Assembly: GCA_028277745.1 (NCBI GenBank)
Contig: JANQFR010000087.1
Span: 1 to 64,000, forward strand
Source: Phycisphaeraceae bacterium
GTDB lineage: Bacteria > Planctomycetota > Phycisphaerae > Phycisphaerales > Phycisphaeraceae
Direction: 5' to 3'
Length of the DNA stretch: 64,000 bases
The position numbers and the translations under genes were made by a program. Under the pieces are notes generated by a model. The model saw only the letters and a program-made list of their open reading frames with translations, was not told the origin of the DNA and ran no database searches. The first letter of the stretch is position 1. Every line of letters starts with the position of its first letter. Shown in pieces: positions 1-64,000 of this stretch.

Positions 1-385
1 GCAGGCCGCGCAGCTTCTGCTCCTCGAGCCCGAACCGCTCCGCCGCCCGCGCCAGCGTCGCCCGGGCCGCGTCCCACCGCACCTCGGCCGGCCAGCCGGG
101 CGACGTGATCACCGCGTCCGGGTCCACCCAGCCGTCCAGCCGCTCCAGGTCCAGCGGCCCCGCGGCCGCCACCAGTTCCCGGGTCGCCGCCATCACCGCC
201 TCCCGGTCGGTCTCCACCACCCAGGCGAGCCCCCACGACGCCCCCGCCAACGCAATCATCACCAGCCCCCACCCCCGCTTCCGCCGCCACCACAGCGCCA
301 GCCCCACCACCGCCAGCACCACCATCAGCACCCAGGGCGACTCGAACAACACGTGGCTCACCCAGGGGGGGTCTTCGATCTGCAT
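1..385 (-). CDS. Small membrane protein with possible NTF2/SnoaL-like domain (partial)
   Basis: Open on the minus strand from an ATG at 385 to the window edge, so the C-terminus is missing (128 codons seen). Residues about 13-55 form two hydrophobic segments separated by a basic WWRRKR turn, so it is an inner-membrane protein. The following stretch (ETDREAVMAAT, then WVDPDAVITSPG) resembles the start of NTF2/SnoaL-like folds that planctomycetes often tether to the membrane; this is a weak family guess. It is divergent from the LacI gene. Function is unknown. Confidence 0.55.
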   Translation of the reverse strand, partial: MQIEDPPWVSHVLFESPWVLMVVLAVVGLALWWRRKRGWGLVMIALAGASWGLAWVVETDREAVMAATRELVAAAGPLDLERLDGWVDPDAVITSPGWPAEVRWDAARATLARAAERFGLEEQKLRGL

Positions 386-524
386 GGCTCAACTCTACCA
401 CCGCCACCGGTGGAGTGGGGAGCAGGGCAAGATGACGGTGCATCCGCCATTCCGGCGCCGGCCGGCCGAGCAAGCCTGCCGGAGATTTACGGCTTGGTGG
501 GGTCGTCTTGGCCCGAACGCGGGG

Positions 525-549
525 TATACTCTCAGAGAAACAAGTTTCT
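525..549 (+). promoter_or_regulatory. Promoter -10 with LacI-type operator ahead of the regulator gene
   Basis: A strong -10 hexamer TATACT (525-530) is followed after 5 nt by AGAAACAAGTTTCT (536-549), an inverted repeat AGAAAC-N2-GTTTCT. The same inverted repeat occurs at the downstream operon promoter (1779-1792). Lying just downstream of the -10, it would block transcription when bound, which suggests autorepression of the LacI gene. No good -35 is visible. Confidence 0.6.
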
Positions 550-575
550 TTTCCTGTTCCCATCGGGCTTATGTG

Positions 576-1601
576 ATGTCATCCGTTCGTGAAATCGCCA
601 AACGGGCCGGGGTTTCGATCACCACGGTGTCGCGGGTGCTCAACAATCACCCCACGGTGAATGTGCAGCTGCGCGACCGGGTGCTGGCCGAGGTCAACCG
701 GACGCGTTACGCCGCGGCGGCGGGCCGGCCGGAGGTCGTCAATCTGGGGCTGGCGTATATCGCCGAAACCTCCGCGGCGGAAATGCTTAACTCACCTTTC
801 GATCAAGCGTTACTGCAAGGCATCGCCTCGGGGATGGCGGAGCGGAACTACAATTTGTTGATCCTGGACGCGGGGCGTGACAACCGACGCAACGAGACGT
901 TTACGCAGATGTTTCACCGCCGGGGGGTGCGGGCGGCGATCATCCGGGGCGGCTCGCGGGACCGGCTCCTGTGCCAGCAGATCGCGGCGGAGGGCTTTCC
1001 CAGCATCGTAATCGGCGAGCGTTTTTCGGATCAGGGCGAGGAGGCCGGCGTCAGCTTTGTGCGCAGCGACTCCAAGCCCACCAGCCTTGAAGCGGTTCGC
1101 CGCCTGATCAGCCTCGGGCACCGGCGGATCGCGATCTGCCTGAACTGGGCCGACGACGACGACCACACCGACCGCTACGAAGCTTACGAGCAGGCCCACG
1201 AGGAGGCGGGCCTCGACCTGGACCCGAGCCTCGTGATCCGCATGCCGGCGGTCCGGTCGAGCGGCGAACAGCTGATTCACCGACTGCTGGCGTTGTCTTC
1301 GCCGCCCACCGCGGCCTTCATCACCGACCCGATCGTGGCGATCGGCGCGCTGCACGAGGCGTTGCGGTCGGGCGTGCCGGCGCCGGAGCAGCTCTCGATC
1401 CTGGGTTTTGACGACGCCAGCCTCCGGCTGGAGACGTACCCGCCGATGGCCGCGGTCTGCCAGGACGCCCGGCAGGTCGGCGCCACCGCCGCGCAAGCCG
1501 CGATGTCGCTGCTATCCAACCCCGACCTCCCGCCCCAGCGGCACGTGCTGGACACCTGGCTGGAGCTGCACGGATCGGTGGGACCCGCCCCCAAGTCGTA
1601 A
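576..1601 (+). CDS. LacI-family transcriptional regulator
   Basis: 341-aa DNA-binding repressor. The N-terminus MSSVREIAKRAGVS followed by ITTVSRVLNNHP is a textbook LacI helix-turn-helix plus hinge (residues 1-50). Residues about 60-335 form the periplasmic-binding-protein-like sensor domain ending in the usual ILGFDD motif. The ATG at 576 is chosen because it gives the canonical N-terminus; the frame stays open for 157 codons upstream, but that part is non-homologous filler. It probably controls the xylanase operon that follows, because the same palindrome sits at its own promoter and at the operon promoter. The ligand is unknown; a xylan-derived sugar is an inference from the GH10 neighbour. 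Confidence 0.93.
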   Translation: MSSVREIAKRAGVSITTVSRVLNNHPTVNVQLRDRVLAEVNRTRYAAAAGRPEVVNLGLAYIAETSAAEMLNSPFDQALLQGIASGMAERNYNLLILDAGRDNRRNETFTQMFHRRGVRAAIIRGGSRDRLLCQQIAAEGFPSIVIGERFSDQGEEAGVSFVRSDSKPTSLEAVRRLISLGHRRIAICLNWADDDDHTDRYEAYEQAHEEAGLDLDPSLVIRMPAVRSSGEQLIHRLLALSSPPTAAFITDPIVAIGALHEALRSGVPAPEQLSILGFDDASLRLETYPPMAAVCQDARQVGATAAQAAMSLLSNPDLPPQRHVLDTWLELHGSVGPAPKS

Positions 1602-1706
1602 TCACGAGGCCGGTCGGAAGCCGCGCACGGTCGAGCGTCACGGCCATATTCCAGCCCACATGCGGCTCTGCGCCATTCCAAACGCAGCTCCGTGAAACAT
1701 GTACCT

Positions 1707-1726
1707 ATCGCGAAGTGCGATTTTTT
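1707..1726 (+). terminator. Weak intrinsic terminator after the LacI gene
   Basis: A 5-bp stem (ATCGC / GCGAT) with a 5-nt loop is followed directly by a run of six T. The stem is short, so it may be only a weak terminator. It lies about 105 bp after the LacI stop and just before the operon promoter. Confidence 0.4.
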
Positions 1727-1749
1727 CTCGACAATTACCCATAGACGGG

Positions 1750-1792
1750 TTGACAAGATCACCCATTGCCATATTATGAGAAACATGTTTCT
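1750..1792 (+). promoter_or_regulatory. Sigma70-type promoter with perfect palindromic LacI operator
   Basis: TTGACA (1750-1755), a 16-bp spacer and TATTAT (1772-1777) form a near-consensus promoter. One base later comes the perfect 14-bp palindrome AGAAACATGTTTCT (1779-1792). Related partial sites lie around it: GAAACATG at 1694-1701 and CATGTTTC at 1889-1896 and 1907-1914. The arrangement fits a repressor-controlled promoter for the PEP-CTERM, prepilin and GH10 genes, bound by the LacI protein encoded just upstream. The rest of the 1602-1934 intergenic stretch holds nothing else that I recognise. Confidence 0.75.
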
Positions 1793-1934
1793 TACGGTTC
1801 CGTGAAGTGGCTTCGTTTCCCGATCGGAGATACGCCCCCACATGCCGGGTTGTACGCCCCGCTTCAACGAGGGCACGACAAGGCAAATCATGTTTCGTTT
1901 CACCTTCATGTTTCATCTTTTGGAGGACGCCGCC

Positions 1935-2678
1935 ATGAACACCCGTCTCGCTTTGTGCACGCTCGCCCTGGTCTTGATCGGTTTGACGGTTCACACGCAG
2001 GCCGACGTGCTGCTCACCGGCGACTATGACAGCGCCACGACCAACGCCAACCAAGTCGATGCCTCGGCCACGGCCGACGGCTCCAACCAGCTCTCGCTCG
2101 GCTCTTTTGAAGCCCTGGTCGAAGCCGCGTTTCTCACCCAGACCGGCGGGGTCGTGACCTTTGATCAATCGGGCGACGAGATCGACGACAACGCGGTGAA
2201 AAACATGGCCTTTTCCGACGGCACGGTCCTGGCGACCGTCGCCCGCAACGGGTTTGTCACGGTGCAGACCGGCTCGACGAATCGGACGCCCATCTCGGGC
2301 GCCAACGGCTACGGGGGTGCCCAAACCTACAGCCTGCTGTTTGATGAGGCGGACCAGATCACCGCGGTGGGGCTGACCGTCCTCTCGCGCGACGCCACGG
2401 GAGGGACGGCCACGATCACCGCCTTCTTCGTCGACGCCGATGGGCTCAATCAGGAGGCGGTTGCCGCGAGTTCGGAGATGGCGCAATCCAACGGCGGCGA
2501 CGACACGTTCTTCGGCTTCTCCGCGCCCGCGGGCAAATTCCTGTCCGAGGTGAGCGTCAGCACGCCCTATTTCACCTGGATCGACGACCTGGGCGTCGTC
2601 GCCGTGCCCGAGCCGGGGGCGTTGGGCCTGATCTCGCTGGTCGCGGTGTTCGGCCTGGCCCGCCGCCGCACGAACTGA
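1935..2678 (+). CDS. PEP-CTERM exported protein
   Basis: 247-aa exported protein. It has a signal peptide (MNTRLALCTLALVLIGLTVHTQA) and a C-terminal PEP-CTERM sorting tail (VPEPGALGLISL, a hydrophobic stretch, then ARRRTN). Such tails are processed by exosortase/archaeosortase-type transpeptidases, so the mature protein is expected on the outer surface or in extracellular matrix. The body (30-220) is rich in D, T, S and G and resembles a beta-sandwich; no specific domain was recognised. The start at 1935 is preceded by GGAG at 1922-1925. First gene of the LacI-controlled cluster. Confidence 0.85.
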   Translation: MNTRLALCTLALVLIGLTVHTQADVLLTGDYDSATTNANQVDASATADGSNQLSLGSFEALVEAAFLTQTGGVVTFDQSGDEIDDNAVKNMAFSDGTVLATVARNGFVTVQTGSTNRTPISGANGYGGAQTYSLLFDEADQITAVGLTVLSRDATGGTATITAFFVDADGLNQEAVAASSEMAQSNGGDDTFFGFSAPAGKFLSEVSVSTPYFTWIDDLGVVAVPEPGALGLISLVAVFGLARRRTN

Positions 2679-2749
2679 CCCGCCTGGCTGGTCACCCGGC
2701 CGCCTTTTCACCGTCCCGCTCGTCATCGTTATGAATGAGGATTCGTCTC

Positions 2750-3574
2750 ATGATTCACCCGCCCCAAAACCGTCGAGCCTTTACGCTGATCGAATTGCTG
2801 GTGGTGATTTCGATTATTGCCTTGTTGATCGGGATTTTGCTGCCCGCCCTCAGCGCCGCCCGCAGAACCGCCAACTCCGTGACGTGTCTGTCGCGGCTGA
2901 GGCAGATCGGCCAGGCGGTCCACATCTACGCGGTCGACTACAAGCAATCGTTGCCCCCGGGCTACGGGCCAAGCGGAAGCGCGGGCGGGTTCACCAACTG
3001 GGCCCTGCTGATCTACAACACCATGGGCGCTTCGGGCACGACCTTCGCCAACCAGAGCTCCGATGAATTCCTGAACGAGGCGTTCACCGACGCCGATATT
3101 CTGCCGCTGGGCGACACCACCGACCACCCGATCGTTTACTCGGCTCACCCGCGGTTGATGCCCGATATCACGCGTGATGAACCCGGGGGCAGCCCGCTCA
3201 CCGGTCGGCGTAAGCCGGCGGTGATCGACGCCATCCGGAACCCATCGGATCTCATCATGGTGTTCGACGGGGTTCAGATCGCCGACGACTTCAACCACGC
3301 GTTGTCGATCGGTCGGGGTCTCGACGCCGACCGTCTTTTTTATGACACTTTCCTGATCGCGGGCGTTTCGGGCTCCGAGAGCGACCGTGCACGCGCGGGC
3401 TCGAACCTCGACGCCGCCACGTCCAGCGACGGCCATATCGGCGAGATCCGCTATCGCCACCAGTCCGACAGCGTCGGCAACCTGTTGCACGTGGACGGCC
3501 ACGCGGCCAGCCTGAAGTACGGCGGCAACAACGGCACAGAGATCTATCGCAAGAACGTGAATGTTGATTATTGA
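2750..3574 (+). CDS. Prepilin-type N-terminal cleavage/methylation protein (DUF1559-like)
   Basis: 274 aa. The N-terminus RRAFTLIELLVVISII continues into IALLIGILLPALSAARR. That is a type IV prepilin/pseudopilin signal cleaved before F/TLIE, followed by the helix that anchors pilins. Planctomycetes encode many such proteins with an H-rich or D-rich C-terminal domain (here HVDGHAASLKYGG). GAGG at 2737-2740 is 9 nt before ATG 2750, so I prefer this start to ATG 2735. It lies between the PEP-CTERM and GH10 genes and is probably co-transcribed; a role in secretion or surface display of the xylan machinery is inferred only. Confidence 0.85.
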   Translation: MIHPPQNRRAFTLIELLVVISIIALLIGILLPALSAARRTANSVTCLSRLRQIGQAVHIYAVDYKQSLPPGYGPSGSAGGFTNWALLIYNTMGASGTTFANQSSDEFLNEAFTDADILPLGDTTDHPIVYSAHPRLMPDITRDEPGGSPLTGRRKPAVIDAIRNPSDLIMVFDGVQIADDFNHALSIGRGLDADRLFYDTFLIAGVSGSESDRARAGSNLDAATSSDGHIGEIRYRHQSDSVGNLLHVDGHAASLKYGGNNGTEIYRKNVNVDY

Positions 3575-3679
3575 GCCTGCGACAGGCGATCAGAAACCCA
3601 AAACCAAACGGATCAACGCGCCGATCGCTCGCGTCTGGGTCTGTCGACGTCCCCCTATTACTCATCCAAGCCGCCCGCC

Positions 3680-5551
3680 ATGCCAAACCTGATCCTGAGA
3701 ACCACGTTGGCCGTTGTTTGTACGTTCTATCTTTCGCAAGCCGTCGGCCTCGGCGTGCCCGAAGGCGGTGAGACCGTGTTCTTACCGCGGCCGACGCCGG
3801 GCCTGCCCGGCGCGATGCGGTTGGGCGGCGCTGAGGCACAGCTCGGCCGGCTTGAGATCGCGCCGGCGTCAGGCCCGGGCTTCGATCACGCCTACCGCGT
3901 CACGGTGGACCGTGTCGCCGACGCCCGGTGGGGCGTGCAGTTGGTCGGGAGCATCGATCAGCCGATCCGGGCGGGCGGCGCTTACCTGCTGAGCTTCTAC
4001 GCCCGCTGCATCGGCTCCACGACCGGCGACGGCTCCACGACCCTCAAGATCGAACGCAACGAGCCGGACTGGTCCAGCGTCCTGGTCCGCGGGGTGTCGT
4101 TCGGCCGGGCATGGACGCGGTTCGACCTGCCGTTTGTGGTTCAGCCGGGCCAGGGTCTGAAAGCCGGCCAATCCCAGCTCACGTTTCACCTGGGCGACGC
4201 CGTGCAGTCCATCGAGATCGGCGGGATCGAGCTGTTAGACTACGCGGACCGGGTTTCGATCGAATCACTGCCAAGAACCCGCATGACCTATGACGGGATC
4301 GAATTCGACGCCGCGTGGCGCAGTGTGGCCGAGCAGCGGATCAACATGATCCGCAAGGCCGACCTCACCGTGAAGGTGGTCGACGCGGCGGGCCGGCCCG
4401 TGCCGGGAGCGACGGTCCGGATCGAGCAGGAACGACATGCTTTCGTTTTCGGCACGGCGATGAACCTGCGGTTCGCCTCGTCCGGCGATGAGCGGGTTCC
4501 CCAATATCTCCGGGCCCTGAAAGAACGTTTCAACGCGGTGGTTTTTGAGAACGAATTGAAGTGGCACGGCGAGGGGCTGCGGAACCCCGCCGCCGTGGAC
4601 CGGGGCATGTCTTTCGTCGAAGAAAACGACCTGTACTTCCGCGGCCACACCCTGGTCTGGCCCGGCTCGGATCGGCTGCCCCGGAGCGTGAATGCGATGA
4701 TCGAACGGCTCCGCGCGGAACCGGGCGACGAGAACACGCGGGAACAACTCAAACAGATGGTGGCCGACCGCATCGCGAGCATGGTGTCGCGCTTCGCCGG
4801 CCGCGTCGATGACTGGGACGTGGTGAACGAGCCGTTCACCAACCACGACCTGTTGGAGGTGCTCGACCCCGAGGGCACGCCGCATGGCTCGGGCGTGATG
4901 GCTTCCTGGTTCCAACTCGCCCGGGACCACGACCCGCAGGCCAGGCTGTTCCTCAACGACTACGGCATCCTCACCGCGGGGGACGCCTGGTCAGCTCACC
5001 AGCAACACTTCCTGGACACCGCCCGGCAGTTGATCGAGGCGGGGGCCCCGCTCGACGGGCTGGGCATGCAGGGCCATTTCGCTGCGCAGTTGACATCGCC
5101 GGTGAGGTTGTGGGAGATCCTCGACCGTTACGCGGCGTTGGGGCTGCCGATCAAGGTGACCGAGTACGATCTCAACTCGGACGACCCCGAGCTGAAGGCC
5201 GACTACACCCGCGACTTTTACACCGCGATGTTCGCGCACCCGAGCATCGACGGCATCATGGCCTGGGGGTTTTGGGCCGGGGCGCACTGGCGTCCCCAAG
5301 CCGCGTTTCTTAACCGGGATTTCACGCCGCGACCCCACGACGAGGTTTTACGGAAACTGATCTTTGATCAATGGTGGACGAACTCTGAATCGACGACAGG
5401 CCACGACGGAACCTCCACCACCCGCATCTTCAAAGGCAGGCACGAAGTGGTCGTCGAGGCCGAGGGGTATGACCCCGCCGCCGTGTCGATCGAGCTGCTT
5501 GAATCCGCCGACCCGATCGTCATTCCGCTTACGAAGTCCACCCCTCGGTAG
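3680..5551 (+). CDS. Secreted GH10 endo-beta-1,4-xylanase
   Basis: 623 aa, signal peptide at residues 1-20. Residues about 30-180 look like a carbohydrate-binding beta-sandwich; a linker (LTVKVVDAAGRPVPGA) leads into the GH10 barrel (about 230-560). The acid/base glutamate is E384 in DWDVVNEPF and the nucleophile is E495 in KVTEYDLNS; HTLVWPG is the conserved beta3/4 motif. A short C-terminal module (about 575-623) follows. It hydrolyses internal xylan bonds outside the cytoplasm. No clear Shine-Dalgarno; 105 bp after the prepilin gene and probably in the same LacI-controlled transcript. Complete catalytic residues; the family call is firm. Confidence 0.95.
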   Translation: MPNLILRTTLAVVCTFYLSQAVGLGVPEGGETVFLPRPTPGLPGAMRLGGAEAQLGRLEIAPASGPGFDHAYRVTVDRVADARWGVQLVGSIDQPIRAGGAYLLSFYARCIGSTTGDGSTTLKIERNEPDWSSVLVRGVSFGRAWTRFDLPFVVQPGQGLKAGQSQLTFHLGDAVQSIEIGGIELLDYADRVSIESLPRTRMTYDGIEFDAAWRSVAEQRINMIRKADLTVKVVDAAGRPVPGATVRIEQERHAFVFGTAMNLRFASSGDERVPQYLRALKERFNAVVFENELKWHGEGLRNPAAVDRGMSFVEENDLYFRGHTLVWPGSDRLPRSVNAMIERLRAEPGDENTREQLKQMVADRIASMVSRFAGRVDDWDVVNEPFTNHDLLEVLDPEGTPHGSGVMASWFQLARDHDPQARLFLNDYGILTAGDAWSAHQQHFLDTARQLIEAGAPLDGLGMQGHFAAQLTSPVRLWEILDRYAALGLPIKVTEYDLNSDDPELKADYTRDFYTAMFAHPSIDGIMAWGFWAGAHWRPQAAFLNRDFTPRPHDEVLRKLIFDQWWTNSESTTGHDGTSTTRIFKGRHEVVVEAEGYDPAAVSIELLESADPIVIPLTKSTPR

Positions 5552-5597
5552 AAACAACCAACCTGATCCTTAACAAAGTGATCCCATCGCATCTGTG

Positions 5598-5681
5598 AGA
5601 AGCCGGCCCTGAGCGCAGCGAAGGTCCGGATGGTTTTCGCCGACGCGATCCGGACCTTCGCTGCGCTCAGGGCCGGCTTCT
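5598..5681. repeat. REP-like palindrome, family A copy 1
   Basis: Two perfectly complementary 34-nt arms (5598-5631 and 5648-5681) with a 16-nt loop. The arm core is GCCGGCCCTGAGCGCAGCG followed by AAGGTCCGGAT. Related elements occur at 15769-15848 and 43545-43634. It may end transcription after the xylanase gene, but it lacks a T-run; a dispersed palindromic repeat is the better description. Confidence 0.85.
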
Positions 5682-5741
5682 TCGGCTTTGTGGCGTTTCA
5701 AGCCAAACGCGGCCGTCTTCCGATAACAAAGACCTACGCGC

Positions 5742-7670
5742 ATGCCCACCGCCGCCCTCCAAGCCAATCTCGACGCGCTGCGACGACGCGACCCGGAGCT
5801 GGCCGGCCGGCTCGACCAGGCCGAGCCGGCCCCGCTGGAATGGGCCGACGCCCGGACCGGCCGCCTCACCGCCACGCTGCCGCAGGCGGGCCGGGCCATC
5901 GCCCTCGCCTCCCGGTACGACCCGGACAAAGAGGCTCAGAAGCTCGTGGGCGACATCGACCACGCCGCGACCGCCTGCGTGGTCGTCCTCGGCCTGGGGG
6001 TGGGCCATCACGTCCGCCGGCTCCACCGCGACATGGCCGGCCGGGGCGTGCTTGTCGTTTTCGAGCCCGACCTCGCCCTGCTGCGGGCCGTGCTCGAACG
6101 CGTCGACCTCGCGGCCGTCCTCGCCGAGCACCGCACCGTCCTGGTCACCGACGGCATCGACCGCCCTGGGTTGCTCAAGCGTCTCGAACCGTTCGCCGGC
6201 ACGATCACCCAGGGCCTCAAGTTCGTCACCCACCCGCCGACCCGGCAGCGGTTCGCCGACGGGCTGCGCGACTTCTCGAAGATCGTCACCGAGACGCTGG
6301 CGTATTGCCGGACCAACATCGCCACCGCGCTGGTCAATTCGTCGCGCACGTGCTCGAACCTCTGCCACAACCTCGACGCCTACGCCGCGGGCCCGACCAC
6401 CAACGAGTTGTACAAAGCCGCTGAGGGCTTCCCCGCGGTCTGCGTCGCGGCCGGGCCGTCGCTGGTGAAGAACGTCGACCTGCTGCGCGACCCGGCCGTC
6501 CGGCGCAACCTCGTCGTCATCGCGGTGCAGACGGCGCTGCGGCCCCTCCTCGACCGCGGCGTCAAGCCCGACTTCGTCACCGCGCTCGACTACTCGCCGA
6601 TCTGCACCCGCTTCTACGAAAACCTCCCCGACCTGCCCGACGTCACCCTCGTCGCCGAGCCCAAGGCCCACCCCAGCATCTTCGACGCCTTCCCCGGGCC
6701 GACCCGCATCCTCCGCTCCGAGTTCAACGACCAGCTCCTGGGCCACCCCGCGCGCGGCGGCATGGCCCGGCCGATCCAGCCCATCCCCTCCGGCGCCACC
6801 GTCGCCCACCTCTCCTTCTACCTCGCCCAGCACCTCGGCTGCGACCCCATCCTCTTCATCGGCCAGGACCTGGGCTTCTCCGACGGCCTGTACTACGCCC
6901 CCGGCACCGCCGTCCACCAGGTCTGGTCCTCCGAGCTGTCGCCCTACAACACCCTCGAAATGATGGAGTACACCCGCATCGCCCGGATGCGCGGCCACCT
7001 GCGGCGGACCGACGACATCCACGGACGCTCCATCTATACCGATGAGCAGATGGCCACCTACCTCAAGCAGTTCGAGCGCGACTTCGCCTCGGCCAGCGAA
7101 ACAATCATCGACGCGACCGAGGGCGGCGTCCCCAAGGCCCACACCACCCGCATGCCCCTCGCCGACGCGCTGGCCCGGCACGCGACCCGGCCGATCCCCG
7201 ACCTGCCGATCCCGCCGCGCACGCTGGACGGGCAGCGCCTCGAGAAGCTGCAGCGGCTCGTCGACGAGCAGATCGATGAGATCGTCGAGCTGCAGCGCGA
7301 GACCCGGGCCACGATCCCGCTGCTGCGGCGGATGCTCAAACACCAGCGCGACCCGCGCAGGATGGAAAAACTGTTCAAAGACCTCAACAAGCACCAGGCC
7401 CGGGTTCAACGCGAATTGCAGCGCGCCTTCCAGACGGTGACGTCGATCAACACCGTCGGCGCGTTCCGCCGGGCCCGGGCCGACCGCGCGATCGTGCACC
7501 AGGCCAACGACGGATACGAGCGCCAGGCCCAGCAGATCGAGCGCGACCTCGACAACCTCGTGTTCCTCGATCAGGCGTGCGACGACGCGCTGGACATGTT
7601 CCGCTCGACCGCGGCGCGGATCGCGTCGAAGGTGCAGGCCGTGCCGCAAGAACCCGCCGCCGCTGCGTAA
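5742..7670 (+). CDS. DUF115 / motility-associated factor (Maf) glycosyltransferase-like protein
   Basis: 642-aa cytoplasmic protein. The central block (about 200-420) carries the MptE-like signature CVAAGPSLVKNVDLL, then GVKPDFVTALDYSP and ILFIGQDLGFSDGLYY. This defines the DUF115/6-hydroxymethylpterin-diphosphokinase-like family that includes flagellin glycosyltransferases of the Maf type, which attach nonulosonic acids. The C-terminal 180 residues are helical and charged. It lies 4 bp before the SPASM gene and is followed by NeuA and NeuC, which make activated sialic-acid-like sugars, so transfer of such a sugar to a protein (perhaps flagellin) is the likely role. The acceptor is not in the window. 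Confidence 0.8.
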   Translation: MPTAALQANLDALRRRDPELAGRLDQAEPAPLEWADARTGRLTATLPQAGRAIALASRYDPDKEAQKLVGDIDHAATACVVVLGLGVGHHVRRLHRDMAGRGVLVVFEPDLALLRAVLERVDLAAVLAEHRTVLVTDGIDRPGLLKRLEPFAGTITQGLKFVTHPPTRQRFADGLRDFSKIVTETLAYCRTNIATALVNSSRTCSNLCHNLDAYAAGPTTNELYKAAEGFPAVCVAAGPSLVKNVDLLRDPAVRRNLVVIAVQTALRPLLDRGVKPDFVTALDYSPICTRFYENLPDLPDVTLVAEPKAHPSIFDAFPGPTRILRSEFNDQLLGHPARGGMARPIQPIPSGATVAHLSFYLAQHLGCDPILFIGQDLGFSDGLYYAPGTAVHQVWSSELSPYNTLEMMEYTRIARMRGHLRRTDDIHGRSIYTDEQMATYLKQFERDFASASETIIDATEGGVPKAHTTRMPLADALARHATRPIPDLPIPPRTLDGQRLEKLQRLVDEQIDEIVELQRETRATIPLLRRMLKHQRDPRRMEKLFKDLNKHQARVQRELQRAFQTVTSINTVGAFRRARADRAIVHQANDGYERQAQQIERDLDNLVFLDQACDDALDMFRSTAARIASKVQAVPQEPAAAA

Positions 7671-7674
7671 GACC

Positions 7675-9294
7675 ATGAAGCAAGCCGTCGCGCTCATCCT
7701 GACCGACCTCGAACACGGCCGCCTCGGCCACAAGGCGCGGCTCGACGACGAACTGGCGGGCCGCTCCGTCCTCGCCCACACCGTGGAGCGGGTCCGGCGG
7801 ATCGCCCAGGTGGACCGGGTCGTGCTGGTCCACCCCCAGGGGCAGGACCCGTCGGGGCTCGCGGACGGCGTGGAGACGTTCGCGGACGCCGGTGGGCTGC
7901 GGGACGATCACACCGCGCAGTGGGTCAGCGCGCGCAAGATCGCGCTGGGCGCGTGGCGGGGCGGGTTGGGGCAGGCGACGTGCTACGACGAGCTGCTCCC
8001 CGCCGGGCCGCTCGCCGCCGCGGCAGAGCAATACAAGGCCGAGTCGGCGTTCATCGTGCGCGGCGACTGGTGCTGCTTTGACGTGCAGTTCGCGGCCGAG
8101 CAGCTCAAGCGGCACCTCGAACATCCCAAGGAGATGCGGCTGACCTTCACCCAGGCGCCGCCGGGGCTGTCGGGGCTGGCGATCGAGGTCGAGACGCTGC
8201 GGCAGATCGCCGAGCACCGCGGCGCGTTCGCGCCGATCCTCGCCTACAACCCGCGCAAGGCCAGGATCGACCCGATCGGCCGCGACGTCAACGTGCCGAT
8301 CCCCGCGTCGGTGCGCGACTGTCAACAACGGTTCATCTACGACACCCCCCGCGCGGTCGACCGGTTGCGCGCGATCGCCGACCGGCTGGGCGATCGGTTC
8401 GCCGACGCCGATGCCCAGGCGATCACCGACGCCGCCCGCGCGATCGACGAGCCGCTGCGCCTGCCGCCGCACATCACGCTGGAGCTGACGCCCCGGCGCG
8501 AACCGACCGGCCCGATCACGCCGCAGCACTACACGGCGTTCGAGCGGCCCGACATGGACGAAGCCCACGCCCGGCGGCTCATCGATCAGGTCGCGGAGGA
8601 GCCCGACGCCTTCCTCGTGCTGGGCGGGCTCGGCGACGCGCTGCTGCACCCGGCGTGGGAGGACCTGGTCCAACACGCCCACGACGCGGGGGCGTTCGGC
8701 GTCGCGGTCGAGACCGACCTGCTGTGCGAGCGGCCCGAACTGGATCGCCTGCTGGACCTGCCGATCGACCTGATCCTCGTGCGGCTCAACGCCGACCGGG
8801 CGAAGACCTATGAATCGGCGATGGGCCTCGACGGGTTCAAGCGGGTGATGCAAAACATGGAGCACCTGTTCAACCAGCGGGCCGAGCGACAGATGCACGG
8901 CACGCCGTGGATCGTCCCGCGGCTGGTGAAGACCGAGGACACGTTGGAGGACCTGGAGCCGTTCTTCGAGCGGTGGACGATGGTGGCGGGGCACGCGATC
9001 CTGGAACCGGCGCGGTCGGGCTGCGGGTGCATGCCGGAGCAGAGCCCGATCCCGATGGCGCCGCCGAAGCGGGTGGCGTGCCGGCAACTGGCGCGGCGGA
9101 TGACGGTGCTGTCGGACGGCGCGGTCGCGCAGTGCGACCAGGACTGGCACGGCCGGGCGCCGCTGGGCGACACGACTATCGACGGGCTGCACGACATCTG
9201 GCGCCGCGTGCGGGAGCCGGCCGAGGCCCACGCCGCCGGGCGGTATCACGAACTGACCCTGTGCGGGCAATGCCGCGAGTGGCACCGACCATGA
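7675..9294 (+). CDS. SPASM-domain protein with nucleotidyltransferase-like N-terminus and degenerate radical-SAM core
   Basis: 539 aa. Residues 1-230 resemble a nucleotidyl/glycosyltransferase A fold. From about 268 a radical-SAM-like barrel begins (LELTPRREPTGPITP), but the CX3CX2C cluster motif expected there is absent. The C-terminal SPASM part keeps its cysteines (GCGCMPEQ, VACRQL, VAQCDQDW, LCGQCREW). The order resembles the spiro-SPASM proteins of spirochaetes. It lies between DUF115 and NeuA with a 4-bp overlap to neuA, so it belongs to the same glycan pathway. It cannot be a normal radical-SAM enzyme as written; a binding, structural or auxiliary-cluster role is possible. Confidence 0.7.
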   Translation: MKQAVALILTDLEHGRLGHKARLDDELAGRSVLAHTVERVRRIAQVDRVVLVHPQGQDPSGLADGVETFADAGGLRDDHTAQWVSARKIALGAWRGGLGQATCYDELLPAGPLAAAAEQYKAESAFIVRGDWCCFDVQFAAEQLKRHLEHPKEMRLTFTQAPPGLSGLAIEVETLRQIAEHRGAFAPILAYNPRKARIDPIGRDVNVPIPASVRDCQQRFIYDTPRAVDRLRAIADRLGDRFADADAQAITDAARAIDEPLRLPPHITLELTPRREPTGPITPQHYTAFERPDMDEAHARRLIDQVAEEPDAFLVLGGLGDALLHPAWEDLVQHAHDAGAFGVAVETDLLCERPELDRLLDLPIDLILVRLNADRAKTYESAMGLDGFKRVMQNMEHLFNQRAERQMHGTPWIVPRLVKTEDTLEDLEPFFERWTMVAGHAILEPARSGCGCMPEQSPIPMAPPKRVACRQLARRMTVLSDGAVAQCDQDWHGRAPLGDTTIDGLHDIWRRVREPAEAHAAGRYHELTLCGQCREWHRP

Positions 9295-9977
9295 GCAGCG
9301 CCGCGGTCATCCTCGCTCGGGGTGGGTCGAAGGGTTTGCCCCGTAAGAACGCCCTGCCGATCGGCGGCAAGCCGATGCTCGCGTGGACGATCGAACACGC
9401 GGTGAACACGCCCGGCCTGGACCGGGTTCTCGTCTCGACCGATGACGATCGCCTGATGCGGGTCGCCCGGGACTACCCCGTCGAGCTCGTCGAACGGCCC
9501 GACGCGCTGGCGTCGGACACCGCCACGGTCGACGCCGCGGCGCGGCACGCGGTCGAGGGGATCGACGCGGATCACATCGCCATCCTCTACGGCAACATCC
9601 CCGTACGCCCCGCCGACCTGACGCGGCGCGCCCTGGACAAGCTGATCGAGACCGGCTGCGACAGCGTGCAGTCGGTGTGCCCGGTGGGGAAGATGCACCC
9701 GTACTGGATGAAGCGGCTCGACGGCGACCGGCTGCTGATGTACGAGGCCAACACGGTGTACCGCCGGCAGGACCTGCCGCCGGTGTACATGCTCGACGGC
9801 GGGGTGATCGCGGTGACGCGGGCGAGCCTGATGACGGTGACGGAAGGCGAGCCGCACGCGTTCCTCGGCCGCGACCGGCGGGCGGTGACGACCCGGTCGG
9901 GCGAGGTGGTGGACGTCGACTCGTGGATGGACCTGAAGATCGCCGAAGCGACGATGGGGAAGATGGCGGATGGTTGA
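9291..9977 (+). CDS. neuA: CMP-nonulosonic acid synthetase (acylneuraminate cytidylyltransferase)
   Basis: 228-aa enzyme that activates a sialic-, legionaminic- or pseudaminic-type acid with CTP. The N-terminal motif ILARGGSKGLPRKN is the nucleotide-binding loop of NeuA/KdsB-like enzymes; STDDDR and LYGNIPVRP follow at the usual spacing. Length is normal. The ATG overlaps the stop of the SPASM gene (ATGA), indicating translational coupling. With NeuC downstream and Maf upstream it forms a sugar synthesis and transfer block; neuB (the synthase) is not in the window. The exact sugar cannot be told from sequence. Confidence 0.9.
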   Translation: MSSAAVILARGGSKGLPRKNALPIGGKPMLAWTIEHAVNTPGLDRVLVSTDDDRLMRVARDYPVELVERPDALASDTATVDAAARHAVEGIDADHIAILYGNIPVRPADLTRRALDKLIETGCDSVQSVCPVGKMHPYWMKRLDGDRLLMYEANTVYRRQDLPPVYMLDGGVIAVTRASLMTVTEGEPHAFLGRDRRAVTTRSGEVVDVDSWMDLKIAEATMGKMADG

Positions 9978-9995
9978 TGGCAGATGGACCGGAAG
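9963..9995 (+). repeat. Short dispersed repeat ATGGCRGATGG-type, copy 1
   Basis: Reads ATGGCGGATGG, TTGATGGCAGATGGACCGG, AAG, overlapping the 3' end of neuA. A near copy (three substitutions, one indel) lies at 12458-12489. The unit itself contains the ATGGC(A/G)GATGG motif twice. Function is unknown. Confidence 0.6.
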
Positions 9996-10075
9996 ACATA
10001 CAAGAAAAGCGCGAAGCGAGCCCCGCCGTGAACCGCTGCGCGGTGGCGTGACGCCTTGGCCGTTAAGATCACGGC

Positions 10076-11158
10076 ATGAGTGAGCCCAGATTGATCGCGA
10101 TCGTGACGGGGACCCGGGCCGAGTACGGGTTGTTGGCTCCGGTGATCCGCGCGGTGCGGGAGCGGGACGGCTTGACGCTGCGGCTGATCGCCACGGGGAT
10201 GCACCTGGTGCGGGGCACCGAGCGGTATATCACCGAAGACGGTTTTACAATCGATGCGCGGGTCCCGATGCAGATAAAAGACCAGCTGGGCCGGGCGGCG
10301 GACGTGCGCGCGCTGGGGCGGGGGGTCACGGGGTTGGGGGAGGACTTCTACGTGCACCGGCCGGACTTCGTGGTGGTTCTGGGCGACCGGATCGAGGCGT
10401 TCGCGGCGGCGGCGGCGGCGGCGGTCGGGGGGGCGCGGGTCGCGCACATCCACGGCGGCGACCGCGCCGAAGGCATCGCCGACGAATCCATACGGCACGC
10501 GATCTCGAAGATGGCCCACGTCCACTTCGCCGCCACCCACCAGAGCCGGATGCGGCTGATCAAGATGGGCGAGCACGAATCACACGTGTTCAACACCGGC
10601 TCGCCGGCGATCGACACGCTCGAACACATCGAGCCGGCCGAGGACGCGCCGCAGGTCATCGTGATGCAGCACCCCGTCGGCGAGGACGACGAGGACGAGC
10701 GGCGCTGGATGACGCAGACGCTCGAGGCGACGGCGGGGATGGAGCGGCTGGTGATGGCGCCCAACGCGGACGCCGGGTCGGAAGGGGTGCGCGAGGCGTT
10801 GCGACGGGCGGGGGTCGAGCCGGTGGAGCACATGCAGCGGGACCGGTTCCTGTCGCTGCTGATGGGGGCGCGGGTGATCGTGGGCAACTCGTCGGCGGGG
10901 CTGATCGAGGCGTCGGCGCTGCGCACGCCCTGCGTGAACGTCGGGCCCCGGCAGGCAGGCCGGGAGAAGCCCACGAGCGTGGTGGACTGTGAATACGGGC
11001 TGGAGAACGTGCGGGCGGCGATCACCACCGCCGGGCAGTTGAACCTCGCGGGCCTGCGCCACCCCTACGGCGACGGCACGGCCGGCCTGAAGATCGCCGA
11101 GCAGCTCGCCACGCTCGACCTCAAGGACGTCCCCCTGCGCAAGCACAACGCGTATTAG
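10076..11158 (+). CDS. neuC: UDP-N-acetylglucosamine 2-epimerase, hydrolysing (NeuC type)
   Basis: 360 aa. The N-terminus IAIVTGTRAEYGLL is the hallmark of hydrolysing 2-epimerases, which convert a UDP-HexNAc to free ManNAc or an analogue, the first committed step to nonulosonic acids. AHIHGGDRAEG, VFNTGSPAID and VGNSSAGLIEA are family motifs and are complete. TAAGAT ends 6 nt before the ATG and no Shine-Dalgarno is present, so it may start its own leaderless transcript although it follows neuA by about 100 bp. Activity on GlcNAc versus diacetyl-bacillosamine (legionaminic route) cannot be separated here. Confidence 0.9.
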   Translation: MSEPRLIAIVTGTRAEYGLLAPVIRAVRERDGLTLRLIATGMHLVRGTERYITEDGFTIDARVPMQIKDQLGRAADVRALGRGVTGLGEDFYVHRPDFVVVLGDRIEAFAAAAAAAVGGARVAHIHGGDRAEGIADESIRHAISKMAHVHFAATHQSRMRLIKMGEHESHVFNTGSPAIDTLEHIEPAEDAPQVIVMQHPVGEDDEDERRWMTQTLEATAGMERLVMAPNADAGSEGVREALRRAGVEPVEHMQRDRFLSLLMGARVIVGNSSAGLIEASALRTPCVNVGPRQAGREKPTSVVDCEYGLENVRAAITTAGQLNLAGLRHPYGDGTAGLKIAEQLATLDLKDVPLRKHNAY

Positions 11159-11186
11159 CGCTCTTTGTCAATCGCCTTAACTGCCT

Positions 11187-11237
11187 TAGCCGGCGGGCTA
11201 CGCCCGCCTGGTCCGGGGCCGCGTAGCGGCCCGGCTA
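11187..11237 (+). repeat. Double-hairpin intergenic repeat, family B copy 1
   Basis: 51-bp element made of two small hairpins in tandem, GGCGGGCTACGCCCGCC and GGGCCGCGTAGCGGCCC, bounded by TAGCC and GGCTA. An identical copy is at 31080-31130; an inverted copy with one mismatch is at 33144-33194. Confidence 0.85.
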
Positions 11238-11314
11238 TCACCAAATCTGCGCCATCGGCGGGAACCGGGACGCAACCCACGCGTCGGAACGGGTAAGCCC
11301 ATGAAAGGAGCCCG

Positions 11315-12454
11315 ATGATGATGATGCGCTATGCCGCGATGCTGACCGCTCTGCTGCTGATCACGTGGAACGCCCACGCCCGGACGATCGTGGACCCGCG
11401 GCCCGACGACGGCCCGATCCGGATCGCCCTGCTGCTGGACACCAGCAACTCGATGGACGGGCTGATCAACCAGGCGAAGACCCACCTCTGGGGCGTGGTG
11501 AACACGTTCGCCCGCGCCGATCGCGGCGGCCGGACGCCGACGCTGGAGGTCGCGCTGTTCGAGTACGGCAACAACGGCCTGCCGGCGCATCAGGGCTACA
11601 TCCGACAGGTGCTGCCGTTCACCAGCGACCTCGACACGGTGTCGGCGGCGCTGTTCGCCCTCACGACCAACGGCGGATCGGAACATTGCGGACAGGTCAT
11701 CGACACCGCCGCGGCGACGCTCGCCTGGGGGCCGGACACCGGCGCGTACCGCGCGATCTTCATCGCCGGCAACGAGCCGTTCACCCAGGGCCCGGTCCAC
11801 TACGCCCAGGCGTGCCAGCGGGCCGCGGGCAAGGGAATCATCGTCAACACGATCCACTGCGGCGCCTATGACACCGGCGTGTCGGGGATGTGGCGGCACG
11901 GCGCCGAGCTGGCGGGCGGGGCCTACCTGAACATCGACCAGGACCGCATCTTAAAGCCGATCCGGGCCCCGCAGGACGACCGGCTGTTGCAGTTGAACCG
12001 CGACCTGAACACCACTTACCTCTGGTACGGCGTCGACAAGAAGGCCCACGCGCGCAACCAGGCGGCCCAGGACGACAACGCCGCGACGATGGCGCCCCAG
12101 GCGATCGCCGAGCGCGTGGCGGTCAAGGCCGGACGGATGTACGACAACCGCGGCCGCGACCTGGTCGACGGCGTGCGGACCAACACCGTGAAGCTCGAAG
12201 AGCTCAGCGAAAAGGAGCTGCCGGAATCGATGCGCGGGCTTTCGGGGAACGAGCGGGCCGCTTACGTTGCGGAACAGGCCCAGCGGCGGGCGGCGCTCCA
12301 GGCCGAGATTCAGGAGCTGTCGGCCCAGCGCGAGCGTTACGTCGCCGAGCAGCGCCGCGCCGAGGCGGAGGCCGGCGAAGACACGCTGGGCGACGCGATG
12401 AACAAAGCGATCGAGCAGCAACTGGCGGCGCGGGGGTACACGGTCAAGCCATAA
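11315..12454 (+). CDS. Exported von Willebrand factor A-domain protein
   Basis: 379 aa with a signal peptide (RYAAMLTALLLITWNAHA). Residues about 35-230 are a VWA domain with the MIDAS motif DTSNSMD (DxSxS), so a divalent-metal-dependent adhesion or complex-assembly role in the periplasm is likely. The C-terminal 100 residues are charged and helical. Four ATG codons in a row follow AGGAG (11306-11310); ATG 11318 or 11321 has better spacing than 11315, so the first one or two methionines may not be translated. No enzyme domain. Partner unknown. Confidence 0.8.
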   Translation: MMMMRYAAMLTALLLITWNAHARTIVDPRPDDGPIRIALLLDTSNSMDGLINQAKTHLWGVVNTFARADRGGRTPTLEVALFEYGNNGLPAHQGYIRQVLPFTSDLDTVSAALFALTTNGGSEHCGQVIDTAAATLAWGPDTGAYRAIFIAGNEPFTQGPVHYAQACQRAAGKGIIVNTIHCGAYDTGVSGMWRHGAELAGGAYLNIDQDRILKPIRAPQDDRLLQLNRDLNTTYLWYGVDKKAHARNQAAQDDNAATMAPQAIAERVAVKAGRMYDNRGRDLVDGVRTNTVKLEELSEKELPESMRGLSGNERAAYVAEQAQRRAALQAEIQELSAQRERYVAEQRRAEAEAGEDTLGDAMNKAIEQQLAARGYTVKP

Positions 12455-12522
12455 AGAATGGCAGATGGGTGATGGCGGATGGACGGAAGCGGACCCATCT
12501 GACATCATCCATCCGCCATTCT
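12455..12522. repeat. Intergenic inverted repeat containing ATGGCRGATGG repeat copy 2
   Basis: Arms 12455-12468 (AGAATGGCAGATGG) and 12509-12522 (CCATCCGCCATTCT) are complementary except for one position. It sits directly after the VWA stop and may act as an RNA hairpin. It includes the repeat that also occurs at 9963-9995. Confidence 0.6.
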
Positions 12523-12540
12523 TATGGTACGCTGATCGCC

Positions 12541-13041
12541 ATGATTAACCGGCTGCTATGGATCGTGGGGCTGTCGGCCCTGGTGATGGCCGGGTGCGAG
12601 AGCGACCCGGTGGTGACGGCGGTTCCCGAGGTGACGGAAGCGGAGATCGACCGCTACGAGCGGTCTCAGGGGCGCACCGGCCGCGCGGGCCAGGCGGACG
12701 AAGACGGCAGCATGACCACGCCCAGCGGCCTGCGCTACCGCGTGATCCGCGAGGGGACCGGACGCACGCCCGGGCACACCGACACCGTCACGGTCCACTA
12801 CACCGGCTGGCTCGAGGACGGCACGGTCTTCGACAGCTCGCTCCGCCGCGGCCGGCCCGCCACGTTCCCGGTCGACGGCGTCATCGCGGGCTGGACCGAA
12901 GCGCTGAAGCTGATGAAGGAAGGCGGTAAAATGCGGCTGGTCGTGCCGCCCTACCTCGGCTACGGCGCCAAGGGCGCCGGCGAGCTGATCGGCCCCAATG
13001 AGACCCTTTATTTCGAGATCGAGCTCATCCGGGTTCGATGA
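12541..13041 (+). CDS. FKBP-type peptidyl-prolyl isomerase lipoprotein
   Basis: 166 aa. A lipoprotein signal ends in the lipobox VMAGC (Cys18 would be acylated). The catalytic FKBP domain spans about 60-166: VTVHYTGWLEDGTVFDSS, GWTEALKLMKEGG and PYLGYGAKG are complete family motifs. It isomerises proline bonds during folding of exported proteins, attached to a membrane. A -10-like TACGCT ends 7 nt before the ATG with no Shine-Dalgarno, suggesting a leaderless message. Stands between the VWA and oxidoreductase genes. Confidence 0.9.
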   Translation: MINRLLWIVGLSALVMAGCESDPVVTAVPEVTEAEIDRYERSQGRTGRAGQADEDGSMTTPSGLRYRVIREGTGRTPGHTDTVTVHYTGWLEDGTVFDSSLRRGRPATFPVDGVIAGWTEALKLMKEGGKMRLVVPPYLGYGAKGAGELIGPNETLYFEIELIRVR

Positions 13042-13064
13042 GGCGCCGGACGCAAGAGACTTCC

Positions 13065-14099
13065 ATGACGATCAAAATCGGGCTGATGGGTTGCGGGGTC
13101 GTGGCGGACTACGGCCACATCCCCGCGATCAAGGCGGTCGAAGAACTGGAATTGACGTCGATCTACGACCCCGACCCGGCCCGCCTGCGCGAGATGCAGC
13201 AACGCCACGGCGTCGGCCAGGCGTTCACGGACGTGGACGCCTTTTTCGAGAGCGGCATCGACGCGGTCACGCTCACCTCGCCCGCCCCGGCCCACACCCG
13301 CAACGTCGCCGACGCCGCCCGCCATCGCAAGCCCGTGCTGTGCGAGAAGCCGCTGTCGATGACCGAAGACGAAGGCCGGTCGATGATCGCCGCGATGGCC
13401 GACGCCGACCTGCCGCTCTACGTCGGGTTCTGCTACCGCTTCAGCCCCGCCGCCCTCGAGATCAAGCGGCTGGTCGACGACGGCGCGATCGGCGACGTGC
13501 GCTCGCTGCGGCTCATCTACAACTGGGACTGCCACGGCAAGTACTACCGGCCCGACCCCCACGGCCGGCCCGACCACTGGGTGACCGATCCCCGACGCGA
13601 CGGCCGGATGGCCGAGGGCGGACCCATGGTCGACTGCGGCACCCACCAGATCGACCTCGCCGTGTGGTGGCTCGGCAGCCCGATCGTCCGCCACCACGGG
13701 CACGGCGCCTGGGTCGACGACTACCATGCCCCCGACCATGTCTGGGTTCACATGGACCACGCCAACGGCGCCCACACCATGGTCGAGATCAGCTACAGCT
13801 ACGGCCACACCACCCGCGACAAGTTCTCGCACTTCGCTTACGAACTGATCGGCGCCGACGGCATGGTCGTCTATCACCGCAACCACGGCTTCTTCGAGCT
13901 GCGCACCCACCAGGAGACGCGCAGGCTGCCCTATTCCGAGGAAAAAGAGTTCGTCGGGATGTACCGCGCGTTCGCCGAGGCGCTGGACGCCGGACGCAAC
14001 GGCCACCTCTGCACGGCCGAGGAGGCCCTGCGCGTCACCGCCATCGCCCGCCACGCGACCGACCAGGTCATCGCCCAGCGGCTCGCCCCCAGCGCCTGA
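13065..14099 (+). CDS. Gfo/Idh/MocA-family NAD(P)-dependent oxidoreductase
   Basis: 344 aa. The N-terminal Rossmann fold begins KIGLMGCGVVADYG (GxGxxA-like), followed by the family motif CEKPLSM containing the catalytic-site lysine. The C-terminal alpha/beta domain holds GGPMVDCGTHQIDLAVWW, including the conserved D-x-x-x-H pair. Members oxidise or reduce sugars, inositols and related compounds; the substrate cannot be told. ATG 13065 is chosen over 13038 because the Rossmann strand starts at once. No operon partner is obvious. Confidence 0.9.
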   Translation: MTIKIGLMGCGVVADYGHIPAIKAVEELELTSIYDPDPARLREMQQRHGVGQAFTDVDAFFESGIDAVTLTSPAPAHTRNVADAARHRKPVLCEKPLSMTEDEGRSMIAAMADADLPLYVGFCYRFSPAALEIKRLVDDGAIGDVRSLRLIYNWDCHGKYYRPDPHGRPDHWVTDPRRDGRMAEGGPMVDCGTHQIDLAVWWLGSPIVRHHGHGAWVDDYHAPDHVWVHMDHANGAHTMVEISYSYGHTTRDKFSHFAYELIGADGMVVYHRNHGFFELRTHQETRRLPYSEEKEFVGMYRAFAEALDAGRNGHLCTAEEALRVTAIARHATDQVIAQRLAPSA

Positions 14100-14103
14100 C
14101 GCC

Positions 14104-14133
14104 GAAGCCCGGGGATTGCCATCTCCGGGATTC
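14104..14133. repeat. Short palindromic repeat, family C copy 1 (imperfect)
   Basis: GAAGCCCGGGGATTG then CCATCTCCGGGATTC, an imperfect hairpin right after the oxidoreductase stop. Related to the perfect 24-bp palindrome at 31688-31711 and the hairpin at 34466-34495. May serve as a weak terminator. Confidence 0.55.
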
Positions 14134-14165
14134 CGTCATATGAAGTTTCTGAAAATGAAAAACCG

Positions 14166-14618
14166 ATGCCACGTTCTTCAAATGATCTGCTGAAGGAATT
14201 CCTCAGCGAACGGAGCACGCCCTGCCCGTCCTGCGGCTACGACCTGCGCAACTTGACAGGTTCGTCCTGTCCCGAATGCGGCCAACGCTTGCAACTAAGC
14301 GTCACCCTCGTCTACCACAATCTACCCGCATACGTCGTCGGCCTCGTGTCCATCGGCATGTCGCTGGGTTATTCCGCCATAGCGTCAGGGTTCATCCTGT
14401 TCGCCAGCCTGAACGGGCGCCTACGTAATCCGTCGGGCGCTTTCGTCGTCTGTATCGTGCTGACCCTGCTGATCTCCATCGCGTTGCTTGTGGTGTGGAT
14501 CCGCATCTCTCACTGGCTGCGACGCCAATCCCCTTTTCGGCGCTGGACGCTGGCAACCGCCTGTGTCGCTCTGCCGATCATGGACATGGCATTGCTCATC
14601 GCAATCGGCCCGCGATAG
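14166..14618 (+). CDS. Zinc-ribbon membrane protein, Phycisphaerae type
   Basis: 150 aa. The N-terminal zinc ribbon TPCPSCGYDLRNLTGSSCPE (two CxxC pairs at about residues 19-38) is followed by three hydrophobic segments (about 50-150). This ribbon-plus-membrane layout is common in Phycisphaerae genomes; the same ribbon appears at the C-terminus of the protein at 41135-42193. No known activity. The following 190 bp hold nothing that I recognise. Confidence 0.75.
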   Translation: MPRSSNDLLKEFLSERSTPCPSCGYDLRNLTGSSCPECGQRLQLSVTLVYHNLPAYVVGLVSIGMSLGYSAIASGFILFASLNGRLRNPSGAFVVCIVLTLLISIALLVVWIRISHWLRRQSPFRRWTLATACVALPIMDMALLIAIGPR

Positions 14619-14810
14619 GGTAACCCAAGCCCGCATTGCCCCCCTTGCCCAGCCGGACTGTGTGGGTTTCGCCATCTTACGGCAGCGTTAGAACCGACTT
14701 GGGATCAGCCCCCACCGGGCCGCGCCGACTGGCCCCGGGCGGGACTGAATCGGTTGATTACAGGGCCGGGGAGACCACCGTCACAAGGCCCCCTCAGGAG
14801 TACCGGTCCC

Positions 14811-15251
14811 ATGTTCGTCTGGCAGATCATGTCGCAACGCCCCGTCACCGTCACGTTGGACGATCGCGTGGCGGATGCGCAGCGCCTGCTGAAACGCTAC
14901 GGCATCCACCACCTGCTCGTGGTCGATGACCGCCAGTTGATCGGGGTGGTGACCGACCGCGACCTGCTCAAGCACGTCAGCCCGTTCATCGACAAGCTCA
15001 CCGAGCGGCCGCAGGACGTGGCCACCCTCCAGCGGCGGGTCCACCAGGTCATGACCCGCCGGCCGGTCACGGTCGGCCCCGACGTGACCGCCCGCGAGGC
15101 GGCCCAGTGGATGTGGGCCCACGCCCTCTCGTGCCTGCCCGTGGTCGACGCCGAGAACCGGCCGATCGGCATCGTGACCCGCAGCGACATGCTGCTGAGC
15201 GTGTGCGTCCACCCCGAGCCTGTCGACGAGGACACGGCTTCGTTACCATAA
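14811..15251 (+). CDS. Tandem CBS-domain protein
   Basis: 146 aa consisting of one CBS pair: VTVTLDDRVADAQRLLKRYG with HHLLVVDDRQLIGVVTDRDL, then MTRRPVTVGPDVTAREAAQW with CLPVVDAENRPIGIVTRSDM. CBS pairs bind adenine nucleotides and act as energy sensors; no effector domain is fused here. AGGAG at 14796-14800 supports the ATG at 14811. Partner unknown. Confidence 0.88.
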   Translation: MFVWQIMSQRPVTVTLDDRVADAQRLLKRYGIHHLLVVDDRQLIGVVTDRDLLKHVSPFIDKLTERPQDVATLQRRVHQVMTRRPVTVGPDVTAREAAQWMWAHALSCLPVVDAENRPIGIVTRSDMLLSVCVHPEPVDEDTASLP

Positions 15252-15256
15252 GGGCC

Positions 15257-15730
15257 ATGCGACCCATTGACGTGGCCATCGAAGGCCTCATCTTCTCCGC
15301 CGATCCCGCCGACGACCCGTTGCCCGCCCCCACCGAACGTCAGGTCGACGCCGCCCAGCAGGCCCTGGGCTTCAAGCTTCCCCCCGACTTTGTCGAGTTC
15401 ATGGCCCGCACCGGGTTCTACGAGCTGCCCGACATGAAAACCTATTGGGTGGGCGGCGAATCCCTGCTCTTCCGCGAGATTGTCGAAGCCAACCGGCTCG
15501 AACGCCAACACCCCGACTCGCCCCTGCCGCCCTTCTTCGTCGCGTTCGCCGACGACGGCGACTCCGACCAGTACTGCTGGGACACCCGCAACGGGCCCGA
15601 CGAGAACGGCGACTACCCCGTCATCCTCTTCGAGCACGCCCGGGCCACCAACAAAAACGTCGAGCAGCCCAACATGGTCGCCGAGTCATTCGTCGAGTGG
15701 CTCAAAGACGAGGTCCGCAGCGCCAGCTAA
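15257..15730 (+). CDS. SMI1/KNR4-family protein
   Basis: 157 aa. The SUKH-like fold is visible as TERQVDAAQQALGFKLPPDF followed by VEFMARTGFYELP and YCWDTRNGPDENGDYPVILF, typical of SMI1/KNR4 proteins. Some relatives are immunity proteins for contact-dependent toxins, but no toxin gene is adjacent. The stop of the CBS gene is 5 bp upstream; TACCAT lies 7 nt before the ATG. Confidence 0.8.
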   Translation: MRPIDVAIEGLIFSADPADDPLPAPTERQVDAAQQALGFKLPPDFVEFMARTGFYELPDMKTYWVGGESLLFREIVEANRLERQHPDSPLPPFFVAFADDGDSDQYCWDTRNGPDENGDYPVILFEHARATNKNVEQPNMVAESFVEWLKDEVRSAS

Positions 15731-15768
15731 GCGTCAGAACTCAAGCCGGTTCTGAAAACGTGTGTGAG

Positions 15769-15848
15769 AAGCCGGACCTGAGCGACGCGAAGGTCCGGAT
15801 GGATGGCGTCAACGTGATCCGGTTCTTCGCAAAGCTCAGAACCGGCTT
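15769..15848. repeat. REP-like palindrome, family A copy 2 (diverged)
   Basis: The left arm (15769-15800) keeps the family core GCCGGACCTGAGCGACGCG then AAGGTCCGGAT. The right arm (15817-15848) has drifted, and part of it pairs better with a second half-site at 15743-15755 (AAGCCGGTTCTGA). It lies between convergent genes. Confidence 0.7.
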
Positions 15849-15858
15849 GCACCCGCCC

Positions 15859-16050
15859 TCAATCAAACAGCCCCGTCCCGTCGTTCGCGTCCAGGATCGC
15901 GTCCGCCAGCGCGTCTTCCCACGCCGCGATGGGGTCGAAGACATACGCATCCGCCCCGTCGTTGAGCGCCTGGTCAAAATCGCCGATCTGTCCGGCGCAC
16001 CCGGCGAGGGGGAAACACAGCGCCAATCCAAGCAGGATCAAACGTCGCAT
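15859..16050 (-). CDS. Small predicted lipoprotein
   Basis: 63 aa. MRRLILLGLALCFPLAGC is a lipoprotein signal with lipobox PLAGC (Cys18). The 45-residue acidic remainder (about 12 D/E and almost no K/R) has no recognised domain. The longer frame upstream of 16050 has no support. It lies 46 bp after the coiled-coil gene on the same strand. Confidence 0.6.
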   Translation of the reverse strand: MRRLILLGLALCFPLAGCAGQIGDFDQALNDGADAYVFDPIAAWEDALADAILDANDGTGLFD

Positions 16051-16096
16051 AGAGGCAGGATCGGCGATCGCCGCGGTGCGATTGACCGCCCCATGG

Positions 16097-17077
16097 TTAT
16101 CGGCGGCTGCGCACGGGCGCCCGACGGGCCGGCCGGGCGACATGCCGGGGGTGGGCGTGGTGGATCGCCGACGCCGGCGCCGGCCGGTCCCGCGGCGTGA
16201 GGCGCGAGCAGACCAGGCGGTAGAGCATCAGCACCCCGGCCACGAGCAGGATCAACTGCATCAGCCGCCAGGTCAGCCGGTCCGCCAGCACGAGGGCCTT
16301 GTTCGACGTGTGGTCCAACGCCCGGTGGGTGGAGGCGTTGATCTCGACCAACCGCTCGCCCAGGGCGTCGGACTCGAGCAGGCTGTGGATCTCCCGGACC
16401 AGCAGGCGCATCTCGGCGGCCGACGCGGTGACGCCCTCGGCGCTGCGGACCACGTCCTTCATCTCGAACGACGACTCACGGGCCGGCGCCGCCTCGCGCG
16501 GCTCGCGGATCGCGGCGACCGTCTGGTTGAACGCCTGCAGCGTCGCCTCCCACGCGGCGCCCGCCTCCGCGAAACCGTGGGTCGTCCGCTCGACCGTCGC
16601 GGTGATCCGGTCGGCCCGCTCCAGGGCCGCGTCCACCTGCGCCGCCTGCTCCCGCAGCGTCTGCGGCATGCCCTCGGCCACCGCGGCGAGGCGGTCGGCG
16701 CTGTGCGAGATCCGCGCGAAGCTGTCGAGCGCCCCGCTCACCGATTCACGCTGCTCCAGCTCCGCCACCGACAGGCTGACCTGCTCCCGCAGCGTCTGCG
16801 GCATCGTCTCCACGGTATCGGCGAAACGCTGGCTCGCGTCGCCTATCTCCTTGACCCCGTCGCCCGCGTTCACCACCGCGTCCACCAGCCGCAGGGGGAA
16901 CAGCGGGACCCCGAGGATGTGCTCGATCAGGCTCGGCTCGGGCGGCGGCGATTCCTCCCCGCCGCGGGCCGGCCACGCCGCGGACGCCAGCAGCGCAGCG
17001 GCCAGGATCAACGCGGATCGCGACGGCCTGGAGCGGCCCCGGGAAGCGGCGGTCGTGATGCTGAGACGGCGGATCAT
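16097..17077 (-). CDS. Exported/membrane coiled-coil protein of unknown function
   Basis: 326 aa. A signal sequence (about 18-40, RSALILAAALLASAAWPARG) is followed by about 200 residues of helical heptad-like sequence with two copies of the motif MPQTLREQ (VETMPQTLREQVSLS and AEGMPQTLREQAAQV), and a C-terminal transmembrane segment (LMQLILLVAGVLMLYRLV) with a basic tail. The layout resembles a periplasmic stalk anchored in the inner membrane. GGGAGG lies 7 nt before ATG 17077, which fixes the start. Function unknown. Confidence 0.7.
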   Translation of the reverse strand: MIRRLSITTAASRGRSRPSRSALILAAALLASAAWPARGGEESPPPEPSLIEHILGVPLFPLRLVDAVVNAGDGVKEIGDASQRFADTVETMPQTLREQVSLSVAELEQRESVSGALDSFARISHSADRLAAVAEGMPQTLREQAAQVDAALERADRITATVERTTHGFAEAGAAWEATLQAFNQTVAAIREPREAAPARESSFEMKDVVRSAEGVTASAAEMRLLVREIHSLLESDALGERLVEINASTHRALDHTSNKALVLADRLTWRLMQLILLVAGVLMLYRLVCSRLTPRDRPAPASAIHHAHPRHVARPARRAPVRSRR

Positions 17078-17253
17078 GGGTGAACCTCCCGACATCTCTC
17101 CCTCCCCTTCATCCCCCCTCTGTCACCCCCCCTCACCATCGGCCCGGGGGCATGGCGTTTGAAGCCCGCGACCCCCGGATGCGCCATTCCGTCGCCTCCG
17201 CCGCGGGTTCCAGCGGTCGGGCCTCCCCGGCAAACACGGCAAGATGGGCAACC

Positions 17254-20200
17254 TCAGGCAAGCGGCACGCGGGCGCGGAGCTTGGCCAGCGGCCCGGCGT
17301 GGCGCGTCATGACCTGCCGTGTCCGGCGGACGCGGCCGAGAAGGACCTTGTCGCGATGCCAGCCGGGGATCTTGGCGAGTGTTCGGCGGAGGGCCTTCGC
17401 GGCCTCGCGGTAATCGGCCCGTCGATCGGCTCCGCTCAACGCGATCCGGACGGCGTCAGACAAGCCGTAGAGGAACCGATAATACTCATGCAATTCATCC
17501 GCACGGACCGACGCAAGCAGCGCTTCGATGTCATCCGCCCGGCCATCCAACGCGTGGGCCAGCGCGGTCCAGATCAACACGGCGTCGTAGCTGTCATCGG
17601 GCGCGAGCTGGAGCACCGCGCCGCCGACCACGATCGCTTCCCGGTAGCAGCTCGTTGCGCAGAGGCCGTGGAGCAAGTTGGACAGCATCCACGGCTCGGC
17701 GTGCTCACGCTCAGACCAGTCGCGGAGGACCCGTGTCGCCAGGACGTAGTCTTTGGCGGAAACCGCCGCGTAACCGGCCTTGCCCCAGGCCTGATCCGCC
17801 AGCGGGCCGTCCCGCGTCGCGAGCCGGGACAGGTTCTGCTTGATAAAGCGGCGGGCGCGCGCGTGTTGCCGGGGTGTCTCGCCCGCAAAATCGAAGAACA
17901 GGCACGCCGCCCAACGCCAGTGCTCGGGACGGTCGGCCAGTCGGTCGAGGGCCTTGTGGGCGTCGCGCCACTTGTGAAATCGCACCTGCCAGCGGATCAG
18001 CTCGGCCGCGGCCAGCGGGTTGCTGTCGGGGTGCATCGCCGCGGCCGCGATGCGCTGGCGGGTCTTGCCTTTGGCGGCGCCGGCGGCGGGATCGGTCAGG
18101 AGCAGCTCGGTCGCCCGCCCAAAGACGTCGGCGTCCTGGTCAGGCGTGTGGAGCAACGCTTCATAGGCGACCAACGCCCGCTCCCGGTCGCCCTGGCTCA
18201 GGTGCAGTTTCACCTGTTGTCCGAACAAGGCGGCGGGGTACAGGTGCGGCGCGAGCCGCTCGTGCACGGCCACGGCCTCGTCGTAGAGCTTGTCCTGGAG
18301 CAGCAGGTCGAACAACGCCGAGCCCGCAAAGGCGTAGGTCGGATCGAGTTGAAACGCCCGGGCGTAGAGTTCGCGCGCCGCGTTGCGCAGGCCGGCTCGA
18401 TCGTCGGCCGGCACGCCGGAGCGGTCGGCTTCGGTGACCCGGGCGTGGGCCGCGTACGCCAGCGCTTCGGGGTCGTGCGGCGCCAGTTCGGCCATCCGCT
18501 GGGTGGCCTGGCGGTGCAGCGCCGTGTCTTGCTGAGCGATCGCCCAATGGGCCAACTGCTCCCAGCCCCAGTAATAATTGGGGCTGGCCTTCACCACCTC
18601 GTTCATCTGCTCGATGGCCTGGGGCGTCTTCCCCTCCGCGGCCGTGACCCAGGCGGACCGGCCCAGCAGATTGACGGGGGCCGCGGCGCCGAACACCTCG
18701 GGTCTGCACGCCGCGCGCGCTTCGTCGAAACGGCGCAGTTCGGCGAGCGTGAACGCCCGCAGGTCGTGAGCGTCGTTGAACCGCGGCGCGATGCGGATCG
18801 CCGCCTCGAGGGTCTCGAGCCGTTCGCCCGCCTGCTGCGACTGATACAGCAGACGCGCAAGGATCAATCGCAGGTCGGCGTCGCCGGGCTGGCGTTCGAC
18901 CAGCCGTCGGCAGGTCGCGGCCGGGCGGTCTGGCTGCTTGAGGTGTTCGCACCAGTGGCGGTACGCGTCCCAGAGCTGAGTGAGCCCGGGGGCGAGGTCG
19001 AAGGCGGCCTCGGCGATGCGCAACGCCTCCTCATCCTGTTGCGACGCCCAGCGCAGCCGGGCGTGGCGGGCATGGAACACGGGGTTTCGCGGGTCGCGCC
19101 GGAGCGTTTCCTCAATGAACCGCAGCGCGTCCTCAAAACGCGCCTCCGCACCGAGGCGCTCGGTCAGCCGCTGGACCGCCTGGTCGTTGGTCGGATCGAT
19201 CCGCAGGGCCTCGCGCAGGCTGTCTTCGCAAGCCTGGGGCTCCAGCCGCGCGTGGTGCACCTCGGCGCGGTTGAGCCACAACATCGCCACGAGCGGGAAC
19301 TGCTCCGTCGCCTCCGCGGCCAGGTCCGACGCCGGGTCGAGCTGATTCATCCGGCAATGCTGCTGGACCAGCACCGACCACGCGGCCCAGAGGTCCGGGC
19401 GGTGGCGGTGGACGGTGGTCAGGATCTCCAGCAGCTCGTCCGGGGGCATCGTGCTGGCGGCGGCCTCGGCGAACGCGGGCAGGCCGCCGCCGAACAGCGT
19501 CTGCTCACGGAACTGGTCCGCGATGAACCGGGCCGCGTCGAGCGCCTCGGCCGGGTCGTGGCACACCTCGATCAGCCGGTAGATCGCGTGAGGGTTGTCG
19601 GCGCCGCGGGCGATGGCGAGCCGATACGCCTCCTGGGCCGCGGCGTGATCGCCGGTCTGAATCGCGAGCTCGGCGCGCAGGTGAAGCGTCGCGATGTTGG
19701 CCGGGTCCAGCGCTTCGGCGGTCCGGGCGAGCCGGCGGGCTTCCTCGATCTGGCCGTCGGTCAGCAGGTGGAGCGCCAACTCGCGCACCGCCCACGCGTT
19801 GACGGGGTTGAGCTCGATCAGGTGCTCCAGCGTCGCACGGGCGCGCGGCGGGTCGGCGTCGCGCAGGCGACTGTACAGCACCTCGTGCAGCCCGGTATGG
19901 TGCGCGAAGCGCTGGCACACCGCCTCCAGGCGCTTGACGCCCGCCTCCGGGCCGTGCAGTGACGACAGCAGCTCCGCGGTCTGCGATTGGGCCTCCACGT
20001 TCAGCGGCTCGGCTTCGGCCAGCGCCGACCAGCGCTCCAGGGCCTCGGCGAGCCGGCCGTCGCACGTGTCGACCTGGGCGGCGGCGTACAGCCAGCTCGC
20101 CCGCCTCGAAAACGGCTCGGCGGCGGCCAGCAGCTCACGCGCCCGCGCCGAGCGGTTGAACAAAGCGTTCTCAATCGCCACGTACTGGAGCAGGTCCGGG

Positions 20201-22353
20201 TCCTCCGGGCGACGGCGGACACCCTCCTCCAGCACCGTCAGACCCGCCTCGTGGCGGCCCGCCCGGCGCAGCGCACGTTGGTAAGTCATCACCGGGCCTG
20301 ACGACTTGCCGCCCAGGCTCTCGGCCCGCTGACGCAGGTGCTCGAGCGCCTGGGGGACCTGCCGGACGTGTTGCTGGGCGACGAAGTGGTCGTTGGCGTA
20401 GACCTCGTTTTTGTCGGCAAGCGTGAACGCGAACCGGAACGCGTCGATCGCCAGCAGGCGTTGCTGGGGGTCGTCCCACAGGCTCTGGGCCAGCGCGTGG
20501 TACAGGCTGGCGCTGTTGCGCTGCCGCAGCAAGCTGCGTAGCATCGACCGCACCCGCGCCGCCTGCCGGCCGTCCTCGGACAGCGCCGCCGCCAGCCGTT
20601 CGCGGAACACGCCGTCCTTCTTGGGGTCGGCGGCCAAGGGCTCAAGCATCTCGATCACCTGGCCGCGTTGGTCCAGCTGGTTCAACAGCGTGTAGCGGCG
20701 CATCATCAGGTGCTCGTTCTGCGGGTAGCGGTCCAGGAGCGTCTCCACCGCCGCGAGCTCCCCGGGGGTGTCGCCGTCGTAGGCCGCCAGCGACATGCGC
20801 GTGAATTGCACGAGCGGGTGAGAGGGGGCCGAGGCTTCGAGTTGGTCCGCCAGGTCGGCGGCGGACGCGCGGTCGTGACCCCGCAGCGCCCGATGAAACC
20901 GGTGATACAGCTCGTACTGCTCCGCATCGGGGAGCTCCAGCTCGGTCAGCCGGTGGGCGTCTTCTTCAGGGACGAGCGCCATGCCCCGCGGCCCGGTCGG
21001 GCCGTATCGCTCCTCCAGCCCGGTATCAAGCATCTCCCCGAGGTACGGCAGATACGGGTCGCGCAACAGGATGGTCTGTCGGGCCTTGTCGAAGCCGATC
21101 ACCGCCTGGAGATGAGCGTTGTCCGCTTCGACCGTGCTGAGGGTGAACGGCAGGCCGTTTTCCACCAGCAGCGCGGCCGCGTCGGGCGTGACCTTGAACT
21201 CGCGCACCACGTAGCCGTTCTGCTCGGCCCAGAGGCGCTCGCTGTGCCAGGGAGTGCCGTCGTAGCAGATCTCTTCGGCGACCTGCAGATGGTCGGCGGG
21301 CCGGCCGAAGTAATGGGCGATCGCGGACAGCGTCGCCGGCGCGCAGGTCGCGTGGTGTTGCCGGACAAAGGGGATCGGCAAGACCCGGCGGCGCCGGTCG
21401 CGGGCGGGGTCCTTTTCCGCCGCTTCCAGCGACGCCGTCACCGATTCGAAGAACAGGCCCTTGACCTGCCGGCCCTGTTCGATCGAACGCGCCCAATCGT
21501 CGAGGTGGTAGGCCGTGTCGGACAGGCGGGCCGCCATGGCCATGTCGGTGGTCTTGTCGCGCAGGACCCAGTGGTCGCGGGCCTTGCAGATCGCTTCGTC
21601 TTCGCGGCGGTATGCCTGCTGCTCGCGGTAAAACCCGGCCAGCTGCCACCACAGGTCGCCCGATTGCAGCGTCTGGGTCTCGCGCTCCAGCAGCTCGATC
21701 CCCTCGTCCATCTGGCTGCGGAGGATCAGGAGGTGCGCCAACACCTGCACCGCGGGGCGGAAGTGGGGGCGCAGGTGCAGCGCATGCCGGGCCGCCTCGA
21801 TCGCCTCGTCGTACCGGTCCGCGGCCTCGTAGACGCCCGCACGCTCCACGAAGATCCAGGCCCGCTGGGGCATGATCGCCAGCGCCGCCTCGATGTCGGC
21901 TTCCGCCGCCGTGAAGTCGCGGAACCCGGCCTTGACCGACGCGCGCATCGCCAGCCAGTCGGCGCACACCTTGGGGTTGGACCGACGCAGCGATTCCGCG
22001 GCCGGCCCCGGCTCGGCCGGGGCGTCGCCGAACCGCCGCAGCAGCAGCCAGGCCCGCCAGAACCCGAATCGGCTCCGCAGCGAATAGACGTAGAACAAGA
22101 GGTTGTCGGGGTCCCCCGGATGCCGGCGGTAGTTCGTGAAGTGCAGCGCCGACGAAAGCCGGTGGCCCCCCAGGTTGGCCGCCAGGCGGCCGGCGAGGCG
22201 GCGCGCCGCCGGCCCCTCCCACTCCGACAGCCCGCCCAGCGGCTTGCTGATCTCATGCGCGTCGAGATAGCGGGCGCTGTCGTAAGCGGCCTGAACCCGG
22301 GCGAGAAGATTGTCGTTGAAGTCTGTGGTGTCAGACGATTGGTGCGTGGTCAC
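17254..22353 (-). CDS. Giant TPR protein with embedded C39-like peptidase domain
   Basis: 1,699 aa, cytoplasmic as read (no signal). TPR-like helical pairs fill residues about 60-290 and about 500-1650. A papain-like C39 peptidase domain sits at about 325-450 with Cys337 (HHATCAPATLSAIAHYFG), His414 (NAHLQAVIGFD) and Asp432 (LLRDPYLPY) in the order expected for a catalytic triad. C39 domains usually cut leader peptides at double glycine in ABC exporters, but no transporter part is present. The GTG start at 22353 is preferred because an extended -10 promoter (22397-22405) lies inside the longer frame that opens at 22530. Substrate unknown; an in-frame chance resemblance is unlikely with all three residues present. 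Confidence 0.75.
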   Translation of the reverse strand: MTTHQSSDTTDFNDNLLARVQAAYDSARYLDAHEISKPLGGLSEWEGPAARRLAGRLAANLGGHRLSSALHFTNYRRHPGDPDNLLFYVYSLRSRFGFWRAWLLLRRFGDAPAEPGPAAESLRRSNPKVCADWLAMRASVKAGFRDFTAAEADIEAALAIMPQRAWIFVERAGVYEAADRYDEAIEAARHALHLRPHFRPAVQVLAHLLILRSQMDEGIELLERETQTLQSGDLWWQLAGFYREQQAYRREDEAICKARDHWVLRDKTTDMAMAARLSDTAYHLDDWARSIEQGRQVKGLFFESVTASLEAAEKDPARDRRRRVLPIPFVRQHHATCAPATLSAIAHYFGRPADHLQVAEEICYDGTPWHSERLWAEQNGYVVREFKVTPDAAALLVENGLPFTLSTVEADNAHLQAVIGFDKARQTILLRDPYLPYLGEMLDTGLEERYGPTGPRGMALVPEEDAHRLTELELPDAEQYELYHRFHRALRGHDRASAADLADQLEASAPSHPLVQFTRMSLAAYDGDTPGELAAVETLLDRYPQNEHLMMRRYTLLNQLDQRGQVIEMLEPLAADPKKDGVFRERLAAALSEDGRQAARVRSMLRSLLRQRNSASLYHALAQSLWDDPQQRLLAIDAFRFAFTLADKNEVYANDHFVAQQHVRQVPQALEHLRQRAESLGGKSSGPVMTYQRALRRAGRHEAGLTVLEEGVRRRPEDPDLLQYVAIENALFNRSARARELLAAAEPFSRRASWLYAAAQVDTCDGRLAEALERWSALAEAEPLNVEAQSQTAELLSSLHGPEAGVKRLEAVCQRFAHHTGLHEVLYSRLRDADPPRARATLEHLIELNPVNAWAVRELALHLLTDGQIEEARRLARTAEALDPANIATLHLRAELAIQTGDHAAAQEAYRLAIARGADNPHAIYRLIEVCHDPAEALDAARFIADQFREQTLFGGGLPAFAEAAASTMPPDELLEILTTVHRHRPDLWAAWSVLVQQHCRMNQLDPASDLAAEATEQFPLVAMLWLNRAEVHHARLEPQACEDSLREALRIDPTNDQAVQRLTERLGAEARFEDALRFIEETLRRDPRNPVFHARHARLRWASQQDEEALRIAEAAFDLAPGLTQLWDAYRHWCEHLKQPDRPAATCRRLVERQPGDADLRLILARLLYQSQQAGERLETLEAAIRIAPRFNDAHDLRAFTLAELRRFDEARAACRPEVFGAAAPVNLLGRSAWVTAAEGKTPQAIEQMNEVVKASPNYYWGWEQLAHWAIAQQDTALHRQATQRMAELAPHDPEALAYAAHARVTEADRSGVPADDRAGLRNAARELYARAFQLDPTYAFAGSALFDLLLQDKLYDEAVAVHERLAPHLYPAALFGQQVKLHLSQGDRERALVAYEALLHTPDQDADVFGRATELLLTDPAAGAAKGKTRQRIAAAAMHPDSNPLAAAELIRWQVRFHKWRDAHKALDRLADRPEHWRWAACLFFDFAGETPRQHARARRFIKQNLSRLATRDGPLADQAWGKAGYAAVSAKDYVLATRVLRDWSEREHAEPWMLSNLLHGLCATSCYREAIVVGGAVLQLAPDDSYDAVLIWTALAHALDGRADDIEALLASVRADELHEYYRFLYGLSDAVRIALSGADRRADYREAAKALRRTLAKIPGWHRDKVLLGRVRRTRQVMTRHAGPLAKLRARVPLA

Positions 22354-22396
22354 GGAACCCCCGAAGCAAGACCGTTCAATACGTTTTCCGACTGAT

Positions 22397-22405
22397 ATTA
22401 TACCA
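22397..22405 (-). promoter_or_regulatory. Extended -10 promoter for the giant TPR gene
   Basis: Minus-strand TGGTATAAT is a perfect extended -10 element (TGnTATAAT). The first transcribed base would be near 22390, about 37 nt before the GTG at 22353. The -35 region is poor, as is common with extended -10 promoters. It argues against the longer reading frame starting at 22530. Confidence 0.65.
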
Positions 22406-22522
22406 GAAAACCCGCCTCCCAGACACCGCGGACGGCCCGCCTCGACGCCCGGCGCCCCATCATTTCCACGCCCTCCCCTGCTCCTTCCCGACCGGGCCTC
22501 AGCGCGCCTCCGGCGCCAGGGG

Positions 22523-23818
22523 TCATTCAACCGGCGGCTCGCCGGCGGGCCAGCCGGCGATCGCCTTGGCCTGCTCGTAGTCGATCACCCGCCAACCGCC
22601 GCGGCGGTGCTCGGGGATGTTCCGCATCATCGATCGAAGCTTCCGCTCCATGATCTCGGGGATCACCATCGTCGAAACAATCTCGATCAGATACAGCTTC
22701 CGATCCCGCCCCGCGATGATGATGTCACAGACCCGCTCGTCGTCGGTCATCTGCTGCCCCGTCTCCTCGTCCACCAGATCACTCAGCGGCCGACGCACCA
22801 GCACGAAGTGGCAATCGTACTCGCCCGATTGCACCACCGGCTCGACCACGTCATCAACCAGCCGCGCGTAACGGGCGTTGTAATCCTCCTGCCAGATGTA
22901 GTATGGACGGTGACCCTGCTCCGCCCCCATCCGCTGCACTTCCTCCCGGCCGGCGATCATCCCGTGCGCGTCCAGCACCGCCTCGATCGCGCGACAACGG
23001 GCGGGCTCGACGATCCATAGATAAACAGATTCATCGAAGCTGTTTTTGCCGATCGGTTTCAGCTGACCGCGGTCGGACGAACCCCGGATCCATTCGATCA
23101 GCGGGGTCCCTTCGACCTCGGCCTTCGACTGCGGCCCGGCAAGGAAGTTCCATCGCGTCACGCACGGGAACATGCCGCGGAGATAGGGGGACCAGCGGTT
23201 GCAAAACTTCCAGTTGTGCTCGTCGATCCGTTCTTCCTCCATGTCCTCGGGCTCGTTCACCCACAACTGACTGGCATTAAAGATCGCGCATTGGAGTGTG
23301 GGACGCCAGAAGCCGATCCCGGTTTCAACCGAGAAGATTTCCGCAAACCGGCGTGCCGCGTCCAACACGATGTCTTCAACCTCTTCAGGCGAAGCGTCCG
23401 GGTGGCGTCGGACGCCCATCATTAAGCAGTCGCCGTGTTCCTGAGGTTTTTCGTTCGACCTGCCGTAATACCCGCCGCGCCAGTTGTACGTGAATTCCAT
23501 GTTCTGGATAAGGCCGCGTGCTCCTTCGGGAAGCGAACCGGCGATCACGATGCTCGCTATCCGCGTCCAATCCTCCCGTTCACCAAACTTTTTCCGCCAG
23601 GTTTTCACCGTCGCGTTGAGGCTCTTGGGTCTCCCTTTATCACGGTCGAACCTGCAATGGATGGCTTGATACGTGAGCGATAAGCCGGGAACGACTTCCA
23701 CCATGCGATGAAACAGCTCCCGCATCTGCTGCGGCCGAAGCGATCGCTGAAGACCCAGCATGCAGAAAGCAAAGCCTTTGCGGTCATCGCCAATCGCGGT
23801 GCGGCCGGTCGGGTTCAT
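22523..23818 (-). CDS. Protein of unknown family, tandem paralogue 1
   Basis: 431 aa, no signal peptide or membrane segment, not assigned to a family. It is clearly homologous to the next gene upstream: shared blocks include KTWRKKFGEREDW, EEVEDIVLDAARRF, GFWRPTLQ, VTRWN, and the last 125 residues are almost identical (ARYARLVDDVVEP, HFVLVRRPLSDLVD, RSMMRNIPEHRRGGW). The C-terminal part (VCDIIIAGRDRKLYLIEI) resembles an alpha/beta core. Ends 170 bp before the TPR gene start on the same strand. An immunity or toxin-related role is possible for lineage-specific tandem pairs, but nothing here proves it. Confidence 0.75.
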   Translation of the reverse strand: MNPTGRTAIGDDRKGFAFCMLGLQRSLRPQQMRELFHRMVEVVPGLSLTYQAIHCRFDRDKGRPKSLNATVKTWRKKFGEREDWTRIASIVIAGSLPEGARGLIQNMEFTYNWRGGYYGRSNEKPQEHGDCLMMGVRRHPDASPEEVEDIVLDAARRFAEIFSVETGIGFWRPTLQCAIFNASQLWVNEPEDMEEERIDEHNWKFCNRWSPYLRGMFPCVTRWNFLAGPQSKAEVEGTPLIEWIRGSSDRGQLKPIGKNSFDESVYLWIVEPARCRAIEAVLDAHGMIAGREEVQRMGAEQGHRPYYIWQEDYNARYARLVDDVVEPVVQSGEYDCHFVLVRRPLSDLVDEETGQQMTDDERVCDIIIAGRDRKLYLIEIVSTMVIPEIMERKLRSMMRNIPEHRRGGWRVIDYEQAKAIAGWPAGEPPVE

Positions 23819-24001
23819 GGCCCTGTTCGAACTCCCTGGAATAGGTCTTTTCTGTGGCTCCCGCAGAGTATATGGGCTGACCGGCGCCGCGCCATCATCG
23901 CGGGTGTATGCTCCTGCAAGATCGACCAGCTTTCTTTCGCAGGAATGCTCGTCCCGGCCTCGTCTCCCTGCGAGGTTGAAGCCCCTGATCGCAAAGCGTC
24001 T

Positions 24002-25309
24002 TCAAGCGTCATCAACCGGCGGCTCGCCGGGGGGCCAGCCGGCGATCGCCTTGGCCTCTTCGTAATCGATCACCCGCCAACCGCCGCGGCGGTGCTCGGG
24101 GATGTTCCGCATCATCGACCGCAGCTTCCGCTCCACGGTCTGCGGCAGGACGTTGGGGAAAGCGACCTCGATCAGATACAGCTTGCGATCCTGTCCCGCG
24201 ATGATGATGTCGCAGACCCGCTCGTCGTCGGTCGCCTCCCGCCCCGTCTCTCCGTCCACCAGGTCACTCAGCGGCCGACGCACCAACACGAAGTGAGCGT
24301 CGTATTCTCCCGACTTGATCAAGGGCTCCACCACGTCGTCCACCAGACGGGCGTAGCGGGCGACGTAATTCTCCTGCCAAACAGAGTACGGGCGGAAACC
24401 ACGCGTGCTCCAAATGCTGGTCAACTCCTCTCCGGTCAAAATCAAACCGGCATGAATCAATGCCTGCTCGATGTCTAAACACTTATCCGCATCCACAATC
24501 CAAAGCAGCATCTTTTCGTCTAAGGCGTTCCTGCCAACAGATTCAATCCGGCCCCGTTCCGGATTACCGTTGATCCAATCGATGAGCGGCGCATCATCGA
24601 TTCGGGACTGGAATTGCGGAGGGCAGAGAACATTCCAACGCGTCACGCAAGGGAGATAGCCGGCCGAATACATGGCATGGGGGAAGATGTACTTGTGACT
24701 CGCTTCGTGCACTTCTCGCTCGTTCGGCAGGCCATCAAAGTTCACACCGTCCGCGTTGCAGATCGCCATCTGAAGGTTCGGCCGCCAAAAACCGAAACCC
24801 GCCTCGATCCGAAACGCGTTTGAAAGGCTGCGGATCGCATGGAGAACCAGATGTTCCACTTGATCGGGGCTGACATCGGGATGGCGCTCGACTCCGATCA
24901 GGATGTGGTCGCCCGCCTCGCCGTACTTCCCCACGGTCAAACCGTGCTTGCCGTCGTAGCGCTGGTAAATCAATTCGAGATCCGTCACGACGCCGTGGGC
25001 GCCCTCAGGCAGCCTGCCGCCGATGACGATCGAATTGAGCCCGGTCCAATCCTCTCGTTCACCGATACGTTTCCGCCATGTTTTCCGCTTGGCGCTGACG
25101 CTTCGCTGTTTCCTGTTGCGGTCAAGGAACGTGCAGCCGACTCCGTCATTTTCAAGTGACATAAGCGAAACAACTTCCATCATCTGATGGAAGAAGCCGC
25201 GTAGCCGCCCGGTCGGAAGTGCATATTGGATACCCGCAAGCTTGACGGCAAACCCAACGCGATCATGGCCACACGCCGTTCGGTGGGTCGGGTTGCTCGT
25301 CATCTTCAT
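24002..25309 (-). CDS. Protein of unknown family, tandem paralogue 2
   Basis: 435 aa, soluble, family not recognised. Same layout as paralogue 1: KTWRKRIGEREDW, PDQVEHLVLHAIRSL, GFWRPNLQ, VTRWN, then a near-identical C-terminal third ending GGWRVIDYEEAKAIAGWP. The first 300 residues have diverged much more than the tail, which suggests gene conversion or strong selection on the C-terminal part. The start may be ATG 25309 or ATG 25303; neither has a clear Shine-Dalgarno. The 183 bp between the paralogues hold no convincing gene. Confidence 0.75.
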   Translation of the reverse strand: MKMTSNPTHRTACGHDRVGFAVKLAGIQYALPTGRLRGFFHQMMEVVSLMSLENDGVGCTFLDRNRKQRSVSAKRKTWRKRIGEREDWTGLNSIVIGGRLPEGAHGVVTDLELIYQRYDGKHGLTVGKYGEAGDHILIGVERHPDVSPDQVEHLVLHAIRSLSNAFRIEAGFGFWRPNLQMAICNADGVNFDGLPNEREVHEASHKYIFPHAMYSAGYLPCVTRWNVLCPPQFQSRIDDAPLIDWINGNPERGRIESVGRNALDEKMLLWIVDADKCLDIEQALIHAGLILTGEELTSIWSTRGFRPYSVWQENYVARYARLVDDVVEPLIKSGEYDAHFVLVRRPLSDLVDGETGREATDDERVCDIIIAGQDRKLYLIEVAFPNVLPQTVERKLRSMMRNIPEHRRGGWRVIDYEEAKAIAGWPPGEPPVDDA

Positions 25310-25356
25310 TCACCCGCATCCTGAAACCCACGGCCGCCGGGTCATGTGAAATCGAT

Positions 25357-26004
25357 CTAGCCCCGGGCCTCCGCCACCCGGTCGACGAAGCGTTGGGCCA
25401 GCGCGGTGAGGCCCGCCCAGTCCTGGGCGGCGATCATGTCCTTTTTCACCAGCGCCGAACCCACGCCCAGGCACACCGCGCCGGCGGCGAACCAGTCGGG
25501 GATCGTCTCCAGGCTGACCCCGCCGGTGGGGGTGAGCTTCAGGTGCGGCATGGGGGCGAGCACATCCTTGAAGTACCGCGGCCCGAAGTGATTGGCGGGG
25601 AAGACCTTGACCAGGTCCGAGCCGGCCTCGAAGGCGGTGAGGATCTCGGTGGGGGTCAGCGCGCCGGCGAGCACGGGCTTGTCCGCGGCGTGGGCGGCGT
25701 CGACCACCTCCTGCTTGAACGTGGGGGCGACCACGAACCGGGCGCCGGCGTTGATCGCGTCGGTCGCCATGCGCGCGTTGAGGACCGAGCCCACGCCGAT
25801 GAGGCAGTCGTCGCCGAACTCCCGGGTCGCCGCCTCGATGCCCTCCAGGGCGCCGGGGGTGGTCATGGTGATCTCGGCGACGGTCACCCCGCCGTCGCGC
25901 AGGGCGCGGCAGGTCTCGATCAGGCCCGAGGAGGAGTCGGCCCGGATGATGGCGACGAGGCCGACGGACTGGATACGGTCAACGATTTCGGAGCGGGTGG
26001 GCAT
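25357..26004 (-). CDS. eda: Bifunctional KDPG/KHG aldolase
   Basis: 215 aa. Cleaves 2-keto-3-deoxy-6-phosphogluconate to pyruvate and glyceraldehyde 3-phosphate in the Entner-Doudoroff route and uronate breakdown. GLVAIIRADSS opens the class I TIM barrel; the Schiff-base lysine lies in SDLVKVFPANHFGP, and LTPTGGVSLETIPDWFAAG is the phosphate-binding end. ATG 26004 is preferred to the upstream TTG at 26037. A strong terminator for the preceding gene lies just upstream, so it has its own promoter. Standalone; no edd gene in the window. Confidence 0.93.
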   Translation of the reverse strand: MPTRSEIVDRIQSVGLVAIIRADSSSGLIETCRALRDGGVTVAEITMTTPGALEGIEAATREFGDDCLIGVGSVLNARMATDAINAGARFVVAPTFKQEVVDAAHAADKPVLAGALTPTEILTAFEAGSDLVKVFPANHFGPRYFKDVLAPMPHLKLTPTGGVSLETIPDWFAAGAVCLGVGSALVKKDMIAAQDWAGLTALAQRFVDRVAEARG

Positions 26005-26038
26005 CTTCGTGCGGGCCTGGCGGGGGAAGGGGTTCAAG

Positions 26039-26078
26039 CAAAAAACAACGCCGTCCTGAGTTCAGGACGGCGTTGTTG
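26039..26078 (-). terminator. Intrinsic terminator
   Basis: A 16-bp perfect stem (AACAACGCCGTCCTGA and its complement) with a 2-nt loop is followed on the minus strand by a T-run. It ends transcription of the gene at 26114-26674 before the aldolase gene. Confidence 0.88.
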
Positions 26079-26113
26079 TAGTCGGGCGCGGACGGTCCCG
26101 CAAACGGGACGGG

Positions 26114-26674
26114 TCAGCGATCGATTTCGAAGATCGACTGGGTGCGGAGCACGGTGCCCGAGCCGCCGAGCAGGTGGTAGCTCTGAACGTGGAACTCGTG
26201 CTTGTACTTTTGGGTGTCGAGGACCGAGAGGGTGGGCACGCCGTCGGGCCCGAGGCCTTCGTAGGCCAGCGAGCCGGTTTCGCGGGCGAAATCCTGCATC
26301 TCGCGGAGCGTGGCGGCGTAGAGGTTGTCCGTCAGGGTCTCGGTCTGGATGGTGGTGACGTACCCGATGGGGCCTTCGGGGTTTTCCAGCTCGAAGTCTT
26401 TTTCGCCGAGGCAGGGCAGCGCGTGGACGAGGCCGGTCTCGGGCAGGTGGTCGCCCTCGTCGAGACAGACCTCGGCCAGGGTCTTGCCGAAGACCTGGAA
26501 CCGGACCATATGCCCGATGCCCCGCGAGCCGTGGGTGATCCAGGCCTCGACCTCGTAATCGCCGTGGCGATCGACGCGGCGTCCCTGAAGCTCGAACAGC
26601 TCGGGGTGGAGCGCCCGACGGTACAGCATCAGTCGGAAGATCTGGGCGTTAGCGGATTTAGAGGAGACGCTCAT
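26114..26674 (-). CDS. Conserved protein, DUF2617-like
   Basis: 186 aa, soluble. The N-terminal LMLYRRALHPELFELQGRR resembles the DUF2617 family found in planctomycetes and actinobacteria; the remainder (GDYEVEAWITHG, HMVRFQVFGKTLAEVC, QTETLTDNLYA, FHVQSYHLLG) is a plausible beta-rich domain. Biochemical role unknown. Single-gene unit closed by the strong terminator downstream. Family assignment is from memory of the LHPELF motif. Confidence 0.6.
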   Translation of the reverse strand: MSVSSKSANAQIFRLMLYRRALHPELFELQGRRVDRHGDYEVEAWITHGSRGIGHMVRFQVFGKTLAEVCLDEGDHLPETGLVHALPCLGEKDFELENPEGPIGYVTTIQTETLTDNLYAATLREMQDFARETGSLAYEGLGPDGVPTLSVLDTQKYKHEFHVQSYHLLGGSGTVLRTQSIFEIDR

Positions 26675-26954
26675 CGGCTTTCGTTATTCCTTATGTTGGG
26701 TGAGGTCGGCGGGACTCGTTAAAGACCCAGGGGATGAATCGACCTTCGGGGAGGGAGGACTAGCGGCTACTATAGCCGTCGATTTCCGCATGGGAAGCCC
26801 TTTTTAGTGAAAAAACGCGGTTTTTTGTCGTGGACAGGCGGTCAGGCCCATCAGAAGGCGGCAATCTGCAGGGGCGGACGCAGCCAGACCGATAATACGC
26901 ATCGCGGCGGCGCCGGGTTCGCCATTCGGACGCCCCCGGCGAGGATTGGCTCTT

Positions 26955-28853
26955 ATGACCCGGACGGACGACATCCTGGACGCGGCCGCCTCGGTCGCCG
27001 ACCCGACCGTCGACCGGGCTATGGCCGCCGCCCTGCCCACCGCCACGCCCGGCGTCGCGGTCCAGCTCACCCGGCGCCTCCTCGAGCGACGCTGCCCCGA
27101 CGCCCAGACCGCCCTGGTCCTGCACTTCCAAGCCCTGCCGGACGAGGCCCGGGACGCCGTGGCCGCCGTCGCGGATGACCTGTTCCGCCCCCTGCGCGAG
27201 GCCTGCGCCGCCGGGGGCGACCACGGGCCGCTCAACGCCATCGACATCATCCGCCGGGCCCGCACGACCGGGCTGGCTTACCTGATCGCCGAGCGGCTGC
27301 GGCACGGCTCGGAAAACGTCCGCCAAGCGGCGGGGCGATGCCTGCTGGACATGGCCCAGGACGTGGCGCGGGACCCCGGCCCGGCTTTGGAGCGGCTGGG
27401 CGACGTCGCGGCGGCGGTCGAGGATTCGGTCCGGCTTTACGCCCATCACCAGCAGCCGGACGTGCTGCTGGCGTTGTGCACGCTGCTGCCGCGGGAGATG
27501 GACGCCAGCCTCGCGGCCCTGGCCAAGCCCGACGGGGCGGCGGTCCGACCGATGCGTCGGATACTCGCGGCGGCGGAGCACCCCCAGGTCCGCCGCGTCC
27601 TGCTGGCGCTGCTGCCGATCCCGACCCTGACCCAGAGCGTCGGCGCGGGCCTGCGGCAAGCCGCCGCCGCCGGCCAGCTCGGAGAAGCGACGGCCTGTCA
27701 TCACCTGCTGGCCCGGCCCGACGCGCGCCGGGCGCTGAACAAACTCGGCGCGGTCGAGTCAATCTGGCCCGGCCCCGGGCGTCTCATGGGCCTGCCCGCC
27801 TCGGAGCAGATCGGCCTGATCGCCCTGCTGGAGGCCCTGCCGCTGGAGGACGCGGTCAAGCTGCAGCGGCTTGAGGAGCTGAGCCGTTCGGAGCACCCCG
27901 CGGTCCGGGTCCGGGTGCTGCGGGCGGTGTTGAACCAGCCGTTGAAAGCCTCCTCGCGGCCGGCCGACCGGTTGATTGAATCGCTGATCGAAGACCCCGC
28001 CGAGCCGATCGCGCGCCTGGCGGTCCGACGGGTGCTGCAGAGCCATCCCGACCGGCTGCCGAAGCTGCTGGCCCGGCTGGTCAACTCGCCCCACGCGGCG
28101 GTGCGTCAGCTCGCGGGGCGCCGGATCGCCCCGATCGCCTTCGACCGGTTCTGGCGACGCTGGCCGACGCTCGACCCGGCCCGCCGCCTCGCCGCGGGCC
28201 GGGCGCTGATCAAGATCGACGCCGACTTCCACCGGCTCCTGGCCGACAAGCTCGCGGCCCGCCACGCCCCGACGCGGCTGCGGGCCCTGGCCATCATCAG
28301 CGGGCTCAACCAGGGCGCGTTTTTCGAGCCGGCGCTGATCCAGCTCACCCAGGAAGGCGATGAGAAGGTGGCCTCGGCGGCGGTCCGGGCGCTGGGCGCG
28401 GCCGGGTCGAGCCGGGCCTACGGCGTGCTGCGTGAGATGCTCGACCACGCCGACGCCCGGGTGCGCGCCAACGCGGTGGAGGCCCTGGCCGAGGCCGACG
28501 CCGCCCTGTGCGCCGACCGTTTCGCCGACATGGCCGACCGGGAGGACAACCGGCCACGCGCCAACGCGATCGCCGCGTTGATGCAGATGCGCCGGCCCGA
28601 AGCGATGGGCACCCTGACCCGCATGCTCCACGACGCCCGGCCGAGGCACCGCACGTCGGCCCTGTGGCTGGTCGAGACCATGGGCCTGGTGGAGGCGGCC
28701 CGGCACGTGGCGGAGCTGTCGATCAGCGACGAGGACGACGCGGTCAAGGACCGGGCCGACCGGGTGATCCGCGAACTGCTCGAGCTGATGTCCTCGGCGC
28801 CCCCGCCCGAGGCGGTGTCTGAAGCGGGCTACCGGACGATGGTTTACAAGTAG
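26955..28853 (+). CDS. HEAT-repeat protein
   Basis: 632 aa, soluble, made almost entirely of HEAT-type helix pairs; clear units are HGSENVRQAAGRCLLDMAQD, HPAVRVRVLRAVLNQ, GDEKVASAAVRALGAAG, ADARVRANAVEALAEAD, DNRPRANAIAALMQM. Such solenoids are protein-binding scaffolds. GAGGA at 26941-26945 is 9 nt before ATG 26955, so that start is chosen over the TTG at 26946. The next gene starts 14 bp later with its Shine-Dalgarno touching this stop, so the two are an operon. Partner unknown. The 280 bp upstream contain no gene. Confidence 0.85.
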   Translation: MTRTDDILDAAASVADPTVDRAMAAALPTATPGVAVQLTRRLLERRCPDAQTALVLHFQALPDEARDAVAAVADDLFRPLREACAAGGDHGPLNAIDIIRRARTTGLAYLIAERLRHGSENVRQAAGRCLLDMAQDVARDPGPALERLGDVAAAVEDSVRLYAHHQQPDVLLALCTLLPREMDASLAALAKPDGAAVRPMRRILAAAEHPQVRRVLLALLPIPTLTQSVGAGLRQAAAAGQLGEATACHHLLARPDARRALNKLGAVESIWPGPGRLMGLPASEQIGLIALLEALPLEDAVKLQRLEELSRSEHPAVRVRVLRAVLNQPLKASSRPADRLIESLIEDPAEPIARLAVRRVLQSHPDRLPKLLARLVNSPHAAVRQLAGRRIAPIAFDRFWRRWPTLDPARRLAAGRALIKIDADFHRLLADKLAARHAPTRLRALAIISGLNQGAFFEPALIQLTQEGDEKVASAAVRALGAAGSSRAYGVLREMLDHADARVRANAVEALAEADAALCADRFADMADREDNRPRANAIAALMQMRRPEAMGTLTRMLHDARPRHRTSALWLVETMGLVEAARHVAELSISDEDDAVKDRADRVIRELLELMSSAPPPEAVSEAGYRTMVYK

Positions 28854-28867
28854 GAGGCCTCCGCACG

Positions 28868-29335
28868 ATGACGATGCTGTTTGCCCCGACCCTGCTGCTG
28901 GCGCAGGCCGTTGGTTCCGCCACGGGGCGGCCGCCGGTGAGCCTGCGGGAGATCAGCGAGAACTGGGGCGGCCATCAGATGATCTCGACGCAGTGGATCA
29001 TGATCGCCGCGGGGCTGCTGCTGATCGTGATGGCGGGGATGGGCCTGCACCGGTTCTGGCGGACGCGGGACCAGCGGTCAGCGCCGCTGCTGGTGTTCCA
29101 TCGGCTGGCCCGGCGGCTGGGGGTGGGGCTGCGGGGGCAGTGGCTGATGTACCGGATCGCCCGGCAACAGGCGCTGCCCACGCCGATCACGCTGATGCTC
29201 TGCCCGGCGACGTTCCGGCATCACGCGGGGGCCTATATCGCCACCGCCGGGCCGCAACGGGGCCCGGCCCTGCGCCGCCGGGCCGACGCCCTGGCCACGG
29301 AGCTTTTCGGTCCGGAAGCCGAACCGGGCGCCTGA
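28868..29335 (+). CDS. Single-span membrane protein, operon partner of HEAT protein
   Basis: 155 aa. Hydrophobic start (MTMLFAPTLLLAQAVG) and one clear transmembrane segment (WIMIAAGLLLIVMAGMGL, about 43-61), then a basic cytoplasmic domain of 90 residues (RLARRLGVGLRGQWLMYRIA). AGGAGG overlaps the stop of the HEAT gene. No known family recognised; conserved pairing with HEAT proteins is inferred from the tight spacing. Confidence 0.7.
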   Translation: MTMLFAPTLLLAQAVGSATGRPPVSLREISENWGGHQMISTQWIMIAAGLLLIVMAGMGLHRFWRTRDQRSAPLLVFHRLARRLGVGLRGQWLMYRIARQQALPTPITLMLCPATFRHHAGAYIATAGPQRGPALRRRADALATELFGPEAEPGA

Positions 29336-29427
29336 TCGGCCGGGCGGCTAGACTTTGAGCCCCCTGTCGGCTTGAATACCCCAACCCCACCAGGGTTAAC
29401 CTGGCCGCCCTCCGCGAAGGATTTGCT

Positions 29428-30015
29428 TTGAGTATTGAAATTGAAGCCAAGATGCGCCTGACCGACCCCGCCCGGCTCCACGAGAGCCTGAAGAAGCTCA
29501 AGGCGGCGTTCGTGGCGGAGCTGCGGGAGATCAACACCTACTTCGACACCAATGGCGGCTCGCTCAAGAGCTCCGACCAGGGCCTGCGGATCCGCATCGA
29601 GCAGCAGGCCGGCCGGCCCGACGCGGTGGCGGTCACCCACAAGGGCCCGCGCGCCCACGGCAAGCTCAAGAGCCGCACCGAGACCGAGGCTACGGTCCAC
29701 GACGCCCGCGACGCGGCCGACCTGCTCGCCGCCCTGGGCTTCGGGCCGGTGCTCACCTTCGAGAAGCTCCGCAAGCGGTACGAGCTGGACGGCTGCCGGA
29801 TCGAGCTCGACAGCGTCCCCTACATCGGCGACTTCATCGAGATCGAGGGCCCCAGCGAAGACACGGTTCTCTCGGTCCGTGAAAAGCTCGGGCTCGACGA
29901 GGAGCCGATCGTCAAGGCGAGCTACATCGCGATGCTCATGACGTACATCCACGAGCACCACATCACGGACCGGGTCATTTCGCTGGAGCCCGACGAGGTG
30001 GCGGCGGCCGAGTGA
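29428..30015 (+). CDS. CYTH-domain protein (class IV adenylate cyclase / triphosphatase-like)
   Basis: 195 aa. The CYTH signature EIEAK is at the very N-terminus (SIEIEAKMRL), followed by LRIRIEQ, VTHKGP, KSRTETEATV, FEKLRKRYELDG, IELDSVPYIGDFIEIEG, the charged tunnel residues that bind triphosphates and metal. Closest to the CyaB subgroup. The start is the TTG at 29428 with AAGGA 6 nt upstream; any ATG start would remove EIEAK. Activity as a cyclase or as thiamine/tripolyphosphatase cannot be separated. Confidence 0.88.
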   Translation: MSIEIEAKMRLTDPARLHESLKKLKAAFVAELREINTYFDTNGGSLKSSDQGLRIRIEQQAGRPDAVAVTHKGPRAHGKLKSRTETEATVHDARDAADLLAALGFGPVLTFEKLRKRYELDGCRIELDSVPYIGDFIEIEGPSEDTVLSVREKLGLDEEPIVKASYIAMLMTYIHEHHITDRVISLEPDEVAAAE

Positions 30016-30070
30016 CGGCGAAGCGTGGCGTCGTTCAACCCGGAGAGGGGCGCCGACCGATAATGTCTGC

Positions 30071-30247
30071 ATGAGTCGCCTCTGCGCCGGGTTTCTGGTC
30101 CTGTCTTGTCTGGTTCTGGCCGGCTGCGCCAACACGATGGCGGGGTATGCCGAGGACCGTCAGGAGACCGGCGAGCGGGTCGTCGAGAGCTTCGCCCTGA
30201 TCTCCGACAGCGTCGCCGACGCTCTGGGCCGGCTCAATGACGATTAA
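30071..30247 (+). CDS. Entericidin-like small lipoprotein
   Basis: 58 aa, too short for most gene callers. MSRLCAGFLVLSCLVLAGC is a lipoprotein signal (lipobox VLAGC, Cys19), followed by ANTMAGYAEDRQETGERVV, which resembles the entericidin pattern C-N-T-x-x-G-x-x-x-D. Entericidins are small envelope lipoproteins linked to stress and lysis. GATAAT ends 6 nt before the ATG with no Shine-Dalgarno, consistent with a leaderless mRNA. Confidence 0.6.
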   Translation: MSRLCAGFLVLSCLVLAGCANTMAGYAEDRQETGERVVESFALISDSVADALGRLNDD

Positions 30248-30373
30248 CGCCGATTGACAGCCGGGCCGGGCGGGCGTCGCCCGCCGGCTATTGGAATAAG
30301 CGCGCCGGGGGTGCGGATTAGGCCTATGGTTCAACCAAGCCCCGGCTTGTTGCACGGCGGCGACGGATCTCAC

Positions 30374-31060
30374 ATGATGCGCAGACCCTACTCACGTCAC
30401 GGAGCCCTGATGATGGTGCTGATGAGCCTGTTCGGGATCGCCTGCAGCCGGCCCTCGCACGGCGCCGACGACCTGCCCGCCCCGGCCGAGGATTTCGCCC
30501 TGGCCGAGGAGGCCGGGGAAAAGACCATCGTCCTCGCGGGGGGCTGCTTCTGGTGCACCGAGGCGGTGTTCGAGCAGCTTGAAGGCGTCACGGACGTCGT
30601 CTCCGGCTACGCGGGCGGAACGCAGGAGACCGCCAACTACGAGATGGTCGCCAACGGCGTCACCGACCACGCCGAGGCGATCGCGATCACCTACGACCCC
30701 GCGAAGCTCACCTTCGGCCAACTGCTGCGGGTCTTCTTCACCGCCCACGACCCCACCACGCTCAACGCGCAGGGGGCCGACAAGGGCCGGCAGTACCGCT
30801 CGGCGGTGTTCTACGCCGACGAAGACGAGAAGCGCGTCGCCGGCGCGTACATCCAGCAGCTCAACGACGCCGAGGCGTTCAGCGACCCGATCGTCACCAC
30901 GCTCGAGCCGCTTGAAGCGTTCTATCTGGCGGAGCAATACCACCAGGACTTCGTGCAAAAGCACCCGAACCACCCTTACGTGCGCGTCCGGGCGTTGCCG
31001 AAGGTGAAGAAAGTGCGCAGCACATTCAGCGCACAGGTCAAGCCGCTGCGGGCCAAGTGA
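30374..31060 (+). CDS. msrA: Exported peptide methionine sulfoxide reductase A
   Basis: 228 aa. An N-terminal export signal (GALMMVLMSLFGIACS, possibly a lipoprotein) precedes the MsrA domain. The catalytic motif AGGCFWCTEAVFE has nucleophile Cys58; GYAGG, DHAEAIAITYDP and YRSAVFY are complete. It repairs oxidised methionine S-sulfoxide in envelope proteins. An exported MsrB is encoded at 34576-35130, so both stereoisomers are covered. Start could be ATG 30374 or 30377. Confidence 0.92.
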   Translation: MMRRPYSRHGALMMVLMSLFGIACSRPSHGADDLPAPAEDFALAEEAGEKTIVLAGGCFWCTEAVFEQLEGVTDVVSGYAGGTQETANYEMVANGVTDHAEAIAITYDPAKLTFGQLLRVFFTAHDPTTLNAQGADKGRQYRSAVFYADEDEKRVAGAYIQQLNDAEAFSDPIVTTLEPLEAFYLAEQYHQDFVQKHPNHPYVRVRALPKVKKVRSTFSAQVKPLRAK

Positions 31061-31079
31061 TCGGTCGCCTTGACGACCT

Positions 31080-31130
31080 TAGCCGGCGGGCTACGCCCGC
31101 CTGGTCCGGGGCCGCGTAGCGGCCCGGCTA
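31080..31130 (+). repeat. Double-hairpin intergenic repeat, family B copy 2
   Basis: Identical over 51 bp to the element at 11187-11237. Located between convergent msrA and the FKBP_N-like gene, where it may also stop transcription. Confidence 0.85.
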
Positions 31131-31141
31131 AGCGGCGGGGG

Positions 31142-31648
31142 TCAACGAATCAGGTTAGGGTTGTCGCCTTCGAGGGTGTTCCGCCGGGTGGCGGGGACGG
31201 CGGTGTCGAGCTGGGTGTCGATGCGGAGGTTGAATCCGTTAGGATCGACCTGGGTGTAGGGGTCGTCCACGATGACGCGGCGGATGGGCGTGGACGGGGG
31301 CGCGGGCGCTTCTTCCTGGACCGCGGGCGCGGGCTGGCGGACAACGGCGGAGCGGTCGTGCTGATGATCAACGATCGCTTCGAGCGCGGCCCGCATCTGG
31401 TCGCCGGTGAGGGCGGGCGTCTGCTTGTTCAGCGCCGCGCGGAAGCCGTCGGCGAACGCCTTCGTGTCGATCGGGATCTGGCGTTTCTGGAGCTGACGGC
31501 AGATCACGTAACCGAGGGTGTAGTTGGTCTGCTGCTCCTGGGTCATCTCCGAGTCCCGCGGGGCGGGATCGGGGTCGGCGAACACGAAAACAGCGGTCGC
31601 CAGGATAAACGCGACGGCGGGCAGAGCGAGGGCGGCGAAACGGGCCAT
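31142..31648 (-). CDS. Exported protein with FKBP N-terminal (dimerisation) domain only
   Basis: 168 aa. Signal peptide (ARFAALALPAVAFILATAVF). Residues about 35-100 (TQEQQTNYTLGYVICRQLQK through ALTGDQMRAALEAI) match the helical N-terminal domain of FKBP-type isomerases such as FkpA/Mip, but the catalytic FKBP domain that should follow is absent; a proline-rich tail replaces it. AAGGAG lies upstream of ATG 31648. It could be a chaperone-like or regulatory dimerisation protein, possibly for full-length FKBPs. Confidence 0.75.
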   Translation of the reverse strand: MARFAALALPAVAFILATAVFVFADPDPAPRDSEMTQEQQTNYTLGYVICRQLQKRQIPIDTKAFADGFRAALNKQTPALTGDQMRAALEAIVDHQHDRSAVVRQPAPAVQEEAPAPPSTPIRRVIVDDPYTQVDPNGFNLRIDTQLDTAVPATRRNTLEGDNPNLIR

Positions 31649-31687
31649 GGCAAGCTCCTTTGAAACGGGGCGGGGAACGTCACTGAG

Positions 31688-31711
31688 GCCCGGGGATGGC
31701 CATCCCCGGGC
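31688..31711. repeat. Perfect 24-bp palindrome, family C copy 2
   Basis: GCCCGGGGATGG and its exact complement. Related to the hairpins at 14104-14133 and 34466-34495. It lies upstream of the FKBP_N-like gene. Confidence 0.75.
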
Positions 31712-31778
31712 TTCTGGATTGAACCCGCGTCGTCCCGGCTCGTCCAGCCTGCGTTTCAAAAAAGGCGCATCCGGCGGT

Positions 31779-32294
31779 TTACCCGCCGGGCTCGTCCATG
31801 GCGCCGGGGACCTTCCCGCCGGCGAGCTCCTGGTCGATCATCAGCAGCCCGACCCCGCCATCGCCCGCCAGCCGGAGCCGGCCGATCAGCGTCCGGGCGA
31901 CGTTCTCCTCCTCCATCTGCTCGTTGATGAACCATTGCAGCATCATCTGCGCCGCCCGGTCGCCGTGCTTGAACGCCAGCTCGTAAAGCTGGTTGATGGA
32001 CGCGGTCACCTTCCGCTCGCTTTCGAGGGCAATCTCCATCATCTGCACGGGCGAGTCGAACTCGGCCCGGGGTTGGCCGGTGGCGGGGATCACCGGGGTC
32101 TCGTCCCGCTCCAGCAGGTGATCGATGAACCGCCGGGCGTGGCCCAGTTCGGCGTCGGACTGCGACTTCATCCAGGACGCGAATCCCGGCAGGTCGTGCA
32201 GCTCCAGCCAGATGGACATGGCGTGGTACTTGTGCGCCGCCTCGAACTCGAGGGTGAGGTGGGCGTTGATGGCGTCTCGGACTTCTGACTCCAT
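31779..32294 (-). CDS. Ferritin
   Basis: 171 aa. Four-helix ferritin with ferroxidase-centre residues visible: E in LTLEFEAAHKYHAM, the SDAELGHARRF helix (E and H), and INEQMEEE. FtnA-type, non-haem. Stores iron and limits oxidative damage in the cytoplasm. GGAGA lies 8 nt before the ATG. Length is normal. Close to MsrA/MsrB in a stress-flavoured stretch, although not in one operon. Confidence 0.93.
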   Translation of the reverse strand: MESEVRDAINAHLTLEFEAAHKYHAMSIWLELHDLPGFASWMKSQSDAELGHARRFIDHLLERDETPVIPATGQPRAEFDSPVQMMEIALESERKVTASINQLYELAFKHGDRAAQMMLQWFINEQMEEENVARTLIGRLRLAGDGGVGLLMIDQELAGGKVPGAMDEPGG

Positions 32295-32362
32295 GAGCGG
32301 TCTCCGGGGAGTAAGCGGTTGATGGACGGCCCATCATAGCCCCGCCGCGGCGCGTGGGGGGG

Positions 32363-32809
32363 TCAGCGACGTATCTTTCCGACGACCGCGGCGACGTCCT
32401 TGCCGTCGACCTGGGCGCCGGTGGCCTTGAGGTGTTTCATGGCGATGCCGGTGGCCTGCCCGTCGTTGCCCGCCGCCTTGACCGCATCAGCGACGGGGGC
32501 CAGGGCGGCCTCGATCTGGTCCGGGCTCAGGGTCTGGGGGAGCAGCGACTCAAGGACCGCGCGCTCGGCGCGGGCCTTGTCGATCGCGGCGTCTTCACCG
32601 CCGCGGCTGTCGAGGATGTCGATGGTTTCCTGGAGGGACTTGACCATCTTGCGGACGACCTTCTGCGCATCGCCGTCGGACAACTCGCCGCCGCGGCGGG
32701 CGGCTTCGCTCTGGATGTCGCCCAGCGCGACCCGCAGCACGTCGCGCTCCAGCGTGTTTTTTTCACGCATCGCCTGTTTGACGCGTGTCTGAATCTCGTC
32801 AATCAGCAT
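32363..32809 (-). CDS. yqeY: GatB/YqeY-domain protein
   Basis: 148 aa. Starts MLIDEIQTRVKQAMREKN, the typical YqeY opening, then ERAVLESLLPQTLSPDQIEA and GQATGIAMKHLKATGAQVDG. The domain equals the tRNA-binding tail of the amidotransferase subunit GatB; free YqeY proteins have no proven function. ATG 32809 is chosen because the family begins there. Confidence 0.9.
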   Translation of the reverse strand: MLIDEIQTRVKQAMREKNTLERDVLRVALGDIQSEAARRGGELSDGDAQKVVRKMVKSLQETIDILDSRGGEDAAIDKARAERAVLESLLPQTLSPDQIEAALAPVADAVKAAGNDGQATGIAMKHLKATGAQVDGKDVAAVVGKIRR

Positions 32810-32875
32810 GGGGGAGCCCCTGGGGTGAGACAAAGGCCGTATGATACGGCTCTTTCACCCATGAGGGAGCCCGCC

Positions 32876-33109
32876 ATGCAGCTCAATGACGCGATCAACC
32901 TGGTGCGCGACAAATTCGTCGCCGAGACCCAGGGCCAATTGGAGGGCGAGGCGGCCGAGCGCTACGCCGACGCTTTCGCCGATTATCCGGTGATGATGGA
33001 GATCGCCACACAGATCTTCGGGGTCCAGATCATCAACCAGAACATCCAGCAGCAGATGGCGCAACAGCAGCAGAACCCGGGGAACCCGCCGGGGCAGCCT
33101 TCGAACTAA
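32876..33109 (+). CDS. Small Gln/Asn-rich conserved protein
   Basis: 77 aa. A helical first half (MQLNDAINLVRDKFVAETQG) and a Q/N/P-rich tail (QQQMAQQQQNPGNPPGQP). No signal or known domain. GAGGGAG at 32863-32869 supports ATG 32876. Divergent from yqeY. Coding looks real from the codon pattern and Shine-Dalgarno, but no family was recognised. Confidence 0.55.
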   Translation: MQLNDAINLVRDKFVAETQGQLEGEAAERYADAFADYPVMMEIATQIFGVQIINQNIQQQMAQQQQNPGNPPGQPSN

Positions 33110-33143
33110 CGCAGACGGTGTCTTGATGGACCGTTTGACGCGC

Positions 33144-33194
33144 TAGCCGGGCCGCTACGCGGCCCTGGACCAGGCGGGCGTAGCCCGCCGGCTA
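33144..33194 (-). repeat. Double-hairpin intergenic repeat, family B copy 3 (inverted)
   Basis: Reverse complement of the 51-bp element at 11187-11237 with a single mismatch in the linker between the hairpins. Confidence 0.85.
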
Positions 33195-33316
33195 TCAGGC
33201 TGCCGCCGCCGATGTGACGGGTTAAAAAAACAGCCGGGCCGGCCATCACCGTTCGGAGGGGGGAAACGGCTCCGGTCCAGCCCGACTGACCCGTGTAGGC
33301 TTGGTAGGTATGCGGG

Positions 33317-33805
33317 TTACTTCAGGAGCAGGAAGTAAAACCGGTTGGTGTCGACCTTGCGGAAGCCGCCGGTGTCGAGGTCGCCGTCGTCGAGCATCTC
33401 ATCGATGTGCCGCATGTAGTCGTCGCCGGGGTCGTCGCCGTTGTTGAAGTGGACGCCGAAGCCCGCGAGCATGCCGGAGTCGGCGAACCCGTCGCGTTCG
33501 GCGTCCCAGACCCCGCCGATCGGGGTGCCGGCTTCCCACTTGTCCGGGTCGATGTAGTTTTCAAACCCTGCGGGGCACTGCCCGCTGCTGGAGTCGGGCA
33601 GTAGTTCGTTGGTCTCGGCCATGAACAGGAACGCGCGCTCGGCGAAGGTGTTCACGTCGGCCACGAACGCCGACTTCCTCGCCGACTCGGTCGCGTTGGC
33701 GAACTGCGGGATCACGATCGCCGCGAGCACGCCGATGATCACCACGACAATCAGAACCTCCATGAGGGTGAAACCGCCCGGCCCGGTTGTTCGTGCGTGC
33801 TCCAT
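33317..33805 (-). CDS. Type IV pilin-like / pseudopilin protein
   Basis: 162 aa. PGGFTLMEVLIVVVIIGVLA is a type III signal (cleavage G/F, Glu at +5), continuing IVIPQFANATESARKSAFV as in GspG-like pseudopilins. The C-terminal domain is acidic and contains two cysteine-free loops and a short GQCPAGFENY segment. ATG 33805 gives a 13-residue leader, normal for prepilins; the longer frame is unsupported. Divergent from yajQ. Confidence 0.87.
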   Translation of the reverse strand: MEHARTTGPGGFTLMEVLIVVVIIGVLAAIVIPQFANATESARKSAFVADVNTFAERAFLFMAETNELLPDSSSGQCPAGFENYIDPDKWEAGTPIGGVWDAERDGFADSGMLAGFGVHFNNGDDPGDDYMRHIDEMLDDGDLDTGGFRKVDTNRFYFLLLK

Positions 33806-33956
33806 AGGCCAACGTTGCGATTCAAAGACCCGATAAGCCAACCCGGCCCCGCAACAAATCAATATCGCCGCCTTTCCCATCCGGCGTGACCGCGCTAACC
33901 CGCACAACCCGCAAATCGTTAACCTGTGCGTCCCGCATCCCCATGAAGGAGCCGCC

Positions 33957-34451
33957 ATGCCCTCGCTCGACATCGTCAGCCGCGTCGATCACCAGGAGAT
34001 CGACAACGCCGTGAACAACACCCGCAAAGCCCTTGCGCAGCGGTTCGATTTCCGCGGCTCCAAGACCCAGCTCACGTATGACCGCAAAGCCGGCCATCTC
34101 TCGATGCTGACCGAGGACAAGATGAAGATGGAGGCGGTGCGTGAGATGTTCCTCCAGGCGGCGGCCAAACGGAAGATCGAGCTCAGGGCCTTCGACTTCG
34201 CCGCCCCCGAGCCGGCCGCGGGGGGCGACCTCAAACGGACGGTCACGGTCCGCGAGGGCCTGTCCCAGGACCTGGCCAAGCACATCGTCAAGGCGATCAA
34301 GGCGACGAAGATGAAGGTGCAGGCCTCGATCCAGGGCGACGAGGTCCGCCTGTCGGGCAAGAAAATCGACGACCTGCGGGCCTGCATGGACCTGCTGCGG
34401 GCGGACGAGCGGATCGACGTGCCGCTGCAGTTCGTGAATATGAAGAGTTGA
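33957..34451 (+). CDS. yajQ: YajQ-family nucleotide-binding protein
   Basis: 164 aa. MPSLDIVSRVDHQEIDNAVN, RFDFRGSKTQL, KKIDDLRACMDLLR and VPLQFVNMK are diagnostic. YajQ proteins bind nucleotides, and some bind cyclic di-GMP to control transcription or virulence. AAGGAG (33946-33951) precedes the ATG. Single gene. Confidence 0.94.
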   Translation: MPSLDIVSRVDHQEIDNAVNNTRKALAQRFDFRGSKTQLTYDRKAGHLSMLTEDKMKMEAVREMFLQAAAKRKIELRAFDFAAPEPAAGGDLKRTVTVREGLSQDLAKHIVKAIKATKMKVQASIQGDEVRLSGKKIDDLRACMDLLRADERIDVPLQFVNMKS

Positions 34452-34465
34452 GCGGTTGGCCTCCC

Positions 34466-34495
34466 GAAGCTCGGGGATGGCAAGCCCCGGGCTTC
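34466..34495. repeat. Hairpin repeat, family C copy 3
   Basis: GAAGCTCGGGGATGG then CAAGCCCCGGGCTTC, an imperfect hairpin 14 bp after yajQ, followed by a short TTC-rich stretch. It could terminate yajQ. Confidence 0.6.
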
Positions 34496-34575
34496 TTCAT
34501 CTTGCCCCGCCTACACTATGGGGAATAGTTCAGCAGGCCGGCGGGTTTCTAGGGTGACTCCCATGGAGACCGCGA

Positions 34576-35130
34576 ATGAGTGGTAAAGTGATCGCCTTGT
34601 TCCTGGCCCTGTCCGCCGCGGCGATGACCGCGTGCGCTGAAGCCCCCGCCGCCGATCCGGAGCTCCCCGCAATGCCCGATGAAACCGCCACGTTTGAGAA
34701 AATCGAGAAAACCGACGCCCAATGGCGGGAGGAGCTGACGGCCGAGGAGTACCGCATCGCCCGCCAGGCCGGCACCGAACGGCCGTTCACCAGCGAGCTG
34801 CTGCACAACAAGCAGGCGGGCCACTACTACGCGGTCGGCGGCACGATCCCGCTCTTCTCCAGCGAGACGAAGTTCGAGTCCGGCAGCGGCTGGCCGAGCT
34901 TCTACGACGTGATCGACCCCAGCCACGTCAAACTGGTCGAGGACAACAGCCACGGCATGCAGCGCATCGAGGTGCTCTGCGCCCAGACCGGGCACCATCT
35001 CGGGCACGTGTTCCATGACGGGCCCCGCCCGACGGGGTTGCGTTACTGCATCAACGGCGCGGCCCTGCGGTTTGTGCCGGCCGAGCAGCAGCAGGAGCAA
35101 GAGGCCGAAGCGACCGACGTCGGCGAGTGA
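34576..35130 (+). CDS. msrB: Exported peptide methionine sulfoxide reductase B lacking zinc cysteines
   Basis: 184 aa. Signal with lipobox-like MTACAE. MsrB domain: ETKFESGSGWPSFYDVI, HHLGHVFHDGPRPTGLRYC (catalytic Cys in RYCINGAALRF). The two CxxC zinc pairs of many MsrB proteins are missing: the first site reads YYAVGGTIPLF and the second VLCAQTGHH. Zinc-free MsrB forms exist and are active. Reduces methionine R-sulfoxide; partner of the exported MsrA encoded about 4 kb upstream. Confidence 0.9.
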   Translation: MSGKVIALFLALSAAAMTACAEAPAADPELPAMPDETATFEKIEKTDAQWREELTAEEYRIARQAGTERPFTSELLHNKQAGHYYAVGGTIPLFSSETKFESGSGWPSFYDVIDPSHVKLVEDNSHGMQRIEVLCAQTGHHLGHVFHDGPRPTGLRYCINGAALRFVPAEQQQEQEAEATDVGE

Positions 35131-35178
35131 CGCCGGCTTAACGCATCCCAAGAACAGCGAAAGCGTCGACCGTGTCGG

Positions 35179-35202
35179 AGCCCCGCATGCGCATGCGGGG
35201 CT
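35179..35202. terminator. Perfect 24-bp palindrome between convergent genes
   Basis: AGCCCCGCATGC and its exact complement, between msrB and arfB, which converge. It could act as a bidirectional terminator, although no long T-run is present. Confidence 0.5.
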
Positions 35203-35215
35203 TAGGCGACAGGCC

Positions 35216-35671
35216 TTAGTGATCCTGTGTCCCGCCCCGGTTGAGGCGGCGTGACGCTTTGAGCTGGCTGACCCGTTTCTTGCGGTCCAGGCGCCGCTGC
35301 ACGGCGCCGCGCGAGGGGCGCGTCGGCTTACGGCGACGCGGGCGGTGCATCGCCTGGATGACCAGCTCGCGCAGTTTACGCACGCAGGCTTCGCGGTTGC
35401 TCAACTGGCTGCGCGATTCGCTGGCGGTGATGATCAGCCGGTCGTCGGCGACGAACCGGGCGCCGAGTTCGGTCAGCCGCCTCACCGCCCACGGCGGCAT
35501 CACGCTGCGCAGCGCGTCCAGCTCGACGGTCAGCACGGCCTTGGTGTTGAGCTTGTTGACGTTCTGGCCACCCGGCCCGGAGCTGCGGACGAACGCGAAC
35601 CGCAACGCCTGCTCGGGCAGGGTCACGCCGGGCGCGATCTCGGTCGGGTTGGCGTGGGGCGGCTGGGGCAT
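35216..35671 (-). CDS. arfB: Alternative ribosome-rescue factor / peptidyl-tRNA hydrolase
   Basis: 151 aa. Contains the catalytic GGQ motif in RSSGPGGQNVNKLNTKA and the basic C-terminal tail (RPRRRKPTRPSRGAVQRRL, then KRVSQLKASRR) that enters the mRNA channel of stalled ribosomes. Full-length ArfB, not a release-factor fragment, because codon-recognition domains are absent and the tail is intact. Confidence 0.93.
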   Translation of the reverse strand: MPQPPHANPTEIAPGVTLPEQALRFAFVRSSGPGGQNVNKLNTKAVLTVELDALRSVMPPWAVRRLTELGARFVADDRLIITASESRSQLSNREACVRKLRELVIQAMHRPRRRKPTRPSRGAVQRRLDRKKRVSQLKASRRLNRGGTQDH

Positions 35672-35726
35672 CCCGGTATTTTACGTCACCCTGCGACAGG
35701 CCGGCCGGCTCAGGTATGATGCGTGC

Positions 35727-36791
35727 ATGCTCAGGGGAAGTGGTTGGCTAAGACAAGTGATCGTGGTGTCTGTTTGCTTGACGGGGTGGGGCTGTGAAAA
35801 CGCCAAGCCGCCGGCCAAAACCAAGGCGCTGCCGGTCGTGACCGGCAGCGCCCAGGTCGAGGACGTGCCGATCACGGTGCGGGGCGTCGGGCAGACGCGG
35901 GCGATCCGGATCGCCCCGCTGGCGCCCCAGCGTGCGGGGACGATCGTGAAGCTGCCTTTCCCTGATGGCGGGGAGGTGAAAAAGGACCAGGTCCTGATCC
36001 ATCTCGACCCGAGCAACGAGCAGGCGGAGGTGGATGCGCTGGAGGCCCAGTTGGCCGAAGCGCAGCGTGACCTGGAGAAGGCCCAGGAACTCGCCGCCGC
36101 CAAGACGATCACCCCCGAACAACTCGAATCCGCCCAGACCACGCGCAACCAGGTCCGGGGCCAGCTCGACGCGGCCCGGGTCCGGCTGAGCAAGATGAAC
36201 CCGGTCGCGGCGTTCGACGGGCGGCTGTCGATCACGCCGCTCAACCCCGGCGACTACCTCGACGCGGGCGCGTGGTTCGGCACGCTGGTGGACGACGACC
36301 CGCTCTATATCGATTACCAACTGCCCCAGCAGCACGCCGGCCGGCTGTCTGCCGACCAGCGCGTGGAGGTGGCCAGCATGGACGGCAGGACGCGGATCGA
36401 CGGCAAGGTGATCGCGGTCGACCCGTCGATCACGCAGGAGAGCCGGGCGATCGGCGTGCGGGCCCTGGCGGACAACGCCGACGGCAGGTTCCACAGCGGC
36501 GAGTCGGTCGTCGTGGTCCACCACCTGGGCCAGCGGAAACAGGCGATGCTGCTGCCGCAGATCGCCATCGCCTTGACCCAGAAGGGGCCGACGGTGTACA
36601 CCGTGGAGGACGGCAAAGCCAAGGCGAACGCCGTGAAGCTGGGCGCCAAGATCGGCCACCGGGTCGTGATTGAAAGCGGCCTCGAGCCGGGCGACGAGGT
36701 GGTGATCGAGGGCTGGAAGCAGTTGCACGACGGCGCGGCGGTCCGCGGCGTGCCGCCGATCGCCACCCAGGGCCAGGAGCTGTTGAAATGA
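35727..36791 (+). CDS. RND efflux periplasmic adaptor (membrane fusion protein)
   Basis: 354 aa lipoprotein (VCLTGWGC, acylated Cys about 23). Layout: beta-barrel and lipoyl halves (VRGVGQTRAIRIAPLAPQRA), a short coiled-coil hairpin (EAQLAEAQRDLEKAQELAAA), then barrel and membrane-proximal domains (YIDYQLPQQHAG to LLPQIAIALTQKGPTVYTV). It links the inner-membrane pump to an outer-membrane channel. TATGAT ends 6 nt before the ATG and GCGACA is 16 bp further up, so the message may be leaderless. The next gene overlaps by 4 bp. Confidence 0.92.
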   Translation: MLRGSGWLRQVIVVSVCLTGWGCENAKPPAKTKALPVVTGSAQVEDVPITVRGVGQTRAIRIAPLAPQRAGTIVKLPFPDGGEVKKDQVLIHLDPSNEQAEVDALEAQLAEAQRDLEKAQELAAAKTITPEQLESAQTTRNQVRGQLDAARVRLSKMNPVAAFDGRLSITPLNPGDYLDAGAWFGTLVDDDPLYIDYQLPQQHAGRLSADQRVEVASMDGRTRIDGKVIAVDPSITQESRAIGVRALADNADGRFHSGESVVVVHHLGQRKQAMLLPQIAIALTQKGPTVYTVEDGKAKANAVKLGAKIGHRVVIESGLEPGDEVVIEGWKQLHDGAAVRGVPPIATQGQELLK

Positions 36792-39700
36792 TGCGGTTCC
36801 TGGAAATGCTGATCCACCGCCCGGTGGTGTCGATGGTGCTGAGCCTCATGCTGATCTGCCTGGGGGTGTTCGCGTTCATGAACCTCTCGGTCCAGCAGTA
36901 CCCCAACATCGTGCAGCCGGTGATCACGGTGACCACGACCTACGTGGGCGCCGACCCCGAGCTGATCGAGAAGACCATCACCGACCCGATCGAGGACCAG
37001 ATCGTCGGCGTCGAGGGGCTCAAGTACTACTCGTCGACCAGTGAGATGGGGTCGAGCACGATCACGATGACGTTCCACCTGGACGCGGACCTCGACGAGG
37101 CCGAGTCGGCGATCCGCAGCCGGGTGAACGCGGCGAGCGACAACTTCCCGACCGACGCTGAGCCCCCGGTCATCGAGCGCGCCCCCGGCAGCCAGCCGAT
37201 CATGTACATCCAGCTCGACAGCGACGACTGGAGCGTCGCCCAGCTGACCGAGTACTACCAGCTCTACGTCAGGCCGCTGTACGAGATGATCCCGGGGATC
37301 CAGGAGCTCGACGCCTACGGCGTGACCTACGGCATGCGGCTGTGGATCGACCCGGAGAAGCTCGCTGCCCGCGGGCTCACGCCCGCTGACGTGGTGGATG
37401 TGGTCCAGCAGCAGAACCTCGACCTGCCCGGCGGGCAGCTGGTCAACCGCTACATGCAGTACGACATCACCACCCGCGCCGAGCTGAACACGGTCGAGGA
37501 GTACAACCGGATGGTGATCGCCTACCGCGACGGCGCCCCGATCCGGCTGCGGGACGTGGGGTACGCCGAGCTCGCCGGCGAGTACGAGCCGCCGGAGTTC
37601 GCGTTCTGGTCCAACGGGCAGACGACGTTCGCGTTCGGCGTCTCGATCTTCCCGCACGCCAACGCGCTCGACGTCGGCCGGGCCTGCCGCGAGCTGGTCG
37701 ACGTCGTCCGGCGGGACCTGCCCGAGGGGGTCGAGTTCAAGATCAACTATGACCGCACGCTCTTTATCGAGTACTCGATCGCCGAGGTCGTCAAGACCCT
37801 GGGCGAAGCCATCATCCTGGTCGTGCTGGTGATCAGCCTGTTCCTGCGTTCGCCGCGGGCGACGCTGATCCCGGTCATCACGATCCCCCTGTGCCTGTTC
37901 GGGGCGATGGCGCTGATCTACGTGATCGGGTTCACGATCAACGTGATGACCATGCTCGCGCTGGTGCTGGCGATCGGCCTGGTGGTGGACGACGCGATCG
38001 TGGTGGTGGAGAACACGTTCCGGCACATCGAGGGCGGCATGCCGCGGCTGGAGGCGGCGGTCACGGGGGCGAAAGAGATCTCGTTTCCGATCATCGCGAC
38101 GACGTCGGTGCTGGCGATCGTGTACGTGCCGATCGGGTTCCAGTCGGGCCAGAGCGGGCGCCTGTTCCAGGCGTTCGCGTTCACGCTGGCGGGGACGGTG
38201 CTGATCTCCGGCTATATCGCGCTGACGCTCTCACCGATGATGTGCTCGCGCCTGCTGCCCAAACAGAAGAAAACCCGCGCGGAAGAAACAAAACTCACCC
38301 GGGTCTATGGGGCGCTGCTGAGCCTGGTCCTGAAACGGCTGAGACCGTTGGTGCTGCTGGCGGCGGCGGCGGTGGGCGTCGGGGCCTACCTGATCTATCG
38401 CGACATGCCCACCGAGCTGCTGCCCACCGAGGACCAGGACCTGGTCTTCGTGCTCTTCAAGGCGCCCGACGGCACCAACTTCGACTACATCCGCAGTTAC
38501 GCGCTCGACGGGGTCAAGAAGCTGGAGCAGCACGTGCCGGAGATGACCGAGAACATCGCGGTCGTCGGCTATCCCAGCACCGGTTTGGGGATGGCGGCCG
38601 CGATCCTCAAGCCCAAGAAAGATCGGGAACGCTCGGCCCAGCAGATCGTCGCGGACCTCGACAAAGTCTTCGCGGACGTGTCGGGCGTGCTCGCGATCCC
38701 GATGGTGCCGCCCCCGCCGGTCTTCGCGGCGTCCTCCAACCAGCACGTCAACTTCGTCATGACCACCGTCGGCGAGTACGAAACCCTCGAAGCCGCCCTG
38801 AACGGCCTGCTCGACGACCCGCGCACCGCCGGCTACATCATCGGCTCCGAGCCCGACCTGGACCTGCACGTGATGAACTACAACCTGGTCATCGACCGCG
38901 ACCGGGCCGAGTCGGTCAACCTCACGGCCCAGGACGTGGCGATGACCGCCGCGGCGTCGCTGGCGCCGTACCGGGTGACGAAGATCAAACGCAGCGGCAA
39001 GAACTACGACGTGTTCGTGCAGATGCCGCTCGAAAGCCGGCAGGACCCGTCGGTGCTGGAGAAGCTCTACGCACGCAACGCGCAGACCCAAGACCTCGTG
39101 CCGCTCTCCTCCGTCGCGAGTCTCGAGCCCTACGCCGGGCCGATCGAGCTCAACCACTACAACAGCCAGCGCAGCGTCACGGTCAACGCCAACGTGGCGC
39201 CCGGCTCCTCGCTGGGCGCGGCGCTCGATTACCTCAAGACGTACGCCGAAGGGCTGGACGACGTGAACCCGCAGTTCACCGGCTACTCCGACACCTTCGT
39301 CGAGTCGCAGGGCCAGTTCGCCCTGATCTTCGCCGCCGCGATCATCGTGGTGTACCTGGTGCTGTCGGCGATGTTCAACAGCTTCATCGACCCGTTCATC
39401 GTCCTGCTGACCGTGCCGCTGGCGATGTTCGGCGGGCTGGCGCTGCTTCGGCTCACCGGCGGGTCGCTCAACCTCTACTCCAACATCGGCCTGGTCACGC
39501 TCGTGGGCCTGATCTCCAAGCACGGCATCCTGATCGTCGACTTCGCCAACCAATCCCGCCGGGAGGGCATGGACGTCACCGCCGCCGCCATTCACGCCGC
39601 AAAGCTCCGCATCCGGCCGATCCTGATGACCACCGGGGCCATGGTGCTCGGCTCCGTGCCGCTGGCGCTCGCGGGCGGGGCGGGATCGGAAAACCGTCAC

Positions 39701-39820
39701 CCGCTGGGTTTGGTCATCATCGGCGGGCTGCTGTTTGGCACCTGCCTGACGCTGCTGGTCATCCCCGTGGTTTACTCCTACCTGGCCCGGCTGGAATCGG
39801 GGAAGAAACCGGTGGTCTGA
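36788..39820 (+). CDS. RND-family efflux transporter, inner-membrane subunit
   Basis: 1,010 aa, the usual HAE-1/AcrB length. Twelve transmembrane segments in two halves; FLEMLIHRPVVSMVLSLMLI is TM1, GLVVDDAIVVVENTFRHIEGG contains the paired aspartates of TM4 for proton relay, and TM10-12 include LVGLISKHGILIVDFAN. Porter-domain repeats lie between. It exports drugs or other hydrophobic compounds. ATG overlaps the adaptor stop (ATGA). No outer-membrane TolC-like gene is adjacent. Confidence 0.95.
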   Translation: MMRFLEMLIHRPVVSMVLSLMLICLGVFAFMNLSVQQYPNIVQPVITVTTTYVGADPELIEKTITDPIEDQIVGVEGLKYYSSTSEMGSSTITMTFHLDADLDEAESAIRSRVNAASDNFPTDAEPPVIERAPGSQPIMYIQLDSDDWSVAQLTEYYQLYVRPLYEMIPGIQELDAYGVTYGMRLWIDPEKLAARGLTPADVVDVVQQQNLDLPGGQLVNRYMQYDITTRAELNTVEEYNRMVIAYRDGAPIRLRDVGYAELAGEYEPPEFAFWSNGQTTFAFGVSIFPHANALDVGRACRELVDVVRRDLPEGVEFKINYDRTLFIEYSIAEVVKTLGEAIILVVLVISLFLRSPRATLIPVITIPLCLFGAMALIYVIGFTINVMTMLALVLAIGLVVDDAIVVVENTFRHIEGGMPRLEAAVTGAKEISFPIIATTSVLAIVYVPIGFQSGQSGRLFQAFAFTLAGTVLISGYIALTLSPMMCSRLLPKQKKTRAEETKLTRVYGALLSLVLKRLRPLVLLAAAAVGVGAYLIYRDMPTELLPTEDQDLVFVLFKAPDGTNFDYIRSYALDGVKKLEQHVPEMTENIAVVGYPSTGLGMAAAILKPKKDRERSAQQIVADLDKVFADVSGVLAIPMVPPPPVFAASSNQHVNFVMTTVGEYETLEAALNGLLDDPRTAGYIIGSEPDLDLHVMNYNLVIDRDRAESVNLTAQDVAMTAAASLAPYRVTKIKRSGKNYDVFVQMPLESRQDPSVLEKLYARNAQTQDLVPLSSVASLEPYAGPIELNHYNSQRSVTVNANVAPGSSLGAALDYLKTYAEGLDDVNPQFTGYSDTFVESQGQFALIFAAAIIVVYLVLSAMFNSFIDPFIVLLTVPLAMFGGLALLRLTGGSLNLYSNIGLVTLVGLISKHGILIVDFANQSRREGMDVTAAAIHAAKLRIRPILMTTGAMVLGSVPLALAGGAGSENRHPLGLVIIGGLLFGTCLTLLVIPVVYSYLARLESGKKPVV

Positions 39821-39843
39821 GCAGGTTCAGGCGGCCGCCCCCG

Positions 39844-41058
39844 TCAACGCCCACGCCGACTCGGGACCGGCAGTTCATCAACATAAAGGTAGTCGGCCGT
39901 GTAGGGGACCTTCACGGCGCGGCGGCGCGGCGGCGCAGGGATGCGCGGCGCATCGCCGTTGGGGCGGATGCGGGTGAGGTCGAAGATGCCGTCGAACACG
40001 CCGCGGGGGTCCCAGATGATCCGCCCATTGATGTCGATGTACCCGAAATTGGGCTCCTGCTCGACCCGCGCGATGTCGCGGAAATAGGGGTGCGCCCACC
40101 TGAACTGAGGCGAGATGGCGAGCCGGCCTTCCCGATCGGCGTAGCCCCAGCGGCCGTCAAGCTTGACCAGGGCAAGCACCTCGCCAAAGTCGAACGCCTC
40201 GTCGAACCGAGGCTCGATCACGGTTTCGCCTTCGTCGTTGATATAACCCCACTTGCCGCCGCTACGGACCGCGGCGAGCCCGCCGTAAAAACCTCGCACG
40301 ACCTCATAGACCGGCTCGATGACGACCTGGAAATCCCGATTGATAAACCCCCAGCGGCCGTTTTTTTTAACGGGGGCGTAGTTGTTGTTGAAATCGCCCA
40401 GGTCCTCGAAGCCGTTGGCGGTGGCGTCGAAGACAAACTCGCCGGCGCGGTCGATGTAGCCGAGCTGGCCGTCGGCGCCGCGCACGCCGGGGAGCTGCAC
40501 GACGGCGACGCTTTCACGGAACGACCGGGCGCGGCCGAACCGGTAGGGGATCGCCAGGCGGCCTTTGCGGTCGATGTAGCCGATGCGCCCGCCGCTCATC
40601 ACCGCGGCCAGGCCCTCGCGGAACCGCAGGGCGCCATCGAGGTTGACCGGCATGGTCTGGATGCCGGCGCGATTGATGAAGCCGAACTTGTTGCGTCCAT
40701 CGCCGACAATCGCCGAGCCTTCCTCGAACCGGTCCGCCCAGCGGTACTGGGGCTCGATCACCCAGCGGCCCTCGGTGTTGATGTACCCGGTCAATCCCTC
40801 GATCGCCACGCGGGCGACCCCGCCGTGGAAATAATCGGCCCAGTCGAACTGGGGCAACACGACGAGTTGGCCGTGCTGGTTGATATAGCCCCACGAGTTG
40901 TTGACGTTGACCGGGAAGAGCTCATCGTCCCAGTCGGGCGAACGATAGCGCACGCCGTCGCCGACGAATGCGTCGCCGAACACCCGCCCCTGATCCGCCC
41001 CCGCCCTCAATCCCCAAACAAGCGAAGCTAATAAAATCCAAACGAAAAAGTGCTTCAT
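39844..41058 (-). CDS. Exported WG-repeat protein
   Basis: 404 aa. Signal peptide (KHFFVWILLASLVWGLRAGA) and about ten WG (KWG) repeats of the form WGYINxxGxxVIxPxFDxAxxF, e.g. NSWGYINQHGQLVVLPQFDW and GKWGYINDEGETVIEPRFDE. Such repeats form beta-propeller-like binding surfaces. The C-terminal 60 residues are basic and proline-rich. No enzyme motif. Convergent with the RND gene with only 23 bp between. Confidence 0.88.
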   Translation of the reverse strand: MKHFFVWILLASLVWGLRAGADQGRVFGDAFVGDGVRYRSPDWDDELFPVNVNNSWGYINQHGQLVVLPQFDWADYFHGGVARVAIEGLTGYINTEGRWVIEPQYRWADRFEEGSAIVGDGRNKFGFINRAGIQTMPVNLDGALRFREGLAAVMSGGRIGYIDRKGRLAIPYRFGRARSFRESVAVVQLPGVRGADGQLGYIDRAGEFVFDATANGFEDLGDFNNNYAPVKKNGRWGFINRDFQVVIEPVYEVVRGFYGGLAAVRSGGKWGYINDEGETVIEPRFDEAFDFGEVLALVKLDGRWGYADREGRLAISPQFRWAHPYFRDIARVEQEPNFGYIDINGRIIWDPRGVFDGIFDLTRIRPNGDAPRIPAPPRRRAVKVPYTADYLYVDELPVPSRRGR

Positions 41059-41134
41059 ATCCGAACTTTCAGCCTGCGAACCGGCCGCCCATCCTCCCCA
41101 CCAGTGTAACCTAATACGTCACAAACGCGCTGGA

Positions 41135-42193
41135 TTATCGACCGGACCCGACGAACGCTGTATCCGGGCCTTCCCCAGCCGGCCGGGCGCCGCCGAGACC
41201 CAACGGGTCTTTGTAGCCGCATTCGGGGCAGGCCGCCGCCCAGGGGTTGCCTCTCAAGTCGTACCCACAGCCCGGGCAGGTGGGCGCTTCGGCCTTGATC
41301 GGAAAAACCCGCCAGCCCTCCCCGAACTGCTCGACAAAATAGGCCGAGTAGCATCGCCAGAACACCAACACCGGCAGTAAGAGGACGCTGCTCACGTAAG
41401 GCAACGCGCCCAGCAGACACGTCAGGCACACCGCCATCGTGGCGATCGCCCCCGCCGCCAGCCCCAGCAGCAACTTCATCAGATAAAACAGGATGATCAC
41501 CCACATGTGCCGGGCCAGGAATTGGCGCAGCCACACGCCCCACGCCCGATACGCCGTCAGCTCGGACGCGAACATCATCGGCACGATGAAGTCCGTGTTC
41601 ACCATGAGCACCTTCCAGTAAAGCAGCCACAACGGCACGAGCACGATGATCGAGCCCATCGCCGCCCAGACCGCCTCTTCGGTCATCTGCTGCATCTCGA
41701 TCGCCGGCCAGGCGACCACGCCCGCGACCCCGAACGTGGCCAGGGTCGTCGCCACGGTGATCAACAGGACCCCCACGTTGAACCGCCACAGGCTGTTGGC
41801 CGCGCCCGCGTACTTCCGCCACGGCTCACGCACGGCGGGCCGCTCGTACACCACGTTGTCCAACAGCATGAACTGACCGCGGGCCTGCACCCACATGATC
41901 AACACCGTCGCCGCCAGCAGGAACACGCTCACGCCCCCGCCCACGCCGATCACCACGGGCAGGTTCCGCCGCAACGCGTCTAACAGCGCCGGCCAAGGCG
42001 CAGCGTTGCCCAGCCCCCGCACCAGTGCGTGCGTCACCCCCTGCATGAACTGCCCACCGCCCCCCTCGCCCAGGTACGCCAGAAACGCGCAAAAACCGAT
42101 CACCAGCCAGCCCCGGAAGCGGAAGGGCCGAAAACAGACCCGCACCATCCGCACCCACGCCCGCTCCAGAGGGTCTACGACGGAAATCGCCAT
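41135..42193 (-). CDS. Multi-pass membrane protein with C-terminal zinc ribbon
   Basis: 352 aa. About six transmembrane segments (e.g. NLPVVIGVGGGVSVFLLAAT, VGVLLITVATTLATFGVAGV, MGSIIVLVPLWLLYWKVLMV) and a C-terminal CPGCGYDLRGNPWAAACPEC ribbon with four cysteines, typical of Phycisphaerae. ATG 42193 is chosen: minus-strand TATAGT ends 6 nt before it, giving a likely leaderless start. Function unknown; similar to planctomycete proteins annotated only as hypothetical. Confidence 0.8.
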   Translation of the reverse strand: MAISVVDPLERAWVRMVRVCFRPFRFRGWLVIGFCAFLAYLGEGGGGQFMQGVTHALVRGLGNAAPWPALLDALRRNLPVVIGVGGGVSVFLLAATVLIMWVQARGQFMLLDNVVYERPAVREPWRKYAGAANSLWRFNVGVLLITVATTLATFGVAGVVAWPAIEMQQMTEEAVWAAMGSIIVLVPLWLLYWKVLMVNTDFIVPMMFASELTAYRAWGVWLRQFLARHMWVIILFYLMKLLLGLAAGAIATMAVCLTCLLGALPYVSSVLLLPVLVFWRCYSAYFVEQFGEGWRVFPIKAEAPTCPGCGYDLRGNPWAAACPECGYKDPLGLGGARPAGEGPDTAFVGSGR

Positions 42194-42261
42194 GGCGTGA
42201 CTATATCGACTCAAACCGGGGATAGGACGCGGCCGATTCAGCGGCTACACTTACAGCACCG

Positions 42262-43539
42262 ATGCGTCTGCTGAAACAGCTCATCATCCTGGCCGCCTTG
42301 TGCGGGCTGACGCTTTCCGTGGCGGCAGACGAGGGTCTGAGGCCTGTCGACCAGCCCATCCAGCTCCAGGTCGTCGACCGCGACGGCCAGACCCGCACCG
42401 GACGGGTCACCGGCTACAACCCCCGGGAAATCGAGCTGGTGGACGAGCAGGGCCAGCCCCACCGGCTGGCGTGGGCGGGGTTCCAGCCCGCCAACGTGGA
42501 CCAGCTCTATCGGGCGGTGATGGACCAGGATGATCCCCAGCATTGGCTTGAGCTTGGCCGGGTGCTGTCCGGGATCACCGGCGGCGACACGCTGTCGGAC
42601 CATGCGCTGAAGGAGGCGGTGACGCTCGACGCGACGCTCACCGGCCAGGCCGACCTCATCCGCCGGCAGCGCGGCCGCGCCGACGCCCCGCGGAACCTCG
42701 CCGCTGGCTCCCAGAACGCCTGGACGTGGGAGGCGATCGACGCCGCCGACCCGGCCGACCCCGTCGCGCGGGACAAGGCCTTCGCCGCCCATGTCGCCCA
42801 AGCCCTCGGCCTGACCTTCAACGTCGTCGAAACCGATTACTTCCTCTTCTACACCAACCTCTCCAAACGCGAAGCCTACGAATGGCAGCGGCTGCTCGAC
42901 CTGATGTACGACCGCGTCAGCTACCTGCTGGGCATCCCCAAAGGCGTCAATGTGTTCAAGGGCAAGGCGCTGGTGTTCATGTTCGCGGAGAAGGGGCAGT
43001 TCGCCGCGTTCGAGCGCCGGTTCTACGAGCACGAGGTCACCTTCGAGGCCGCCCTGTGCCACCAGCACGACACCGGCGAGGTGCGCATCGCGCTCTACAA
43101 GCTCGAAGATGACAAGTACCTCAAGCAGGTCATGATCCACGAAGCCGCCCACGGCGTGGTGCACCGGTTCCATTCGCCGCAGCGCGTCGTCGTCTGGCTG
43201 AATGAAGGCATCGCCGAGTGGACCGCCAGCCGCGTGCTGAATTACACCCAGCCGTACAAGTGGAAGAAGAAGGTCAGCGCCGACCACATCCGCCGGCAGG
43301 GCCGGCTCGACGCGGACTTCTTCCAGGAAGGCGGGTTCTCCGCCGAGCGGTATGGCTCCTCGCTGGCGATGGTCGAGATCCTCCTCCGCCGCGGGCGCCC
43401 AAAATTCGTCCAGTTCATCCGCGAGATCAAGGACGGCAAGCCGTGGCAGGAATCCCTGCGTGATAAGTACGACCTCTCCCCCGACGACCTGACCCGGCTC
43501 TACGGGCAGACCATCGGTATGCCGAATCTCAAACGCTGA
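42262..43539 (+). CDS. Exported gluzincin-like protein (peptidase MA-like)
   Basis: 425 aa. Signal peptide (LLKQLIILAALCGLTLSVAA). The middle (about 200-340) holds HEAAHGVVHRF, an HExxH zinc-protease motif, and 25 residues later NEGIAEWTAS supplying the third zinc ligand Glu, the gluzincin layout. The N-terminal 150 residues contain an SH3-like TGRVTGYNPREIELVDEQG segment. It should cut proteins or peptides outside the cytoplasm, though related planctomycete proteins are uncharacterised. TACACT lies 10 nt before the ATG; divergent from the ribbon protein. Confidence 0.8.
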   Translation: MRLLKQLIILAALCGLTLSVAADEGLRPVDQPIQLQVVDRDGQTRTGRVTGYNPREIELVDEQGQPHRLAWAGFQPANVDQLYRAVMDQDDPQHWLELGRVLSGITGGDTLSDHALKEAVTLDATLTGQADLIRRQRGRADAPRNLAAGSQNAWTWEAIDAADPADPVARDKAFAAHVAQALGLTFNVVETDYFLFYTNLSKREAYEWQRLLDLMYDRVSYLLGIPKGVNVFKGKALVFMFAEKGQFAAFERRFYEHEVTFEAALCHQHDTGEVRIALYKLEDDKYLKQVMIHEAAHGVVHRFHSPQRVVVWLNEGIAEWTASRVLNYTQPYKWKKKVSADHIRRQGRLDADFFQEGGFSAERYGSSLAMVEILLRRGRPKFVQFIREIKDGKPWQESLRDKYDLSPDDLTRLYGQTIGMPNLKR

Positions 43540-43544
43540 GCAAG

Positions 43545-43634
43545 AAGCCGGACCTGAGCGAAGCGAAGGTCCGGATCGGATCGGATCGGGCCGGCGAAAA
43601 CCATCCGGACCTTCGCTTCGCTCAGGTCCGGCTT
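43545..43634. repeat. REP-like palindrome, family A copy 3
   Basis: Arms of 32 nt (43545-43576 and 43603-43634) are perfectly complementary; core GCCGGACCTGAGCGAAGCG then AAGGTCCGGAT. The 26-nt loop has GGATC repeated. Same family as 5598-5681 and 15769-15848. The rest of the gap to 43737 is empty. Confidence 0.85.
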
Positions 43635-43737
43635 GACCCCACATGCGACGTCAACCATGCGGCCTTGCTCGCGTGTGTCGGAAACGCCGCGATGATCACC
43701 CGTGCGAGCGCCATCGAAATGACATAATTTACCTGCC

Positions 43738-46146
43738 ATGAATCAAGCAAACCGGACGCTGGTCCCCGTGGCGACGCCTGAGTCGGACCGCGGGATACGG
43801 CGGCAATATGCGATCGACGACGCGGCCTGGCTGTGGCATCCCCACGTCGCGATCGACGAATGCGCCGGCCTGCGGTTTACGTTGGACGTGCGTGTGCCGG
43901 CGGCGACTCAGGCCCGGCTGCACCTCTCCGCCGACCAGCGGTTTGAATGGTTCATCGGTGACGCGCGCATTGGCATCGGACCCGATCGCAGCGATGTGGA
44001 GCACTGGAGCTTCCATTCCTACGACGTCGCCCTCGACGCCGGCGAGCACCGGATCGCCGCCCACGTGTGGTGGCTGGGGGAGATGGCGCCCGCCGCGCAG
44101 CGCACGTGGCGCGGCGGCTTTGTCTTCGCGGCCGAGGACGAACCCTGGACAGCGCTGTTCAACACCGGCACGGCGCCCTGGCGGGTCCAACGCATCACCA
44201 ACTGGGCGTTGGCCCGCAAGGCGATGAGCACCTACCACGTCATCGGGCCGCAACAGACGGTTGACGGCCGCCGCCCGCGTTTCGACCCGCCCGTTGAGCC
44301 GGCGGTCGTGCGTCAGCCGGTGAAGTCCAATGATTTCGGCATCCTGACCCCGGGCTGGCGCACGTATCCCAGTCCTCTGCCGGACATGCTCGCTGTGCCG
44401 GGCGGTCTGGGGCGGGTCCGTGCCGCGAGCGGCTTCGAGGCGCCTTCGCCGACGGAGGAGGGGGCCGCGCCACGTCTCGTCGACGAGTCGGACATGACGC
44501 CCGACCGCCTCGCGCCGTGGCGGGAAATGCTGGAGAACAACGCCGCGCTCGAGGTCCCGGCCGGGCGATCGTGCTGGGCGATCTTCGAGTTGGCCGACTA
44601 TCAGTGCGGCTTCCCGGAAGCCGGGCTCGACGGCGCCGGCCAAGTCACCATCGAGTGGGCCGAGTCGCTTTTTGAGAGCACCCCGCGGGCTGGCCAGAGG
44701 CACAAGGGGCGGCGCGACGCCGTGGCGGGCAAAACATTCTTCGGCTTTGGCGATACCTTTATCGCCGGGGAACACCAACAGGATTTCACCGGGCACTGGT
44801 GGCGCAGCGGGCGGTTCCTGCGGGTCCGGGCGGAGGCGGCGGACCGGCCGCTGGTGCTCCGACGCCTGGGCGTGCTCGAAACGCGCTACCCGCTGCACAA
44901 CGCATCCGCCTGGTCCAGCGACGACGCCGACCTCGACGCCGTCGCGCCGCTCGCATGGCGCGGGCTGCAGATGTGCATGCACGAAACTTACATCGATTGC
45001 CCTTACTACGAGCAGATGATGTACGTCGGCGACACGCGCATCCAGATGCTGATCAACCACGTGGTCAGCACCGACGATCGCCTGGTCAAACGCGGGATCG
45101 AGCTGTTCGACTGGTCGCGGTCCCGCGGCGGGCTGGTGGCCGAGCGGTATCCCAGCACGCCGTATCAGCTGAGCCCAACGTTCGCGATGATCTGGACCGC
45201 GATGGTGCGGGACTATGCGTGGTGGCGCGACGACCCGGCATGGATCAGACAACGTCTGCCCGGCGTCCGCAGCCTGATCGATCACCTCCTGTTGCTTCTG
45301 GACCCCGACGGGTTCCTCGCCGACCTGCCGGGCTGGCCCTTTGTGGACTGGGTCGAAGACGCCGCCTGGGAAGCGGGGTATCCCCCTTCAGCGAAACGCG
45401 GGGGCGTGTCCGCTATCGTCAACCTGCACCTGGTGCTGGCGCTCCGCGCTGCCGAGCAACTCGAGCGGTGGCACGGCGAGGCGGCGCTCGCCGAACGCTT
45501 CGGGCGTCTGGCCGACGAGCACGCGGCCAGGATCGCCCGGCGGTTCTGGCGCGATGACCCCGGCCTGCTGGCGGATGACGACCAGGGTCATCTCAGCGAG
45601 CACGCCCAGTGCCTCGCGCTGCTGACCGACGCGCTGGATGAAACACAACGCGGGCGGTGTTTCGCGTCGTTAACGACGCACCCTCGCCTGGCGCGCACCA
45701 CCGTCTATTTCAGCCATTACCTTTTGGACACCTTCCACCGCTTCGGCCGGGGCGACCTGATCCTGCGCCGCCTGGAATTCTGGAAAAGCCTGGTCGAGAA
45801 CGGGTTGAAAACACCCGCGGAAATGCCCGAGCCGTCCCGCTCGGATTGCCACGCCTGGGGCTCGCACCCCCTCTTCCATTTCCACGCCAGCCTCGCCGGC
45901 GTCCGGCCGGGGGCGCCCGGCTTTGCCGCCATCGACATCCGCCCCACCCCCGGCCCGCTCCGCCGCCTAGCAAGCCGCGTGCCCCACCCCCGCGGCACGG
46001 TCGACGTCGAGATCGAAACCCTCGATCAAGACCGGACGCAGATCACCGTGAAGCTCCCCCCCGGCATTCCCGGGCGCCTGCAATGGAAAGAGGAACGCCG
46101 GCCGCTCGACGCCGGCGGGGCTCACACCCTCGTGGTCCGCTCCTGA
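43738..46146 (+). CDS. GH78 alpha-L-rhamnosidase-like glycosidase
   Basis: 802 aa without a signal peptide, so intracellular. N-terminal beta domains (to about 380) are followed by the (alpha/alpha)6 barrel: YIDCPYYEQMMYVGDTRIQM contains the GH78 catalytic-site pattern with candidate acid Glu425, then VDWVEDAAW and the C-terminal CHAWGSHPLFHFHASLAGVR and a beta-sandwich tail. It removes terminal rhamnose from imported oligosaccharides. CATAAT lies 9 nt before the ATG. The WYL regulator downstream may control it. Confidence 0.88.
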   Translation: MNQANRTLVPVATPESDRGIRRQYAIDDAAWLWHPHVAIDECAGLRFTLDVRVPAATQARLHLSADQRFEWFIGDARIGIGPDRSDVEHWSFHSYDVALDAGEHRIAAHVWWLGEMAPAAQRTWRGGFVFAAEDEPWTALFNTGTAPWRVQRITNWALARKAMSTYHVIGPQQTVDGRRPRFDPPVEPAVVRQPVKSNDFGILTPGWRTYPSPLPDMLAVPGGLGRVRAASGFEAPSPTEEGAAPRLVDESDMTPDRLAPWREMLENNAALEVPAGRSCWAIFELADYQCGFPEAGLDGAGQVTIEWAESLFESTPRAGQRHKGRRDAVAGKTFFGFGDTFIAGEHQQDFTGHWWRSGRFLRVRAEAADRPLVLRRLGVLETRYPLHNASAWSSDDADLDAVAPLAWRGLQMCMHETYIDCPYYEQMMYVGDTRIQMLINHVVSTDDRLVKRGIELFDWSRSRGGLVAERYPSTPYQLSPTFAMIWTAMVRDYAWWRDDPAWIRQRLPGVRSLIDHLLLLLDPDGFLADLPGWPFVDWVEDAAWEAGYPPSAKRGGVSAIVNLHLVLALRAAEQLERWHGEAALAERFGRLADEHAARIARRFWRDDPGLLADDDQGHLSEHAQCLALLTDALDETQRGRCFASLTTHPRLARTTVYFSHYLLDTFHRFGRGDLILRRLEFWKSLVENGLKTPAEMPEPSRSDCHAWGSHPLFHFHASLAGVRPGAPGFAAIDIRPTPGPLRRLASRVPHPRGTVDVEIETLDQDRTQITVKLPPGIPGRLQWKEERRPLDAGGAHTLVVRS

Positions 46147-46193
46147 CAGCCCCTCCTGTCCGGAAATAGCGGAGCGTCTGGTTGCGGAGCGCC

Positions 46194-46215
46194 GGCGTTT
46201 TGTCAAAACTACGCC
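46194..46215 (+). promoter_or_regulatory. Possible operator just before the WYL regulator gene
   Basis: GGCGT...ACGCC flank an inner palindrome TTTTG-T-CAAAA (46198-46208). The site ends 1 nt before the ATG at 46217. Candidate autoregulatory site; a single copy only, so weak evidence. Confidence 0.35.
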
Positions 46216-46216
46216 T

Positions 46217-47224
46217 ATGTCCGGGAACGGCTCTTTGCTGGCAAGGCTCTTACGGATCATTACGATGATCCAGGGGGATCGTCGATGGCGACCGGCGGCC
46301 ATTGCAGAATACCTGGGCGTTGGTGAGCGAACGGTCTATCGCGACCTCAAACGCCTCAAAGAAGGGGGCGTGCCCGTCGCTTTTGACGAAAAAATCGGCG
46401 GCTACTACATCCGGCGCGGTTTCTTTCTGCCGCCGATCGATCTCACGGCGGAAGAAGCCTGTGCGTTGCTCCTGCTCGCGGAGCGCGTCGGCGGAGCGGA
46501 CCAACTGCCGCTGACCCGGCCGGCCGGCAGCGCCCTGGAAAAGCTTAAAGGCGGCTTGCCCGAATCCTTGCGCGATGCGGTGAATGAGATTCTCCCACGC
46601 GTGTCGTTTCACCTGGCCGCGAGCGAGTCCGAGGGGATCGAAGACGCTTGGTCGACGGTATCCCGCGCGATCGCCGAGCAGCGCTCGCTGCGCTGTCGGT
46701 ATGAGCCGTCGGGGCGTCCGAACGGAGCGGAACCGGCCGGTTTCTTCCTGCTCGACCCCTACCACCTGTATTGGGGCCAGCGGGCGTGGTACGTAATCGG
46801 CAAGCATCACGGCCGAGGCGAAGCCCGCACGCTCAGGCTGGGACGCTTCACGCACGTCGAGATGACCGATGCGGGGTTTGATGCGCCCGAGGACTTCACG
46901 CTTGACGGATACCTCGGCCAAGCCTGGCGGATGATCCCCGGCGACCGCGTCCGGCGGCGCGTCGTGCTCCGCTTCGACGCGACCGTGGCGGAAACCGTGG
47001 CCGACACCTTCTGGCACCGATCGCAAGAGGTGGAGGAACACGACGACGGCTCGATCACCGCGCGCTTCGAGATCGACGGCCTCGACGAGATCGGATGGTG
47101 GGCCCTCGGCTACGGCCCCCACTGCGAGGTGATCGAGCCCGCGGAGTTGCGCACGCAAGTCGCCGGGTTGGCTCAAGCCGCCGCCCGTCATTACGCGGAC
47201 GACGCGGGCGGCGCCGGCTCATGA
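46217..47224 (+). CDS. WYL-domain transcriptional regulator (HTH_11 + WYL)
   Basis: 335 aa. N-terminal winged helix (LLRIITMIQGDRRWRPAAIA, LGVGERTVYRDLKRLKEGG) and a WYL sensor domain (about 140-330) with YHLYWGQRAWYVIGKH, the W-Y-V variant of the WYL motif. WYL proteins bind nucleic acids or nucleotides and often regulate metabolism or defence. It lies 70 bp after the rhamnosidase gene on the same strand, so local control of that gene is the simplest reading. Its 3' end overlaps the convergent kinase-like gene by 34 bp. Confidence 0.9.
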   Translation: MSGNGSLLARLLRIITMIQGDRRWRPAAIAEYLGVGERTVYRDLKRLKEGGVPVAFDEKIGGYYIRRGFFLPPIDLTAEEACALLLLAERVGGADQLPLTRPAGSALEKLKGGLPESLRDAVNEILPRVSFHLAASESEGIEDAWSTVSRAIAEQRSLRCRYEPSGRPNGAEPAGFFLLDPYHLYWGQRAWYVIGKHHGRGEARTLRLGRFTHVEMTDAGFDAPEDFTLDGYLGQAWRMIPGDRVRRRVVLRFDATVAETVADTFWHRSQEVEEHDDGSITARFEIDGLDEIGWWALGYGPHCEVIEPAELRTQVAGLAQAAARHYADDAGGAGS

Positions 47225-47742
47225 CGCCCGCCCGACGCCGGGGCGAAGCCGATGTTGCCGGGGTGCAGGTCCTCCAGCCACACCCCGTACCGCCGCCCGA
47301 GCTCGCCGTAGATCGCCAGCACCGCCGGCCACTGCCCGGGCTCGAACAGCGACTCCCAGTGCGCCCACCGCTCCTCGATGACTTGCGGGTCATCCCGGAA
47401 CACCTCTTCCCACGACACGTCCAGCCGGGCCTTCCCGAAATCGAGCACGAACGGCGGCGACACGATCGACATCTCGATGACGCCGAGGACGTCGTCATAT
47501 CTCAAGAGCTGCGGCGCCGTATGCCCCTGAACGGACGTCACCTGATGCTGGCGTAGCCTTAGGTAGGCGTCGCGCTCCCGGCCATAGGCCTCAACGCGAT
47601 CGAAGACCTTGACCGCTGAGAGGCTGGGGGTTTCGACCACAAGCCCCTCCAGGCCCGAGCCGAGCCGTCTGCACACGGAAAGACGGCCTGCCGAAATGAG
47701 CCTTTCCAGCCGTTGCGCCGCGGGTATACTGAATCCTGTCAT
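47191..47742 (-). CDS. Protein-kinase-like-fold protein (small)
   Basis: 182 aa. GSGLEGLVVETPSLSAVKVFDR resembles a glycine-rich loop and VAIK-like strand; LEDLHPGNIGFA resembles the catalytic loop H-x-x-N of aminoglycoside/choline kinase-like folds. The metal-binding DFG is not clear (VLDFGKARLDV occurs earlier in the sequence than expected), so it may be a pseudokinase or another family. Its ATG at 47742 overlaps, head to head, the ATG of the 91-aa gene at 47741 within TCATGA. Confidence 0.6.
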   Translation of the reverse strand: MTGFSIPAAQRLERLISAGRLSVCRRLGSGLEGLVVETPSLSAVKVFDRVEAYGRERDAYLRLRQHQVTSVQGHTAPQLLRYDDVLGVIEMSIVSPPFVLDFGKARLDVSWEEVFRDDPQVIEERWAHWESLFEPGQWPAVLAIYGELGRRYGVWLEDLHPGNIGFAPASGGRHEPAPPASSA

Positions 47743-48016
47743 GAAGAATCGCGCCCCAGAAGGCCCGCATTCCGCCGTCGTCCGGCTCTGGCTGGAATGC
47801 AGCGGCAAGACCATCCCGCTCGCCCAGGTCGCGCCGGACTGGGTGATCCCGCGCGAGCCGCGGTTGCTGCCCCCGGGCGAAGCGGTGGTCGTGGTCGAGA
47901 TCGACGGCCACCCCCGGCGGCGCCCAGTTTTTCTACCTCAAGGCATGTCGTCAACTCCCGATCAAGTCGTCCCAACGTCACCGCGACCCGCGGTTCTCAA
48001 TGAAGCCGTGCCGTGA
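47741..48016 (+). CDS. Small conserved protein of unknown function
   Basis: 91 aa. The first 65 residues (LWLECSGKTIPLAQVAPDW, then PPGEAVVVVEIDGHPRRRPV) form a compact beta-rich pattern seen in short planctomycete proteins; no function known. The last 25 residues look unstructured and overlap a degenerate CRISPR repeat, so the original gene may have ended near residue 68. TATACT ends 10 nt before the ATG. Confidence 0.55.
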   Translation: MKNRAPEGPHSAVVRLWLECSGKTIPLAQVAPDWVIPREPRLLPPGEAVVVVEIDGHPRRRPVFLPQGMSSTPDQVVPTSPRPAVLNEAVP

Positions 48017-48028
48017 AGGCACGGAGAA
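47994..48028 (-). CRISPR. Single degenerate CRISPR repeat upstream of the cas operon, inverted
   Basis: On the minus strand this stretch matches 27 of the 36 positions of the array repeat with one single-base gap (shared: CCGT-CCTTCAC, ACGGCT, CATTGA). The hairpin is kept with a compensated pair: stem CCGTACC/GGTACGG in the array is CCGTGCC/GGCACGG here (48006-48024). No T-run follows, so it is not an obvious terminator. It lies about 500 bp before cas3. It could be a relic of an old array or a repeat-like RNA element similar in principle to the degenerate repeats that control some type I cas operons. Confidence 0.75.
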
Positions 48029-48250
48029 GGCGCTTGCAGCCAGTGTAATCTTTTCACAAGCATCGCTTCCAGGAAAGCGCATATCCGCTAACGAAATCTG
48101 GTCCTAATTGATTCACCTGAGAAAACGGGGGCAATTGCCTCGAACAAAATGACCGGGATTTACGCCTCTGCCATGACGCTGTCAGTGGCCATCCGTGCTT
48201 TCGTTCATACTGCCTCTATCACACGGACGTGACCGGATGAAAGGCGGGCG

Positions 48251-48532
48251 ATGGAGCGCGCGGCGCATTGGCCCTGGGCGGGGGCGTGCGAGCCGCCGGA
48301 CGGCCTGTCCGGCGAGCGGCTCTGGCGGTGGTGTGTGCTGCGGACGCTGCGGGACGCACGGCTGGCGCGGGCCCGGGGCCGGTGGATGAGCCGGTCGGCG
48401 ATGGAGCGGCGCTTCGCCCGCCGGTGGGCCCAGGCGATGAAGGGCGGGCCAGACACGGGGCGCCAACGAACCACCGAACAGGGCCGGGCGATCCTCCGGC
48501 GGGCATACGACACGGGGACATTCAAGACATGA
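48251..48532 (+). CDS. Small very basic protein, first gene of the cas operon
   Basis: 93 aa, extremely arginine-rich (about 20 R), with W-rich helical segments (LWRWCVLRTLRDARLARARG, MERRFARRWAQAMKG). No family recognised. GAAAGG (48239-48244) is 6 nt before the ATG, and its stop overlaps the cas3 start as ATGA, so it is translationally coupled to cas3. Such a gene is not part of the I-G set I know. It may bind nucleic acid. It could also be a short translated leader that only sets the cas3 expression level. Confidence 0.6.
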   Translation: MERAAHWPWAGACEPPDGLSGERLWRWCVLRTLRDARLARARGRWMSRSAMERRFARRWAQAMKGGPDTGRQRTTEQGRAILRRAYDTGTFKT

Positions 48533-51342
48533 CGGACACACCTCCGGGCTTCGAAACGGCGTTCCACGCCCTGACGGGGTTTCAACCGTTCCCCTGGCAG
48601 CGACGGCTGTTCGACCGCCTCGTGGCCGGCGATTGGCCGGACGCCCTGGACATCCCGACCGGGCTGGGCAAGACCTCGGTGATGCCGATCTGGCTGCTGG
48701 CGCTGGCGTCGGGGAGCGCATCTCCCGGGGGCGTGCCGCGTCGGTTGGTGTATGTCGTAAACCGTCGGACGATCGTGGACCAGGCGACGGAGGCGGCCGC
48801 GCAACTGTACGATCGGCTTTCCGATCCGTCCTTGCGGACCTGCCGCGAGCGGTTGGCTCGTCTGGCGGGCCAACCCAATCCTTCCGAGGCCTCCGAGAAG
48901 GATTGTCTGGCGATCAGCACGCTTCGCGGGCGGCTCGCGGACAACCGGGCCTGGATGCGTGACGCCGCGCGGCCGGCGATCATCGTCGGCACCGTGGACA
49001 TGATCGGCAGCCGACTGCTGTTCGGCGCCTACCGATCGAGCTGGAAGCAGCGGGCGATGCAGGCCGGGCTGATCGGCCGGGACGCCTTGATCGTTCATGA
49101 CGAATCGCATCTGACGCAACCGTTTCAGTGGCTCCTGGAATGGGTGCGGAAAATACAGGAACACGACGGGTTCAGCGGCCGCCGACTGCGGGTCCTGGCG
49201 ATGTCGGCCACGTCGGTGGAGGAAGGCCGCAATGACCGGCCCACCAACGTTCCAACGCACGCCCCTGCCGTTTTCACACTGAACGATGCGGACCGGGCCG
49301 AGCCCATGGTCCGCCAGCGGCTCCACGCCGCCAAGCGATTGCGGCTGCACCCCACCGAGAGGCGGAGCCAGATCAAACGGCTGGCCGAGTTGGCCGCGGC
49401 GCACGAGGGCGGGGCCCGGCGGGTGATCATCTATGTCCGTTCGCCCGATGACGCCGACAAGGTGGTCAACGAGTTGACCGGCAAATCCCACGGCGTCGAC
49501 GCTGAGCGCGTCGCGCTGCTGACCGGCACGATCCGCGGCTTGGAGCGCGACCGGCTGGCTGAGGGAAAAGTGATCCGGGCGTTGGCCGGGCGGGATGAAC
49601 CGATTGATCAGACGCATTACCTGGTCTCGACCTCGGCCGGCGAGGTCGGCGCCGACTTCGATGCGGATCACCTGGTCTGCGACGCGGCCGCGCTCGACAG
49701 CCTCGTGCAGCGGCTCGGCCGGGTGAACCGGCGGGGCGAGGCGGAGCAGGCGGCGCGTATCGACGTGGTCCACGACGCTAAACCGCCGGTCAGACCCAGC
49801 CCCGTTGAGGCCGCCGCGATGAAGACCCTGGCCCTGCTCGAATCGGTGGCCGAAGACGACGACGGCGGTCGCGACGTCTCGCCCGCCGCGTTGCGTCACT
49901 TCGTGGACGGGCTGTCGCCCGACGACCGCCACGCCGCCTCTTCGCCGACGCCCGCCTGGTCGGCGCCGCATGAAGCGGTGCTCGACGCCTGGTCATTGAC
50001 CAGCGTGCGCGACCCCTGGCCATTGGCACACGGCATCGCGCCCTATCTGCACGGCCTCGAGGACGATCAGCCGCCCGAGACGACCGTTGCCTGGCGGGAA
50101 GAATTGAATGAAACCCGGGTTCCAGCAGATCCATCGCGGGCCGACCTTGAAGCGCTGGAGCCGTTGTTCAAGCGTCTCTACGCCTCGCACCGGCTTCAGA
50201 CGCACGAAACATTGACGCAGCGGGGGCGCCCGCCCAAGAAGCTGGTTCAATTAATTGCTAGGGCCCGTGATGCCGTGCTTGAGAAGTTGACGGGAGACGA
50301 GCGGACCCAGCCGGTCGTGGTGATCCGACGAGGCGACAAATGGGCCGCGCACGCGGTCACCGCGTGGGCCGATGACCGGGCCATCGCGGACGCCGTCACT
50401 GGGGCCACCGTGATCCTGCCGGTGGGTTTCGGCGGGTTGAGCGGCAAAGGGATGCTCAACCCGGATGCGAAAGACGCACCCCAAGCCGGGCTGGATGTCG
50501 CCGACGACCAGGAATATCAGAAGGAGGCGCCGCGGAGACGATTTCTGCTCGAACGTGACGAAGATGGGGGTTGGAGCGTGAGTGCATTGGGCCCCAAGCA
50601 GGAACTTGCGGCGGGGCTTGCCGACGAAAGCGCAGCCCGGGACCGAGGCATCGAATGGATCGAGCAAGACCAAAGACGGATGCGCGTCACCCAGCGGCTG
50701 GCATTGCGCACCGATGCCAGCGGCGACGCAGACCGTGTGCTGCTGGTGGCCGGGCCGCGTGAAGCTCCCAGCAAGCAAAAAAACGCGGTGCTCTTGGCCG
50801 ATCACGTCAGCGATGTCGTCGAGCGGGTCGATCGGGCTGCCGGCGGGCTGGGTTTTCACGAAGCGTGGCAAGCCGTTTGTCGCGTGGCGGCCGAGCTGCA
50901 CGACGAGGGTAAAAAGCAGCCCGTCTGGCAAAACGCGGTGTCCAACCCCAACCCGGACGAACCCTGGGGCAAGTCCGGGCGCAAAGGCATGAATGGGAAA
51001 ATCCTCAACGGCTACCGACACGACTTGCGTTCGATGATCGATGCGTTGAACGACCCTCGCTTCACATCCCTGGACGAGGCCGGCCGGGACCTGGTGTTGC
51101 ACCTGATCGCCACGCACCACGGCTTCGGCCGGCCGCACTTCACGCCGGAAGCGATCGAGCACCGGGCCAACGGCCTCGGCCCGCTGGATGACCGGCTCAG
51201 CCCGGCCGCGATCGCGCAGCGGTTCGACCGCCTGCAACGCCGGTTCGGGCACTGGGGCCTGGCGTGGCTCGAAGCGGTCTTCATGTCCGCCGACATCGCC
51301 GCCAGCGCCGACACCGACGCCGACGAGCAGGAGGACGGATGA
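48529..51342 (+). CDS. cas3: Type I-G Cas3 helicase-nuclease with C-terminal HD domain
   Basis: 937 aa. Superfamily 2 helicase first: FQPFPWQRRLFDRL (Q-like motif), DIPTGLGKTS (Walker A, K48), HDESH box at about 191-194, SATSVEE, SAGEVGADFDADHLVCD and QRLGRVNRRG (motif VI). The HD nuclease is at the C-terminus: ELHDEGKK (H791-D792) and THHGFGRPHF. This helicase-then-HD order is characteristic of subtype I-G (old I-U); most Cas3 proteins have HD first. It unwinds and degrades target DNA after Cascade binding. Confidence 0.95.
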   Translation: MTDTPPGFETAFHALTGFQPFPWQRRLFDRLVAGDWPDALDIPTGLGKTSVMPIWLLALASGSASPGGVPRRLVYVVNRRTIVDQATEAAAQLYDRLSDPSLRTCRERLARLAGQPNPSEASEKDCLAISTLRGRLADNRAWMRDAARPAIIVGTVDMIGSRLLFGAYRSSWKQRAMQAGLIGRDALIVHDESHLTQPFQWLLEWVRKIQEHDGFSGRRLRVLAMSATSVEEGRNDRPTNVPTHAPAVFTLNDADRAEPMVRQRLHAAKRLRLHPTERRSQIKRLAELAAAHEGGARRVIIYVRSPDDADKVVNELTGKSHGVDAERVALLTGTIRGLERDRLAEGKVIRALAGRDEPIDQTHYLVSTSAGEVGADFDADHLVCDAAALDSLVQRLGRVNRRGEAEQAARIDVVHDAKPPVRPSPVEAAAMKTLALLESVAEDDDGGRDVSPAALRHFVDGLSPDDRHAASSPTPAWSAPHEAVLDAWSLTSVRDPWPLAHGIAPYLHGLEDDQPPETTVAWREELNETRVPADPSRADLEALEPLFKRLYASHRLQTHETLTQRGRPPKKLVQLIARARDAVLEKLTGDERTQPVVVIRRGDKWAAHAVTAWADDRAIADAVTGATVILPVGFGGLSGKGMLNPDAKDAPQAGLDVADDQEYQKEAPRRRFLLERDEDGGWSVSALGPKQELAAGLADESAARDRGIEWIEQDQRRMRVTQRLALRTDASGDADRVLLVAGPREAPSKQKNAVLLADHVSDVVERVDRAAGGLGFHEAWQAVCRVAAELHDEGKKQPVWQNAVSNPNPDEPWGKSGRKGMNGKILNGYRHDLRSMIDALNDPRFTSLDEAGRDLVLHLIATHHGFGRPHFTPEAIEHRANGLGPLDDRLSPAAIAQRFDRLQRRFGHWGLAWLEAVFMSADIAASADTDADEQEDG

Positions 51343-52106
51343 TGGAGCACCCAAGCCCCACGATCACGATCGACGTTGATGTCGCCAACCCCGGCCAGTT
51401 CCTCGCCTGCTGCGGGCTGCTCGAATTGGCGAGCCGGCTGGATGAAGAGGCGTTGGGGTGGTTCACGACAGGACGCTTCCATCTCCGCGGCGCGGCCGGT
51501 GAATTATTCAAGCATGTTCACGAGGTGGATGTGATCCCGATCCTTGATGATGACGGCAGCGACCCGCCGTCTCCTCCTGTGCGGTTTGATCATCCATTCG
51601 GGCTGGTCCTGGATTGGTGGGAGGATGAAACGGCGACACGATCGGGTTTCAAGACGTGGTCCGGCGGACAAACCGTCATCGGGTTCATCGACGGCATGCG
51701 TGAACTCATGCGCCAGCACGGGAACCAAAACACCGATCTGCTCACCCGGGTGTCTGCCGTGGACAAGCCAAAACCCTTTTACTTTGACAGCCGGCTGTCA
51801 CGGCTGACCGCGATCGACATGGGCTTTTCCACGGAGAAATTCACCGCCTCGTTTTCTCCGAGCGTTGAATTCCTGACGCTGGTCGGCCTGCAACGCTTCC
51901 GCCCGATCACGGTCAAAGACCGCGAGCGTTATTACGGCTATCACACCTGGGAACAGCCGCTGCCCGTGCGCATCGCCGCCGCCGTCGCTCATGGCTTGAG
52001 CCCCAACCTCTCCCTTCAATCGTTCACCTTCCCGTTGGTCGTGCGGACCGGCGGGAAATACAAAGCTTTCGGCCCCGCAATCCCCGACAGGAGCAACCAT
52101 GCCTGA
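51342..52106 (+). CDS. csb3: Type I-G Cascade subunit Csb3 (Cas8-like large subunit)
   Basis: 254 aa. Starts ITIDVDVANPGQFLACCGLL, a pattern shared by Csb3 and related I-U large-subunit proteins; LGWFTTGRFHLRG and PVRFDHPFGLVLDWW follow. GGAGG is 7 nt before ATG 51342, which overlaps the cas3 stop by one base. In I-G loci this position is filled by csx17 or csb3; this is the csb3 variant. Probably helps recognise the PAM and recruit Cas3. Shorter than Csx17 by far. Confidence 0.85.
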   Translation: MEHPSPTITIDVDVANPGQFLACCGLLELASRLDEEALGWFTTGRFHLRGAAGELFKHVHEVDVIPILDDDGSDPPSPPVRFDHPFGLVLDWWEDETATRSGFKTWSGGQTVIGFIDGMRELMRQHGNQNTDLLTRVSAVDKPKPFYFDSRLSRLTAIDMGFSTEKFTASFSPSVEFLTLVGLQRFRPITVKDRERYYGYHTWEQPLPVRIAAAVAHGLSPNLSLQSFTFPLVVRTGGKYKAFGPAIPDRSNHA

Positions 52107-53172
52107 CCCACTCACCCAGTTCGATCATCTGCTCGCCGAGGACGGCCCGGCAGCGATCACGCTCAAACAGGCGCTCAAGCCCGTTGGCGAGGCGATCGTG
52201 TTCCCGCCGACGTATGCCGCACCTAAGGAAGACCGCAGCGGCAAGCCCAGCTACAACATCGACCGGTTCGGTTCGGGCGAGAACGCCCGGTCGGTCTGCA
52301 CGCTCGACAGCGTGCCGTCGCAGATCAACCGCATCGAGCCGGCGTTCGCCACGATCGCCGGGGGCAAGCTTGTCCCGCGGGTCGTGGTTAAAGCGAAGCA
52401 GCAGGGAGAAGAAGTCGAAGTCAACCTGCTTGAGGCGGGGCATCGGGCCGCTGATGCGATCGTTCGTTTCTCCGGGCTGACCGACGAATTGAGGGACGCT
52501 TTCAAACAGCGCCTCAAAGGCGACTCGCTGCCGATGGCTAAACTCGCGCCGACTTCTTTGGTTTTCGGCGCATGGGATTCGCGCGACACGGGGGCGAAGC
52601 TGCCCCGGCTGGTCAACGCCGTCATCCGGGCCTACGACGTGGATGAACTCAAGCGTTCGGCGCAATACGTGCCGGCCCTGCACGATTATGCGGAAGCGGG
52701 GGTCAACCCCGAGGCCGTCAAAAAGCTTTCGGAGCACGGCATGGCCGCGGTCCCCGCGCCCGGCCAGCTCGGCGGGGTGATCGCGCGTGGCGGGATCGTG
52801 CGTGAAGCGTCGCTGAACCTTGCGACGCTCCGCGACATCACCACGCCCGACGCCGACGAAGCGGTCAAGCTGCGTCGCTACCTCCTGGGTCTGGCGTTGG
52901 TGGCGTTGACCTATTTCGACGGCAAGACCCTGAACCTGCGGCAGGGCTGCCAGCTGACAGGCAAGCCCGATGAGCCGATGACGCGCAAGCTCATCAACGC
53001 CGACGGCGCCGAAGAAGATTTCGAGATCACGCGCGACGACGCCATCGCGTTCGCCGTCGCCGCCGCCGAGGCGTTTGGCGTGAGCGATGAGCCGCGCGAA
53101 GCGGTCTTCGACCCCAAGCTGGCCGCGAAGGCCGCCAAGGACGCCGCAAAAAAGAAGGGCAACGATGGCTGA
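52099..53172 (+). CDS. csb1: Type I-G Cas7 backbone protein Csb1 (GSU0053 family)
   Basis: 357 aa. RAMP-type crRNA-binding backbone subunit. Typical openings: LAEDGPAAITLKQALKPVGE, VFPPTYA, then DSVPSQINRIEPAF and GAWDSRDTGAKLPRLVNAVI. AGGAG precedes the ATG; overlaps csb3 and csb2 by 8 bp each. Several copies coat the spacer part of the crRNA in Cascade. Confidence 0.94.
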   Translation: MPDPLTQFDHLLAEDGPAAITLKQALKPVGEAIVFPPTYAAPKEDRSGKPSYNIDRFGSGENARSVCTLDSVPSQINRIEPAFATIAGGKLVPRVVVKAKQQGEEVEVNLLEAGHRAADAIVRFSGLTDELRDAFKQRLKGDSLPMAKLAPTSLVFGAWDSRDTGAKLPRLVNAVIRAYDVDELKRSAQYVPALHDYAEAGVNPEAVKKLSEHGMAAVPAPGQLGGVIARGGIVREASLNLATLRDITTPDADEAVKLRRYLLGLALVALTYFDGKTLNLRQGCQLTGKPDEPMTRKLINADGAEEDFEITRDDAIAFAVAAAEAFGVSDEPREAVFDPKLAAKAAKDAAKKKGNDG

Positions 53173-54622
53173 ACTGCAGATCACCATCCGATTTCTGGAC
53201 CCCCGATTCCACGGCCGGGGCGACGGCGGCGAACCGGAGTGGCCACCGTCGCCGATGCGGCTGTTCCAGGCCCTGCTGGCCGCGGGCAAGGCGCGGTGGA
53301 CCGAAGAACTGGCGTCGGCGTTCCGTTGGCTGGAAGCCCAGGCGCCGCCACTGATCCACGCGCCCCGCCCGGCGCCCGGCAGCGCCCGTCTCACCTACGT
53401 CCCTAACAACAACACCGACTCGCCCGCGCAGCTCCGCACCGCAAAAACCGTCGCGCCGACGCTGATGTCCGTGCAAGACAACGCTCAACGCCCGGAGGTG
53501 ACTTACCGCTGGTCCATCAACGCCGGCGATCGGTCTTATGCGCAGCGGATCATCGGAGCCGCTCGCCGGATTCGTGCGCTGGGCTGGGGGATCGACTTGG
53601 CAATCGGGCGGGGTGAGGTGATCGATACGCCGGCCGCTCGTGCCGGGGATCAACGGGAAGCATGGTTCCCTGAGCAGCAAGACGATATGACGCCAGCCAC
53701 GACCACGCTCCGCACCCCCGCCTCAGGCAGTTTGGCTTCGCTGGAGGCCGCGTATGAACAATCCTTGAAGCGGGTCGGCCCCGACGGCACAATCCACGAT
53801 AACCCCGGGCGGATCGTCTTTACGCCAACCGCTTACGGCCGATCGCAAGCCCGACCTACGATCGCTTTCGAGTTATGTCAGGCCGAGAATCCACAAACCT
53901 CCGCGCCCGTCCGTCTCACGCAGATCAAGTGCCTGGTGGCCATGATCCGATCCGCGGCGTCGTCGGCGACGGTCGCGCGGGCCCTTGGCGAGAACGGTGA
54001 GTTGCTCGTGAATCAGGTCGTGCTGGGCCATCCCCCGGATGCACCGGGCCCGCGTCTCTCGATCCTGCCGCTGCCGTCCATCGGCCACCCCCACAGTGAC
54101 GGCCGCATCCGACGCGTCATCCTCACTGAATCTTTCGACGGCGACGGCCGGGTCATCGGAACGCTGGGCGGTCTGCTGCACGGCCACGAGTTGGAACCCG
54201 AGCACCCCAAAGACCGCCTCGGCGCCCGGCTGATCAGAATTGACCAGCCGCCGCGGGACTCGGTCGTCCGCCGTTACTGCGACGATTCAAAGACTTGGGC
54301 GTCGGCCACGCCGGTACTCCTGCCCGGGTACGACAAACACAAGCAGCACCGCGGAGATCAACAGAAGCGCCTGGCCCGGGCCGAGCAGTTGCTGTGCAAA
54401 GCCTTGCGTCATGCCGACATCCAACAACCGGCCGAAATCGAGCTCAGCCGGGTCCCCCTGATCCCCGGAACCGCGCATGTCCATGATTACCGCCCACGCG
54501 AAAAACTTTCGCATTACCCGCGTTATCACGTCCGGCTTACTTTCAACCAGCCGGTGGCGGGGCCGCTGAGCATCGGGGCCGGTCGGCACGTCGGTTTCGG
54601 CGTCATGGCGGCCTGCGGCTGA
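53165..54622 (+). CDS. csb2: Type I-G Cas5-Cas6 fusion Csb2 (GSU0054 family)
   Basis: 485 aa. Starts LQITIRFLDPRFHGRGDGGE with EWPPSPMRLFQALLA, standard for Csb2. The C-terminal part (YHVRLTFNQPVAGPLSIGAG, then RHVGFGVM) carries the glycine-rich loop of a Cas6-like RAMP. It caps the crRNA 5' end and probably cuts the repeat hairpin to make crRNAs, since no separate cas6 exists. Confidence 0.93.
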   Translation: MAELQITIRFLDPRFHGRGDGGEPEWPPSPMRLFQALLAAGKARWTEELASAFRWLEAQAPPLIHAPRPAPGSARLTYVPNNNTDSPAQLRTAKTVAPTLMSVQDNAQRPEVTYRWSINAGDRSYAQRIIGAARRIRALGWGIDLAIGRGEVIDTPAARAGDQREAWFPEQQDDMTPATTTLRTPASGSLASLEAAYEQSLKRVGPDGTIHDNPGRIVFTPTAYGRSQARPTIAFELCQAENPQTSAPVRLTQIKCLVAMIRSAASSATVARALGENGELLVNQVVLGHPPDAPGPRLSILPLPSIGHPHSDGRIRRVILTESFDGDGRVIGTLGGLLHGHELEPEHPKDRLGARLIRIDQPPRDSVVRRYCDDSKTWASATPVLLPGYDKHKQHRGDQQKRLARAEQLLCKALRHADIQQPAEIELSRVPLIPGTAHVHDYRPREKLSHYPRYHVRLTFNQPVAGPLSIGAGRHVGFGVMAACG

Positions 54623-54639
54623 AACGACGGAGATTCCGC

Positions 54640-56424
54640 ATGCCCAGCAACGTCTCCCCCCTCACCGACGAGCAACAGCTCACGCTCGACATGGTGCATC
54701 AGTACGCCTATTGCCCGAGGCGCTACCACCTGATGTACATCGAGGGGCGGTGGGCGGACAACGCATACACGATCGAGGGGCGACAGGCGCATCGGCGTGT
54801 GGACAAGCTGGACCACGTGCTGCCGACGCCGGACGCGGATGGCGGAGGCGCCTCCGAGGACACTTCCGGGGGCGCGGCGGCGCCCGCTCCAGCGGGCGGC
54901 TCGACCGCCCGAGAGCAGGGTGACGACCCGCCGGTGATCTCGCGGTCGGTCCCCTTGAGTTCTGACGAGCTTGGCGTCACCGCCAAACTCGACCTGGTCA
55001 GCTCTGACGGCCGCGAGGCGATGCCGGTAGACACCAAGCGCGGCAAGGCGCCCAACAACCCGCAACGCTCGTGGGAGCCCGAACGCGTTCAACTGATGGT
55101 GCAGGGGTTGCTCCTGCGCGAAGCGGGATACGCCTGCGACCGGGGCGTGCTGTATTTCGCCGGGTCACGCACCCGAGTCGATGTCCCTTTCACCGGCGAG
55201 CTCGAAACCCGCGCCCGTCAACTGGTCCATGACACGCATCTCGCTTCGCGGAACACCACGATCCCGCCGCCACTGGAGGACAGCCCCAAGTGCAACGGCT
55301 GCTCGCTGGCCGGCGTCTGCATGCCCGACGAAACCCTCGCCATCGCAGCGGCGGACGATGGGCAGGCCCGCGTTGAAGGCCGCAGCCATCCGCCCGATAT
55401 CCGCCGGCTGTACCCCGCCCGGGAACACGCTATACCACTATATGTGCAGGAGCAGGGCGCTGCTGTGGGCAAACGCCACAGCCGACTGATCATACGTCAA
55501 CAGCGCGACACCATTGCGGAGGCGCGCCTCAAGGACGTTAGCCAGCTCGTGCTCTGCGGCAACGTGCAGGTGTCCACCCAGACGGTTCATCTGCTGTGCG
55601 AAGCCGGCATCCCGGTGGTGTACCTCTCGACGGGCCACTGGTTCAGCGGCATCACAATCGGGCAAGGCCTGCGGAACGCCTACGACCGCGCCGCCCAGTT
55701 CCAGACTGCCGCCGATCGCGAACGCTGCCTGGCGTTCGCCAGGCAACTCATCATCGATAAGGCCGCCAACCAGCGCAATATGCTGAGGCGTAACGCCAGG
55801 CCGCAGGACCGCACGCTCGGAGATATGCAAGACCTGATCGACCGCATCCAAGCCGTTTCTTCTCTCGAATCCCTGCTGGGCATGGAAGGCAACGTCGCCG
55901 CGATCTATTTCCAGAACTTCGCCGAGATGCTCAAGGCCCGCACGCTGGATACCGCGTGGGATTTCCGGGGCCGCAACCGCCGGCCGCCGCGCGACCCGGT
56001 CAACGCGCTGCTGTCCTTCGGCTACGCGATGCTCGCCAAGGAATGCACCATCGCCCTCCTCGCCGAGGGGCTCGATCCCTGGTGGGGGTTCTACCATCAG
56101 CCGCGACATGGTCGGCCGGCCCTGGCGCTCGACCTCATGGAGCCGTTCCGCCCCACCGTTGTCGATTCCGCCGTCATCACCGCCATTAACACCGGGATGG
56201 TGCAGAACCGCCACTTCACCCGGTCCGACGCCGGCTGCATCCTCCAACCCGCTGGACGAAAAGCTTTCATCCGAGCTTACGAAGCCCGGCTCGACCAGCT
56301 CGTCACCCACCCCGTCTTCAATTACCGCTGCACATGGCGCACCGTGATCCGCATCCAGGCCCGGCTGCTGGCCCGTTGGCTTCGCGGTGATGTCGCCAGC
56401 TATACGAGCGTCATCACGAGATAA
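54640..56424 (+). CDS. cas4-cas1: Cas4-Cas1 fusion, spacer-acquisition protein
   Basis: 594 aa. N-terminal Cas4 nuclease (1-235): Cys25 in YAYCPRR, MPVDTKRGK nuclease lysine motif, and CNGCSLAGVC (Cys218, 221, 227) for the iron-sulfur cluster. Cas1 integrase (about 255-594) keeps Glu416 (LLGMEGNVA), His486 (WWGFYHQ) and Glu501 (LALDLMEPFRP). A 40-residue low-complexity insert (about 65-105, GGGASEDTSGGAAAPAPAGG) interrupts Cas4. The fusion is typical of I-G; Cas4 selects PAM-bearing prespacers that Cas1 inserts. Confidence 0.95.
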   Translation: MPSNVSPLTDEQQLTLDMVHQYAYCPRRYHLMYIEGRWADNAYTIEGRQAHRRVDKLDHVLPTPDADGGGASEDTSGGAAAPAPAGGSTAREQGDDPPVISRSVPLSSDELGVTAKLDLVSSDGREAMPVDTKRGKAPNNPQRSWEPERVQLMVQGLLLREAGYACDRGVLYFAGSRTRVDVPFTGELETRARQLVHDTHLASRNTTIPPPLEDSPKCNGCSLAGVCMPDETLAIAAADDGQARVEGRSHPPDIRRLYPAREHAIPLYVQEQGAAVGKRHSRLIIRQQRDTIAEARLKDVSQLVLCGNVQVSTQTVHLLCEAGIPVVYLSTGHWFSGITIGQGLRNAYDRAAQFQTAADRERCLAFARQLIIDKAANQRNMLRRNARPQDRTLGDMQDLIDRIQAVSSLESLLGMEGNVAAIYFQNFAEMLKARTLDTAWDFRGRNRRPPRDPVNALLSFGYAMLAKECTIALLAEGLDPWWGFYHQPRHGRPALALDLMEPFRPTVVDSAVITAINTGMVQNRHFTRSDAGCILQPAGRKAFIRAYEARLDQLVTHPVFNYRCTWRTVIRIQARLLARWLRGDVASYTSVITR

Positions 56425-56427
56425 TCG

Positions 56428-56718
56428 ATGGCCCGACGGCACTACCTGGTCAGCTACGATGTCAGCGACGACAAACGCCGCAACCGGGTCTTCCAGACAT
56501 TGGAAGACATCGGCGATCACGTGCAGTACAGCGTGTTTCTCTGTGAACTATCACGCCGAGAGCTGGCTCAGCTCCGATCACAGCTTGTCGATCACGTTCA
56601 CCAACGTGAAGACCAGGTGATGATCCTAGACTTGGGTCCTGCGCACCTCAGCCTGGAAACCGCACTCGAGATCATGGGCCGGCCACACGAACCGTTGGTG
56701 CGAACACTGATCGTCTGA
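56428..56718 (+). CDS. cas2: Cas2 spacer-acquisition subunit
   Basis: 96 aa. RHYLVSYDVSDDKRRNRVFQ is the Cas2 ferredoxin-fold start with the metal-binding Asp; QYSVFLCELSRRELAQL and VMILDLGP follow. Bridges two Cas1 dimers during integration. Begins 3 bp after the cas4-cas1 stop. Last cas gene before the leader. Confidence 0.95.
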   Translation: MARRHYLVSYDVSDDKRRNRVFQTLEDIGDHVQYSVFLCELSRRELAQLRSQLVDHVHQREDQVMILDLGPAHLSLETALEIMGRPHEPLVRTLIV

Positions 56719-56988
56719 CACCTTCAGCCGGCGTTGAATGGCGCAAAGCCTGACGATTCATCGGGAAGTTCACCGATGCTCTCATTCCCAAACATCACAA
56801 CCGGCACATATTATGGCGATCGAGCGGCGATGTGGCCGCCAAGATATGGCCGCCGCTCGATCACCTTAGCCAGTCGAGAGTTACAGCCAGATCGACAAGC
56901 GACAATCGGCCTGTTATACAGCCTCACACGACGCCTCTCGCCAGGCGGTCGCTATCATGGGCTGTGCCAAGATGATAGAAAGGCCGGC
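56719..56988 (+). promoter_or_regulatory. CRISPR leader with promoter
   Basis: Non-coding 270 bp. A promoter-like pair TCGACA (56892-56897), 17-bp spacer and TATACA (56915-56920) would start pre-crRNA near 56927, about 60 nt before the first repeat. A 12-bp inverted repeat (GATCGAGCGGCG at 56818-56829 and its complement at 56851-56862) may bind a protein such as an integration or regulation factor. AT-richer than the flanking genes. Confidence 0.65.
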
Positions 56989-59184
56989 GTTTCCGTACCT
57001 TCACAGGTACGGCTACATTGAAGCTTTGTGTTCGGCTCCGGTTACCCGGCCGGGGAAGACGTTTCCGTACCTTCACAGGTACGGCTACATTGAAGCCTTA
57101 TCAGCCTTAGTGTTGTGGGTTATTGTAGCGCTGTTTCCGTACCTTCACAGGTACGGCTACATTGAAGCCGTCCCGTCGGGCGACGGCTCCGCGACGTCGT
57201 CGTAGTTTCCGTACCTTCACAGGTACGGCTACATTGAAGCTATATGCGCAGCGCTTCCCACCCGCCGATAATCTCCGTTTCCGTACCTTCACAGGTACGG
57301 CTACATTGAAGCCCTCTTTTCGTGATGTCGGGCACGAATTTGGTCCGCGTTTCCGTACCTTCACAGGTACGGCTACATTGAAGCACTTCACAACATCAAC
57401 GTGAAACGGCCAGGCGTGACGTTTCCGTACCTTCACAGGTACGGCTACATTGAAGCGTTCTCGCAGGCCAGGGCGTTGTTCGAGGACTTCTGTTTCCGTA
57501 CCTTCACAGGTACGGCTACATTGAAGCGCTCATCCGCCGTGTGCCAGGTGGGGCAAGTACGCCGTTTCCGTACCTTCACAGGTACGGCTACATTGAAGCG
57601 GTCCGGTCACAAGGACGATTGCGTGGGGGTCGAGGTTTCCGTACCTTCACAGGTACGGCTACATTGAAGCCTTTCCCCTCCCGCGTTGGCGGAATGGATC
57701 AATCAGGTTTCCGTACCTTCACAGGTACGGCTACATTGAAGCCAGATTAAAAATGCTCAAGGAACACCGCTAAGCCCGTTTCCGTACCTTCACAGGTACG
57801 GCTACATTGAAGCGATTCCAAAGTAGAGGAAGCTGCGCGGGAGATTGCGTTTCCGTACCTTCACAGGTACGGCTACATTGAAGCCTCGCAGACGCGGAGG
57901 CAGTAGCCCCGGCTCGGCCGCGTTTCCGTACCTTCACAGGTACGGCTACATTGAAGCGTGCTAATTTGCGTCGTGTTTACTTCGCGTTGTTCTGTTTCCG
58001 TACCTTCACAGGTACGGCTACATTGAAGCTCTTCAGCTTCGTCTTGTGTCAACATCGTTGCGATGGTTTCCGTACCTTCACAGGTACGGCTACATTGAAG
58101 CTACTGTTCGAAAAACTCCTCGTGCTTCCCGTCCACCGTTTCCGTACCTTCACAGGTACGGCTACATTGAAGCTTGCGTCGTTGCCATTGACAGATGAGT
58201 CCGGAGCGGTTTCCGTACCTTCACAGGTACGGCTACATTGAAGCTCACCACCGCGCCAGGACGCAACTGCTCGAGATGTCGTTTCCGTACCTTCACAGGT
58301 ACGGCTACATTGAAGCTCACATCTGAATCCTTGCGGAGCAAGAACCCACATGGTTTCCGTACCTTCACAGGTACGGCTACATTGAAGCGTCTTCGTCCGC
58401 CTGGGTGAGGTAGTCCCAGAGGTGTTTCCGTACCTTCACAGGTACGGCTACATTGAAGCCAGCACGTCGCCGACCGCTGCGGCGTCAGCAGGTCGGTTTC
58501 CGTACCTTCACAGGTACGGCTACATTGAAGCTACCTGCCCGACTTGCCCGTCGTAGCACGGTGGACGGGTTTCCGTACCTTCACAGGTACGGCTACATTG
58601 AAGCACTAACAGCCCCCCCGCTAACGTGGTCGAGCTTGCCGGTTTCCGTACCTTCACAGGTACGGCTACATTGAAGCGATGCGTTGCGAGGCTGCGGGGC
58701 AACAGACAGGAGTCGTTTCCGTACCTTCACAGGTACGGCTACATTGAAGCTCGTGAAGTCGGTTGCACTACCGTTGATTGAGGTAAGTTTCCGTACCTTC
58801 ACAGGTACGGCTACATTGAAGCATCAGGTCCTGCTCGGCCTCGGCCTGCTGGCGGGCGCGTTTCCGTACCTTCACAGGTACGGCTACATTGAAGCATCCG
58901 CAGATTGTTATTAGCGGCATTACACAGGACCAGTTTCCGTACCTTCACAGGTACGGCTACATTGAAGCGAGTTGAACCGGCTCCGCGAGTACAGCGGCAT
59001 CACCATTTCCGTACCTTCACAGGTACGGCTACATTGAAGCGCGACGCCCGTTGTTGTCGTCATGGGCATCGTCGGGGTTTCCGTACCTTCACAGGTACGG
59101 CTACATTGAAGCCCGGTGTATCCGGGCGATATCCGGAACATCAAAGACGTTTCCGTACCTTCACAGGTACGGCTACATTGAAGC
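56989..59184 (+). CRISPR. Type I-G CRISPR array, 31 repeats and 30 spacers
   Basis: Repeat length 36: starts GTTTCCGTACCTTCACAGG and ends TACGGCTACATTGAAGC, first copy 56989-57024, last 59149-59184. Spacers are 35 (6), 36 (18) or 37 nt (6). All repeats are identical except the 29th (59005), whose first base is A. The repeat folds into an 8-bp stem CCGTACCT/AGGTACGG with loop TCAC, so crRNAs would carry the 5' handle AUUGAAGC. Transcription is rightward from the leader next to cas2. No spacer match was found in the window by eye. Apparent ORFs here are artefacts. Confidence 0.99.
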
Positions 59185-59240
59185 CCGGCGTCGGTGGTTG
59201 AGGTGACGTTGCCGTCGGCGTCGTAGGTGTTGGTCGAGGC
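59185..59240 (-). pseudogene. Fragment of an RHS/YD-repeat gene
   Basis: Directly after the last CRISPR repeat, the minus strand encodes STNTYDADGNVTSTTDAG, a clear RHS/YD repeat unit. The match runs past the length of one spacer (36 nt), so it is not just a spacer. Only this piece remains; the rest of such a gene is not in the window. Confidence 0.55.
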
Positions 59241-59627
59241 GGCGACGGCCGGGGCAAGACCCTCACCCTCCAGGCCGCGTCGATGATCCACCACGAAGCG
59301 GTCCTGCTCCGCGTCCGCCAGTCCTCCCGCACCGCCACCCGGTTGATCAAGCGGCTTGCGGCCTTCATCCACACCGGGCGCCAAGGCGCCAGCTCCAACA
59401 TCCAGAACCGTGTGATCGAGGTTCTGAAAGGCGCCAAGCGGACGCCGCTGATCGACGAGGCGCACCAACTCAAGCCCGACACCCTCGAACTGCTCCGCGA
59501 CCTGCACGACGAGGCGAACGTCCCGATCGTCCTCGCCGGCGCGGTCAAGCTCAGCCGGGCGGTGTCCGGCCACCGCGTGAGTCACATCGAGCGCGCCGTC
59601 GAACAGCTGGGGATCACCCTCGACTGA
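59235..59627 (+). pseudogene. 5'-truncated transposition AAA ATPase (TniB/IstB/MuB-like)
   Basis: The open frame begins right at the Walker A loop (GGDGRGKTLTLQA) and continues to Walker B (TPLIDEAHQL), then LPDTLELLRDLHDE-like helices and VPIVLAGAVKLSRAV, ending normally with GITLD. The 100 or so residues before Walker A are missing and replaced by RHS sequence. Such ATPases select target sites for Mu/Tn7/Tn552-type DDE transposases. No transposase gene is present. It has no start codon with a Shine-Dalgarno near 59235; the ATG at 59283 would omit the P-loop. Confidence 0.7.
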
Positions 59628-59761
59628 GCCCGCCAGACCTATCGCGCGCGGGCGCGCGATGCGCGATGCTCAACTCCCTCCACGGCCCACCAACGCGGGT
59701 TCGGCCCGTCGATAAGGCGGGACCGGGCGGGTTCGGCCATTTTGAATCCCGCCGACATTGG

Positions 59762-59852
59762 CTCGCCCCAGCCTCCTAAATCCCACGATTCCCGGCAAAT
59801 CTCGCAAAATCCCGGTTAATCCCGTTTTGGCCATTTATGATGCAAACTGACA
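59762..59852 (-). mobile_element. Probable transposon terminal region
   Basis: Reading inward on the minus strand from 59852, the sequence begins TGTCAGTTTGCATCATAAAT and continues with several copies of a GGGATT-containing motif (59778-59822, e.g. CCGGGATTTTGCGAGATTTG). TGTCA ends with repeated subterminal motifs are typical of Mu/Tn7-like elements whose ATPase fragment lies just upstream. The other end and the transposase are not visible, so this is the remnant right end of a decayed element. Confidence 0.45.
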
Positions 59853-60283
59853 TTGGACAAGCCTCACACTCGACATCAGCAACGTCACGGCGCCATCTCC
59901 GAGCCGTTATCGCTCGCCGCCCTCGCCCTTGGCGCCGCGGGACTCAGAACTGGCGTTGGAGACGCGCGAATACGTCGCACCGAGGCCACACCCCTGACGC
60001 CGTTCCCCGCATATGAAGGAGGACTGGAAACAAAAGAGCCCAGGAATCGCGAACGGAACCGGAGGGCGGGAGAGGTGGAGTCCGCCTGCGAGTTTTCGGT
60101 CCATTACCATAAACATTTTTTATATAGTTTCTTATGGACGGTGGCTGAAGCGCCTCGGCTCGTTGCCTGCTGCCGAAATCGTGCCCGATTCGGTCCCGCC
60201 AAAGGGCGCCCTTCGTTAGCGGGGTTAGGCTCTGTTTGACGGCTCGGACGATCGGTCTGGCGCTGGGCGACGAGCCTTGATCT
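59853..60283. other. Intergenic stretch without a supported gene
   Basis: A 128-codon plus-strand frame (59853-60239) exists but has no Shine-Dalgarno, no domain and an unlikely composition. The segment 60105-60140 is unusually AT-rich (CATAAACATTTTTTATATAG) for this genome. Nothing else recognised. Confidence 0.5.
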
Positions 60284-60304
60284 TATAGTGAGAATTAATT
60301 ATCA
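60284..60304 (+). promoter_or_regulatory. Promoter -10 and Fur/Zur-type palindromic operator
   Basis: TATAGT (60284-60289) overlaps TGAGAATTAATTATCA (60289-60304), an inverted repeat TGAnAATTAATTnTCA broken only at one pair. Size, AT-richness and position over the promoter of a Fur-family gene fit an autoregulatory metal-responsive operator. Confidence 0.65.
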
Positions 60305-60311
60305 TCTCGTC

Positions 60312-60689
60312 ATGCCGCGCCCAAGTGACCATGCCGTGGCCGTGACTCGTCTGCTGGAGGAGGCTCAGGGGCCGCTCTCGGCCGACGAGGTGCGCCAAGC
60401 TTTGGCCGAGACGGGCATCGGGATCGCTACGGTCTATCGGCTGCTGAAACGTGGTGTCGAAGACGGGCGTTACATCCCAATCGAGATACCGAACGGCCCG
60501 ACTCACTACGAACCGGCCGATCGGCCTCATCACCACCACTTCGAGTGCCTGACCTGCCACCGGGTTTACGACGTGATGGGCTGCCCGGGCCACTTGGACG
60601 AGTTGACGCCTGAAGGCTTTTCGCTCGAATCTCATGACGTGCTGCTACGCGGTCACTGCGTGACATGCTCCGAGACACCCACCCCATGA
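60312..60689 (+). CDS. Fur-family metalloregulator, probably Zur
   Basis: 125 aa. Winged helix (LLEEAQGPLSADEVRQALAE, IGIATVYRLLKRGVEDG) and metal-binding C-terminus (HHHHFECLTCHRVYDV with one CxxC, CVTCSE with the second CxxC for structural zinc). Controls iron, zinc or peroxide genes. Zur is favoured by the next genes (a histidine-rich exported protein and an anchor-M domain protein), but Fur or PerR cannot be excluded. Start ATG 60312; the operator lies just upstream. Overlaps the next gene by 4 bp. Confidence 0.9.
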   Translation: MPRPSDHAVAVTRLLEEAQGPLSADEVRQALAETGIGIATVYRLLKRGVEDGRYIPIEIPNGPTHYEPADRPHHHHFECLTCHRVYDVMGCPGHLDELTPEGFSLESHDVLLRGHCVTCSETPTP

Positions 60690-61048
60690 GACGGCTTGGC
60701 GTCACATCCTGGCTCCTGCTGGCCGTGCTGTCACTGCTGTGGAGCGGGCTCGGCCACGCGCTACACCATCAACACCTGGAACATTGCCCCGGGGATCATG
60801 GGCCTTGTGCTGCAAGTGATCACCACAAGCCTCGCGACCAACCGGCCCCTTCGCAGCCGGACGACCACGACGACTGTGCGACCTGTCATCTGATGGCGTC
60901 GGTCAAAGCCTCGACACTCGACTTCGATGTATCGCAGGCGCCGTCCCTCGCCGACGCACATGCCGCGCCCGTGATGCTGCTGAGCGTCACGACGCTTGAT
61001 CGCCTTGGCGTGCCGTCCGGGCGTGCCCCACCCCAACTGCACCTCTGA
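60686..61048 (+). CDS. Histidine-rich exported/membrane-anchored protein
   Basis: 120 aa. Hydrophobic start (RRLGVTSWLLLAVLSLLWSG) then a metal-binding-looking stretch HALHHQHLEHCPGDHGPCAA, SDHHKPRD, DDHDDCATCHLMAS with about 14 His and 4 Cys. Resembles the DUF2946-type small proteins found beside metal transport genes. ATGA overlap with the Fur-family gene shows translational coupling. Role likely periplasmic metal binding or sensing. Confidence 0.7.
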   Translation: MRRLGVTSWLLLAVLSLLWSGLGHALHHQHLEHCPGDHGPCAASDHHKPRDQPAPSQPDDHDDCATCHLMASVKASTLDFDVSQAPSLADAHAAPVMLLSVTTLDRLGVPSGRAPPQLHL

Positions 61049-61099
61049 CCCCGCGGTGTTCCGTTTGTCTTTTGGTCCTATTGCTCGGAGGTGTGTGTG

Positions 61100-61843
61100 G
61101 TGCGCGCAAAGTTCGCCTTTACCTTGATCGAGCTCCTCGTCGTGATCTCGATCATCGCCCTTCTGGTCGGCATTTTGCTGCCGGTGCTGAGTTCGGCGCG
61201 TGTCCGCGGCCAGCAGTTGATCTCCGCCAACAACATGCGGCAGATCGGCTTGGCGATCCACATGTACCAGGACGAGTACGACGGGTGGTTCCCGCTGACC
61301 TCCCACGGCAATACAAGCCGCTTGCAGGTGGCGTGGTTGTACGTGCTGGCGCCGTACCTGACCGACGCCGAACTGGTCCAGCACCCGCACACCTCGCAGA
61401 TGATCTGGGAGATCGGACCCGTCCGCGTCTGCCCCCGCGACCCCCAGGCCGATGAACGCATGGCCAACAGCGCGACCAGCTACATGCTCAACGAATGGGT
61501 GGCCGTTCCGTTCTATGGTCCCTCAGGGATCGATTGGTCGCAGTCCTACAACCGTCGGGACATGCTGGTGAAACCGAGCGACACCTACGTGATGTTCGTC
61601 AACGCGAACGACACGGCGGCACACATCACGGCCGACCACGCCCACTCACGCAGTTGGACCAGCTGGCCAGTCGTGGTCAACGACATCAGCACCGACCGCT
61701 ACGGCGCGAACGGCTCACCACCCGATTTCCTCAACGGCAGCAGCAACTACTTGTTCGGGGATAACCACGTGGAGGAGATCCCGGCGCCAGAACTCAAAGC
61801 GTTAATCGATGCGGGGGTGAACTTCTCGCGCCCGCCGGAATGA
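61100..61843 (+). CDS. Prepilin-type N-terminal cleavage/methylation protein
   Basis: 247 aa. AKFAFTLIELLVVISIIALL plus VGILLPVLSSARVRGQQL is the prepilin signal and helix. The C-terminal domain (YLFGDNHVEEIPAPEL) has the D-x-H ending common to planctomycete DUF1559-like proteins. GGAGG at 61087-61091 fits the GTG at 61100 (8 nt) better than the GTG at 61091. Follows the histidine-rich gene by 51 bp. Confidence 0.82.
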   Translation: MRAKFAFTLIELLVVISIIALLVGILLPVLSSARVRGQQLISANNMRQIGLAIHMYQDEYDGWFPLTSHGNTSRLQVAWLYVLAPYLTDAELVQHPHTSQMIWEIGPVRVCPRDPQADERMANSATSYMLNEWVAVPFYGPSGIDWSQSYNRRDMLVKPSDTYVMFVNANDTAAHITADHAHSRSWTSWPVVVNDISTDRYGANGSPPDFLNGSSNYLFGDNHVEEIPAPELKALIDAGVNFSRPPE

Positions 61844-61914
61844 AAAGTAAACAGGGCCGAGCCGACGGATCGCGTTGATCTGATCGGCCAGGCTCAAAGA
61901 CAGGAGATACTGTC

Positions 61915-62649
61915 ATGTTGGTTGGAAAATGGAGTGGGAGGCTTCTCCTGACAAGCCTCACCGTGGCCGGACTGATGGGCGTTTCAGCCCAGGCAACGCC
62001 CACGGTCGAATACAGCGCTGGCCACGCCGATATCGGCCTCGCTTACGAGAGCGGAGAGCTGGAGTTGCACTACCACTTCGGCGCCGGTGCGGTGCTCGAT
62101 GGCGTGACTTTGGTATCTGAAGATGAGGCTGATCCAGGCGAGGTGTATGTTCGCGTCGCTGATTCAACGCAGACGACAGGCACCGCCCTTTCGTTTCTAG
62201 GTAATGCCGATCCGTACTGGGCGTTGCCCCAAAACAACGTAGCTGGCCAGCCGTTTCTCGGGATCGCGGCTGAGGAGCTTTCAGGCAGTGAGTTCTCTTC
62301 GGCAAGTCTCGAGATGACGGGGTTCTCCGGTCCGGGGCAGTTCGCCTTATGGCAGTGGCCGAACAGCGCCTTCATGCAAACCGTTGACGGCATCAGTCCC
62401 AGCGATACGCTGCCCTTGGTTATCGGCGGGCACGACCACTTCAACTTTGGCTTCACCGCCGAGGGTGTTTACCAGGTCACCATCACGGCGACCGCCGAGT
62501 TGACGGGGGGCAGCACGGTGACCGACACCGAGACGTTCTGGTTCGTCGTCGGCGACAACACGGTCATCCCCGAGCCGGCTTCCCTCGCGCTGTTGGGCTT
62601 GGGCGGCGGCCTGGTGTTGATGCGGCGTCGTGCTTCGTCGAAGCGTTGA
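61915..62649 (+). CDS. PEP-CTERM protein with anchor-M (TIGR03769-like) surface domain
   Basis: 244 aa. Signal peptide (LLLTSLTVAGLMGVSAQA), then YSAGHADIGLAYESGELELH and HDHFNFGFTAEGVYQVTITA, the two ends of the choice-of-anchor M / TIGR03769 domain known from metal-linked surface proteins of actinobacteria, and a PEP-CTERM tail (IPEPASLALLGLGGGLVLMR). The HxD and HDH histidines could bind metal. Last gene of the metal-themed cluster, closed by a strong terminator. Confidence 0.85.
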   Translation: MLVGKWSGRLLLTSLTVAGLMGVSAQATPTVEYSAGHADIGLAYESGELELHYHFGAGAVLDGVTLVSEDEADPGEVYVRVADSTQTTGTALSFLGNADPYWALPQNNVAGQPFLGIAAEELSGSEFSSASLEMTGFSGPGQFALWQWPNSAFMQTVDGISPSDTLPLVIGGHDHFNFGFTAEGVYQVTITATAELTGGSTVTDTETFWFVVGDNTVIPEPASLALLGLGGGLVLMRRRASSKR

Positions 62650-62683
62650 AGCAAGGGGCCGGAGCATAGTTAGAGAGAGATAA

Positions 62684-62723
62684 AAAGCACCCGCGACCGG
62701 AAGCGGTCGCGGGTGCTTTCTTT
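62684..62723 (+). terminator. Strong intrinsic terminator
   Basis: A 16-bp perfect stem (AAAGCACCCGCGACCG and complement) with a GAAG loop, followed by CTTT. Ends the Fur/Zur cluster transcript. Confidence 0.9.
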
Positions 62724-62738
62724 GGGAAAGCGTCAAGC

Positions 62739-64000
62739 GTGTCGAACCGATCGAGCCTCCTGTTCACCGGCGGTCTGCTGGTCGCCCTGTTGAGCGGGGC
62801 GGCGGCGCTGTCACACCAGTTGGTCTGGACACGACGGCTCATCGACCTGCTCGGCGCGAGCCACGCATCGGCGGCGCGGGTGTTCGGCTGCTTCTTCCTG
62901 GGTTTGGCGCTGGGTTCGGCCCTGGCCGCGTGGTGGTTGCCGCGGGTCCGTCGGCCTTGGCGCTGGGTGGCGGGGGCGGAACTGGGCATCGCGATCCTGA
63001 GCGTGCCGGCGTTAACGCTGCCGCATTGGACGGGCTGGCTTTGGCCGGCGGTGGGTATCGACGCCCTGGCGGGTTGGCCCGGCGGGTTGATCAAGGCGGC
63101 GGTGTCGGCGCTGGTCGTGATTCCCCCGGCCGTGGCGATGGGCACGACCCTGCCCTGGCTCGGGGCGGCGTTGCTGCACGGCAAGCGGACGCTGGGTCGC
63201 GAAGGGGTCTGGCTGTATGCGGTCAACACCGCCGGCGGCGTGGTGGGACTGGCCGGGGCGGTCCTGGTGGCGCTGCAGGCGCTCGGGGCGGCCGGGTCGA
63301 TGATCGCCGCGGCGATGCTCAACCTGCTCGCGGCGGCGCTGTGCCTCGGGTTCGATCGCGCTTCGACGATGACGCGCTATATCGAATCCGGGGACGCCAA
63401 ACCGGTGGGCCACTCGGTGCTGTATCGGGCGCTGTTCATGGCGTTCTTCTCGGGGCTGGGCATCCTCGCCTTCGAGGTCGCGGCGCTCCAGGTGCTGATG
63501 CTGGTCGCGCCGCTTTCGTTTTACGCTCCGGCGGCGATCCTCATCGTCGCGATCCTGATGCTGGCGATCGGGGCCGCCATGACGCCGATGCTGACCGCCT
63601 GGCTCGGTCGCGCTCGGTCCCTGCTGCCGTGGACGGCGGGCGCCACCGGCATCGCGCTGGTCCTGACGCCCGGCCTCTTCTTCATGGTCGTCGAACAGTC
63701 GGGGGGATTGACGCCCAAGCCGGTATTCGGGCAGTGGGTGCTGGCCTTGCTGCTCCTGGCTGGCATGGTGCTGGGGCCGGCGTTGCTGCTCGCCGGGCTC
63801 ATCTTCCCGCTCACCTGCTCGATGCTCAGCCGGGACGGTGGTGATGCTTCAGGCCGACGGTGGGGCTGGCTTCTCGCGGTCAACGGCCTGGGAGGCTTGA
63901 TCGGCGCGGAACTGACGTACCGCGTGCTCCTTCCGCAACTCGGTCCGCACGCGGCGATTGGGATGCTTGGAGTGGGCTACCTGGTCATCGGCGGCGGGCT
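62739..64000 (+). CDS. Polytopic membrane protein related to the N-terminal part of fused spermidine-synthase-like proteins (partial)
   Basis: At least 420 codons, open to the window edge. Start GTG at 62739. Many transmembrane segments; LLSGAAALSHQLVWTRRLID and FGCFFLGLALGSALAAWW match the transporter-like half of the fused MFS/spermidine-synthase proteins common in planctomycetes. The soluble synthase domain, if present, would lie beyond the window. Role in polyamine synthesis cannot be asserted. Confidence 0.75.
   Translation, partial: MSNRSSLLFTGGLLVALLSGAAALSHQLVWTRRLIDLLGASHASAARVFGCFFLGLALGSALAAWWLPRVRRPWRWVAGAELGIAILSVPALTLPHWTGWLWPAVGIDALAGWPGGLIKAAVSALVVIPPAVAMGTTLPWLGAALLHGKRTLGREGVWLYAVNTAGGVVGLAGAVLVALQALGAAGSMIAAAMLNLLAAALCLGFDRASTMTRYIESGDAKPVGHSVLYRALFMAFFSGLGILAFEVAALQVLMLVAPLSFYAPAAILIVAILMLAIGAAMTPMLTAWLGRARSLLPWTAGATGIALVLTPGLFFMVVEQSGGLTPKPVFGQWVLALLLLAGMVLGPALLLAGLIFPLTCSMLSRDGGDASGRRWGWLLAVNGLGGLIGAELTYRVLLPQLGPHAAIGMLGVGYLVIGGG

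Follow-up and report, generated by a model that had tools for sequence, protein, structure and literature searches.

A Degenerate CRISPR Repeat Upstream of a Type I-G cas Operon as Part of a Putative Two-Repeat Guide Unit

A degenerate CRISPR repeat, here called psiR2, lies upstream of the type I-G cas operon in the window, i.e., the whole 64,000-nucleotide stretch of DNA that was analysed. We predict, with a probability of about 0.7, that it forms the second repeat in a mini-CRISPR on the minus strand, one that groups with crRNA-like guides located upstream of cas3 in I-G loci. The window unit is placed in this putative guide class by its position, orientation and anatomy. The features seen in 16 relatives are the repeats, their geometry, the seed matches, the PAM and the phase of the mismatches; from these sequence features we infer transcription, processing and repression for the class.

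The genome is 5.1 Mb in size, and its complete type I-G locus, cas3g through cas2, ends at position 56718 of the window. The unit, the cas operon and the array are arranged as follows.

47994..48028, minus strand: psiR2, degenerate repeat with the 7-bp hairpin kept and the handle decayed (own-repeat match, hairpin z and covariance model)
48029..48064, minus strand: psiS, putative 36-nt spacer GATGCTTGTGAAAAGATTACACTGGCTGCAAGCGCC (position between both repeats)
48065..48100, minus strand: psiR1, putative strongly decayed repeat (72-nt pitch; like anatomy in relatives)
48101..48250, no strand: intergenic stretch from the unit to the first cas-operon ORF, the expected place for a cas-promoter target
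48251..48532, plus strand: 93-aa ORF with a 4-nt overlap with the cas3 start (48529), no family match
48529..51342, plus strand: cas3g of type I-G (TIGR02621, 622 bits)
51339..52106, plus strand: cas8g2 (TIGR04106, 153 bits)
52099..53172, plus strand: csb1, i.e., cas7g (TIGR02570)
53165..54622, plus strand: csb2, a cas5-cas6 fusion (TIGR02165, 279 bits)
54640..56424, plus strand: cas4-cas1 fusion (NF049935, 692 bits)
56428..56718, plus strand: cas2 (TIGR01573)
56989..59184, plus strand: CRISPR array with 31 repeats of 36 nt, repeat GTTTCCGTACCTTCACAGGTACGGCTACATTGAAGC

Csb2 is the crRNA-processing enzyme of I-G (PMC9638904). Because the 93-aa ORF overlaps the start of cas3, the operon may begin at 48251, about 220 bp from the element. 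No relative of this ORF was found among the I-G loci collected, and no sigma-70 consensus promoter was found in the intergenic stretch in front of it.

Read on the minus strand from 48028 to 47994, psiR2 is TTCTCCGTGCCTTCACGGCACGGCTTCATTGAGAA, which is identical to the array repeat at 27 of 36 positions with one gap. All of the pairs in its 7-bp stem are intact, including one compensated swap from A-T to G-C, and the handle reads ATTGAGAA where the array repeat has ATTGAAGC. The coordinates, the identity, the opposite strand and the A-T to G-C change had all been given in a first-pass annotation of this DNA, and they proved correct on realignment. The array repeat and psiR2 have a local alignment score of 21, and 11 is the score of the real repeat's second-best site in the window; when 40 dinucleotide-shuffled repeats were run against the whole window, the top score was 14 (mean 11.9, sd 1.2). 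The psiR2 hairpin has a folding energy of -12.9 kcal/mol (z = -3.87), and none of 200 shuffles was as good. A pattern derived from the repeat and allowing up to three mismatches has psiR2 as its only match genome-wide outside the array, and a scan of the genome contigs with the exact psiR2 sequence gave no match.

Hairpin shape gives a less exclusive result. Under a generic covariance model built from 31 I-G repeats, psiR2 is the top-scoring site of the window once the array is set aside (18.2 bits, E 0.014), and it comes second in the whole genome, again without the array (E 1.33). The better match, at C95:8353, is a longer GC-rich stem-loop amid unrelated sequence. Equal-scoring hairpins elsewhere in the genome, which the first-pass annotation had named as evidence against its proposal, are thus absent when the genome's own repeat is the query, and there is one, scoring slightly higher, under the generic model. 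The shape of the hairpin alone is not unique and the match to the genome's own repeat is, and the claim rests on own-repeat similarity and context, not on hairpin shape alone. The slightly higher score of one unrelated hairpin speaks in favour of reading psiR2 as a chance hairpin, a terminator or a regulator site unconnected with CRISPR. However, we consider such an origin very improbable, given that the own-repeat score exceeds the maximum from the shuffled repeats and that repeat-derived units occur at a like place and orientation in relatives. The terminator version was rejected, as there is no T-run and no terminator-like site.

Initially described as a single repeat, psiR2 is instead the better-preserved second repeat of a unit that we read as psiR1, spacer and psiR2. 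The remnants of psiR1 are a handle end, CTGGAAGC at 48065-48072, that agrees with the array handle at 6 of 8 positions, plus a weak 4-bp stem. The pitch from psiR1 to psiR2 is 72 nt, which is the pitch of the array. The psiR1 fold is no better than that of shuffles, and the assignment of psiR1 is weaker than that of psiR2; the chance of a 6/8 handle at such a spacing is estimated at about 1%. The spacer was also considered as an internal hairpin, and this was rejected because its structure is not above that of shuffles (z 0.39). In psiR2 the hairpin is still in place and the handle has decayed; in psiR1 the handle end survives with almost nothing of the hairpin. An I-G crRNA has its 8-nt handle first and its hairpin last, Csb2 cutting 4 nt beyond the stem (PMC9638904). 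The pieces kept in psiR1 and psiR2 are the two that would be expected in a mature guide.

Comparable units recur upstream of cas3 in other I-G loci, mostly on the minus strand. The loci were drawn from 400 genomes belonging to the same order, from 80 loci of a GTDB genome scan and from 13 more loci of the phylum, which gave 105 distinct I-G loci, each with at least 250 bp upstream of cas3. In the order and GTDB sets there are 34 candidate repeats (at least 7/8 of the handle plus a hairpin) in 28 of the 93 loci; a comparison with the upstream regions of other I-G loci had been proposed in the first-pass annotation. Relatives that have targets also show decayed flanks together with an intact stem.

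In 16 I-G loci, the first 17 or so nucleotides of the spacer match a TTN-flanked site upstream of the locus's own cas3. Fifteen of these guides are above the threshold (L032, L048, L051, L058, L061, L062, L069, L078, L082, L097, L104, L111, L124, L130 and L131), and the 16th target-bearing guide, L147, was found in the phylum sample. L094, which has a similar site with the PAM TCC and mismatches at positions 1, 6 and 12, was left out of the count. The PAM of I-G is TTN (PMC9638904), and in a search that was blind to the PAM, TT was present at 13 of the 16 best sites compared with 5% of all sites. Reversed spacers, used as a control, gave no targets at the 7/8 handle stringency and two artefact-like ones at 6/8.

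The mismatches in these guides have a regular pattern. The counts at spacer positions 1-13 in the 15 guides are 0, 0, 1, 0, 0, 10, 0, 1, 4, 0, 1, 10 and 1; that is, they cluster at positions 6 and 12 (10 of the 15 guides each), with at most one at each of positions 1-5, 7, 8, 10 and 11. In type I guides, the nucleotides at positions 6 and 12 are flipped out. The score leaves positions 6, 12 and 18 unpenalised, and unconstrained mismatches are expected there; the informative evidence is the matching outside 6/12/18, plus the drop from 15 guides with the 6/12/18 mask to 7-10 when other phases are masked. Furthermore, the match stops well short of the end of the spacer in every target-bearing guide, which argues against recent self-targeting spacers and for binding without destruction.

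Two of the loci, L058 and L062, have one-repeat guides between about 400 and 190 bp ahead of cas3, in which a handle is followed by a spacer with a near-perfect seed target; a second repeat was not detected. A CreA with a single psiR exists in Haloarcula hispanica.

The spacer of the window copy behaves differently in the target search. No TTN-flanked seed match was found within 3.5 kb upstream of cas3, and no PAM-flanked seed match was found genome-wide with up to one mismatch in 14 positions. The segment 47950-47993, which had been suggested for comparison with the cas promoter, was also read as a one-repeat guide in several registers and has no PAM-flanked target near cas. Shifting the spacer by up to 6 nt either way gave, as the best TTN candidate, 48115 on the plus strand (3-nt shift; mismatches at 1, 3, 6 and 12), which is not above chance and was rejected. 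A 14-nt exact spacer match at C32:89983 (G000, L140), at the start of a 210-aa ORF, has the PAM TCT and is probably due to chance, with about 0.04 such matches expected genome-wide by our estimate; it was not counted. A defining property of CreR is a spacer seed that matches a PAM-flanked site in the cas promoter. No such match was found for the window copy, and therefore it is not classed as CreR. The initial suggestion of a CreR/CreA-like element in I-G is strongly supported for the subtype by the PAM-flanked partial targets of the 16 other loci; for the window locus the support is partial, as the anatomy fits and no PAM-flanked seed match was found.

The missing target bears on whether the window unit is a non-functional relic, either a former guide or a stray mini-array, in which handle, spacer and target have drifted apart. 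We rate this at only slightly less than an even chance. Besides the lack of a target, psiR1 is down to 6/8 of the handle, compared with 7-8/8 in the target-bearing guides, and no unit was detected upstream of cas3 in L056, which has the nearest available relative of the window's cas3 (43%). However, the psiR2 stem is unbroken and has one compensated pair, though about one third of the flanking positions have changed, and unconstrained decay should have broken this stem. The preserved stem with its compensated pair beside changed flanks suggests that selection kept the hairpin after the element had left the array. The same combination of decayed flanks and intact stem in relatives with targets also speaks against a mere relic. 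Returning to the guide class, we judge the window copy to be a drifting or decaying member, or one whose target is unrecognised; that its guide still works is conceivable, and we lean modestly against it.

The surroundings tie the window copy to the working class. Three genes lie on the upstream side or overlap psiR2.

46217..47224, plus strand: WYL-domain regulator (PF13280 and PF25583)
47191-47814, minus strand: kinase-like 207-aa ORF, no family match
47741-48016, plus strand: small 91-aa ORF, no family match

The WYL regulator has relatives on the upstream side of the unit in L032, L051 and L147 as well (tblastn). Relatives of the kinase-like gene, the small ORF or both are beside the guides of L061, L104, L094, L048 and L147, and L061 has the same order as the window: kinase-like gene on the minus strand, small ORF on the plus strand, unit on the minus strand and cas3 on the plus strand. 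These neighbours, however, are not specific to CRISPR loci. The kinase-like one was considered as a CRISPR-specific partner; this was rejected because its relatives are also present in genomes where no I-G cas3 was detected, and G745 has one far from cas3.

The positions of the targets in the relatives indicate what the guides might control. In L069, L104, L061, L078, L058 and L147, no more than about 260 bp separate the target from the cas3 start, and this interval holds no toxin-like gene; the simplest reading of this arrangement is repression of the cas promoter, as in CreR. In L032, L051, L124, L130 and L111, ORFs or terminators intervene between target and cas3. A good promoter directly follows the target in L111, L032 and L130, and a short hairpin follows it in L032 and L051. 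L130 has a near-consensus promoter after the target and then, at once, a strong terminator (at about 465 to 400 bp before the cas3 match); this pair predicts a very short RNA, which would be a CreT-like candidate.

These arrangements raise the question of whether the unit could serve as antitoxin guide in an addiction module of the CreTA or CrePA type, repressing a toxic short RNA or protein instead of cas. The targeted promoter that precedes a terminator-ended short transcript in L130, the short hairpin and tRNA-Arg(CCT) in L032, and the HNH ORF followed by a terminator in L124 are compatible with such a module. However, the six loci with targets close to cas3 have no toxin-like gene between target and cas3, and the window yielded no toxin candidate; overall, we regard the addiction module as improbable.

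Three observations concern individual relatives. In L032, a tRNA-Arg(CCT) gene (14805-14877, minus strand) lies beyond the promoter and short hairpin RNA, next to the site that the guide matches. Sequestration of a rare tRNA-Arg is how the CreT toxins of haloarchaea work, and so this locus may be a toxin-type module. L124 has a 105-aa HNH ORF with its own terminator between target and cas3 (from 484 to 167 bp before the cas3 match), which is possibly a protein toxin partner of the CrePA-like kind. In L078, a truncated second copy of the cas3 N-terminus, about 49 aa long, immediately precedes the full cas3, from about 170 to 20 bp ahead of the cas3 match.

A mechanism for the guide class can be proposed as follows. 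The unit would be transcribed, and Csb2 would cut 4 nt past each hairpin, so that the 8-nt 5' handle comes from psiR1 and the 3' hairpin from psiR2. Once loaded with this guide, the I-G Cascade would bind a TTN-flanked site in or close to the promoter from which cas is expressed. As pairing would end after about 17-19 nt, Cascade would block transcription and Cas3 would spare the chromosome, making Cas levels self-limiting in the manner of CreR. At some loci, the repressed promoter might instead drive a short RNA or a small protein (CreTA- or CrePA-type). If this mechanism holds, the role of the class is probably that of an immune system turning itself down.

Such a mechanism is already known from other systems. 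CreR has been reviewed for types I-B, I-E and V-A (PMC13131331, PMC12737573), and the 2026 review gives RNA-guided Cas self-repression for these three only (PMC13131331). I-G is called the least understood of the type I subtypes (PMC9638904). Like CreR, the class described here consists of a mini-CRISPR beside cas genes with no dedicated protein, and the related I-G loci share with it a partial PAM-flanked match upstream of the cas genes. Unlike described CreR, this class belongs to subtype I-G, with predicted Csb2 processing and a TTN PAM; the window copy also differs in having no recognisable target.

CreTA has been characterised in haloarchaeal I-B (PMC8501985, PMC9458426) and Acinetobacter I-F (PMC10097628) systems. 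In CreA, psiR1 provides the 8-nt handle and psiR2 the 3' handle, the seed is 1-5 and 7-11, and changes at positions 6 and 12 are tolerated (PMC8501985). Degeneration of the repeats, with psiR1 more decayed than psiR2, is a hallmark of CreTA (PMC9458426). The window unit resembles CreA in its psiR1-psiS-psiR2 order, in the greater decay of psiR1 and in the handle and hairpin that psiR1 and psiR2, respectively, would supply; the related I-G guides resemble it in the seed at 1-5 and 7-11, the free positions 6 and 12 and the one-repeat forms. Unlike CreTA, no toxin was found in the window and the targets of several relatives are directly upstream of cas3. Cas9 autorepression and the Francisella scaRNA are alike in that a CRISPR effector with a non-canonical guide represses a chromosomal promoter (PMC13131331, PMC9458426); they differ in having a class 2 effector and another origin of the guide, and so they are an analogy and not a relative. 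We found no report of CreR or CreA guides in I-G in the open-licence literature, in agreement with the first-pass annotation, and a report outside that literature is possible. As far as checked, the novelty lies in the subtype, in the spread over several phyla and in the candidate strains.

A like logic of seed, PAM and mismatches is present in I-G loci of Planctomycetota, Verrucomicrobiota, Acidobacteriota, Binataceae and Proteobacteria, which points to either an old origin or a repeated emergence of guide-based self-control. A wider reading, which is speculative and in our opinion rather unlikely, would be that in I-G of several phyla Cascade is widely a self-programmed repressor by way of psiR1-psiS-psiR2, that some lineages have coupled it to new toxins and that the window is at a late stage of turnover. 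The candidate toxin partners would be an HNH protein or a short terminator-ended RNA, one of which lies next to tRNA-Arg(CCT). The freedom at positions 6 and 12 is, in addition, comparative evidence for a six-nucleotide periodicity in the pairing of I-G guides, which is a trait of other type I systems. Finally, candidates for the guide class are present in Lamprocystis purpurea DSM 4197, Verrucomicrobium sp. BvORR106 and Thermopetrobacter sp. TC1, and so they can be tested in named isolates.
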